A stretch of DNA of 64,000 nucleotides from Urechis unicinctus (taxonomy: Eukaryota > Annelida > Polychaeta > Xenopneusta > Urechidae): positions 46,714,327 through 46,778,326 of the forward strand of contig CM067358.1 in the NCBI GenBank assembly GCA_034190875.2, in the 5' to 3' direction. Made by a program: the position numbers and the translations under genes. Positions within the stretch are counted from its first letter, which is position 1, and every line of letters begins with the position of its first letter. The notes under the pieces were generated by a model that was not told the origin of the DNA, ran no database searches, and worked only from the letters and a program-made list of their open reading frames with translations. Of this stretch, positions 1-64,000 are shown one piece after another.

Positions 1-399
1 TTGCCAACCATGTAGCAACGTATATGAACCATGACAAAGAGGACCCACGTGAATGGCTTGACTTGACCAGCCTTGACAACGAATGTTGCAAATGAATCGA
101 TGAACGCCTTAATATTAATAATGTTCCTTTTCACCGATAGTGAGGTAAAGAGCCATCTTCTACTTCGGTAGCCGCATTGATTTCTGTAAAAGGCTATCTA
201 GAGGTTTTTTAAACATGCTTACCATATTTTATATAATCAATGAGAGATGCTTTCTAGTAGAGGCACTGTACCAATGATAAGTCACTTGATATTATCTGCA
301 ATGGGAACAGGTGAAAGCTTGAGCATTGCCATAACTGCTGATTATCGTTTGGACATGTACGAAGCAGACGAATATATTTTATATAGACATTAGAGATAT
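1..399. other. AT-rich sequence, nothing recognised
   Basis: No open frame of note, no splice-flanked exon and no similarity to the other repeat families of the window was seen. Confidence 0.5.
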
Positions 400-2426
<2,027 letters not shown>

Positions 2427-2432
2427 ACTTAC

Positions 2433-2551
2433 CTTTGTTTTTCCACGATATAGACACCGACAGCAGATGTTTTCGCTGAGTTGAACACGTGGGTGCATAC
2501 TGCTGATAATTTCGTCGCGTCGGAAATCCAATCGTTTCTGGTAATGATGTG
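2433..2551 (-). other. Exon-like segment with GTAAGT donor (SAVGVYIVE module)
   Basis: On the minus strand this stretch is open for about 39 codons and ends in AG followed by a perfect GTAAGT donor (2432 down to 2427). The reading contains NDWIS, KLSAVCTH and SAVGVYIVE. A second copy at 33488-33570 reads SAVCSH and SAVGVYIVE in the same frame and stops at the same GTAAGTATC donor. A third, frameshifted copy lies near 31870-31960. Shared frame and shared splice site argue for a real exon family. The protein is not recognised. An acceptor at ccag near 2538 is possible but weak. It may be a relic exon of a decayed gene. Confidence 0.4.
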
Positions 2552-3639
2552 TCATAAATCATTAAAGGACTTTAAAAGTACCTGTGAAAAGCGACCAAAG
2601 AAGCACGAGGGATAAAGGAATCAGTTTTACGCGACAAGAAAGGTAATTATGGCGAGCTTATGTTTGCTACGTATCAGCAGAGAAGATCCACATTAGTGCA
2701 GTCATGCTTCTTTCATATGCTAGGCATGAGTTGCTACTTTTTAACTCAGCAGAAGTAACCTTATAGTGTTGGTATCTCCAGGACTTTAACAGGATTTAAC
2801 GCCTCGCATACCCATAAACCAAGCAAACTACTGCCGTTTACGGGATTTCGAATAAAGGTCTGTAGCAATGGCTTCAGATTGTCAACGAAGTCAAAAGAAC
2901 AGCCGATTCCAGACGGAAATCATTCTCAGCACACATACTACTTCGAGCATGGCCACTATGAGTCCAATATTTGAGAAACACTAGCACGAATATGGTCAGT
3001 TTCACTAATGCAAAATGTGAAAGCATTGTTGGACGACCTTTAAATAAGGATGGTGAATAAATGCTGTTGCCACGGTATCCCTTCTGGACAGCAAGCCACA
3101 TAGCAATGACGCTTGCGCTGCTGCTGGTAGCTAGTTAATGCACCACAGGGCCTCCGGTGCGCAAACTTGACGAAGCAGAGAGTCCGGACATTTACATTAT
3201 CAACGAAACCACTGTGATTGCAGTAAATCTGACTGCAGTAGAGTATTGAATGTGTCATGGACTTCATTTATTTAGTATTGGTTCGTTTAGCTGACAGAGG
3301 ACCTGACGATAGCAAAACAAAGGTTTTCAATTTCAAAACATGATATAAGATGCAACATACTGCATTGACTACATCTGAATAACACGTAGATAATCAGTCG
3401 CATTGGTTTGTATTATCGTTATATAACTGCAAATTAAAAAGCGTTGTCTGAGCTCGACCATTTTGTTAATGACAGAAACTCCTGCTATTGTTCTCTTTCT
3501 AACCACTGATCACACATTGTTCCATGTGGTGTGGTAATGAGATTCACTGTATCCAAGCGGGCCTGTGTTAAGCAAGCGTGTGACGTTTACTGAAATTGAG
3601 TTATAGCGCATTAATGTCAAACCTTGTGTCGATCATTTG
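2552..3639. other. Intergenic, no supported gene
   Basis: Two overlapping minus-strand frames of about 75 codons (2874-3267) have no splice support or paralogue that I could find, so they are not called as genes. Confidence 0.45.
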
Positions 3640-4410
3640 GTGCAAGCCTCGATCAACTGACAAACTCTGATGTGGTCGTATTGATATATGATACCAAAAG
3701 TTGAAGGGTGCATATTTACGACCTTTGTGTAGATATCTCACAAGCTGATAACAAATTAATAAGTTTAGAGTATTTACACCCTATTGGGTGCTATTCATTT
3801 CACGAAAAAATAGTCATGAAGTACTGCGTTGAGGAGGGTAACTACATCATGTCCGTTTTGACTTCTAATGAGACAACACAGTGATAAGTCAGGTTAACGA
3901 GCGGATGTGCATGTTTAGCTGTCTTCATCAGGAAGTCATACACAACCCTTGTTCCTGTTGCTGTAGATGATCGTTTACTGGAGTTAGACTTGTGGCATCG
4001 AATTAGATTTAGACAGACGTAGACGAGAATGGCAATGAGAATAAAGGGCAATTCAGTTCGTTCGTTTGCATAGTACAGGGCGTTAGTGATGCTGGTCCGT
4101 ATTGATTCATGGGTATTTATGATTGATTATTGGGCAGATTTGCATACTTACAAATAGATCTACCTTCACGTAGATATATGTGCTTACTGTTGAGGCAGTC
4201 TGGCGCCTATCATCTGGTGACGTGATAATTGTTTGATTCCCCGGTCGTATACAAAATCATTGTCGCAATATTATATCATAGTGAGCTTTCTTGTGAATAC
4301 CATTATGCCAAGAACACCACCTTACCGTACTGGCATACGCACAGCGACCACTTGCAATTCAGTAATAGTTTTGATGGCATATTTGTCTGCGAGCCTATTA
4401 GAAGATCTAT
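3640..4410. repeat. Family 2 dispersed unit, copy a, first part
   Basis: This stretch is a diverged direct copy of 34750-35520 and of 22912-23430. Shared landmarks are gtgataagtc-ggttaacga, the tgttgctgtagatga block, ggcaattcagttc, ttgattccccggt and atgccaagaacaccacctta. All copies keep the same orientation. The homologous sequence that follows directly at 35600 in copy b is found here only at 6840, so copy a is split by about 2.4 kb of extra DNA that includes microsatellites. Confidence 0.85.
3842..4051 (-). pseudogene. Exon-like fragment with signal-peptide-like start
   Basis: The minus strand reads 69 codons beginning MPFILIAILVYVCLNLI, a hydrophobic stretch resembling a signal peptide or membrane anchor. 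It is followed by a basic/Ser-Thr region (SKRSSTATGTRVVYDF) and then HPLVNLTYHC, with a possible N-glycosylation site at NLT. The related stretch at 23032-23215 (minus) reads VILVNILIFACL, then SKRLATATGT and a tail of similar spacing. The one at 34999-35180 reads PFILILITRYIC, SKPSSTATG and NRTYHCVV, but with two stops. Conservation of the reading across diverged copies suggests it was once coding. I do not recognise the family. It is short, has no clear splice site and ends at a TAG, so it is probably a relic. Confidence 0.35.
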
Positions 4411-5900
<1,490 letters not shown>

Positions 5901-6000
5901 AGTGTGTATGTATGTGTGTGTATGTGTTTGTGTGTGTTTGTGTGTGTGTGTATGTATGTGTGTGTGTGTATGTGTGTGCGTGTGTGTTTGTGTGTGTGCT
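5901..6000. repeat. (TG)n microsatellite with TATG and TTTG variants
   Basis: This follows the TA tract directly, forming a compound TA/TG microsatellite. Confidence 0.95.
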
Positions 6001-6609
6001 TACATAAACCAAAAACAAGTGTATATTGCAATCTGTTTCACACAAGAAGGACTCTCAGTGTTACTTTGGGTCGGAAATAAGCGACAGAATTATTCTCTAT
6101 TGACCAAACAATCCGAAGTGTGGACAATATAAATTTACCGTTCATGATTTCTCCCTGAAAAACAGCTTTTGACAAGTTATTGTTTAAAAGTGCTAGCTTA
6201 TCGTGAAGTGTATTTGATTGTGTCGCTTCTGGCACATTTATGTTCTCCTTAGATTTATGCAGTCCTATAGTTGTGTCACCAATGTCCAAACAATCATAAC
6301 AGTATGTATTCAAACCAATTTTGTTCACATTAATAAGCTTCCACTGGCTTATGAAACGTTGATTTGCAATTATAGAGGAGGTTAGAAATGCATCATTATT
6401 GATTTTTTTTCCGAACCGTCCGGATAATAACTGTTTGTGGCGATAACCAGGGAAAGTAATATGTACGAAACAGACGATAGTTGCACCAAAGATAGCATCA
6501 ACAGCAGCTGGGTCAATTTTGGCTGCAATTCAGGATCTTGAATATCACCGTTAATAAGCTGATATGGGTGGAAAAAATCGTTTTGCTAATTGCAAATGGG
6601 CCTGTGCAT

Positions 6610-6651
<42 letters not shown>

Positions 6652-6839
6652 TATGTAACAAACGTATATGCGAAAACACTTATAATAAGCGACACTGAAC
6701 TATCACGCCCAGGCGCAGAGACTGCTAGTAGAAAAGTAGACAAGTACTCTTCGGATTAATCATATCCGTATTTTCATGATATGTCCATGAGGGCAAATGT
6801 CGTCGAACACCCTCCTGAAAAGTCCGCTGATTGCACCTT
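6001..6839. other. Intergenic with short (AT)n run
   Basis: Contains a short AT microsatellite at 6612-6655. A 96-codon minus frame at 6038-6328 has no paralogue or splice support. This stretch lies inside the extra DNA that splits family 2 copy a. Confidence 0.5.
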
Positions 6840-7300
6840 TGTAACAAACTGTGCAAGTAGCGATTGAACAATAGCTTTGGCCCAAGCATATACCTGCAAA
6901 TATATTACCGGTGATAATGTTACGCGGTTTTTCTGCCTCGGAACGTGTTTCAAAGGGCGTAGAGCTCTGTTTATCAGTGGTTGATCAATTTAGATTGGTG
7001 TTGCTTTGTGGGCGCTCGTGGCAGTTATGAGCATAAATAATCACGCCATTTGGCTAGCAAGTCCGTAGATATATTCGCGCAAGTCATGTCAATTCAGCTA
7101 CGTTTTAGAGTCATATGGCACGGCATAAAATATGTAGATGGCATCCATTGCAATAATGTTTTAAATATGTAGATGCTTTAAGCGTGACAGACATGGGTGT
7201 CTTAACGTCGACAAACGCTTAAGTTTCGTGTGTTGAATTGCATGACTTTATATTCTCCAAATCGGTGGTGTCGAGAGTGTAACCTTTGTGGTTGTCACAG
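6840..7300. repeat. Family 2 dispersed unit, copy a, second part
   Basis: Homologous in direct orientation to 35605-35960 and, in its second half, to 9600-9850. Landmarks are gtagcgattgaaca, tacctgcaaatatata-accggtgata, cggaacgtgtttcaaa, tcatgtcaattcag, ggcatccattgcaataat and agatgcttta. Confidence 0.85.
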
Positions 7301-8044
7301 CTGCAGAGCTGTGCTTGAAGCTCTCATTGCGCGGCACAATGCAATAAAGCCTCAGTAAGGTAAGACGGTGTATTCAAACAATATCGGCACCTGCAAGGTG
7401 ACACTCGTATGTGAACATACTATCGATCCAGAAAAATTGAAGAAATTGTCGGGGCAAAACAGTGGTTTTGTTTTTCTGTCGCACTGATACAAATTGCGCA
7501 TAAGCACAGGTCAAACCCTGCGATTGGGGTTACAATGCTAACGATAGTCTATGTCTCGTACACACGAACTATCTCTGTTTGCTGTTAGCTCAAACGCTGG
7601 CTTGACGCAATAAAGGTGTCCATGCTTTTAAAGGAATCATGATTATCAGAAAAAATCAAGAAAACGAAACACGACGATATACTGTGGTAAAACTGATATG
7701 GAAGAGATAAGGTCAACCATATAATAACCATGTTGAGAAGCAATTAGAACAATGTAAGGCTGAGTAGTGTAAATTAATTGTGCATGCCCGCAGTTGTCGT
7801 TTATCCTGTTAATTGAGTCAATGCCATCTAGACCCATCTTATAAAAGAATTGCATAAAAGTGAGGTTTAAAATTTACAAAAGAGTAACCGGACGGTAGTC
7901 CAGCATATCATCGTGAGCTCTCAGCATCTACACACATGATCATTAATAGCAACAAGCAAAACTATGGTAAAGTTTGCGACAGTGAATAACAGAAAATATT
8001 AACGATTCAAAGGAAATATTTATGGTGCTGTGTAGCAAATAAAA
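7301..8044. other. Intergenic, no supported gene
   Basis: No repeat homology or exon signal was identified. A 69-codon minus frame at 7646-7855 stands alone. Confidence 0.4.
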
Positions 8045-9600
8045 ATGACCGTCGGTTAGTTTAACAATTATCGTATGCGTTATGCTGTGTCATGATACGG
8101 ATATCGTGGGTCGTTTTATCGCATATAAAAAGGGACCCTTAGCACGAAATAGCTAATTGGTGGATTTGACGTAGTTACCTGTATGCATCTGCATCAACAT
8201 GCCACAACACACATACACAGACAGGCGCTTCTCGAATTACCCAGAAAAAGGGAGTTAGCATTCTGAATTATAAATAGAATGTTTAACTCTTGATGGTGTT
8301 GCTTAGGTGGTTTCTTTTCTAGAAGAAGGGCTGCGTTAAACAAGCATGAAATATACATAGGTCGATTATGATGCAACGGTCTTTCGCTTGCTTATTCGTT
8401 GTTTACGAGTCTAGTTCAATATTTCTACAATGGAACCGGCAAGCATGAATCGGTTGACGTATTGCTTTTGCACATTTTCTGATTATAGATGTATTCATCA
8501 CTGATATTACAATAACCCCGTCTTCCAACAATCTCTAGCAACACATTTCCCTTGGCAGATGGGATGGATTCTTTCTTTATAACCCATAAAGCCAGATTGA
8601 ATTACCTCCCTTACGTACGCTAACAACCACGAAAGGCCATTTCTACGACTTCCTGCCACTCGATGCGATCTTTATTGTGCAATGACATTCATCACTAGCG
8701 CCGATCTCGGTTGGTTATGGCTCTGTTGATAGAGATTCACGTCCACAGTATACCACAAGTTAATGGCATCTTTAACTTTGATATAAAATTGCGTGTAAAA
8801 CTCCACATATTACATACAAATAACACGTAGAGGCTTAATATGCGCTAATGCAATTCAAACCCTTAAGAGATCCGAATGTGTGGCCCATGCAAACTTAATA
8901 TATAAGATGCAAATCACTTGAGAGCGAGGTTTATATGCGTATCGATGAAATAACATGAGGCTAAAGCACCTACCACATCGCGGTTTAAGCAATATATCGG
9001 CATGTAGCGACAGCGTTGTTGAAAATAAATAATTAAGCGGTTATTGTGGCGGCCAATTTTGATTCGGCCACTTTATACCTTTTGCCTACTGGTGTTCAAG
9101 ATGTGCAACCGACTGAATCCATCAACAAAATGACCTGTAGCCTGAATTGTTTCTATCACACCTCTGTTGAGAAATTAATTTCTATGTGGGGTTTATTGCC
9201 ATGCTGCATTCAATAAGTGACCAAATTATAGAATAATAACTTGCTCTGATAATAAGCGCTCTCCATTTGTCACAAACAAGTCTATATACAGTAAGGCAAG
9301 ATATGCTCTCGCTGAGATGAATTTCGATCACTTTAAGACCAGCCCTGGTTCATGCATACACCCCGTACATTTAGGGTATAAATCGTAGAGACCTCTTGGA
9401 CCAATACTCGCAGAACCAATGATGGCATCGCGAAACACACTATAACTTTAAAGTATTTTTCATGTACACTTAATTTTAGCATTTTGTTGATAATAGTTCT
9501 TTGTCATGCAGAAATCAATATCCTCTTCGTGCAGTTATGCGTCAACGTATGTAACAACTCAACATGTTAGACTGATTCCTATATTTCAATTATACTCACG
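8045..9600. repeat. Family 1 dispersed unit, copy A
   Basis: Diverged direct copy of 13450-14760 (B) and 37430-39250 (C). Landmarks are cttagcacgaaatagctaat, cataggtcgattatgatgcaa, atggaaccggc, tctctagcaacacat, cagattgaattacctccc, tctgttgata and aagatgtgca-ccgac. On the minus strand the landmark near 8601 reads as a donor-like G|GTAATTC following a stretch that aligns to the end of the exon-like frame at 41402-41661. In this copy the corresponding coding frame is interrupted by stops. Confidence 0.88.
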
Positions 9601-9860
9601 AGACTCGCCAACTCCGTAGATGGGCCATCATGTCAATAGATGTATTTGCACAGGTCATGTCAATTCAGTCACATATCACGGCATAGAATTTGTAAACGGC
9701 ATCCACTGCGATAATGTTTTCAATATGCAGATGCTTTAAAATTGACAAACATAGGTCCCTTCACGTCGACTAATGTTTACGGTTGCATTCTTTCTATTTT
9801 TTGTTGATTTTTATGACATTTTATTCTCCAAACCTGTGTCGAGAATGTAAACTTTGTTAA
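9601..9860. repeat. Family 2 fragment, copy d
   Basis: Resembles 7065-7300 and 35810-35960 in direct orientation (ggtcatgtcaattcag, ggcatccactgcgataatg, agatgctttaaa, acgtcgac). It follows family 1 copy A directly, so the two families are interleaved. Confidence 0.75.
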
Positions 9861-9884
9861 TTTATGTCACATTGAATTTCCCGC

Positions 9885-10345
9885 AACTCCATGTGCGGCG
9901 CTACGCTTGTTAAACTTAAAGACGCAAATGTTTGGTACGGTCACTTGACTCTTCACATGACAAGTCAATCTGATATAAATTCGATTTTGTTGGATAGTGA
10001 ACATATCATGAGCATCCACACAAAGTAAAATGGAATGATTCCTGGTGGCTGTATGAGGGGCATCCCTGGGGCTCAAAGTTTGATTTTGATTTAATCACCA
10101 GGGGTCTTAATCTGTATTAACAGAGACTCCATGTACATTGTATGTGTGTGCGTCACTGTGCTTGTCAAATAGTTATGTCCCTCTTCTCGGGACAAGTTTA
10201 TCAATTGAGATCAGTCGATTTGTTTGGCATATGCACAAAGGCACGATGATGAATCAAACAAAGTAGAACGGAATGCATCCTCATGTCTGTGCGAATGGGC
10301 AACCCTGGTGCTTAACCGTATGAAGTTAGACCTAATGAGCGATAG
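9885..10345. repeat. Two-copy diverged tandem duplication, about 240 bp period
   Basis: The blocks 9885-10100 and 10125-10345 align in direct orientation. Shared words include actccatgt, cttgt-aaa, aaacaaagta-aa-ggaatg followed by attcctggtggctgt / catcctcatgtctgt, and ccctggggctca / ccctggtgctta. No coding call is supported. Confidence 0.6.
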
Positions 10346-11697
10346 TCTCATTTTGGTGCGTAAGGCTTCTCGTCTTGATATCTGCTTTGACTTAATCTGT
10401 TAATATTTTATTCGTTTTGTATGATTGATAACGAATCACAAGATAGATCACGTGGGTCCTATTGTAATTGCCTCTATATCTAGGTTAAATCACATAGCCC
10501 ATGTACCTGACTCCTAACGGGACAGTTCTATAACCAAATAAGAGCTTTATCCTAATTTCACTTATCCTCTTGTTAAGATCGAATTGTGGTGCAACGGGTT
10601 CATCATTTCACATGTCATCGGGTTGTTACGTCTCTGAAGCTTTATTTTCCTTGTAACAAGACGAACATGCCGCTCCTTTGCCACTAGTGGCCAAATAAGG
10701 AACCGCTTATGGGAGTATAATACATTACGGAATGGTAACGAATGATCCTTCATCTATCTCGCAGTAACGCTTGCTCCATTACCACGCATCATACCCTGAC
10801 TTTTACTCCGGCAGGGATGGAGTCGGCCAATGTAAATCAAGTAATTTTGAACGAGTTGATTTGTGATGAACTGCGTAATGAGATCAAATTTTGCTTGCAT
10901 ATTCAATGGTTGGACGCTTTAACAAAAAACGCCCTTCTATATGTAACAAGGCCAGTATATCTGTCATGATTCCTATCAAGCTGTGGGTCAATTTATTGTT
11001 GCTGGATCTGTCCCCAATCATGAAGAAGTAATCAATTTTCTTTTGGCCAGCGGGCTGCTTCTGACATAACAGTAATACAACTAAACAATGGCGTTCTACC
11101 CTCGAGAGCTCATCCTTTCGTCTTCAAGCAACAACCACCGTACCAAATCCTGCGAATTATATTATAGTGGTGACCAAACCACACGGTTATTTACCCTTGT
11201 AAGCAAATAAAGGCACAGGTTGCTTGGGGACAATCTATTGCTGAATCGAACAAGCAGGACTTCGAGTGATTGGTCACAACAGTTACTCATGAATGCAAAG
11301 CAGCATTCCCAGGTAGTGAATGCTGTCATATGCTACAATTTAGAGACGAAAGTCACATATGACGAGATGTCCATAGTTTGAACCAATGAAGTGTTAAAGT
11401 CACATATATAAATGCATATACGCAGTGTAAAAGCTTGGATGAACCGAGCGTACTAATGTCGCCTGACTGCCTCAGCAACCACAAATTGACTTCCTATGCG
11501 ATGTACATACCCCTAAGCTGCCTGCGCAACGCAGCAAGGATGAATCATACGGACATCCACGCATATCTACAGCAGCACGCCGTCATACACACTTATATTT
11601 CCCCTATGTAACAGTTGCAGTCTACCTGCTCTTATTCCAAACGTAGTGCTCGGAAATACACTCGGAGTGACAGTTTGTTTCACCTATTACAGCTTAT
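10346..11697. other. Intergenic, no supported gene
   Basis: Frames of 63 to 75 codons at 10562-10969 overlap on both strands without support. Confidence 0.4.
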
Positions 11698-11955
11698 TCA
11701 CCGGAATACCTTTTGCATTATTACATTTATTTGACACACGATAACGCATAATAACTTTGCTTTGTGTAATCCGTTATTTGTTGCTTCCCTTATCCAGTGA
11801 ATTAGGAATTGCTCTTGGTTATAATCAATTATCAAATCAATAGCATTGTTATAGATTGCGTCATGTAATAACATGACCAGAGCTACATATAGTGCCGATT
11901 CATCAATTTCTATAAGCAAAATGTTGCTCCCAGCTGTGGACTGATCACGATGCAA
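11698..11955 (-). pseudogene. Exon-like fragment, NNAIDLIIDY module
   Basis: This is an 85-codon minus-strand frame. Its centre (YNNAIDLIIDY followed about 13 residues later by REATNNG) aligns with RNNVIRLVLDD...QAHGRG in the frame at 12506-12791 and with RRNSVSLMLSD...TSARGN at 41402-41661. The pattern is xNN/S-V/I-x-L-hydrophobic-L/I-D followed by a basic tail. Unlike those two, no GT donor is seen at the equivalent end here. The product is unknown. It may be a relic exon, and the short alignment could be partly fortuitous. Confidence 0.25.
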
Positions 11956-12430
11956 AGCATTAGATAACAGCTCCCTGGGCAGTCAATCAACGCTATCTAT
12001 TATTATTAGCTTTGATCACCTCCAGGGAAATCTGAGAATTGTGTAGGTGGCCCAATCATGGTAAATATAGTATACTTGACTCTGTTAATTGCTCTGTTCC
12101 TAAGGAACGCATGCACGCCTCATGTTTTCCAAAACGAGATTGCCTGTGATGAAAATAATGCAACCTCATTAGAATAAAATGATTATTGATGATTTAGTGG
12201 ATTGCTTGTGGTGCGTAAATATCACAGACTATTGTATGAACAGTCCGACCAAATTTATATAAAATATATGTGACGATTATTTCACATTGATGTTCTGTTT
12301 TATCCCATATATGAATTGCGTATTGTCAACAAACACACAATTGACGCCGCAAATAAAAATGATCCATTCTATATTTCCTAAACTCTTTAATACAGAGGTA
12401 CAGGATGACGGAACATCCCCGGCTACAGCA
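11956..12430. other. Intergenic, short family-1-like motif
   Basis: Contains a ctccagggaaatctgagaattg motif near 12018 that resembles the agggaaatcaag-aaattgc landmark of family 1. Nothing else was recognised. Confidence 0.4.
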
Positions 12431-12505
12431 AATCCTACTCAATGCAAATCACCGAACGGATGCGTTGATAATCTCTTAATTTCCCATAAAGCTTGATTCC
12501 ATTAC

Positions 12506-12791
12506 CTCGCCCATGTGCTTGACTCCTTGTGGGACAATCAACGTCGTCTAACACCAAACGAATGACATTGTTACGACCATCGTCCAAGTGAACAGTTGCT
12601 AGTAAACAACTATCATACACAACTGCATCATTTACATAAGAGGTACAGATGATATATAATAGGTCTAATGCAAACGCAAGCAGGATATAATGTGATGCAA
12701 GTTGAAGATAATGAATGCGGGAAGATGAAGTGTCAATGCGTACACATTGTTCAATAACGCAATCGTAAATATTGCAGCCGATACAGTACAT
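12506..12791 (-). pseudogene. Exon-like fragment ending at a GTAATG donor
   Basis: The minus-strand frame is open across about 95 codons and reaches a donor-like GAG|GTAATGG at 12505. It then runs on into what would be intron. It reads Cys-containing N-terminal text, then SYVNDAVVYDSCLL and RNNVIRLVLDDVD. It aligns in its last third with the frame at 41402-41661, which stops at the same AG|GTAAT site. The downstream plus-strand words cataaagcttgatt and attacctcg belong to the family 1 landmark. I cannot name the protein. It could be a diverged paralogous exon still open by chance. Confidence 0.35.
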
Positions 12792-13089
12792 AGTCTAACA
12801 TTTAGCTTTTTATATCAAAGTGTTGATGATGTTCTATTGGTGAAAGCAGTATCGTAAGCTGTAGTGGCATTGCAAATTGAGTAAGATCAAGTATTTCTTC
12901 TATATTTTATTTGGCAATATATGATCTGTGCTACCAATCAGAATGTCAAACACATATTCTCAGAGACTATACAAACGATGGCTCATCATAGCTCTCTCAG
13001 CGACCCATACAATATTCCTAGGGTTTAATCGTTTGGGTCAGTAACAAAAATGATTGTACACCTCTTGAGTACACAAAGTACCCCTTGTA
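12792..13089. other. Intergenic, nothing recognised
   Basis: No repeat, RNA or exon signal was seen here. Confidence 0.4.
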
Positions 13090-15960
13090 TGGTAACGCCA
13101 TGATCGTTTTAATCAATATATCATGTACCTGGTACAAAGTATCTTCTGTCAATCGGTATTGGATGTTTTTCATATTTCTGCCATTCCCACCAAGAAGCTC
13201 GAAGCGTTACAATCAAATCGATTGCACCCCATAATATTTTTATATTGATTACCAACTCACTATTTCTATTGGTAATATGTTCGCCTCTGGGAAAATATGA
13301 AAAATTGCATGCCGTTTTTTGATTATCGACTAGTTAAAAATGGCTGTTGACTGCAAGCTCTTAATTGTTGTACACCATTATAAGCGCTCAGGGTGTTAAA
13401 TTTCCAACAACATTACAGGCAGTCAAAGTGATTGATTTGATAGGCGCTCATTCGTTGCGCATAAAATATACATAGGTCGACTATGATGCAATGGTCTTTT
13501 GCTTATTCGTCGTTAACGAGACTATTACAATTTATCTACAATAGAACCGACTAGCACGAATCGGTTGACATATCGCTTTTTGCGGATTATATATATATGT
13601 CTTCAAACAATCTCTAGCAACACATTTCACCAGGCAGATGGGATGGATCCTTGCTTTATAGCCCATAAAGCCGGATTGAATTACCTCCCCTACGTACGTT
13701 TAAGCCTCTAACAATAAAGGAATTCCATTTCTACGACTCCCACCACATGATACGATCTCTTCATTGTGCAATTACATTCATCACTTGCGCCGTTCTCTGA
13801 TGGTTATGGCTCTGTTGATTAAGATCCACGTCCACAATATAATGGCATCTTTAACTTTGATATAAAACTACGTGTAAAACTGACCCTATTACGTACACAT
13901 AGCACGTAGAGGCTTAGTATGCGCTGATGCATTTCAAACCGTTAAGAGATACGAATGTGTGACTATCAAGTACTACTCATGCAACCTTACAATATGAGAT
14001 ACAATTCATATGAGAAAGAGGCTGATATGCGTATCGATAAAATAACATGAGGCTATATCAACTAGCACATGGCGGTTTAAGCAACATATTGGCATGTAAC
14101 GACAGCACTGTTACAAATAATTAAATTAACATAACATATGGTAATTGTGGCGGCCACTTTTGAATCGGCCACTTTATACGTTTTGCCTACAGGTGTTCAA
14201 GATGTGCATCCGACAGAAACCATCAACAAAATGACTAGTAGCCGGAATGTTAAAGTTTCTATTACACCGCAGAGAAATTGCTTTCTAAATGGTATTTATT
14301 GCAATGCTGCATTCAATAAATGACCAGATTACAGAATAATAAGTGGCCCTGTTGATAAGCGCTCTCTACTTGCCACAATCTGGTCTATATACAGTAGAGC
14401 AAGATATGCTGTCACTGTAATGAATGTCGACCGCTGTAACACCAACCCCGGCGAACCATGGTGCCTGCATACACCCCGTTTATTAAGGGTAACATTTGTA
14501 GAGACCTCTTAGACCAATACGTGCAGATAAAAAGTTTGGCATCACGAAATACACTATAACTTCGGAAGTGAAGAGGCTCAGAAATCGTTAATTACATTCG
14601 TTTAGGCGAGCGTTTTCCATGTACTTGGGCTCTTATGTACCCTTAATTTTAGCATTTTGTTGATAATAGTTCTTATTTATGTATAAATCAATATCATCTC
14701 GTGCAGTTATGCATTGACGTATATAGACCGCTCGACATATTAGACGGATTCCTATATTTTAATTATGCTAAAGAGATTCATTAATGAAACAGAACACGCT
14801 GCAATGTAATCGATTGCAGCTCTCAGGGCCTCGTCTATCTTTAATTAACTTCATCCTCGGCCATTTTGGGATTATGTCCAGCTCTAGGGAAATCAAGAAA
14901 ATTGCATTCTAATGATAGCCTAGATACGGGCAGGTAAAACCTACATCGAATTCGATACACAAGTAAAGGAAATAACATTGACATTTTGCAACTGGCAAAA
15001 CTTGGATTGAAAGCCACGCAATGCGAGAGATATCTCATTTCTTTTAGACGTACTTATACGGATCATTTCGACAGACATGCACAGGAACGGGATCTTTGTA
15101 ATGAGCGTTTTGTTCTATATTGGGCATCTTATTAAAAATCTCTATATTGGACAGCACTTGCTGTCGACAATCGGGAACAATAGTTTAGATTAACCAATGT
15201 CGGTTCGACGAGAAATCACCGACACCTTTTTGGTTTGCTTAGAACAATGACAAGATTTCTTTGCTCTTCGGTCTTTCTCTTAAGCTGCATCAAATAGAGT
15301 CCGCATGCCGTCCGACATGTGTGCGGTACAAAGCATATCTATCTGTGTCAGAGATAGCTGTGGATTGTATGGTATTCAGACATTGATATGCGTGATTCAA
15401 TCCAACTTATTGAATTGTGTTTTCGTTAAGGAATAGCAGAAAACATATGCCGTCGAACAATTTAAGACATGCTTCACCCATAAGTGTATATAAAAGTCAT
15501 GGTTGTAATATGAAATTTTATGTATGAACTTGATTGATAGGTAGTATTAAATCCTACAACGCCAAAACCACGTGCTTTTCGAGAGATGACACATCAGATA
15601 GAGTCTCAACATATTTCATAAACCTGAATATTAAGCCCATTCGTCATAGGGCAACTGATTCTACCATGGATCATTCATGTCGATTTGAATGACCTGGCAG
15701 TGCAGCAAAATGATTTTATGTAACTCATTTATCCGCGGGGTAGTGACTTTGTTTGATAAACAATCGTTTGTACAATGCATGGGTTGAGATAATGTAGTGC
15801 AATGTCTTGATTTAAAGTATGGTGTTAAATAACCAGCGATAACTGGATGATCCCTTCTAATTATCTCTATATCCTTAACACGAATCAATCATTGGAGATC
15901 AGATTGGATGTCGCACAATATTATTCTACTGATAATCAGACAAGATCAGCGTGACATGAC
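13090..15960. repeat. Family 1 dispersed unit, copy B (longest)
   Basis: About 2.9 kb alignable in direct orientation to copy C at 37955-40350 (ctggtacaaagtatct, ccattcccac, acaccattataagc, tctctagcaacacat, attgaattacctcccctacgtacg, gctgcaatgtaatcgattgcagct, gtccagctctagggaaatcaag, atgtcggttc, gaaatcaccgacacctttt). It also matches copy A between 13450 and 14760. Donor-like GTAATTC (minus) lies at 13684. The minus-strand exon frame is broken by stops. Confidence 0.9.
14138..14323 (+). other. Plus-strand frame shared by copies A and B, weak candidate
   Basis: The frame reads VAATFESATLYVLPTGVQDV and INKMT. The homologous stretch at about 9046-9150 stays open over the same region with mostly mild replacements (N/T, D/E, L/V, Q/H, S/T). 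Copy C has lost most of it in a deletion. Codon-position counts by eye (about 3:2:5) only mildly favour third positions, so this is weak evidence for coding. Confidence 0.2.
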
Positions 15961-17638
15961 TATTATCAATATGCATATATTATGTTTACATTGACGGGTT
16001 TATTGTTGAAACGCTCTTTGTGCACTATCGCACCTACTGTCTCTTGAAACACAGTGACAATCCATTAGTTGCAAAACACGTCTCATTGTCATGAGATGGC
16101 CCCGAAGGGGATGAGTACATTAATTAATGATTCAATCTCGTTTATCACCGGCACCATACTGACATGTTCAAATCGTAGTGTAAAGTTTGCTCGATCTAAG
16201 TGTTCCGTATACTTACTGATATGTCGCCATTTCCAATACAGACGCAGTTATTGAGGAAATAAGGCCTGCTATCAAAATGTCTTCTTTATGTGCAATGTTG
16301 TGATTTATATATAGGGGTTTTTTCTATCAAATTATGGAATATCGATTAAAACATGTCATCGGCTGACTGTTATGAGACCCATAGAACTCAACGGATAATT
16401 CAAAATTTCCCATATACGTATACATTTCTGCAACAGCCATGACCCGGCTTTATCAACGTGCTCATCTCAATGATCTCAACTGTTTCGTGCAGACGGATCT
16501 CGATAACCATCGAGTCATTTATTGCCGGTACTAAGGCAATACAATATATCTGAGGTGTTACTGTTAAAATAGTGTTTTAACAGGTGTCATCATAACAAAT
16601 ATTGCTTTGTTGCAAAGCACGTACGCACGTCTGCCGTATTACAAAATGTTGTCATCGTCTCCAAAATTGAAATAATTTATTTATGGTTGGTTATTGATGT
16701 GCTCTACATTTTATGCACATATATTGAATCTGTTATTAATGACGTGACCATGAACGAGCACGCTTTATACCGCTCATGTCCATGACAGAATTCGAAAACT
16801 GACCAAACCATTTCAATATGATGTTGTAATCAAATTATACAATATCGTGCTGAACATTCCTTAACATTCGCACGCAAAATGGCTGCACAGTTTTTGCTAA
16901 AATTTCCAGCGTTGGTTCACAAAATGGAATATAGGCTGCCTATTCACTTCTCATTGCCGAAAATGCAGGAAATCGACCTATAGCCACTTAAGTTAAATAC
17001 AGTGCACAGGAAGATCAGGGCGAGATTCTCTAAGCAACCGATGTCTTCTGTCAATATATGACATTCTGTGACATTTATATACATCAACATTTTGTTTCAC
17101 CCCATAGGCTAATTGCTTACTAAAACAAACATATAGATATCTAGGGCGGTACATTATCAATTCACGCCTTTTGAAAACGGATACATTGAATTTTGGTTCC
17201 AAATCTAACTCCTGAAACATGTCCATACAGTGTTGCTTGATAGCACATAGAGCATTAGACTGCTAATGAAGTTGACTAATTCTTGGACGATGAAGGTCTT
17301 CTAACACCACTCAAATTGGCATTTTGATGACCATCGCTACTTTATAAGATTTCGTCGCGGGGAATTAACGTTAATCACCAGCTACGTTGTCGGGTAGTTT
17401 AGTTTGCTGTCTATATTATGCCACATTAAAATTATACCTTTCAATAGCCATAAAATAGTAGGTAGTTAGTACTCAACTTAGCTTTAGTAAACCACTGTCC
17501 TACATGATCGAGGTTAAATGTGCCCTGGTGCGATTCATGCAATCAAGAGGTCCATTTGAAACTATAAAGCATTACAGGAAAGCAGGATAAGGTTTGATGA
17601 AATGTGTGCAGGCGAGAGATACAAATGTGCGTGTCTAT
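15961..17638. other. Intergenic, no supported gene
   Basis: Small unsupported frames occur at 16069-16254 and 16993-17226. No repeat family match was found. Confidence 0.4.
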
Positions 17639-18161
17639 TCAGTATCTCTGGCTAATATCCAAAAGATATTTACCGTAGGTGTTTATGATCATGTAAATCA
17701 AATTGTATAGAACAAGATATACTGCATGAATGTCACGAACTTTAGCTTTGATGGTCAAACCTAGACAAGCATTGCCTCGTTCAAGCTCACTTAGCGACAC
17801 TATCTGTCCATTAACGGTTGAATCTCTTGAATCAATACCCAGATGTACGATAACATCACATAGACACGATATTACTTTATACAATTTTGACACGGAACGA
17901 TGATTTATCGTATCTATCAAGCGAAAGGCTACTGTCTTTTGATCGGGCGATATCTAGGAGCAGAAATGTATACGACGAAAATAATAACTTCATCAAAACC
18001 AATATTGGGAGCATGATAGTCTCTTTTTGTAATAATTCAGTGTAGTTACAATCGTCCGGCTGTCGGGTTAGACCTCTCAAAAGGCTAGTTGACTTTGGCG
18101 TTGAAGGCAAAAACACAACTAATATAATGGCTGCAACGGTACCGTAACCAATAGCAACCAC
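17639..18161 (-). pseudogene. Overlapping exon-like minus frames near family 3
   Basis: Two overlapping minus frames of about 94 codons (18161-17877 and 17920-17639) could be one coding track with a frameshift near 17900. The upstream part opens with a hydrophobic GTVAAIILVVFLP and contains a second signal-like run, MLPILVLMKLLFSS. The downstream part contains LTIKAKVRDI, which resembles the TIKAHIYADL of the family 3 exon at 31499-31804. The function is unknown. The hydrophobic segments suggest a membrane or secreted product if it was ever expressed. Confidence 0.3.
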
Positions 18162-18345
18162 ACCATTTTACAGAGACAGATGCACCCACCTGGGAGGACG
18201 ACAAGCTTGTTAGCCATCATCGCATCCTTACGTACATGGCTTGTCTATTGAGGCATTTCCTGTAATCCAACGCAGTGAGGCATGAGACTTCTCATATTCT
18301 GAACTGCTCTCCGCACCTTATCATCCAATATTTCTATTGGTATGT
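18120..18345. repeat. Family 3 fragment
   Basis: Plus-strand words catccttacgtacatggctt and gtctattgagg match the satellite monomer (catccttacgtacatggctt, gtctgctgagg) and the unit at 31340-31490. On the minus strand it reads VRKDAMMANKLVVLP and ends at CCCAG|GTGGGT (donor-like, 18189). The 31.4-kb copy reads VRKAVMMPNKLTFLP and ends at TATCAG|GTGAGT. An in-frame TAG lies upstream in this copy. Confidence 0.75.
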
Positions 18346-18829
18346 TTATTTATTGACAGCCGAGAGACACCCATCGTTAATATAAGAATTCCGCATCACA
18401 TTGCAATGGGCAGTAGTAATGCAAATGATGCAATATCCATTATCATGCGGTTGATATATCGCAGATGAGCCACTTATGGCTGTCACCCTTAGCATGGTGG
18501 AGTGGAAAAACGTTATTGCTCACTGAAGCAATATACTCCGGCGTTTCATTGCTATCGCATCGTACCGTGATGTTCAGCTGCTCCTCGTGGATCCCCGATG
18601 CACTCGTGGCTGTCTGGAACGAAGCATGAAGTAAATAAATATGGATTAATGACCTCTGCAAACATCACAATATAGTCCCTATCTTGACGGTCTAATGAAA
18701 TGGCTGAGAAGGATTTGGAGGTTGATATATCAATCCCTGTAATGAAACGATGAGTGTACTCAAGATAACACTACGTTAACATGTTATGATACCATCATTC
18801 ATTGGACGTTCATATTGTATCTGCTTTTC
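18346..18829. other. Intergenic, no supported gene
   Basis: A 72-codon minus frame at 18443-18661 has no paralogue or splice support. Confidence 0.4.
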
Positions 18830-19480
18830 ATATCCGAAAACCATAATCCCCATACAAATTTAAACAAACATCACATTTGCTGAAATTTTCAAATATTCCG
18901 AAATGAAATATTTGATGCACTCTGACAGATGACATACTTTTACATATTACCGACTCGTTGATCATTTTTGAGATACTTACGAATACATATACCTCAAGAT
19001 AATCCGGTCACATATTACTTGATATCAGCCTACTTGTATACAAAAGGGAACAAATATGCTCTTGTCTGATGCCTACACTTCCAAAGACATTTCATGTTTG
19101 ATGTAAGGAAATGAAGGATTCAATTATGTCGTGGCCTACTTACCCTCTTCCCATCTCCAATTCAGGTTAAATTTTACTGAGATGGCGCCAGTGACAAACA
19201 TTAAAGCATCCTGGAGCAATCCCATCACTCCTCTCTGCAAACAAGGCGCATTGAAATTCTGTGTATTCTGTGGTGCAGGGATCATGATTTGCATCCGTCA
19301 AAGAGAGGTGAATGGAATGTGAATGTTTCGAGCCTTTAACAGGAAATGCAATCCTTTCGTTTGACATCAGACAATATCCATCGAGCGTATACGGTGTCAA
19401 ACGTTAGGTTTGCTGCATTGATTTTCCTGTTGATACTTGTTTAGTCTACATCGGGTTACATGGAATATAGGACGTCTTAA
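18830..19480. repeat. Exon-cluster unit, copy 1 (19.2 kb)
   Basis: Resembles 21440-21960 in direct orientation (cacatttgctg-a-atcttcaa-at, gacagatgatat, aggaacaaata). Its exon-bearing part also matches 20890-21050. This appears to be a local three-fold duplication. Confidence 0.6.
19144..19294 (-). CDS. Putative exon ending at GTAAGT, RG-MG-LQ-A module
   Basis: The minus strand is open for 50 codons and ends at AGG followed by GTAAGTAGG (19143 down). It reads IPAPQNTQNFNAPC, then RGVMGLLQDALMFVTGAIS, then NLNWRWEE. The paralogous stretch at 20904-21050 reads KGMTGSLQEAIMFANGSIS with the same spacing. Matching positions are K/R-G-x-x-G-x-L-Q-E/D-A-hydrophobic-M-F-x-x-G-x-I-S. Keeping protein similarity while the DNA differs widely is the best coding evidence in this part of the window. 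The fold and function are not recognised. A short hydrophobic helix is possible. The 5' boundary is uncertain: acceptor-like cag triplets lie at about 19265 and 19275, and an in-frame TGA lies just upstream of the start chosen. Confidence 0.45.
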
Positions 19481-20749
19481 AATTCTGAAGCAAAATTCAC
19501 ATTAATCGAATACTGATATAACGACCAAATAATATGCTATTAAATAACACAGCAATGATGAGCAAACAAATTTGTTGTCATAGGAAATTAATTATTTTCT
19601 TAGCAACTACGTAACAGGATTATATACATGGAACAGATCCTTCGTTATCGTTAATTAATTATCATCATGTAATAAAATTAGGCATTAAAAGCTATTTCAT
19701 TTTGTTAGTGCCACTGAATTAAATCGAGCAATATAAATTTTTAAAGATACAGGCCACGTGTACCCTAAAAAATTACCATTAAGAGGAACACCTAGAAGTA
19801 GTGGAATCATTGAACAACGTCAGCAGTGTAGCTGCTTAACATAAGATACGGAATGAATTATACAAATTATCCTTTGTGTTCGTTCAGATGAATACGTTCG
19901 ATCGATTATATGGATATTTCCCATTTTCTTTGAAAGCTATTTATGCCAAGACGATCTTTTCAAGTACCATTTTGACCACGCGCAGCCGTAAAGGCTACGT
20001 ACTAAATATATTTGATGGCACACATCAGGCAACAGCTGACACATAGACTCTTTTACTTCGACGGAATACTAAAATTGTTGGGAGGGTAGGCACAAGCTGC
20101 CAGAAAGCAAACAACTATTAGCAACAGATAAACTTTAATCTTTATTTTCCTTTTAGGTATTACGAGGAATTTTAGCACACCAGCAGCAGTACATGCTTGA
20201 CATTCCAAGGCAAAGAACGATTTACATTTTTTAACCAATAGATATACCAACCACAGCAATATTCTAGAATTCCCTAGTGATAATAATTGTGCCAACATAG
20301 ATTTGGCAACTGTTCAATCACCAAACATCAGTCATGATATGCCATTATCAGCTGATATTTGCCAAATTATGCTAATAACAATAAAATAGAGTGATCGGCG
20401 TAGTGCGATGAAGGGCTATATTGCTCACATGAATACGTTATTGTTTGTGAGTCCGTGTTGGGTGTTATGCGCTACCAATAACAATTCGGTTCGCATAACG
20501 CTGGTAGACTACTTGTATCTGACGCTAGCAATGAAAAAGTGTCATTACAAAAAAGATACTTCATACAACCAACACATTGCATAATTATCAGGAATTAATT
20601 AAAGTAGATGCTTTTAATGCATGTGTCTGGGACGCATTTAATGATCCTAATGCAATACATATCTGTAGATGTATGTCAGTCTGTCTATTTGTTACCAATT
20701 AACATCAATATGGAGCGGTCTTGATATCACAAACGGGGTTCGGTAGGGG
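19481..20749. other. Intergenic, one lipoprotein-like frame unsupported
   Basis: A minus frame at 20053-20298 contains VYLLLIVVCFLAAC, signal-like, but there is no paralogue or splice site to support it. Confidence 0.4.
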
Positions 20750-20903
20750 AAAATTATCGGGAGCAACAGAAGCACAAGTGAACGTAATGTGGGTATAACG
20801 TACGGTTTTTGAACGATAAGACATCAGACATACTTTACCACATGTTCTTCGAAAACTGCTTTGGACAAAGAATTGTACCATTTCATTCCGATTGTGATTA
20901 ACA

Positions 20904-21050
20904 TCAGCCTATGAACCACTCTCGAGACCGCGAAATACTGCCGTTGGCAAACATAATTGCTTCTTGAAGTGATCCTGTCATTCCTTTCAGTACACTAGAC
21001 GCCCAGCAATACGCTATGTATGGTGCGCTGTAAATTTCCTGATCAAGACC
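20904..21050 (-). pseudogene. Exon-like paralogue of the 19.2-kb exon
   Basis: The minus frame is open from an upstream TAG for about 48 codons and ends at TGA. It reads DQEIYSAPYIAYC, KGMTGSLQEAIMFANGSIS and REWFIG. It aligns with the exon at 19144-19294. The donor-equivalent position reads GTTCAT rather than GTAAGT, so a functional splice site may have been lost. NGS is a potential N-glycosylation site. The product is unknown. Confidence 0.4.
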
Positions 21051-21439
21051 CTAATAGCATCCGGCGAAGAGACGCGGTGAATTCATAAAGAGTGAGCGCT
21101 CATTCAACACCAGCTTATCTGCCATAACTAAATCCACGCTGCAAAACTAATTCTGTGTTTTGATTCATGTGATCCCCTTTGGGTAGGTCTGGAAGCATTC
21201 ACCCATCTGTTTTACTGCCCGATGTCGTTCCGATAATGTTCTAAAATTCATAATAAATCATCGTAAATTTGTAGGTCAGGACACAAATCAGAATTAAATA
21301 AATACAGAATAGGTTTCTAGGTTGATATAGTTATTGTTGTGCAAAATGGTCTGCCTTCGTTGTTACAATATGTCAAGAATGCACGCTTAGTTATTATGTT
21401 GGGACGTTTAAACTGTGGTTGCCTTTTAACACAAAGGAA

Positions 21440-21960
21440 TATACTGGACAGCATTTCCATTTTGTAGACTATTTAATGCGCGAATTAAACCTCACATTTG
21501 CTGGCATCTTCAATATCCTGCAGTGAAAATGACAGATGATATGCTTTAACAGATTACTGAAATCTTTTTTTGATTCGTTTGACATTTTCCTAAACCAGAG
21601 AAATATCTTCTTGTATGTCTTACGAAATCAAATACCCGAAGATAATGCCTTACGGTTATTGAATTGCTTCTTATATTACTTGTCAACCATAGATGCATTA
21701 GGGAACAAATACCCACCTGTCTCCCAAACCCCTCTCATTACTAGTCGCCATCATAGGAATAAGGATATTTCAATCACCTTGTGATTTAACATCGCGTGCC
21801 GTTTGAAAGTCGAGAATTTGTGAAATGGCATCCTTCGAAGCAAATCAAATCAGCCCTCTCTGTGTGCAAAATATGCATAGACTAGTATCATGCCATGTGT
21901 TTCCATGGCATAAGATGTTATGCAGGATTGAATTGTGCACATGCTTCTTTTCCGTTATTG
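21440..21960. repeat. Exon-cluster unit, copy 3 (21.8 kb), decayed
   Basis: Direct copy of 18830-19480. The segment near 21815-21870 aligns with the exon of copies 1 and 2 on the minus strand, but it carries an in-frame TGA and small indels, so the exon is broken. The 82-codon plus frame at 21536-21784 looks like a shadow. Confidence 0.55.
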
Positions 21961-22911
21961 ATGTATCAATAGCTAATTAGCAAATCTGCAAATTGCCTGA
22001 ATAAAGAATGTGTTTATATTGCCAGGTAATCTCTGTTGCCGATGTATCGAGGATAGAGGACTGCAGTGATACCTGCTAAAATGGCTTAAAGAAGTATTAG
22101 AGGTTAAGAGTACAATGTTGTCATTGTCGGCACTTAGATCGTAGGGCTGCAGCTTGATATGCTTGCTGAGGCCATATCATCACCTTAAATCATAAGTGAA
22201 AGGAATATTTAGGATGTCACAAAGTCCTTGGGTGTACGCATTTATCCCAAAAAAATCCAAAAAATCTCGCTGCTTACGTGATATGTACTTCATCTACAAA
22301 GACTGCTGGGCATGATTGAAGCCACTTTTGTGTTGTCCCTGGTGTTCAAAAATCCATAACTTTGCATGTTGTTTGGTGTGAATATTAGCTGAAATCCCCA
22401 CTGGACGGGTGATGTAGCTAATGTTAATACTAATAATCAGTTTTAAGGTTGAGCGATATCACCGAAATAATCGGCTGAAATAGGGCGTCTTTGTCGGAAA
22501 ACAGTACTGATTTGTGCGCATTTTACACAGGTCACAGTGTTATCGTCATTTGTCACTAAACGCACCAGCCATCATTGTAAGTTTACTGACAGTGTCTGCA
22601 AGCAAGGTGGAAAATTATGCAGTATTGGAGGACAAATGACTGGCTGGCTAACTTTGTGTTTGCCATTGTTAGCTGTTATAGGCAACATCGGGAACCTAGG
22701 CCGTCATTATATGCTACGAATTGTCTCGTTGGTACGACATCACTCGAACGATGAGATATTGGTCTCATCTTTAGCATTTTACATCTCCTATTTTGTACAA
22801 TACAATATACAACCTCTGTGGCGATGGATAGGTTGGACAACGTTATGTAAAGAGGTGAATAGGGTTTGTTTACGAGCTCGGTCTTTATATCTTACAGCAT
22901 ATAATTAAATT
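21961..22911. other. Intergenic with one long unsupported plus frame
   Basis: The plus strand is open from 22471 to 22908 (about 146 codons), with two hydrophobic stretches (LTLCLPLLAVIG and LAFYISYFVQY) and an acceptor-like ttttacacag at 22521-22530. At this base composition one such frame by chance is expected in 64 kb, and no paralogue was found. Confidence 0.25.
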
Positions 22912-23430
22912 GTTAAGAGTAATTACACTCTAATGGATCCTATTCATATCATAAATGCATAGTCATGATGTGTTTCATTGAGGAGGGTAACTGCAGCATG
23001 TTCGTTTACAATTGTAATGAAAAGGCATCCAAGTGATAAGTCAGGTTAACGACCGGGTGAGTGTCATCAGCCGTCTCATAAAGAAGTACCAAACAGCCAT
23101 TGTTCCTGTGGCCGTCGCCAATCGTTTACTAAAGTCAGAATATTGGCAATAAATTTGGCACAGGCAGGCAAAGATGAGAATGTTGACGAGAATGACAGTA
23201 AATTCAGATCATTTGGGTTTTTTGGGTGTTCAAGGCGCATTTCAGCTGAATTATGCCTGTGGTCCTTCCATATTGACACTTATACGTATAAAAGTATATA
23301 TTGCGTAGATTTCTATGCTTGCGCCTCGCTCTTATTTCACGTAGATCTATGTTCTGATTTGTGCGTCACTTTTAACCGCTATCTTAAGACAACGCGATTT
23401 AACCTAGATATCATCCGGTGCAAATAACCA
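22912..23430. repeat. Family 2 dispersed unit, copy c
   Basis: Direct diverged copy of 3765-4230 (gaggagggtaactgcagcatg, gtgataagtcaggttaacga, tgttcctgtggccgt, cacgtagatcta). On the minus strand it preserves the hydrophobic start VILVNILIFACL followed by SKRLATATGT, as in the frame at 3842-4051, then meets a stop. Confidence 0.75.
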
Positions 23431-23940
23431 TCAACGTCGCTACATTTTTGCATAAGAATCCGTCTTGAACAAAATGCTATGCCACGTATTCCACTTTTAA
23501 GTATAATACTAAACTGTCAAAACAACGACCTATGGTTATTAGTGATGTAGTTTGTTGTCATTTACTGATAGTATAAGTGCCTGCACGCATAATATCCCGG
23601 AACCATTGCGATTACTAACGGTAGCACCTAATACGATGCAACGTGAAACGTTTGTGTGGTTGTTCTCTAAATATATACAATTGTCGTCCAATATCGCTGA
23701 CATCTCTTTCCTTGCAGCGACCAAATCTCATCTTGGTTCATATGCATCAACAGGCCAATGAATCGTCCGCATTCATCATTCAGAATATTGTCGGGCCACT
23801 GGCGGTGCTTTTGGCGGAACACTTTGTGCCCACCACACAAGGGGAAAGAGTTATATGATACAGCAGATAGAGACAATGATTCCGGCTCCAACAACAGCTC
23901 CGTGTCTGTAGAATGAGCGTGAAATTATCAAAGATGGGAG
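23431..23940. other. Intergenic, no supported gene
   Basis: Several overlapping frames on both strands (23539-23894) have no support. The 15-base word acctaatacgatgca near 23624 recurs at 4431, so the family 2 similarity may extend here. Confidence 0.4.
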
Positions 23941-23946
23941 AAATGT

Positions 23947-23982
23947 CGGGGGTAGGGGGGCTACATTGGGGGGGGGGGGGGT
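23947..23982 (+). repeat. G-rich tract (G5, G6, G14)
   Basis: Runs of 5, 6 and 14 guanines lie within 36 bases, separated by TA and CTACATT. The tract has quadruplex potential on the plus strand and resembles in composition the G-run of the satellite monomers. Confidence 0.85.
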
Positions 23983-26254
23983 TATTGGCGAACTATAGTA
24001 AATGCTGAAAACTGCTTATAGCGAAAATGAAGCGTGCAACAGCTCATCAATGACAGGACCCCGTTGATACAGAGTGAGATCCACTCATTTGGAAGGCGTG
24101 CGTTGGTGACATTACTGCCTGAATCACTTGATGAAACGATGTACTTGCCTTCTTGTATTGACAGCAGGTCAGTGTCCTCAGCGCATGTACCTAAATTGCA
24201 CAATAAAGCAATTTATTCACCACGCAGGCGATGTTGCAGTTGGTGTTTCAGTATCATATATAACTCTGTCGCTATTTATCATCCTGTCGCAATAATATTG
24301 CAGGTACTTGGATGGAACTAACAAATTATCGTTCGAAACGACCATAAAGCATTCTGACTGAACCTTTGAATATTCTCTATGGCAAATCTCGTTTGTGTAT
24401 TGTCCACTGGAAGCATACTTGGGAGCATAGGCTGCATATGGTCGAACATACACTGTGAGGTTAGTACGGACATGGTAGTGGCCTACACTGCACCATATAC
24501 ATCGCGAAGGTTGGTACTCTCTAACTAGAAATGGTCACTCATGCTTTCGTACCTGCTGACACATCGACTATACAGTTGTTCAGTCGTTGCCATGAAGCAA
24601 TGCCATGAAATATGTAATATGTAAGCAATAAAGCACTACTCAGTGTGGTTAAACTTGTGTTTTTGCACGTTTTGATCAAAGTTTGCAATCACACCCATCT
24701 TCCAAGCAGTCCAGACTATTCATATAGTTAAACCAACTGCGCGACGCAGATAGCACAATAGGCACCTCGTGGATTGCAGATATTATGAGCGCTGACGAAA
24801 AATGTCTGAGTCATTTGCAGAACGATGAAACTGGAGATGATGAAACCTTATATTATAGTACGGTAAGGTAGCCCATATATTTATGATGGGTTATACCACG
24901 AGTGAAGCCATTGTTATGCTTATCAGTAGGTCATCTAAGTCGGAGCTGAGCAATATATAGCAAGAAAAGGCGAGTGGTGTTATCTCGATCATTACCATAG
25001 AGCGGCTTGACACATTTGTGACACAGTATTCATGTGCTGGTGTTATCCGAAGCCTATATGAACGTCCACTTCATCTTGTCCGCGCATTGTCAGATAATGT
25101 GGAATGTCCTGTTCAGGGAGATAACACATCTCTGCAGAAAGATAACGCATGACGACGCGCATCGGCTGGTTATTTTTTGCTAACTCTGACAGATCACCGG
25201 ATTATCCCATAAGGCTGTACAACGTTGGATATAACCCGTCAAAACTAGGTGGTTTTAACCACTGTAATTACAGCGTAAAGTTATATGTGACCTTCTGCAC
25301 AGCTATACGTCGTGTTACACAAATATATACTGGGTATATGCACCTCCGAAGATGATATATATCTGGGCACTTTAATTTCCCTTAATCTTACCGTAATGGA
25401 TACTTTGATTGTTATCTGGCATAAGATTTACTAGCAACTTGGATGGAAGCTGGCGTATATCTTCAATCAAAGTGCAAACACAATATCTACTGATGTTGAG
25501 AGTGATAAGCTATGGGAATATGAAATATAAAAGTTCCCTAACGTTCTACTAAGCCACTATTAGACTGTGGCCATGGCGCTAAATTCGCCTCCGTTTTTCA
25601 GTTCCGTGACCACCATCTGGGGTGGGGGTAAAAAGTTGATGAAAACGGAACCTAAAACTCTTCTAAGGTACATGGGTTTTTTTCACAGCCGCAAATGTTG
25701 CACATTTGCGAGAAACACTGCGTTAAAGGGTCATTTGACATCAACTGAACGTATAAAAATATTTTCTCATTTCAGAACACTTGGAGAACTGTAATTATAA
25801 CAAAGACTTTGATGTTGTAATTCGAATTCTATTCTGTAAACAGTGTTTATGTATCATGGTAGAAAATAGCAAAGAAATAAAGAAACAAAATCAATAAATT
25901 TCCTTCAATAAACGCAGAAGATGCACCAATTAAATGCAACGTGCAGTTGTTTTTTTGTGAACAAGACATGCCTTAAATTGTTGTAAATATTATGTAATAA
26001 ATTTAACTCTGCAATGACAGATCTCACTGTTTTATACTTAAAACTGATGATTAATGCTGTAACTGAAACTAATCAGAATATAGCGAAAGGAGTACATAAT
26101 GGTGTCTCATGTCGTAGCATAAAGTTGAAACATAATGAAGGAAATGGAGCAAAATATTCCCTCAAAGGAATTAATAATAATGTACGCATTTTTCCTATGA
26201 TCTCAGCTTGTGAGAAATACAAGTTTGAGATGGTGTTCCCGCAAACATACATAT
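23983..26254. other. Intergenic; one fragment shared with 2.2 kb
   Basis: Around 24425-24560 is the partner of the 2155-2280 fragment. Remaining frames (for example 24034-24453, 25149-25355, 25567-25794) have no support. The plus frame at 26014-26403 partly overlaps, on the opposite strand, the acidic tail called below. Confidence 0.45.
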
Positions 26255-26462
26255 CAAAAAGCTTAATCTTCTTCAAGATCAGAATCCTCATCGTCATCAT
26301 CCTCATCATCTGCTGGATCCTGCAACATTGCTACAGTTCTTCCTGGCACACTTACATAGTTCTGTTCATGGAACGTTATTCTGCAATCATGTGCATGTGC
26401 TAACGTTGCTACATCTGTTAAATCTAAGAACAGTAGACCAACTCCATGACAGTATCTGGTGC
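26255..26462 (-). other. Open C-terminal segment with acidic tail
   Basis: The minus strand stays open for about 66 codons, from just after a pyrimidine-rich ccctttcacctgcaccag to a TAA at 26255-26257. It reads TRYCHGVGLLFLDLTDV, FHEQNYVSVPGRT and ends in an aspartate/glutamate run (DDEDDDDEDSDLEED). It could be the C-terminus of the decayed gene in another frame, or the last exon of a host gene whose other exons lie elsewhere. I do not recognise it as a named protein. Its intactness contrasts with the frames beside it. Confidence 0.4.
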
Positions 26463-29002
26463 AGGTGAAAGGGTCATCTAGTCAATTTGGAGATCGTCGT
26501 TCTCAATCTTCCATCCATTGTGAGAAGGTTGTGGGATGTCTGGAGTAGCCTGTAGACTTCCTCCTTTGGTGTTAGAATCCCTAATGGCGGTTTGTTCAAT
26601 GGTCTGGTTGCATGCTGTCTGAGCAAAGGCATTATGGCTTCTCTGTGCTGTGAAATCTACCTCCATAAAACTTTTGTGAACGACTGTATAGGTTGTTGCT
26701 ACATTGGACATTTCGAGCCAATATGCATAAGGGTATCTGGCATAGTTGATGTGGTCATAAGCAAATAAGCATAGCAAGCATTGCCCTTACACTTACAAGA
26801 TGAAGATTCAGTTGGCCTCTCTGGTGGATCTCAGGAAGAGTAGGAGGATTTGAACCATGTCGATGTATGTGGACCAGTATCTGAAGTTGTGTTTCTTGCT
26901 GCCATAATGTGATACATTGAAGTAATTGGGTGAAACTCATCACTCTCCACATGTTTGAAACAGTCCGGAAAATCTTCCGACATGCTGGTGATCAGTTTCC
27001 TTACTCTGTTGGCATCTGCATCAGATAAAGACTGTAGAAATGCATCAATACGCATTTGCTGCATGGCTTCCATCAGTAGCCTGTGTGCCCGAATTAATCT
27101 GTTATAATGTTTACCACTGGTCACACCATTTACTGAGCCACTGGCAACCACTTCGGACTCTATCAGAATATCTTCGAGGCCCCCATCTCGAAAACGTTTG
27201 TCTATGCACTAATGAATGACATGGCAGTGTGGAAAGCACCCAGGCGAATGACTAATCTCTGCATGAAAACTGCATTCCTCCATCTAATAAGCTGGAGTTT
27301 GGAGTGGATTGACTGATCCACAACAATCACTATTGTTTCTAAACCCAGCTTGTTTGCAATCTCAATACTTCGCTTAAGTATTGTCAAGACCGTGCTAATT
27401 TTCGGTAGGACTGGCGTCAATGACAGGCAGATAACCAATCACAGACTTGGGTGGCACTTCCTTGCTTGACAGTAGTTGATTGAATCCAGTCCATGATGGT
27501 ATCAACTGGTCATCTATGTGAAATCGTGTGAGGATATAGACAAAGACTTTCTCCACAGGAGTCTTCAGCAATGGTGCATACGCTGACATCTCCAAAGGAA
27601 ATCCTCATGCAAAGGATGCAGGTTCTGCCTTCTTCACTCCAGTGTACTTGTAGACTCATCGGATGCACAGGTAGTGACTGTAACAGATGAAAATGTCCTC
27701 TGGATGACAATGCCATTTGTGTTGTGTGTCGTTCTATGGCCTGTAATTATTGTCCCAAACCAGTGTGGTGTGGTTTCCCGGCAGTATTGCAGATGGCAGA
27801 GCACCGTCCCCTCGACTGAGTTCATGTTTAGCTATACTCGTGTCAAAATTCAATGTTACAGAGTGGGAGACGCAGTGACCAAACCCATTCAGCAAGCCAA
27901 TTAACTAAGCTTAACCATGCAAATGGCGGACAACCATCGCCAATAACGAGAGTTTGGGCGTCTGGATCTTTCCTTGTGCCAGCAGATAAATAATATCTTG
28001 AGCCAATGAAAGGATCTTCTTGTGAGTTGCATCTGGTACATTCACAAACGCATCAGTCTCGGGATCCTCGGAGGCGCGAACTATCCAAGCGAGAAAGTTG
28101 AACAGACAGGGAGGTACCATGTTTACAGCGGTTTTGGTATTCAGGTATTCAGATGTGGGGGGCCATGTCATTTTGGATTGAACAGCATCTATGTCATTTC
28201 GTATCAACAATGCTGGCATAAAGCCATCTTTCAGTCTGGGATTTCCTTGGTTATCTGGCAGTGGAGTTGATACAAGTGGTTCCTCGTCATCACTGCATGA
28301 CTTGTTACTCGTACTTGCGTCATGGATTGCTTCTTGGCTGACCATTTATTCTACCAGCAGTGTTTCTGTGGCAATGTCATTGACAAAGACAAGATCTTCT
28401 TGAGATCGCATGCTGGGTGTGAGAAAATAGAGCTGTGGGAATGCTTTCTGCAGGCGAGTTTTCAGATTTCCTGTCTTATAGGTGTTTGCATCTATTCTAT
28501 GGCTGGTTTTAATCTGATCAATGAACATTTTCATTAATCTTGTGGGCCTGTAGATCTCGTTCTGGTCAATGATTAGTGATTTCACTGTTTCGCAGAACAC
28601 ATGATATGACTCTGAGTACCGATGATATACTTATCGGCTGGCTTTTGTTTGGTAAAATACCTCTTGTGTGCTCTTTGTAGCATACTTGGGTGGTAATTGA
28701 CTTCGATGGCCACACAATCCTTGTCCTCAATCTGAAGAACAAAGGGCTGTTTTGTTGTCTCTTGCTGCTTTCTTTAAGTTGTTCGCATCGACCGTTGAAC
28801 ATGAGTCTTTTTTTCCTCTTGCGAGTGTGAGCCTCTACAGCATACTGCTCGTTTTGGCAAATCACACATATTTCTGGCAAAACGTACAGAGATCTGGCTT
28901 TCCCTTTCATCACCATACTTGAACGTAGAGTACGTCTGTCTTTAGCTAGTCTTTATTTTGGATGGTTCTGGCTGCCCATGCTGATGCTACCGGTGGCCGA
29001 AG

Positions 29003-29455
29003 CTTTAAACACAACAAAAGAAAAGAGTCAAATTCGCCGCTTAAAAAAAGTTTGATTTAAATCAAAACAAGTGAAATGGGCTGTAAAAATCTTTGCATGT
29101 CATGCACGACCTTTCCAAAATGTTAAAAAGGGCGAGTTGGAAGGTCTAAGCCAGAACTAGGACTAATGCAGTTATAAACTTATGGACTCGGAGCCTAGTA
29201 ATTTATGGAATTTTGCTTCCCTTTCATCCTGTCCATAATAATGTTTAGCTTTATCCACTTAACCGCACTTGGGGTATGAGTTGTACCCGGTACGAGTTGT
29301 CCTGTATTTCTTATCACGATATACCACTACCAGATATACTGTGCTATAGCGAGTTTAGCTTAGGTCAAAAATCTCAACCCACTCCCAGTGCACTTTTACT
29401 TTACTCTTGGCTTTAGCCTAAGCCTAAAATGTAAAATAAAACAAAGTTAACATAC
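29003..29455 (-). other. Intron of the decayed gene (GT-AG)
   Basis: On the minus strand the donor is ACAG|GTATGT at 29455 and the acceptor is a pyrimidine-rich ctcttttcttttgttgtg tract ending TTTAAAG at 29003. Joining the flanks keeps the frame of the first exon with that of the body (phase 1) until the TAA at 28953-28955. Confidence 0.65.
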
Positions 29456-29798
29456 CTGTATTGGCGACGTTACTTGCAAGTGCTTCTTTGCTCTTGGTGA
29501 TGCCTTGCATAGAAAATGCGATGAAAGCCGGCATCCGTTGGAATGGGCATCGAAGCTGCAATGTCGCCACCGTATCTTCTACCTGTGCTGCGTGTGCGCC
29601 CTCAAAAACTTGTGCAATTTCGGCCTGACTGCCCTCTAAATGTTTCCACTGCAGTACAAATTCGACGAACCGTGGCCATGTTTTTCTATTGCATGGCACT
29701 ACAGTGGATTTGTTTGCAGGGGCCATGCACATATAACAACGTTTCTGACAAAATACTTCGTTGCTCGAAAAAACTTCTTCCGTAGTCGAGTCCGTCAT

Positions 29799-30429
29799 CT
29801 TGAGCTACGCGATCATCGATAGTAGAGCGCTTCTCATTGGTCTAGAGCGAGGCGTACTACGGCCAGGCGTGTTTTCCCCAAGAAATATCTTCGCAATGTT
29901 GTGGCTTTCTTTACAATATTGTGAAATAATGCGTACATATCAAACGTGTGAAAAGTCATGGAAAACAAATTGTATTTTTCTCAATATCTTAGTAAAGGTT
30001 TGACTCCCACCCCTTTACTGGGTCATCAACCAACACGATAACTCCACACGGCCCACAGTCTCTATATGGCAATCGATATGGGGTTATAAGTGAACGCAAA
30101 GATGAATAATATTATTTCGATCCAAGAATATGCACACTTCCATCAAAACAAAGGATATTGTAGCCGAAACAATGTATTTGAGTCTGAATGATTACTTCGA
30201 GTGAAACCTACGTGTAACGCATTTCTCTTAGGTACATAAAACGAATATAACTGGATAGTATGTTTACCGAACATGGGCGCCCTTTACATCTCGCTCATTT
30301 TTGTGTTAACCTGCTCTAGGGGTGAGAAACCTAAGTATATCAGCGTTGTTATAAATGACTCAATTTCCTAAATAACGTGTTCACTTTACGGCGCCAGTAT
30401 TTAGCAGACACAGTGTGCGGTCTTGTTTG
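29799..30429. other. Upstream region of the decayed gene, nothing recognised
   Basis: No clear promoter element is seen upstream of the first exon. No repeat homology was found. Confidence 0.4.
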
Positions 30430-31960
30430 TTAAATCTTCAAGCGACGTTACCAAACATCAAACATTATCAGATTAATTGAAGATATTGACACTCATTTCT
30501 TTAGTAATTATTAAAGACGACTGGTTATAAATTGTCATCAACCTTAATGTATCCGCAAATATATCGTTTAACAAAGAGCACTGTTAAGTCTGCTACCGCA
30601 TCAATAGGGAAGCTTGCAAGCTATTGCAAGGCTTGTAGTTTCATTAATGCAACAGCCGTGTTGGATTTCAGATGTTTTACTAGCTATTCGTAATCTTTAA
30701 ATGTATATTTTGAGCAAAATGTTAAGCCACATGATATTTGATAGCTGATAACAAGCGGCTTAGCTAGCACCAAGTTTACCCGTGAAAGGCGGACATTAAC
30801 GAACTTAATGACCACGTAAGTGGGAGTAATTTCACACAGAAAGTGGGTATTCATGCGACACAAAAGCATTGATATGATGCACTTCATTGTGTGTGAGGGT
30901 AATAACAGCTCCTGAAGGGAATCTAGTGAACAGACAAGATATTAGGTCCTCACGGTTCACAAGCATCAACAATCTGTTGTGGTTCAATTGTTGTCTCTCT
31001 ATAGAAATGTTTCGGTACATGACAATGCTATATTTGTTAATGCATGTTTAAGGATATCCCCGTAAAACATGATATACTCTGTCCACAGTAGTGTCAACTC
31101 ATAACGTAGTAAAAATGGAACAATATTTTCGTAACTGCTCTTCTGCAGCCCTGTGGATTCACAGGGGCCAATAATAACCTGTTAATCAGATATCAGCTAT
31201 TTATGACACCAAAGGACAATGGACAGCGTTACTTTGAATTGCTGATGTACAATAGAATCATTGCAATTAATGCCGTAAAAAACAAAAATGTACGCTTCAA
31301 AATTAGAAGGATTTTAGAACGGCTGCAATAGTGACAGATGTACTCACCTGATACTCTGTGTAGATTGGAAGGAAGGTGAGCTTGTTCGGCATCATCACTG
31401 CCTTACGGACACGGCATTTTCCGCTGAGGCTTTGACTTTCCGCAATGCACTATGCACCTCTTTATCCAATACTGCATAGATTGCTATGAGTCGCGGCGTT
31501 AAATAGCAGCGTAAAAGGACCGTTTATCATTATATATTACAGCAACCCAGTTAGTGTACATGGGAACATGTTGCAAGTGGCGTAGATCTGCGTATATGTG
31601 TGCTTTTATGGTTTGATATAGATTCCCCGCTGAGGAACGTTGAAGAGCACCGATTGCTATGATCAAGAGACATTTATTTGTCAATGTGTTCCAATAGCAA
31701 ACAACCGGAGTCATTTCACGCCAGCTTATACTACCGAAAGTGTTATTCTTAATCCCAACTTTAATTATATGACTTAAATTAACAACCATATCGACAGACC
31801 ACACAATCTTAATCTGTCACACAATGGGCGCTGTGCAAATGCACGTGAAAATGTAATGAAGCCTTAACTCTTCTGAACTTTCATGATAAAGACACCGGCG
31901 CCAGCTATTCTCGCTGGATGGAACAGGTGTGTGAGCATACAGCTGATCAATACGGGCTGG
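30430..31960. repeat. Family 3 single-copy unit, relative of the satellite monomer
   Basis: Collinear in direct orientation with the satellite and its left flank. Matches include accaaacatcaaacatta, attaatgcaacagccgtgtt, cttagctagcac, gacacaaaagcat, cacaagcatcaacaatctgt, tacggacacggc, gctgaggctttgactttc and gacagaccacacaatctt. It lacks the roughly 190-bp block (gtgggcatatgattagtac and following) that is present in every array monomer, so it approximates the pre-amplification state. Confidence 0.85.
31499..31812 (-). CDS. Putative intact exon of family 3 (TIKAHIYADL module)
   Basis: After an acceptor-like cccattgtgtgacag (minus, near 31815) the minus strand is open for about 104 codons up to a TAA at 31499. 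It reads KIVWSVDMVVNLSH, then REMTPVVCYWN, NKCLLIIAIGALQ and TIKAHIYADLRHLQHV. The satellite monomers read KIVWSVHMSSHIRN and, further on, TIKAHICTDLRRLQHV in homologous positions, but with stops between. Here the whole track is open, suggesting this copy is nearer to the ancestral coding state. Beyond the TAA another frame continues with AVLDKEVHSALRKV up to a GTGAGT donor at 31347, so a frameshift near 31500 may have cut the exon. The product is unknown. Two moderately hydrophobic runs are visible. Confidence 0.4.
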
Positions 31961-33487
31961 AAATAGGGACTAAAACATCTGAGGGGCATTAGGCAGTGGT
32001 GTAACTATATGCGTGGCTATTTACCTTCTATAAAGCTACAAATTGCTCCTTACAATAGGTTACAATTATTGTAAGATTATATATCAATATACAAAAGATA
32101 GTTTTGCAGCCCACAAGAAGTATTTTTCTCTATGGATCATTTTTAGTCAAGCCTGGTTGGAATTGAATACTGGTCTCCATGCTTTTACCGAAAAAACATT
32201 GTCACTCATTTATCTACTAAACCAAGCAAGGTATTGTTGTATTGCCTCGTTGGCATCTACGTGCTAAAAACATCTTGCAGGCTTGGTTTTTAATTCAAAT
32301 GTGAGGGGATGGTTGCGTGTGAAAAGGGAAAAAACGAGTTTTCTAGGAAAACCCGTTGTGTATCTTCGTGGTTGATCGCCTCACACGATTAATGAATGTC
32401 ATTGTTGTAACAAGTCTCTGCATCTGTTGTTTCAGGGACCACACAGAGAGATGGATTCGATAACTGAGGAATTGTAAGGATTATTGCAGATAAACTGCAT
32501 AGGGTGTCGTCGTTCATACCCACAATGCAACATACAGCGGATATAATGGCCATAGGTCAACGTTATTGACATAATTACTTCGCAATAGCGACACACAATC
32601 TCAAGCGCAATAGCTTCAGAACCGGAGTAAATGGGATTCAAGGCACGATTTGCTCGACTTCATTATGAGCAAGGTGTATCTTGGGGCACTACTATCCATA
32701 TTTCATTTTTTGTTTGCAATAACTAGCTTCTTCTCTCTTTTATAAGTAACCATGTATGCAAACATCAGCAGGATATAGGTCATCTTGTACTAACACGACA
32801 TATAGCATCAATTAATAATACCTTTATGTTTTGCTACAGATTCTCAGTGCTTTCAAGTATATTAATCTTCACGCATTGCCACACTTGGGCTCAACCATCC
32901 GAGAACACTTGCGGCTAGAGCTCATAGTGTGGAAATATAGTCATGCCTGAAGAAACTTTATTTTTGTATTAGTATTGGCTGTTGCATCAACATCAAATCA
33001 GAGCTCCCAGTAAGCGATAGATTATTTTCTGTACATATGGCGTTGGCATTGTGGTTCGTTGGACATGTTTCGTCTTATTAAGTGAGGATTTGGCAGAGCA
33101 AATGTCCAAACATACCAAAACATGATCGAACATTTGAAAAGTCATGATGCAAACATTTTACAGTCATCAGACATTCGCTACAACGAATAGACTATGTGAT
33201 AAATATACCCTTTATGTTGAACCACGCAATGCGAGGTGTCTCGAATATGCTGGTATGCTTTTTTATTTTTGCAGGACACTGCCCATCGCTTTTGTGACAG
33301 ATACAATCGATTATTGTACGTAAATCCGTAGGATTCGATCTACAACAAGTGCGTTTACCATCCCTGCTGTTTATATGATTGATATCAAATGATACATTGA
33401 CGTTAGAGGCCCATTCGACGATTGATATTTTGCCGCAGGAAGCATTGAGTCTCACGAACTTTTTTCATGAAATCAACTGATACTTAC
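31961..33487. other. Intergenic, no supported gene
   Basis: A minus frame at 33192-33455 contains a Cys-rich RTCCRSNP and CICHKSDGQC, and lies just downstream of the donor at 33487, that is, in the presumed intron. Without an acceptor or paralogue it is not called. Confidence 0.4.
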
Positions 33488-33570
33488 CTTAGTACTTCAA
33501 CGATGTAGACACCGACAGCAGATGATCTCGTGTGTGAGCAAACTGCTGATCAAGTAAATAAGCGAATAGG
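33488..33570 (-). other. Exon-like segment with GTAAGTATC donor, paralogue of 2433-2551
   Basis: The minus strand reads SAVCSH, then SAVGVYIVE, and ends at CTAAG|GTAAGTATC (33487 down). Both the frame and the donor match the segment at 2433-2551. Stops lie just upstream (TGA before SAVC), so only the 3' part of the exon is intact. Confidence 0.35.
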
Positions 33571-33894
33571 AAATTACGGTTGTTGTAAGCATATTGTTAT
33601 CACAGGAGGCGCTTTACTATCGACCATTGTGTTGAAAGTTGCTTACGTACGAAGGCAACATTTAATGAATGAATGGAACCCCGTTTATAAACGATTGCTT
33701 ATGTCTAGCTCACATTTAGATTTTCAAACAAAAATATACGCCTAACAGTGTACCAATTCATATGCTCAGCAAGCACCGTTTTGCTGCAATGATGCTTACG
33801 AGAATGCACTGAACCTTGGCCGACAGGTTTGGCGACAGATATAGTTAAAACACTTGGCAACACAGTTTAGGTCGCCTTCGAATCTCTATAATGC

Positions 33895-33896
<2 letters not shown>
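33571..33896. other. Intergenic, nothing recognised
   Basis: The plus frame at 33530-33745 overlaps the exon-like segment antisense and is unsupported. Confidence 0.4.
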
Positions 33897-34672
<776 letters not shown>

Positions 34673-34749
34673 TAACTGCGGGGATCGGGGCTATTATACA
34701 ATGTAAGAGGATAGTTGGTGTTGAAACTCAAGCCACAGTAAGTTGTTAT

Positions 34750-36000
34750 TTGCAACTTCAATCGTTCGATCGTGGTCGTATTAATATAGGTTTGGCACCA
34801 TACAATAAAGAGATGAAGGGGCATTTTTACGACCCTTGTGCAGAAATCTCAAAAGCTACTACAATTGTTTGGATATCTCACTGGTTGGTAAGAAATGAGT
34901 AATTAAAAGTATTTGCACCGGAATGGATGTTATTCATTTCACAAACACATAGTCATGAATTGCTGCGTTATGGATGGGGGCTACAGCTGACAGACAACAC
35001 AGTGATAAGTCCGGTTAACGAGCGGACATGCATCTCAAGCTGTCTTCATAAAGATATCATAAACAGCTCTTTATCCTGTTGCTGTAGATGATGGTTTACT
35101 TGAGTAGGACTTGTGGCATCGAATTAGCGTTGGACAGATGTAGCGAGTAATGAGAATGAGAATGAAGGGCAATTCAGTTCATTCGTTTGCATAGTACAGG
35201 ATATTGCCTTCAGTCATTCCGTATTGATTCATGCGTATCTACAAGTGAATATTGGCGCAGATTTGCATACTTATAATTAGCTCTGCCTTCACGTAGTTAT
35301 ATGTGTTTACTGTTGAACCACTCTGACGTCTATCAAGTGGCGTGATTATTGCTTGATTCCCCGGTTGTACAAAACACATAATTGTCACAATATTTTCTCA
35401 TGGTGAGCCTTCTTGTGAAAACCCTTATGCCAAGAACACCACCTTACAGTACTTGCGTACGCACAACGACCACCTGGAATTCAATAAATCGTTTTGATGG
35501 CATATTTGTTTGCAAGCACACGACAGAAATGTGTAACAAACGCACTCCACGTTTGTTCTTTTGTTTTTTAAGAACAATTAGAACAATACACCTATGGTCA
35601 CAAACTGTAAAGGTAGCGATTGAACAGAAGTGTTGGCTCCAGCCGATACCTGCAAATATATAACCGGTGATACTGTTATGCGATTTGTGTTCGGAACGTG
35701 TTTCAAATGATCTCAGTATATCAATGGTTGGTCAATCTAAATTTGTATGGCTTTTTGGGCGCACTTGGCAGCGAGGAGCATAAAAAAGCATTGGGCAAGC
35801 AAGTCAAAAGATGTTTTCACACAAGTCATGTCAATTCAGCTTCGTTCCAGCGTCACATGGCTCGGAGTAGAAATTTTTAATGGCATCCATTGCAATAATT
35901 TGTCAAATATTTAGATGCTTTAAACTTGACAAACATGGGTTCTATTTTCTTCGTTGAATTATATAACACCATATTTTCCAAACCTGTGTCGAGAGTGCAA
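34750..36000. repeat. Family 2 dispersed unit, copy b (contiguous)
   Basis: Direct copy of 3640-4410 joined to 6840-7300 without the extra DNA present in copy a (join near 35520-35605). The minus-strand hydrophobic module at 34999-35180 has two stops, so it is a relic here. Confidence 0.85.
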
Positions 36001-37429
36001 CGATATTCCAATGTAGGTTCGTACAAAACAGGTTAACCAGATGCTTTTCAAACGTCGGTATAAAATCAATAATGTTATCGAATGATCTAAGCAGTATGTT
36101 TATGGGAGTATAGTCGTTATTATAGAATCTTGATGTTTAATTTCGCCTCTGCTATTATTGCGTTGTCCATTAGGACCATATTTGCACATCCATAATAGGT
36201 TGGCACAAGATCGGAAATACCATCCAGGTAAAGAAGGGGCCGTTCCAAATCAAAGGCCATTTGAACTCCATTGCGAAATGTATGACATATATGTCAGGCT
36301 ATATTAGTGCATGTTCTCCCTTGCTCCCGCGCAACACAACGCTTTTGGGGTTAACACAATTCGACCCATCCCTGACCGGATCACATCAATCCCACCACGG
36401 AGAAACTATTCCTATTGAAGCATGGATGCAGAATGTATGGAGTCTGCACATTCCGTTGAGCTCATAAGTTCACACTTCTCTCTGCCCGATCCAAGGAGGT
36501 TCAAAGACTGGCAATGAACGGCTCAACTAATACCTTTACTATATTGCTAACATGCCGACAGGAATTATTGGATCACTTCTGGAAGTAATATTGTTTCTAA
36601 ACGACGGCATTTCTGGGAGCTTTAAGTAATCTAATTGTTAATTGGTGATTTTAACTTATTCGAATTGTATCATTCCTTACAAGGCGTAGTTTTAGAAGGC
36701 AATAAGGGCAAATACTGCCGTATTATTTCGTGGGAAAGCATACATCATATCCATGTCTCTCATGCAGAAGTCCATAACCCAGTGACATCCATCGTGAGCG
36801 ACACATGGCTCTATTCATGCATTGAAACCCAAATGATATGTCTATCAGTTAATTGTGGGGACAAAGAATCCATATATCCATCGCATTGTAATTATTACCT
36901 TTTCCTAATATCGGTTTACTATGTGGCGGAGTTTCAGGCCGACAGTAAAATATTTCTTATCGTGTCTCCAGATGACTTAAAATACCTTGATGGACCATTG
37001 ACAACCAAGAACAACCCATGATGATGCAGCAAAAATGTGTTGTAGATGAATGTTTGTCACTGGCACGATGCTACGGTTGTATAATGAAGATTATACATGA
37101 GTTAAATGGACTGCATGGTGATTGGCATGGAATTATTTCAAATGGTGATGCAAAGTAAAGCGATGTGTCCATAAAGCAAAAAAACTGGCGTGCTTTATCA
37201 TGCAGAAGCACTGGTGATGTGGTCTATCTTAGCTTTCTAAGCTGGCATACAAAATGAAGCACCGATTGATGCATGGCATTGTTATGCATTATAGCTATTA
37301 TCTCTAAAATTTGAAGCTGAATCACAAAAGAAAATTGTTTGGTTTAGTATGAATGAAAAATAGGAACGCAATTCATGGATGTACTTCATTAACTTTACGG
37401 CGAACAATTATCCTTCTGCGAATACAAAG
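36001..37429. other. Intergenic with one plus-strand frame
   Basis: The plus frame at 36635-37021 (128 codons) opens with LIGDFN and reads NCGDKESIYPSHCNYY and IFLIVSPDDLKYLDG. LIGDFN recalls the GDFN motif of retrotransposon endonucleases, but nothing else fits that domain. No paralogue or splice site was found. I would not call it a gene. Confidence 0.3.
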
Positions 37430-40350
37430 AACGGTCGGTTACTTTAACAATCATCGTATGCTCTATGCTGGGTCATGATACGGATATCGGGGGTCGTTTT
37501 GCTCCATTGCGGACAGCATATACAGTTGGACCCTTAGCACGAAATAGCTAATTGGTGGATATGACGTGGTTGTCTGTATGTATGTGCATTAACAAGCCAA
37601 AACGCAAACACACACAAATAGTGTTGTTTTTGTGGTTTCGGTTCACAAAGGAGCAGCAATCTGTAGGTTTGGTTTGAACTGCCAAAAATGGCGATCAACG
37701 ATCAGTTTGGCGATCGTAGTTGACGACACAATCACGACAAAATTAATCTTAAACTATACTAAACCGTTTGATTGCAATATTGACATCTAATCTACTTGTG
37801 TATAATAGCAGTGGTCATCAACTAAATCATGGATAAATTCCTTGGACGGATATATACGTCTCGACAATGTTTATTTTCACCTTGAATGCCAGTTCTTCTC
37901 TTGTCGTTACAGCCACCTATTTCAGACGCTTGCCTATAACTGAATAGAAATCATTTTAATCAATATTTATTACGTATCTGGTACAAAGTATCTTTTTTCA
38001 ATCAGACATTGGATGTGTCTCGTATTTCCGCCATTCCCACTAAAAAGCTTGAACGTCAAAGTTGAATCGATTGTAATCACACAACATTTTTATTAAGTTC
38101 AACAATTTACTGTCTTATTGGTACAATGTTCACCTCCAGTAAAACAAGGAAATGTGCTTGCGGTTGTTTGGTAAAATGCTAGAAAACAAAGCAATGTTGA
38201 CTGCTTTAAACAAGGTCTTAATTGCTGTACACCATTATAAGCACTCAAGGGGTTCAATTTCTCACAACAGTAAAATCAGCCAATGTGATTTATTTCATAG
38301 GTGCGCATTCGTTGTGCATTAAAGTAACATTGGTCGATTATGATACAACGGCCTTTCGTTTGCTTACGAGACTAGTATAACCTATCTACAATGGAACCGG
38401 CTGGCACGAATCGGTCGAACTATTGCTTTTGTTCTGCACATAGATGTATGCATGACTTATATCACAATAACCGCGTCTAATAACATTCTCTAGCAACACA
38501 TATCACCAGGCTTATGGGATGGATCCCTTCTTTATATCTCATAAAGCCTGATTGAATTACCTCCCCTACGTACGCTTAAGTCTCTAACAACAAAGAAAAG
38601 CCATTTCTTCGACTCTCACCCCTTGATACGATCTCTTTATTGCGCAATAACATTCATCACTAGCGCCGTTTTCGGTTGGCTATGGCTCTGTTGATAAAGA
38701 TTCACGTCTACAGAATACCACAACAAAATGACTCGTAGCTTGATTTGTACAGTTTCTATTGCACCGCTGGCGAGAAATTGCTGTCTGAGTGGTTTTTATT
38801 GCCATGCCGCATTCAATAAGTGAACAGGTTTTTGAATAATTAGTGGCTCCTGCTAATAGGCGCTCGACATTTGCCACAATCCAGTCTATAAACAGTAGAG
38901 CAAGATATGCTCTAACTTGATGCAAGTCTGGCAGGCAGTGACTCGTTGTTGTTTATACATACACCCCGTAGATTGAAGCTATAAATCGTCGACGCCTGTT
39001 GGACCAATACTTACAGAAACAATGATGGCACCACGAAATACACTATAGTTTCTAAAGTGATGAGGCTTTAAAATAAAAAATTACCTTCGTGTCAGCCACC
39101 GTTTTTTATGTACTTGTGTACGTAGGTATCCTTAATTTTAGCATTTTGATGATAACATCATGCAGAAGTCAATATCTTCTTCGTGTAGTTATGCGTTGAC
39201 GAATATAAACCGCTGTACATATAAGGCAGATTTCTATGTTTCAATTATACTAACGTGATTCGCCAACTCTTTGCTGAAACTGAAAACGCTGCAATGTAAT
39301 CGATTGCAGCTCTCAGGGCCCCGTCTATCTTTGATTAACTTCAAGCTAAGCCATTTTGGGACCACGTCCAGCTCTAGGGAAATCAAGTAAATTGCACTCT
39401 AATGATAGCCTAGAAACGGACACGTGAAAGTGCATTCTCACAAAGAATTATTATCATTCCAGGGGTTTCGTGTTCCTAAAAAGGACATTAAGTGCAATTT
39501 TTGTAATCGCCCTACATCGAATTCGATGCACAAGTATAAGAATTAATATTGACAATTGTTTTAACCGAAAGGTATGCAATGCGTAAAATATCTTTGTCTA
39601 GACGTGTACTATACGGATTATTTCGACATACATCCAACGTAACGGGATCTTTGTAATTAGCGTTTTGTTCTTTATTGGACATGTTATTCAAACATCTCTG
39701 TATTGCATAGCACTTTACTGTCGACAATCGGTAAAGAGGAGATCAGCGAAAGAGGGAACAATATTTTAGTTAAACCAATGTCGGTTCTTCGAGAAATCAC
39801 CGACACCTTTCAGGTTTTTGTAAGACAATGAGAGAGATATCTTTGCTCTTCTGTCTTCCTCTTAAGCATGCTCAAGCTGCATCAAATCGAGTGGGCATGC
39901 CGTCAGACATGTGTGTGGTACAAAGCATATTCAGGCATTGATTGGTGTGATTCAATGCAACTTATTAAATTATGTTTCCTTTGATGAATGGCAGATAACA
40001 AGATGCCGTCGAGCAATTTAAGACATGCTTAACTCATGTAGAAAATATAAAAATCATGGTTTTTACATCAACGTGCCAAATTAATGTGTCAACTTAATTG
40101 ATAGATACAATCCTACAATGTCAGGATCACGTGCCTTTCGCGATCGAGTCATGACATATTTCATGAACCTGAATAGCAAGCACACCCGTCATAGGACAAC
40201 TGAATCTAGCAAGGATTATTTATGTCAATTGGATTGACCTGGCAATTCAGCAAAAGGATTTAATGTCACTCAGTTATCCGCGGGGTAATGACTTTGCTTT
40301 ATAAGCATTCGTTTGCACAATGCATAGCTAAGTGCACTGTTTTCAAGTGG
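37430..40350. repeat. Family 1 dispersed unit, copy C
   Basis: Direct copy of A (8045-9300 onward) and B (13090-15960). Compared with A and B it lacks about 370 bp: sequence jumps from the equivalent of 8758 (agaataccacaa) to that of about 9123 (caacaaaatgac) at 38722-38730. Donor-like GTAATTC (minus) is at 38560. Confidence 0.9.
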
Positions 40351-40609
40351 AGTATGGTGTTACACTTTTCCAATACGCAATTTGTGAAGTCTTTTAATGA
40401 AAAAGTAAATATTAACGCCTTCTAAAGCTAGCCATCAACAATTGACCTATGGTTGTTCTGTCCCCTATGGCTTGTATCATTGTCATTTTAGTTGTATTCG
40501 TAATGAATACCGATCGGTGAATGCTGAACTCAGATAATAATAAAAGAGACTACGCAATCCGTTCATTTAATATTACTGACTTACAACAATTTTAACATAT
40601 CTTTTTATG
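40351..40609. other. Intergenic, nothing recognised
   Basis: No repeat or exon signal was seen. Confidence 0.4.
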
Positions 40610-41620
40610 CATCTTTTCAGCGTTACGATATTGGTGGCGGGGCATATAGTACCACATTTTAAAATAACACACTTAGATATATTTTATGGGAGCCACATCA
40701 CGTAACAGCTAATTGTTGGAAATTATATGGTTACCTGGATGTATATACATCGCTGCAACAAACCACAACATGAATTTACAGCTATGCTCTGCACATCTGG
40801 CCCACAAACGGAATGCTGACAATTAATTGATTGTTTGTGCCATATTTGTGCCAGGTTGAGGGATTTAGTTCATGAAGGAACTACTCAGACGATGTTTTAG
40901 TTCATATTGCCATATATGGCGAGCTCCGATCAATGATGGTATAATCTGTATCCTACGATTGTAACCCTCCGAACGCTTAGAATAAATAATTTTCTTAGTG
41001 GAAATATGTTCACCTCGAAGAAACCTGGAAAGTTGTTGTGGTTGTGTGATGTTATAATAGGAAGTGATTGTACATGTGTTACACGAACACTAATGCTTTA
41101 CTCCCTAATTCTAAATTACGATTGATCATTATCAGCTTTCAAGTGGTTTAATTTGTAAGGAAAAAACAACACGCGGCCGATATAATTATGCTTATTCACT
41201 ATAAGGAGGTAACAGTCATGTTGAATCAATCTGCTATGGAAGCTGCTTGCATGAATTGGTCGACATATTGCTGTTATTCCGTTTATCGCTGCATTCACAG
41301 TACAGATATCTTCATATGCTCACAAGTCATCTCACCACATTTCACTCATCATAAATAGATAGGATTCTGTCTTTTTAATCAATAAACCCTGATTATATTA
41401 CCTTGCCGAGGTTACCCACTCCTTGTAGATCGCTGAAGAGTCCGATAACATCAAACTAACGCTATTTCTACGACTTATGCCCACTTGATAAGATCGCATT
41501 GTTGTGCAGTTAACTTCATCAACAGCGCTGTTCCAGGAATTGGCGTCTATATCTATCGGCGTTGGTTCATTCGTATGTCTACACTTTACAAAAATATGAT
41601 GGCGTCCTAAACGTAGATAA
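40610..41620. repeat. Family 1 dispersed unit, copy D (most diverged)
   Basis: Shares order and spacing of landmarks with the other copies: acgtaacagctaattg-tgga, tggttacctg-atgtat, ttcacctcgaagaaacctgg, cattatcagctttcaagtgg, aataaaccctgattatattacct. Many substitutions set it apart from A, B and C. Confidence 0.7.
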
Positions 41621-41661
41621 ATCCTGACAGTATATTCAACATATGCTTTGATGCAATTCAT
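41402..41661 (-). CDS. Putative intact exon of family 1 ending at GTAATA donor
   Basis: The minus strand is open for about 86 codons and ends at GCAAG|GTAATA (41401). It reads VEYTVRIYLRLGRHHIFVKC, DANSWNSAVDEVNCTTMRSY, RRNSVSLMLSDSS and YKEWVTSAR. In copies A, B and C the homologous DNA keeps fragments of the same reading (STEP, DECNCTMKRSY in B, DECHCTIK in A) but with stops, and the same donor position reads GTAATTC. The exon at 12506-12791 shares the end motif. The alternating basic/hydrophobic TVRIYLRL suggests beta structure. The family is not recognised. The 5' end is not defined. Confidence 0.45.
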
Positions 41662-41887
41662 GTCCTTTAAGGTTTCTAAATTTTATTATGAAGTATTACG
41701 TGCAGCACTAATATGCTTTTATGCAATGGGGATGAGTTTGGGGATGATATTAGCGAATCGAACAAACATTCTAGGTTTACTCAAATACACCATGGTTTGT
41801 GTGCAAGGATATGTAGATAATTACGAATGTATCTTTTATGTGCATTCGGTACCAAAATGTGGCTTTGCATTTACAATGGTCATCAAT

Positions 41888-41945
41888 GGTTTTTTATGTC
41901 CCATCGGCTGAATGAATTTTTATGTCCCATCCGCTGCCAAATGAA
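41888..41945. repeat. Two-copy direct repeat, about 28 bp
   Basis: The words tttttatgtcccatcggctg and tttttatgtcccatccgctg, each followed by an aatgaat-like tail, lie next to each other just left of a TA microsatellite. Confidence 0.8.
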
Positions 41946-41949
41946 TATC

Positions 41950-42026
41950 ACATATATATATATATATAGATTATATATATGATGCCAAATTTACATAATT
42001 ATATATATACATGTATATGTATATAA

Positions 42027-42092
<66 letters not shown>

Positions 42093-42109
42093 ATATGTAT
42101 ATATGTATA

Positions 42110-42152
<43 letters not shown>

Positions 42153-42183
42153 TAAATATATATATATATATATATATTTGAAC

Positions 42184-42214
<31 letters not shown>

Positions 42215-42232
42215 TAATATATATATATATAT
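41950..42232. repeat. (TA)n microsatellite with GT and CTTAA interruptions
   Basis: Several near-pure TA runs are separated by short unique words, ending at tatcagtattg. Confidence 0.96.
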
Positions 42233-43879
42233 CAGTATTGTTCTAGGACTTTTCGTCATATTTTGCTTGATAACTTCTATAACACATTACATAACATCTG
42301 TCACTGGCATTCCAGGCGAATGGGCTTCTTTAAGGCTCATCGGCATGCAGAAACTGTGATCGAACAATGTAGTTACGGCACTAATTTTGCTGGTACAAGT
42401 GAAGCCAGTCACAGTCTCGCCAAATCGTTTATATGGTTTTTTAGCCCGCATATTGTTGGCATTACGTTCTCCACTCTTCATAACCTATAAACCGGACGGC
42501 ATTACCCGGCCCATGCTCTTGACTCCTTGCCCCATAAACCTTTAAACATAATGTCGCATCTTGCGGCACGGAGATTGCCAATTAATTTGCCGTCATATGA
42601 TATGACGCTCGATTACTGGGCAAGCATATTGCGCTCTGGGTGTATGCACGACATGTCTGGTACTTCTACCGTTATCCCATCAACAATGTTTCCTAACGCG
42701 GCAACTATTGTGCCTGTGATAAAACACAAACAACTAGACTGTATGGCAAATCCACGATGCAATGATCGCACATTTTACATGTTACGGGTTTAACATGTAG
42801 CATCAATCTTTCCGCTCATGAATGACAAATCAATAGCATTTATATCGTCCAATTTATCAATGCTATTAATTGACCTGCTATGAGTGTGCAATATAACATC
42901 AGCCGATGTAATGGATGACGTATGATGTGTTATTATATTGCTGATCATTGCTGGTAGTCCTTCAAATTGATAAGTAAGGAATAAATCCTATGTCTGGCAG
43001 TATGGAAAACAGGTCGCCGTAACCCGACCTCTATTCACATTACTTCTGTAACGTTATATTAGTCTCACCAAAGAAATTTTTTAAAATGTACTAGTTAGTC
43101 AGCACAGTTAATTATCAATTACACTAAAGCTTTCCCGTCGCCTACTGCATGAATAAATTTCCATATCATTTTATTCTAATTGATACGTAATTCAATCAAT
43201 CTCTTAGTCAATTTCCATAAGTATCAGCATTAAGGCATAGAGACATAGCGTACAGTAATGTGATAAAAATAACGCTAAACATATCAGCTTGAATATTAAT
43301 TTCTTGCATATCAAGATATGCCTTTTGGTTGTACTTTTTATCTCCTGAACAATAACATCGAGTCAAAAGTGTCTACACTTAACGACGCATTAATGTTACA
43401 TCTGACGTTTACGCTATGACTCTAGAGTATGTATTGTCATTAATCTATCCAATTGAGTACGCTACTAACGACGCAGGGTTGTCATTAGCATGAGATCAGA
43501 ATATCGCTCAGAACATTTTCATCTTGTGTACAATAAATTAACCAGAATGCAATTCGCTTTTGTGTCTAAATTTGAAAATGGTCAATTGATTGTCAATATT
43601 ATGATTGTTCATTGCTAACTTATTTTTTTTCCATATATATTTATAAACGTGGAGCCATATTCTATCATTGCTGTATTGCTGCTCGAATTCCGAGCCTTTT
43701 TTCTCCGATGAAATAAGATTTATATGGTACAATGAATAATATTTGTATGCATTGTTATGGTAAATGACATAGTCCGATCTACATGTTAAGCTTATCCGCA
43801 GAGTTCGCTAATATTCGCATTTAGTGAGTGGAAACGTTACAATGTAGCTCTCTGAACTATTTAACTTATTAATCAAGAA
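42233..43879. other. Intergenic with short family 1 piece at about 42476-42560
   Basis: cataacctataaaccggac-gcattacc and ccatgctcttgactccttg match the 12488-12530 version of the family 1 landmark, including the donor-equivalent attac at 42501-42505. The plus frame at 42527-42793 and the minus frame at 43538-43732 are unsupported. Confidence 0.45.
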
Positions 43880-44050
43880 AGTAAAAAAACGATTCCTAAT
43901 GGTCACATGCTCTTCCCAAGGAAAATCTTGAAAGTTGATTTGGGTGGAACACTACTGAAATGCTGCTAACCAAATGTTTCAATGTACTGCCCTTCATTGC
44001 TGACGACTATTACATGCTTTCAAAAGGTTCAGTTACCCGCATGCATATAC
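43880..44050. repeat. Family 1 fragment, copy E
   Basis: Aligns with 13240-13420, 38100-38260 and 40985-41160 (ggtcacatgctcttccc-aaggaaaatcttgaaagttg, then tgac-actattacatgctttca). It is a partial copy only. Confidence 0.55.
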
Positions 44051-44206
44051 GCAATCAATGTAAATAATTGTGTAAATATTCGTTCAACGCACATGCATAC
44101 TGCTCGGTTGCCATTTAGTAATCCGTAGTACATCGCTTTACCATTCATTGTAAACATGTCAAATAAAATCAATCTTTAATGGTTGCCGCTTGCAGACACA
44201 TGTGAA
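44051..44206. other. Short intergenic stretch
   Basis: Nothing was recognised before the tandem duplication. Confidence 0.4.
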
Positions 44207-44486
44207 TTAATCGTGTTATTCTTTGGCTGGCATCACATCCAAATCCTTTGAAGTTCAGCGATTTAACGCCGATACTAACGCAATTATTACTCATTAGAAT
44301 TGTCTAAAAAGATGAAATTATCTTCGTAACGATCACTGTTTGTCAGTTAATTGTGTTATTCTTTGGCTGGCATCACATCCAAATCCTTTGAAGTTCAGCG
44401 ATTTAACGCCGATACTAACGCAATTATTACTCATTAGAATTGTCTCAAAAGATGAAATTATCTTCGTAACGATCACTGTTTGTCAG
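44207..44486. repeat. Perfect-register tandem duplication, 2 x 140 bp
   Basis: Units 44207-44346 and 44347-44486 differ at only two positions that I can see (tcgtg/ttgtg and ctaaaaag/ctcaaaag). The duplication is therefore recent compared with the dispersed families. Confidence 0.95.
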
Positions 44487-44889
44487 GCTGTTACACGTTA
44501 CATATTGCACGTTTGCAACTTTCACGTCATGTCACGACATATTATACAATATTAAAGTTAATATTAGAATTGATTTGGTTCTGTAGCCTCGCAGTGTTGC
44601 GTACTCAACACTGCGAAAACTTTCGGGCATCTTATCAGAACATATGGCTAGAATAGATTTAAAATGAAGTTGCTCTTTCAATCGGATATTTCAACAGTCA
44701 CGATATTTTCAGCGGGTTCATTGAACTCTTATAAGAACCGACTCGATATGTAGTTTAAGAACAAGGGTTTTCAGTAATGTTTCTAACCTGCTGTGTTGTC
44801 ATACTTTTTAAATATTGCAGTCAATCTTTGCAAATACAAGTACATTGCTCTATTAATGTTTTACGTACGCGATTTGGCAATTCCCACTT
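44487..44889. other. Intergenic, no supported gene
   Basis: Nothing was recognised. Confidence 0.4.
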
Positions 44890-45060
44890 GAACACTGTGC
44901 ACGTAACACAGTGATCAATTGCAGCCCTGAGAGCCGTGTTTATCTTTAATCAACTCCAGCAACACACCCCACTGGTACGATGTTCATCACGAGGGAAATC
45001 AAGAACGTTGCTGTTGACGGCCTAATAATAGCCTACAAGAATTGAACATGGGATTGTTTT
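44890..45060. repeat. Family 1 fragment, copy F
   Basis: Aligns with 14800-14930 and 39290-39420 (gatcaattgcagccctgagagcc, tatctttaatcaactcca, gagggaaatcaagaacgttgc, taatgatagcct-like). Confidence 0.6.
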
Positions 45061-45574
45061 TTGAGACTCGAGAAAATGACCATCTCGCTGCTTTACAAAT
45101 CTACTTCTTTGTAGTACTGCTGCTGAAATGGTACCTCAAAAAGAACTTTTAATTTTGGCTGAATTGTTATTTTAATTAAAACTGCCCTCGCAAGTTCCAT
45201 AAAACCAGAGGTAAGTATAGCGCAGTGTTTTGCGAATTGTAGTTTAAAACTTGTATCGATGTATTGTCCCCAAATTAGTCACTCGTCGTTCTGAGGTGGA
45301 CGCGGAATCGGCAAACTACAGGATGAAATGCCAAGCAGTATATAATGCTGTATGTGTGCTTTGCATGCCACCTCATGTTGGAAATTGCGACCAGTGACAA
45401 CGAGATAAGTAACGCATGTCTCTTGGGACAACTTGCAGTCAATAGATCACGTCAAGACTTCAAATCACTTGCTATACTCTCGCTTTAACAATTGTATTGA
45501 TCGAAAGACTGCTGACGATATAAACAGTGCCCGGCTTCAAATTTGAGTACCTCTTAGCTATATATGGCCATGGC
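45061..45574. other. Intergenic, no supported gene
   Basis: Nothing was recognised. Confidence 0.4.
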
Positions 45575-49689
<4,115 letters not shown>

Positions 49690-50250
49690 TTATTAGTTTA
49701 ATGAATGGATGCAGTTCTCGTTAGCAAACATCAAACATCATTAAATAAATTAAGCATATAGACACACATCTCTTTCGTGGTTATCAAAAGCCGCTAGTTT
49801 TAATCTGTGGGTAAGGAATAAATATATATTTGAGAATGTAAACATGCTGCAGCGATGGTTAATAGCTTCGGTACTTCTTCTTTTTGACGAATCGCTCTAA
49901 TTCGTTCATGTAAAGTTACGTCAAATAAATGCCAATGTACAGCATTGGTGCCAAGTAATCACGCACTTTGTATTCATAAATCTATTTTCTAACCAAGAGC
50001 AATGTTAACTCTGTAACCGCTTCACTGGGTCAGGAAAATTGTCTTGTATTCTAATTAATGCAACAACCGTGTTAAGTTTCATATGTTACTCATGGTCTTT
50101 AAAGATATATATTGTGAGCCAAACATTAAGACACATGATACTTGATAGCTGCATTTGCTTCTTATATATGTGTTGGCATAATAATAACCTTTTATGTTTC
50201 ATATTCGCTCGTGTAATGCTCCTAAGACCCAGTGCATATGGCGCAACGGG
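49690..50250. repeat. Left flank of the satellite, family 3 homology
   Basis: About 49720-50150 aligns with 30450-30745 (gcaaacatcaaacatca, aaccaagagcaatgttaactctg, attaatgcaacaaccgtgtta, cacatgatacttgatagct). After this the sequence leaves homology (50150-50250) and enters the first monomer at gttggaaagg. The array therefore arose within an existing family 3 copy. Confidence 0.75.
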
Positions 50251-50262
50251 TTGGAAAGGTGT

Positions 50263-51567
50263 GGGGGGGGGGTGTGGCTTGGTATGTGGGCATATGATTA
50301 GTACGGGCGGTGGGTGTGTTGAGTATAAAGGTGTTAGTATGGAATGTTGAACCAATGTGAAGACAATAGAAGGCAACAGTTAAACCTGTGTAGTTTGATC
50401 TATGCATGTGGCAATGAATGCAGCGATAGTTTGATAAGACTTAGCTAGCACTTAGTTGACCAGTGAATGGCGGGCATTTGCGAACTTAATGTTCATGTGT
50501 ATTGGAATAATTTCACCCGGCTCAGGTTTTTATGAGACACAAAAGCATAAAGATGATGTACTGCATCACGGATAAATGTTAAAACAGCCAGTGAATAGGC
50601 AGGAGGGGAGGTACTGAGGGCTCACAAGTATCAACACTCTATTGTGATTTATTTGCTGTCTCGCTTAGGAATTATTCTCTTACACAATGACAGATTTATT
50701 CATACACGTTTAAGTAAAATATTTCAGGGAAATCCGAAAGGTTTTGTAATTGGGGAATAAATAGTGACATGCATATGTATGATAAGAACAATAACTGCAT
50801 GTTTGATAATAATACTGTGTCGCAACAATCGCCAGAGTCCCATATTGCTAGTTGGCTTATGACACTGAAGTCAGAAATTCAACTGATAATATAGCTGCAA
50901 TAATACAGTGACTATCACACCATGGAAAAGAGACACCTGGGACTCTGTTTAGATTGGGAGGTAGGTACGCTTGTTAGGTTTCATCACATCCTTACGTACA
51001 TGGCTTGTCTGCTGAGGCTGTTACTTTCTGCAACGCAATTAGGCATGCCAATACACATGTCCTGAAATGTACTATCTACCTCTTCATTCTATATTGCAGA
51101 GAGGTTAAATTATTGCATTTAAAATGACCGTTTTTCATTAAATATTAATGTCACCAGTTAGTGTGCTAGGTGACATGTTGCAAGCGGCGTAGATCTGTGC
51201 ATATGTGTGCTTTAATAGTGTAAATTATAAATGCAATTTTATTCCAACGACCCCAGGATGATTCTCTGAGGACAGAATTGGCACGTGCTGCCGATCCATA
51301 CATATAAAATAAACATGACACTATAACGTCAGCAGGTCGGTAGATGCATACACAGAAGTCGTGTCGACCGAGCTACATTAAAGTTGCAGATCATACGACC
51401 CGCTAGAGAGCAACGATAGCAACGATCATGCGACAGTTGTCTATGTGCTTTAATAGCCAAAAACTGGAGTCCTTTCACGACAGCTAAAACTACCGTATGC
51501 TGAATAAAAAAGTTGATTATATTACGAATATGAGAAGACATATGGACAGACCACACAATCTTGGAAA
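50263..51567. repeat. Monomer 1, type A (array edge)
   Basis: Starts with a 10-G run. It carries an edge-specific loss of atttgttcag near 50835 and a B-like attattctctta variant at 50669, so it differs from the two other A monomers. Confidence 0.9.
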
Positions 51568-52884
51568 GGGGGGGATGGCTTGGTATGTGGGCATATGATT
51601 AGTACGGGGGGTGGGTGTATTGAGTATAAATGTGTTAGTATGGAATCTTGAACCAATGTGAAGACAATAGAAGGCAACAGTTATGCCTGTGTAGTTTGAT
51701 CTATACATGTGGTAATGAATGCAGCGAAAGTTTGATAATATAAGACTTAGCTTGCACTTAGTTGACAAGTGAATGGCGGGCATTTGCGAACTTAATGTCC
51801 ATGTGTATTGGAATAATTTCACCCGGCTCAGGTTTTTATGAGACACATAAGCATAAAGATGATGTACTGCATCACGGATAAAGGTTAAAACAGCCAGTGA
51901 ATAGGCAGGAGGGGAGGTACTGAGGGCTCACAAGTATCAACACTCTATTGTGATTTATTTGCTGTCTCGCTTAGGAATTATTCTCTTACACAATGACAGA
52001 TTTATTCATACACGTTTAAGTAAAATATTTCAGGGAAATCCGAAAGGTTTTGTAATTGGGGAATAAATAGTGACATGCATATGTATGATAAGAACAATAA
52101 CTGCATGTTTGATAATAATACTGTGTTGCAACAATCGCCAGATTTGTTCAGAGTCCCATATTGCTAGTTGGCTTATGACACTGAAGTCAGAAATTCAACT
52201 GATAATATAGCTGCAATAATACAGTGACTATCACACCAAGGCAAAGAGACACCTGGGACTCTGTTTAGATTGGGAGGTAGGTACGCTTGTTAGGTATCAT
52301 CACATCCTTACGTACATGGCTTGTCTGCTGAGGCTGTTACTTTCTGCAACGCAATTAGGCATGCCAATACACATGTCCTGAAATGTACTATCTACCTCTT
52401 CATTCTATATTGCAGAGAGGTTAAATTATTGCATATAAAATGACCGTTTTTCATTAAATATTAATGTCACCAGTTAGTGTGCTAGGTGACATGTTGCAAG
52501 CGGCGTAGATCTGTGCATATGTGTGCTTTAATAGTGTAAGTTATAAATGCAATTTTATTCCAACGACCCCAGGATGATTCTCTGAGGACAGAATAGGCAC
52601 GTGCTGCCGATCCATACATATAAAATAAACATGACACTATAACGTCAGCAGGTCGGTAGATGCATACACAGAAGTCGTGTCGACCGAGCTTACATTAAAG
52701 TTGCAGATCATACGACCCGCTAGAGAGCAACGATCGCAACGATCATGCGACAGTTGTCTATGTGCTTTAATAGCCAAAAACTGGAGTCCTTTCACGACAG
52801 CTAAAACTACCGTATGCTGAATAAAAAAGTTGATTATATTACGAATATGAGAAGACATATGGACAGACCACACAATCTTGGAAA
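51568..52884. repeat. Monomer 2, type B
   Basis: Starts with 7 G then ATGG, as do the other B monomers. Carries gacaagtgaatgg and acacataagc, tgttgcaac and caaggcaaag. A one-base insertion (gagcttacatt) near 52690 shifts the minus frame. Confidence 0.9.
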
Positions 52885-54205
52885 GGGGGGGGGGGGGGCT
52901 TGGTATGTGGGCATATGATTAGTACGGGGGGTGGGTGTATTTGAGTATAAATGTGTTAGTATGGAATCTTGAACCAATGTGAAGACAATAGAAGGCAACA
53001 GTTATGCCTGTGTAGTTTGATCTATACATGTGGTAATGAATGCAGCGAAAGTTTGATAATATAAGACTTAGCTTGCACTTAGTTGACCAGTGAATGGCGG
53101 GCATTTGCGAACTTAATGTCCATGTGTATTGGAATAATTTCACCCGGCTCAGGTTTTTATGAGACACAAAAGCATAAAGATGATGTACTGCATCACGGAT
53201 AAAGGTTAAAACAGCCAGTGAATAGGCAGGAGGGGAGGTACTGAGGGCTCACAAGTATCAACACTCTATTGTGATTTATTTGCTGTCTCGCTTAGGAATT
53301 GTTCTCGTACACAATGACAGATTTATTCATACACGTTTAAGTAAAATATTTCAGGGAAATCCGAAAGGTTTTGTAATTGGGGAATAAATAGTGACATGCA
53401 TATGTATGATAAGAACAATAACTGCATGTTTGATAATAATACTGTGTCGCAACAATCGCCAGATTTGTTCAGAGTCCCATATTGCTAGTTGGCTTATAAC
53501 ACTGAAGTCACAAATTCAACTGATAATATAGCTGCAATAATACAGTGACTATCACACTATGGCAAAGAGACACCTGGGACTCTGTTTAGATTGGGAGATA
53601 GGTACGCTTGTTAGGTATCATCACATCCTTACGTACATGGCTTGTCTGCTGAGGCTGTTGCTTTCTGCAACGCAATTAGGCATGCCAATACACATGTCCT
53701 GAAATGTACTATCTACCTCTTCATTCTATATTGCAGAGAGGTTAAATTATTGCATATAAAATGACCGTTTTTCATTAAATATTAATGTTGCCCAGTTAGT
53801 GTGCTAGGTGACATGTTGCAAGCGGCGTAGATCTGTGCATATGTGTGCTTTTATAGTATAAGTTATAAATGCAATTTTATTCCAACGATCCCAGAATGAT
53901 TCTCTGAGGACAGAATAGGCACGTGCTGCCGATCCATACATATAAAATAAAACATGACACTATAACGTCAGCAGGTCGGTAGATGCATACACAGAAGTCG
54001 TGTCGACCGAGCTACATTAAAGTTGCAGATCATACGACCCGCTAGAGAGCAACGATCGCAACGATCATGCGACAGTTGTCTATGTGCTTCAATAGCCAAA
54101 AACTGGAGTCCTTTCACGACAGCTAAAACTACCGTATGCTGAATAAAAAAGTTGATTATATTACGAATATGAGAAGACATATGGACAGACCACACATCTT
54201 GGAAA
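52885..54205. repeat. Monomer 3, type C with A-like left half
   Basis: Starts with 14 G. The left half has atacatgtggtaatg, cttgcac and gaccag as in monomers 4 and 7. The right half has the C markers. This is a chimeric monomer. Confidence 0.9.
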
Positions 54206-55526
54206 GGGGGGGGGGTGGCTTGGTATGTGGGCATATGATTAGTACGGGGGGTGGGTGTATTGAGTATAAATGTGTTAGTATGGAATCTTGAACCAATGTG
54301 AAGACAATAGAAGGCAACAGTTATGCCTGTGTAGTTTGATCTATACATGTGGTAATGAATGCAGCGAAAGTTTGATAATATAAGACTTAGCTTGCACTTA
54401 GTTGACCAGTGAATGGCGGGCATTTGCGAACTTAATGTCCATGTGTATTGGAATAATTTCACCCGGCTCAGGTTTTTATGAGACACAAAAGCATAAAGAT
54501 GATGTACTGCATCACGGATAAAGGTTAAAACAGCCAGTGAATAGGCAGGAGGGGAGGTACTGAGGGCTCACAAGTATCAACACTCTATTGTGATTTATTT
54601 GCTGTCTCGCTTAGGAATTGTTCTCGTACACAATGACAGATTTATTCATACACGTTTAAGTAAAATATTTCAGGGAAATCCGAAAGGTTTTGTAATTGGG
54701 GAATAAATAGTGACATGCATATGTATGATAAGAACAATAACTGCATGTTTGATAATAATACTGTGTCGCAACAATCGCCAGATTTGTTCAGAGTCCCATA
54801 TTGCTAGTTGGCTTATGACACTGAAGTCAGAAATTCAACTGATAATATAGCTGCAATAATACAGTGACTATCACACCATGGAAAAGAGACACCTGGGACT
54901 CTGTTTAGATTGGGAGGTAGGTACGCTTGTTAGGTTTCATCACATCCTTACGTACATGGCTTGTCTGCTGAGGCTGTTACTTTCTGCAACGCAATTAGGC
55001 ATGCCAATACACATGTCCTGAAATGTACTATCTACCTCTTCATTCTATATTGCAGAGAGGTTAAATTATTGCATTTAAAATGACCGTTTTTCATTAAATA
55101 TTAATGTCACCAGTTAGTGTGCTAGGTGACATGTTGCAAGCGGCGTAGATCTGTGCATATGTGTGCTTTAATAGTGTAAATTATAAATGCAATTTTTTTA
55201 TTCCAACGACCCCAGGATGATTCTCTGAGGACAGAATTGGCACGTGCTGCCGATCCATACATATAAAATAAACATGACACTATAACGTCAGCAGGTCGGT
55301 AGATGCATACACAGAAGTCGTGTCGACCGAGCTACATTAAAGTTGCAGATCATACGACCCGCTAGAGAGCAACGATAGCAACGATCATGCGACAGTTGTC
55401 TATGTGCTTTAATAGCCAAAAACTGGAGTCCTTTCACGACAGCTAAAACTACCGTATGCTGAATAAAAAAGTTGATTATATTACGAATATGAGAAGACAT
55501 ATGGACAGACCACACAATCTTGGAAA
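54206..55526. repeat. Monomer 4, type A
   Basis: Starts with 10 G after cacacatctt (one A lost). Carries catggaaaagag, gaattggcac and cgatagcaac. Confidence 0.9.
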
Positions 55527-56842
55527 GGGGGGGATGGCTTGGTATGTGGGCATATGATTAGTACGGGGGGTGGGTGTATTGAGTATAAATGTGTTAGTAT
55601 GGAATCTTGAACCAATGTGAAGACAATAGAAGGCAACAGTTATGCCTGTGTAGTTTGATCTATACATGTGGTAATGAATGCAGCGAAAGTTTGATAATAT
55701 AAGACTTAGTTAGCACTTAGTTGACAAGTGAATGGCGGGCATTTGCGAACTTAATGTCCATGTGTATTGGAATAATTTCACCCGGCTCAGGTTTTTATGA
55801 GACACATAAGCATAAAGATGATGTACTGCATCACGGATAAAGGTTAAAACAGCCAGTGAATAGGCAGGAGGGGAGGTACTGAGGGCTCACAAGTATCAAC
55901 ACTCTATTGTGATTTATTTGCTGTCTCGCTTAGGAATTATTCTCTTACACAATGACAGATTTATTCATACACGTTTAAGTAAAATATTTCAGGGAAATCC
56001 GAAAGGTTTTGTAATTGGGGAATAAATAGTGACATGCATATGTATGATAAGAACAATAACTGCATGTTTGATAATAATACTGTGTTGCAACAATCGCCAG
56101 ATTTGTTCAGAGTCCCATATTGCTAGTTGGCTTATGACACTGAAGTCAGAAATTCAACTGATAATATAGCTGCAATAATACAGTGACTATCACACCAAGG
56201 CAAAGAGACACCTGGGACTCTGTTTAGATTGGGAGGTAGGTACGCTTGTTAGGTATCATCACATCCTTACGTACATGGCTTGTCTGCTGAGGCTGTTACT
56301 TTCTGCAACGCAATTAGGCATGCCAATACACATGTCCTGAAATGTACTATCTACCTCTTCATTCTATATTGCAGAGAGGTTAAATTATTGCATATAAAAT
56401 GACCGTTTTTCATTAAATATTAATGTCACCAGTTAGTGTGCTAGGTGACATGTTGCAAGCGGCGTAGATCTGTGCATATGTGTGCTTTAATAGTGTAAGT
56501 TATAAATGCAATTTTATTCCAACGACCCCAGGATGATTCTCTGAGGACAGAATAGGCACGTGCTGCCGATCCATACATATAAAATAAACATGACACTATA
56601 ACGTCAGCAGGTCGGTAGATGCATACACAGAAGTCGTGTCGACCGAGCTACATTAAAGTTGCAGATCATACGACCCGCTAGAGAGCAACGATCGCAACGA
56701 TCATGCGACAGTTGTCTATGTGCTTTAATAGCCAAAAACTGGAGTCCTTTCACGACAGCTAAAACTACCGTATGCTGAATAAAAAAGTTGATTATATTAC
56801 GAATATGAGAAGACATATGGACAGACCACACAATCTTGGAAA
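55527..56842. repeat. Monomer 5, type B
   Basis: Starts with 7 G then ATGG. Carries gttagcac, gacaag, acacataagc and tgttgcaac. Confidence 0.9.
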
Positions 56843-58155
56843 GGGGGGGGGGGTGGCTTGGTATGTGGGCATATGATTAGTACGGGGGGTGGGTGTATTG
56901 AGTATAAATGTGCAAGTATGGAATCTTGAACCAATGTGAAGACAATAGAAGGCAACAGTTATGCCTGTGTAGTTTGATCTATGCATGTGGCAATGAATGC
57001 AGTGATAGTTTGATAAGACTTAGCTAGCACTTAGTTGACCAGTGAATGGCGGGCATTTGCGAACTTAATGTTCATGTGTATTGGAATAATTTCACCCGGC
57101 TCAGGTTTTTATGAGACACAAAAGCATAAAGATGATGTACTGCATCACGGATAAAGGTTAAAACAGCCAGTAAATAGGCAGGAGGGGAGGTACTGAGGGC
57201 TCACAAGTATCAACACTCTATTGTGATTTATTTGCTGTCTCGCTTAGGAATTGTTCTCGTACACAATGACAGATTTATTCATACACGTTTAAGTAAAATA
57301 TTTCAGGGAAATCCGAAAGGTTTTGTAATTGGGGAATAAATAGTGACATGCATATGTATGATAAGAACAATAACTGCATGTTTGATAATAATACTGTGTC
57401 GCAACAATCGCCAGATTTGTTCAGAGTCCCATATTGCTAGTTGGCTTATAACACTGAAGTCACAAATTCAACTGATAATATAGCTGCAATAATACAGTGA
57501 CTATCACACTATGGCAAAGAGACACCTGGGACTCTGTTTAGATTGGGAGATAGGTACGCTTGTTAGGTATCATCACATCCTTACGTACATGGCTTGTCTG
57601 CTGAGGCTGTTGCTTTCTGCAACGCAATTAGGCATGCCAATACACATGTCCTGAAATGTACTATCTACCTCTTCATTCTATATTGCAGAGAGGTTAAATT
57701 ATTGCATATAAAATGACCGTTTTTCATTAAATATTAATGTCACCAGTTAGTGTGCTAGGTGACATGTTGCAAGCGGCGTAGATCTGTGCATATGTGTGCT
57801 TTTATAGTATAAGTTATAAATGCAATTTTATTCCAACGATCCCAGAATGATTCTCTGAGGACAGAATAGGCACGTGCTGCCGATCCATACATATAAAATA
57901 AACATGACACTATAACGTCAGCAGGTCGGTAGATGCATACACAGAAGTCGTGTCGACCGAGCTACATTAAAGTTGCAGATCATACGACCCGCTAGAGAGC
58001 AACGATCGCAACGATCATGCGACAGTTGTCTATGTGCTTTAATAGCCAAAAACTGGAGTCCTTTCACGACAGCTAAAACTACCGTATGCTGAATAAAAAA
58101 GTTGATTATATTACGAATATGAGAAGACATATGGACAGACCACACAATTTTGGAA
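56843..58155. repeat. Monomer 6, type C
   Basis: Starts with 11 G. The left half has atgcatgtggcaatg, cagtgatag and gtaaataggc. The right half has taacactgaagtcacaaa. It keeps aatgtcaccag where the other C monomers have aatgttgcccag. Confidence 0.9.
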
Positions 58156-59477
58156 GGGGGGGGGGGGTGGCTTGGTATGTGGGCATATGATTAGTACGGG
58201 GGGTGGGTGTATTGAGTATAAATGTGTTAGTATGGAATCTTGAACCAATGTGAAGACAATAGAAGGCAACAGTTATGCCTGTGTAGTTTGATCTATACAT
58301 GTGGTAATGAATGCAGCGAAAGTTTGATAATATAAGACTTAGCTTGCACTTAGTTGACCAGTGAATGGCGGGCATTTGCGAACTTAATGTCCATGTGTAT
58401 TGGAATAATTTCACCCGGCTCAGGTTTTTATGAGACACAAAAGCATAAAGATGATGTACTGCATCACGGATAAAGGTTAAAACAGCCAGTGAATAGGCAG
58501 GAGGGGAGGGGTACTGAGGGCTCACAAGTATCAACACTCTATTGTGATTTATTTGCTGTCTCGCTTAGGAATTGTTCTCGTACACAATGACAGATTTATT
58601 CATACACGTTTAAGTAAAATATTTCAGGGAAATCCGAAAGGTTTTGTAATTGGGGAATAAATAGTGACATGCATATGTATGATAAGAACAATAACTGCAT
58701 GTTTGATAATAATACTGTGTCGCAACAATCGCCAGATTTGTTCAGAGTCCCATATTGCTAGTTGGCTTATGACACTGAAGTCAGAAATTCAACTGATAAT
58801 ATAGCTGCAATAATACAGTGACTATCACACCATGGAAAAGAGACACCTGGGACTCTGTTTAGATTGGGAGGTAGGTACGCTTGTTAGGTTTCATCACATC
58901 CTTACGTACATGGCTTGTCTGCTGAGGCTGTTACTTTCTGCAACGCAATTAGGCATGCCAATACACATGTCCTGAAATGTACTATCTACCTCTTCATTCT
59001 ATATTGCAGAGAGGTTAAATTATTGCATTTAAAATGACCGTTTTTCATTAAATATTAATGTCACCAGTTAGTGTGCTAGGTGACATGTTGCAAGCGGCGT
59101 AGATCTGTGCATATGTGTGCTTTAATAGTGTAAATTATAAATGCAATTTTATTCCAACGACCCCAGGATGATTCTCTGAGGACAGAATTGGCACGTGCTG
59201 CCGATCCATACATATAAAATAAACATGACACTATAACGTCAGCAGGTCGGTAGATGCATACACAGAAGTCGTGTCGACCGAGCTACATTAAAGTTGCAGA
59301 TCATACGACCCGCTAGAGAGCAACGATAGCAACGATCATGCGACAGTTGTCTATGTGCTTTAATAGCCAAAAACTGGAGTCCTTTCACGACAGCTAAAAC
59401 TACCGTATGCTGAATAAAAAAGTTGATTATATTACGAATATGAGAAGACATATGGACAGACCACACAATCTTGGAAA
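58156..59477. repeat. Monomer 7, type A
   Basis: Starts with 12 G. Near identical to monomer 4, with a private gaggggaggggtac insertion at about 58502. Confidence 0.9.
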
Positions 59478-60793
59478 GGGGGGGATGGCTTGGTATGTGG
59501 GCATATGATTAGTACGGGGGGTGGGTGTATTGAGTATAAATGTGTTAGTATGGAATCTTGAACCAATGTGAAGACAATAGAAGGCAACAGTTATGCCTGT
59601 GTAGTTTGATCTATACATGTGGTAATGAATGCAGCGAAAGTTTGATAATATAAGACTTAGTTAGCACTTAGTTGACAAGTGAATGGCGGGCATTTGCGAA
59701 CTTAATGTCCATGTGTATTGGAATAATTTCACCCGGCTCAGGTTTTTATGAGACACATAAGCATAAAGATGATGTACTGCATCACGGATAAAGGTTAAAA
59801 CAGCCAGTGAATAGGCAGGAGGGGAGGTACTGAGGGCTCACAAGTATCAACACTCTATTGTGATTTATTTGCTGTCTCGCTTAGGAATTATTCTCTTACA
59901 CAATGACAGATTTATTCATACACGTTTAAGTAAAATATTTCAGGGAAATCCGAAAGGTTTTGTAATTGGGGAATAAATAGTGACATGCATATGTATGATA
60001 AGAACAATAACTGCATGTTTGATAATAATACTGTGTTGCAACAATCGCCAGATTTGTTCAGAGTCCCATATTGCTAGTTGGCTTATGACACTGAAGTCAG
60101 AAATTCAACTGATAATATAGCTGCAATAATACAGTGACTATCACACCAAGGCAAAGAGACACCTGGGACTCTGTTTAGATTGGGAGGTAGGTACGCTTGT
60201 TAGGTATCATCACATCCTTACGTACATGGCTTGTCTGCTGAGGCTGTTACTTTCTGCAACGCAATTAGGCATGCCAATACACATGTCCTGAAATGTACTA
60301 TCTACCTCTTCATTCTATATTGCAGAGAGGTTAAATTATTGCATATAAAATGACCGTTTTTCATTAAATATTAATGTCACCAGTTAGTGTGCTAGGTGAC
60401 ATGTTGCAAGCGGCGTAGATCTGTGCATATGTGTGCTTTAATAGTGTAAGTTATAAATGCAATTTTATTCCAACGACCCCAGGATGATTCTCTGAGGACA
60501 GAATAGGCACGTGCTGCCGATCCATACATATAAAATAAACATGACACTATAACGTCAGCAGGTCGGTAGATGCATACACAGAAGTCGTGTCGACCGAGCT
60601 ACATTAAAGTTGCAGATCATACGACCCGCTAGAGAGCAACGATCGCAACGATCATGCGACAGTTGTCTATGTGCTTTAATAGCCAAAAACTGGAGTCCTT
60701 TCACGACAGCTAAAACTACCGTATGCTGAATAAAAAAGTTGATTATATTACGAATATGAGAAGACATATGGACAGACCACACAATCTTGGAAA
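59478..60793. repeat. Monomer 8, type B
   Basis: Starts with 7 G then ATGG. Near identical to monomer 5. Confidence 0.9.
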
Positions 60794-62114
60794 GGGGGGG
60801 GGGGGGGGTGGCTTGGTATGTGGGCATATGATTAGTACGGGGGGTGGGTGTGTATTGAGTATAAATGTGCAAGTATGGAATCTTGAACCAATGTGAAGAC
60901 AATAGAAGGCAACAGTTATGCCTGTGTAGTTTGATCTATGCATGTGGCAATGAATGCAGTGATAGTTTGATAAGACTTAGCTAGCACTTAGTTGACCAGT
61001 GAATGGCGGGCATTTGCGAACTTAATGTTCATGTGTATTGGAATAATTTCACCCGGCTCAGGTTTTTATGAGACACAAAAGCATAAAGATGATGTACTGC
61101 ATCACGGATAAAGGTTAAAACAGCCAGTAAATAGGCAGGAGGGGAGGTACTGAGGGCTCACAAGTATCAACACTCTATTGTGATTTATTTGCTGTCTCGC
61201 TTAGGAATTGTTCTCGTACACAATGACAGATTTATTCATACACGTTTAAGTAAAATATTTCAGGGAAATCCGAAAGGTTTTGTAATTGGGGAATAAATAG
61301 TGACATGCATATGTATGATAAGAACAATAACTGCATGTTTGATAATAATACTGTGTCGCAACAATCGCCAGATTTGTTCAGAGTCCCATATTGCTAGTTG
61401 GCTTATAACACTGAAGTCACAAATTCAACTGATAATATAGCTGCAATAATACAGTGACTATCACACTATGGCAAAGAGACACCTGGGACTCTGTTTAGAT
61501 TGGGAGGTAGGTACGCTTGTTAGGTATCATCACATCCTTACGTACATGGCTTGTCTGCTGAGGCTGTTGCTTTCTGCAACGCAATTAGGCATGCCAATAC
61601 ACATGTCCTGAAATGTACTATCTACCTCTTCATTCTATATTGCAGAGAGGTTAAATTATTGCATATAAAATGACCGTTTTTCATTAAATATTAATGTTGC
61701 CCAGTTAGTGTGCTAGGTGACATGTTGCAAGCGGCGTAGATCTGTGCATATGTGTGCTTTTATAGTATAAGTTATAAATGCAATTTTATTCCAACGATCC
61801 CAGAATGATTCTCTGAGGACAGAATAGGCACGTGCTGCCGATCCATACATATAAAATAAACATGACACTATAACGTCAGCAGGTCGGTAGATGCATACAC
61901 AGAAGTCGTGTCGACCGAGCTACATTAAAGTTGCAGATCATACGACCCGCTAGAGAGCAACGATCGCAACGATCATGCGACAGTTGTCTATGTGCTTCAA
62001 TAGCCAAAAACTGGAGTCCTTTCACGACAGCTAAAACTACCGTATACTGAATAAAACAGTTGATTATATTACGAATATGAGAAGACATATGGACAGACCA
62101 CACAATCTTGGAAA
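60794..62114. repeat. Monomer 9, type C
   Basis: Starts with 15 G. Near identical to monomer 6 in its left half. Has aatgttgcccag and a private ggtgtgtattg. Confidence 0.9.
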
Positions 62115-63435
62115 GGGGGGGGGGGGGGGTGGCTTGGTATGTGGGCATATGATTAGTACGGGGGGTGGGTGTATTGAGTATAAATGTGTTAGTATGGAAT
62201 CTTGAACCAATGTGAAGACAATAGAAGGCAACAGTTATGCCTGTGTAGTTTGATCTATGCATGTGGCAATGAATGCAGTGATAGTTTGATAAAAGACTTA
62301 GCTAGCACTTAGTTGACCAGTGAATGGCGGGCATTTGCGAACTTAATGTTCATGTGTATTGGAATAATTTCACCCGGCTCAGGTTTTTATGAGACACAAA
62401 AGCATAAAGATGATGTACTGCATCACGGATAAAGGTTAAAACAGCCAGTAAATAGGCAGGAGGGGAGGTACTGAGGGCTCACAAGTATCAACACTCTATT
62501 GTGATTTATTTGCTGTCTCGCTTAGGAATTGTTCTCGTACACAATGACAGATTTATTCATACACGTTTAAGTAAAATATTTCAGGGAAATCCGAAAGGTT
62601 TTGTAATTGGGGAATAAATAGTGACATGCATATGTATGATAAGAACAATAACTGCATGTTTGATAATAATACTGTGTCGCAACAATCGCCAGATTTGTTC
62701 AGAGTCCCATATTGCTAGTTGGCTTATAACACTGAAGTCACAAATCAACTGATAATATAGCTGCAATAATACAGTGACTATCACACTATGGCAAAGAGAC
62801 ACCTGGGACTCTGTTTAGATTGGGAGGATAGGTACGCTTGTTAGGTATCATCACATCCTTACGTACATGGCTTGTCTGCTGAGGCTGTTGCTTTCTGCAA
62901 CGCAATTAGGCATGCCAATACACATGTCCTGAAATGTACTATCTACCTCTTCATTCTATATTGCAGAGAGGTTAAATTATTGCATATAAAATGACCGTTT
63001 TTCATTAAATATTAATGTTGCCCAGTTAGTGTGCTAGGTGACATGTTGCAAGCGGCGTAGATCTGTGCATATGTGTGCTTTTATAGTATAAGTTATAAAT
63101 GCAATTTTATTCCAACGATCCCAGAATGATTCTCTGAGGACAGAATAGGCACGTGCTGCCGATCCATACATATAAAATAAACATGACACTATAACGTCAG
63201 CAGGTCGGTAGATGCATACACAGAAGTCGTGTCGACCGAGCTACATTAAAGTTGCAGATCATACGACCCGCTAGAGAGCAACGATCGCAACGATCATGCG
63301 ACAGTTGTCTATGTGCTTCAATAGCCAAAAACTGGAGTCCTTTCACGACAGCTAAAACTACCGTATGCTGAATAAAAAAGTTGATTATATTACGAATATG
63401 AGAAGACATATGGACAGACCACACAATCTTGGAAA
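62115..63435. repeat. Monomer 10, type C (extra copy)
   Basis: Starts with 15 G. C markers repeat instead of the expected A. Private changes are ataaaagac near 62290 and cacaaatcaac near 62741. This breaks the A-B-C register. Confidence 0.9.
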
Positions 63436-63715
63436 GGGGGGGGGTGGCTTGGTATGTGGGCATATGATTAGTACGGGGGGTGGGTGTATTGAGTATAAAT
63501 GTGTTAGTATGGAATCTTGAACCAATGTGAAGACAATAGAAGGCAACAGTTATGCCTGTGTAGTTTGATCTATACATGTGGTAATGAATGCAGCGAAAGT
63601 TTGATAATATAAGACTTAGCTTGCACTTAGTTGACCAGTGAATGGCGGGCATTTGCGAACTTAATGTCCATGTGTATTGGAATAATTTCACCCGGCTCAG
63701 GTTTTTATGAGACAC
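63197..63715 (-). pseudogene. Longest minus-strand frame inside a satellite monomer (172 codons)
   Basis: An open frame crosses the junction G-run only where that run happens to be in frame, here with 9 G and in 53968-54486 with 10 G plus one lost A. In the other monomers the same text is split into pieces of about 63 to 143 codons. The right-hand part (WSVHMSSHIRNIINFFIQ and following) aligns with the family 3 exon at 31499-31812. Past the end, the TIKAHICTDLRRLQHV relic is interrupted by stops. I regard it as a decayed exon plus a chance extension through the proline-coding C-run, not a functional gene. Confidence 0.6.
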
Positions 63716-64000
63716 AAAAGCATAAAGATGATGTACTGCATCACGGATAAAGGTTAAAACAGCCAGTGAATAGGCAGGAGGGGAGGTACTGAGGGCTCAC
63801 AAGTATCAACACTCTATTGTGATTTATTTGCTGTCTCGCTTAGGAATTGTTCTCGTACACAATGACAGATTTATTCATACACGTTTAAGTAAAATATTTC
63901 AGGGAAATCCGAAAGGTTTTGTAATTGGGGAATAAATAGTGACATGCATATGTATGATAAGAACAATAACTGCATGTTTGATAATAATACTGTGTCGCAA
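63436..64000. repeat. Monomer 11, partial, probably type A
   Basis: Starts with 9 G. The left half has atacatgtggtaatg, cttgcac, gaccag and attgttctcgta, matching monomers 4 and 7. The diagnostic A site lies beyond the window. Confidence 0.75.

What the first reader, a model, noticed from the sequence alone, without database searches (positions are those of the whole stretch)
50252..64000. Three-monomer higher-order repeat with period about 3955 bp
Type-specific variants recur every third monomer (A at 50921, 54876, 58831; B at 52236, 56195, 60146; C at 53558, 57510, 61466), while adjacent monomers differ. This is the nested pattern known from centromeric alpha satellite. The 1.32-kb monomer is unusually long for such an array. 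It may mark a centromeric, pericentromeric or other heterochromatic block.
Basis: seen in the sequence. Interest (0 to 1): 0.85.

Follow-up and report, generated by a model that had tools for sequence, protein, structure and literature searches.

The report
Small tandem array with higher-order repeats
A 1.3-kb piece of apparently non-coding DNA has been copied in place 18 times, with copy types recurring in sets of three and then sets of two; this is an ordinary way repeats grow, and nothing found points to a centromere.

Summary
The array is 18 monomers, 23.7 kb, ending at C17:46788295. Only m1-m9 are trimeric. m10 is an extra C-like copy, m11-m16 alternate as a two-monomer repeat, and m17-m18 are divergent edge copies. 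Both flanks align with the flanks of single-copy relatives nearby, which shows the state before amplification; the new joint shares 2 bp (TT) beside a run of G. Monomers are mosaics (212 of 741 site pairs fail the four-gamete test; mutation-only simulations reach at most 9.3% of pairs). All listed genome-wide matches lie on C17, 46.1-47.0 Mb. No coding or known-RNA signal was found in what was tested. Two of three usable control segments also sit in local duplication families, so the setting is not special. Verdict: a locus-specific, macrosatellite-like array shaped by unequal exchange and gene conversion. Centromeric function is not supported, though chromatin could not be tested.

The parts
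50251..64000 (+). Part of the tandem array inside the window (10.4 of 18 monomers); whole array = C17:46764577-46788295
50251..51579 (+). Monomer m1, type A, left edge; begins at the left side of the founding joint (TTGGAAAGG, then a G run); lacks 10 bp that the other 17 monomers have; C-like at alignment columns 130-300
51580..52899 (+). Monomer m2, type B
52900..54219 (+). Monomer m3, mosaic: A-like in the first 300 alignment columns, C-like after column 620, little signal between
54220..55538 (+). Monomer m4, type A
55539..56857 (+). Monomer m5, type B
56858..58171 (+). Monomer m6, type C
58172..59489 (+). Monomer m7, type A (0 substitutions from m4)
59490..60812 (+). Monomer m8, type B
60813..62133 (+). 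Monomer m9, type C; last of the trimeric block
62134..63448 (+). Monomer m10, C-like, breaks the trimer phase
63449..64000 (+). Start of m11 (ends outside the window), first of the dimeric block m11-m16; no difference from m4 (type A) in the first 620 alignment columns
49593..50272 (+). Left flank, homologous (67-78%) to the left flanks of single-copy relatives at C17:46124241, 46193531, 46668136, 46708174 and 46855297
30746..31810 (+). Decayed single-copy relative of the monomer (68-72%, three pieces)
   Evidence: two of the pieces also
18191..18332 (+). 142-bp fragment related to the monomer (74%) near the start of a local duplication block

Best explanation
A locus-specific, macrosatellite-like tandem array. 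Shown by sequence: a 1.32-kb segment, present elsewhere as single decayed copies within local duplication blocks on C17, is tandem at one place through a joint of CAATCTT to GGAAAGG with 2 bp shared (TT) beside a G run; 18 copies lie between flanks that match the single-copy state; the copies are mosaics of one another and form a 3-mer block and a 2-mer block. Inferred: the first duplication came from a break or stalled fork near the G run, repaired with microhomology; later unequal crossing-over and gene conversion enlarged and homogenised the array. A multi-monomer unit copied as one explains the 3-mer and 2-mer blocks, and a single-monomer exchange explains the phase slip at m10. No selected function is needed.
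For: Array limits and 18 monomers. Lag-3 and lag-2 periodicity and tree. Both flanks homologous to the flanks of single-copy relatives, and the joint read directly. 212 of 741 pairs of 39 informative sites fail the four-gamete test, at least 12 exchange intervals; 200 mutation-only simulations on the monomer tree: mean 3.0%, maximum 9.3% of pairs. Edge monomers m17 and m18 keep an outgroup base (G, alignment column 715) that m1-m16 lack. 28 of 28 matches listed for a relative used as query lie on C17 46.125-47.008 Mb, 18 of them the array (25 of 25 first-look candidates scored).
Against: The founding mechanism is read from one joint, and 2 shared bases can occur by chance. The dimer test rests on six monomers (4409 of 100000). 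The C group has weak support (0.743) and m12 does not group with m14 and m16; m3-m6 differ by 19, more than some neighbours. Genome searches score best candidates only and skip common words: the first one missed the array itself. The simulation uses a tree built from recombining data. Function was not tested.
Confidence: 0.85

Rival explanations
1. The array, or the 0.9-Mb duplication cluster around it, is the centromere or pericentromere of chromosome C17, with a chromosome-specific sequence.
For: Nested repeat; homogenised core flanked by decayed relatives; 71% of 177.7 kb of non-array sequence around it is covered by local similarity of 200 bp or more, 55% at 1000 bp or more; of 30 ORFs tested only one had a Pfam match above cut-off, a MULE-type transposase.
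Against: 23.7 kb only. No match on another contig among those listed in four searches. The flanking relatives are single copies within duplication blocks, not satellite. Controls at C17:20.0 Mb and C8:20.0 Mb also lie in local duplication families, so that context is not diagnostic.
Confidence: 0.04
2. The array is transcribed or acts as a chromatin element, like DXZ4 or NBL2, and is kept for that.
For: Strand-biased composition: G over C skew 0.149 in m5 against 0.036 and 0.015 in 5-kb flanks. A 142-bp stretch of the monomer recurs alone at three places, though these lie in mutually duplicated blocks and may be one event.
Against: No Rfam match in the window or in 15 of the fetched 10-kb pieces. 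Relatives are decayed and fragmentary. The skew may partly reflect the G runs. Constraint within the monomer was not measured.
Confidence: 0.06
3. Assembly artefact: collapsed, expanded or mis-joined repeat.
For: The contig is scaffolded (one fetched piece has a 100-N run, the usual sign of a gap), the region is highly duplicated, and near-identical monomers are hard to assemble.
Against: No N inside the array; it is bounded by flanks in ancestral order and has structured variation (3-mer, then 2-mer) that chance mis-assembly would hardly give. Copy number may still be off; no reads were available.
Confidence: 0.05
4. An amplified protein-coding or repeated-exon unit.
For: 172-aa ORFs at 53968 and 63197 on the minus strand, 199 codons stop to stop; shorter minus-strand frames of 126-152 codons at five other joints.
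Against: The 199-codon frame occurs at 2 of 17 monomer joints and crosses the variable G run; no Pfam match. A synonymous-excess scan of the local duplicates (array masked) gave 12 segments at p<0.002, reciprocal pairs counted twice, of about 3800 tested, against 7.6 expected; best 2e-4.
Confidence: 0.01

Closest known systems
Human LTR (MaLR) megasatellite arrays with 6-mer HORs (Warburton et al. 2008, PMC2588610; abstract, section 8 and passages read)
   Same: Kilobase monomers, arrays of 14-80 kb, HORs with missing-monomer phase slips ascribed to unequal crossing-over, embedded in segmental duplications
   Different: Those are built of retrotransposon LTRs and lie on several chromosomes; here matches are on one chromosome, no transposon was identified in the monomer, and the HORs are 3-mer and 2-mer
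NBPF 3-mer HORs / Olduvai triplets (PMC10475015; passages seen)
   Same: Three kilobase-scale monomers (1.6 kb) per HOR; two-monomer variant HOR copies also occur
   Different: NBPF monomers are part of protein-coding genes; no coding signal here
Macrosatellites such as NBL2 (1.4 kb), D4Z4 and DXZ4 (PMC8122249; passage seen)
   Same: Kilobase monomers in tandem
   Different: No function, methylation or copy-number variation known or tested here
Primate alpha-satellite HOR arrays (PMC2729386 abstract; PMC4053949 and PMC2588610 passages seen)
   Same: Nested periodicity, homogenised core, more divergent edges
   Different: 171-bp monomer, arrays up to several Mb at all human centromeres; neither size nor spread is matched here. 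CENP-A occupancy (recalled as their hallmark) was not testable

Membership tests
Higher-order repeat array | Copies n apart are more alike than neighbours | tested here: met
   m1-m9 lag 3 5.7 vs lag 1 20.2, 119/100000 orders; m11-m16 lag 2 5.75 vs lag 1 21.2, 4409/100000
Higher-order repeat array | Monomer types form clades | tested here: met
   A 0.993, B 0.988, D (m11, m13, m15) 0.941; weaker: C with m10 0.743; m14 and m16 split from the rest at 0.909 but without m12
Macrosatellite / locus-specific large tandem repeat | Kilobase monomers in tandem at one or few loci | tested here: met
   18 x 1.32 kb at one place; search scores best candidates only
Macrosatellite / locus-specific large tandem repeat | Copy number varies between individuals | not testable with these tools
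   One assembly only
Centromeric satellite | Large (hundreds of kb to Mb) array | tested here: not met
   23.7 kb
Centromeric satellite | Related arrays on most chromosomes (usual, not universal) | tested here: not met
   All listed matches on C17; search scores best candidates only
Centromeric satellite | CENP-A occupancy | not testable with these tools
   No chromatin data
NBPF-type repeated coding unit | Monomer codes for a protein domain | tested here: not met
   No Pfam match for the longest array frame; that frame at 2 of 17 joints
Transposon-derived satellite (LTR array type) | Monomer is a recognisable transposon | tested here: inconclusive
   Listed relatives only on C17, unlike a typical mobile family, but no transposon library was available

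The most novel reading that the evidence does not exclude
The array is the young core of a chromosome-specific centromere or neocentromere seeded inside a non-coding duplication cluster, with the surrounding single copies as its ancestral state.
Probability: 0.04. Interest if true: 0.75.

Novelty: new member of a known kind. Interest (0 to 1): 0.25.

Why it matters
As a case study it is tidy: the ancestral single-copy state, the founding joint, a trimeric block, a dimeric block and divergent edges all sit in or beside 24 kb, so steps in the birth of a higher-order repeat can be read directly. It does not change what is known about how such arrays form.

Tried and rejected
Coding reading: ORF lists and Pfam on 30 ORFs (29 outside the array, one inside). 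One search lists 131 complex ORFs of 85 codons or more outside the array, most of which were not tested. One above-cutoff match (MULE, L014); FLYWCH in the same ORF lies just under its cut-off; a Nepo_coat match at E 0.0045 under its cut-off is taken as chance. A first synonymous-excess scan was swamped by AT repeats and redone with a complexity filter; the number tested was counted. Known RNA: none. tRNA: none. Species: a marker repeat recalled from abalone gave 0 matches; the mollusc haemocyanin domain gave none, but that search rang in no control genome and says nothing; the organism stays unidentified. The centromere reading was weakened by the controls. G-quadruplex motifs: only 2 in the array on the plus strand and 4 in the rest, so only G runs are claimed. 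Papers: seven searches; titles not named in this report were seen as listings only.

Full report
What is there. The window is G000:C17:46714327-46778326 of a 1.19-Gb genome in 926 contigs; C17 is 71.66 Mb long. No tRNA or Rfam match was found in the window. Two ORFs reach 150 aa under the bacterial start rule; both are the same minus-strand frame in the array. From window 50251 a 1.32-kb unit is repeated head to tail. Anchors give 11 starts in the window, spaced 1301-1323 bp. With fetched neighbouring DNA the array is 18 monomers, C17:46764577-46788295.

Higher-order structure. In m1-m9 every third monomer is alike: mean 5.7 substitutions at lag 3, 20.2 at lag 1, 22.0 at lag 2; 119 of 100000 random orders of the nine do as well. 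The weakest pair is m3-m6, 19 substitutions against 17-29 for neighbours. m10 is C-like and breaks the phase; m11-m16 alternate with period two (lag 2 5.75, lag 1 21.2; 4409 of 100000 orders, a test with little power for six monomers); m17 and m18 are 16-28 and 18-37 substitutions from the others. Over all 18, neighbours are not closer than chance (14196 of 20000 orders reach the observed lag-1 mean). The tree supports A 0.993, B 0.988 and D (m11, m13, m15) 0.941; C with m10 0.743; m14 and m16 split off at 0.909, without m12.

Recombination among monomers. m3 is A-like in its first 300 alignment columns and C-like after 620; m1 is C-like at 130-300 and A-like after 620; m11 does not differ from m4 over the first 620 columns and then departs. 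Of 741 pairs of 39 informative sites, 212 (28.6%) show all four combinations, needing at least 12 exchange intervals. In 200 simulations of mutation alone on the same tree the mean was 3.0% and the maximum 9.3%. Those simulations use a tree made from recombining data, so they are a rough control.

Origin. The last 680 bp of the left flank and the first 1.2 kb of the right flank align to the flanks of single-copy relatives of the monomer (67-78% and 70-87% identity). At the left side the sequence runs GGG-TT-GGAAAGG into a G run, and at the right side CAATC-TT-AATCTG. Inside the array the joint is CAATC-TT-GGAAAGGGG. So the unit became tandem by joining these points, which share TT. The G run is 7-15 long before m1-m16; the joint before m17 has lost it. 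The five single-copy relatives aligned at this end also have G runs, two at the point itself and three about 40 bp further in. That the G run caused the break is inference.

Where relatives lie. With a monomer as query 17 matches were listed, all on C17 at 46.12-47.01 Mb, but the array itself was missed (10 of 11 candidates scored). With a relative as query 28 of 28 matches were on C17, 18 of them the array and one the query itself (25 of 25 scored). A piece at window 17900-20400 gave 30 matches (27 of 27 scored) and the right flank gave 23 (9 of 9), again all on C17 in the same stretch, the queries' own places included. In the sequence held, 71% of 177.7 kb of non-array DNA in the 212-kb region around the array is covered by similarity of 200 bp or more to other held pieces, and 55% at 1000 bp or more. 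Less than a third of the 0.9 Mb was held.

Controls for the setting. Four 3-kb segments at round coordinates were fetched; one was nearly all N and was dropped. C17:20.0 Mb has local copies at 95-96% and 73-75% within about 80 kb, besides a dispersed AT-rich stretch (40 of 10093 candidates scored). C8:20.0 Mb has 11 of 11 matches local, itself included, up to 95% (4 of 4 scored). C17:60.0 Mb belongs to a dispersed family, with relatives some 190 kb away at up to 85% (26 of 48 scored, list cut). So local non-coding duplication is not special to the array's region. With the array's small size this is the main evidence against reading the region as a centromere.

No sign of genes in what was tested. 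Pfam on 30 ORFs found one MULE-type transposase (596 codons, L014:2762-4549, minus) and nothing else above cut-off; most of the 131 ORFs were not tested. Rfam found nothing in 15 of the fetched 10-kb pieces. A scan of local duplicates for excess synonymous change gave 12 of about 3800 segments at p<0.002, reciprocal pairs counted twice, near the 7.6 expected. Short exons could be missed.

Compared with what is known. HOR structure is widespread: 76 of 171 species with Sanger data in PMC4053949 (passages seen). The nearest precedents are the human LTR arrays, HORs of 3.5-kb monomers with phase slips inside segmental duplications (PMC2588610, section 8 read), and NBPF 3-mers (PMC10475015, passages seen). 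Smith's model that unselected DNA becomes repetitive by unequal crossing-over is taken from PMC8122249 (passage seen). Conclusion: a new member of a known kind, of modest interest.

Noticed in passing
L039 (C17:20000001-20003000), L042 (C8:20000001-20003000), and the array region C17:46.1-47.0 Mb: Local, chromosome-confined families of apparently non-coding duplicates occur at two of three usable control places as well as here; local duplication may be common throughout this genome.
   Followed up: partly
L014:2762-4549 minus (C17:46828762-46830549): 596-codon open frame with a MULE transposase domain (E 4.4e-07) and a FLYWCH zinc finger match just under its cut-off, 40 kb right of the array.
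   Followed up: no
L024, L025, L026 (C17:46.12-46.20 Mb) against C17:46.66-46.86 Mb: Three 10-kb pieces of an 80-kb stretch match, in the same order, a 197-kb stretch that contains the array (82-97% identity); a duplication or a retained second haplotype, not resolved.
   Followed up: partly
window 44207-44486: A 140-bp unit present twice in tandem, 98% alike.
   Followed up: no
window 444-972, 5393-5899, 33898-34655, 41952-42232: Long AT dinucleotide tracts of 280-760 bp.
   Followed up: no
L040 (C17:60000001-60003000), positions 2479-2997: Control segment belongs to a dispersed family with a tandemly repeated part of about 0.4-0.5 kb on several contigs (for example C15:30.496 Mb).
   Followed up: no
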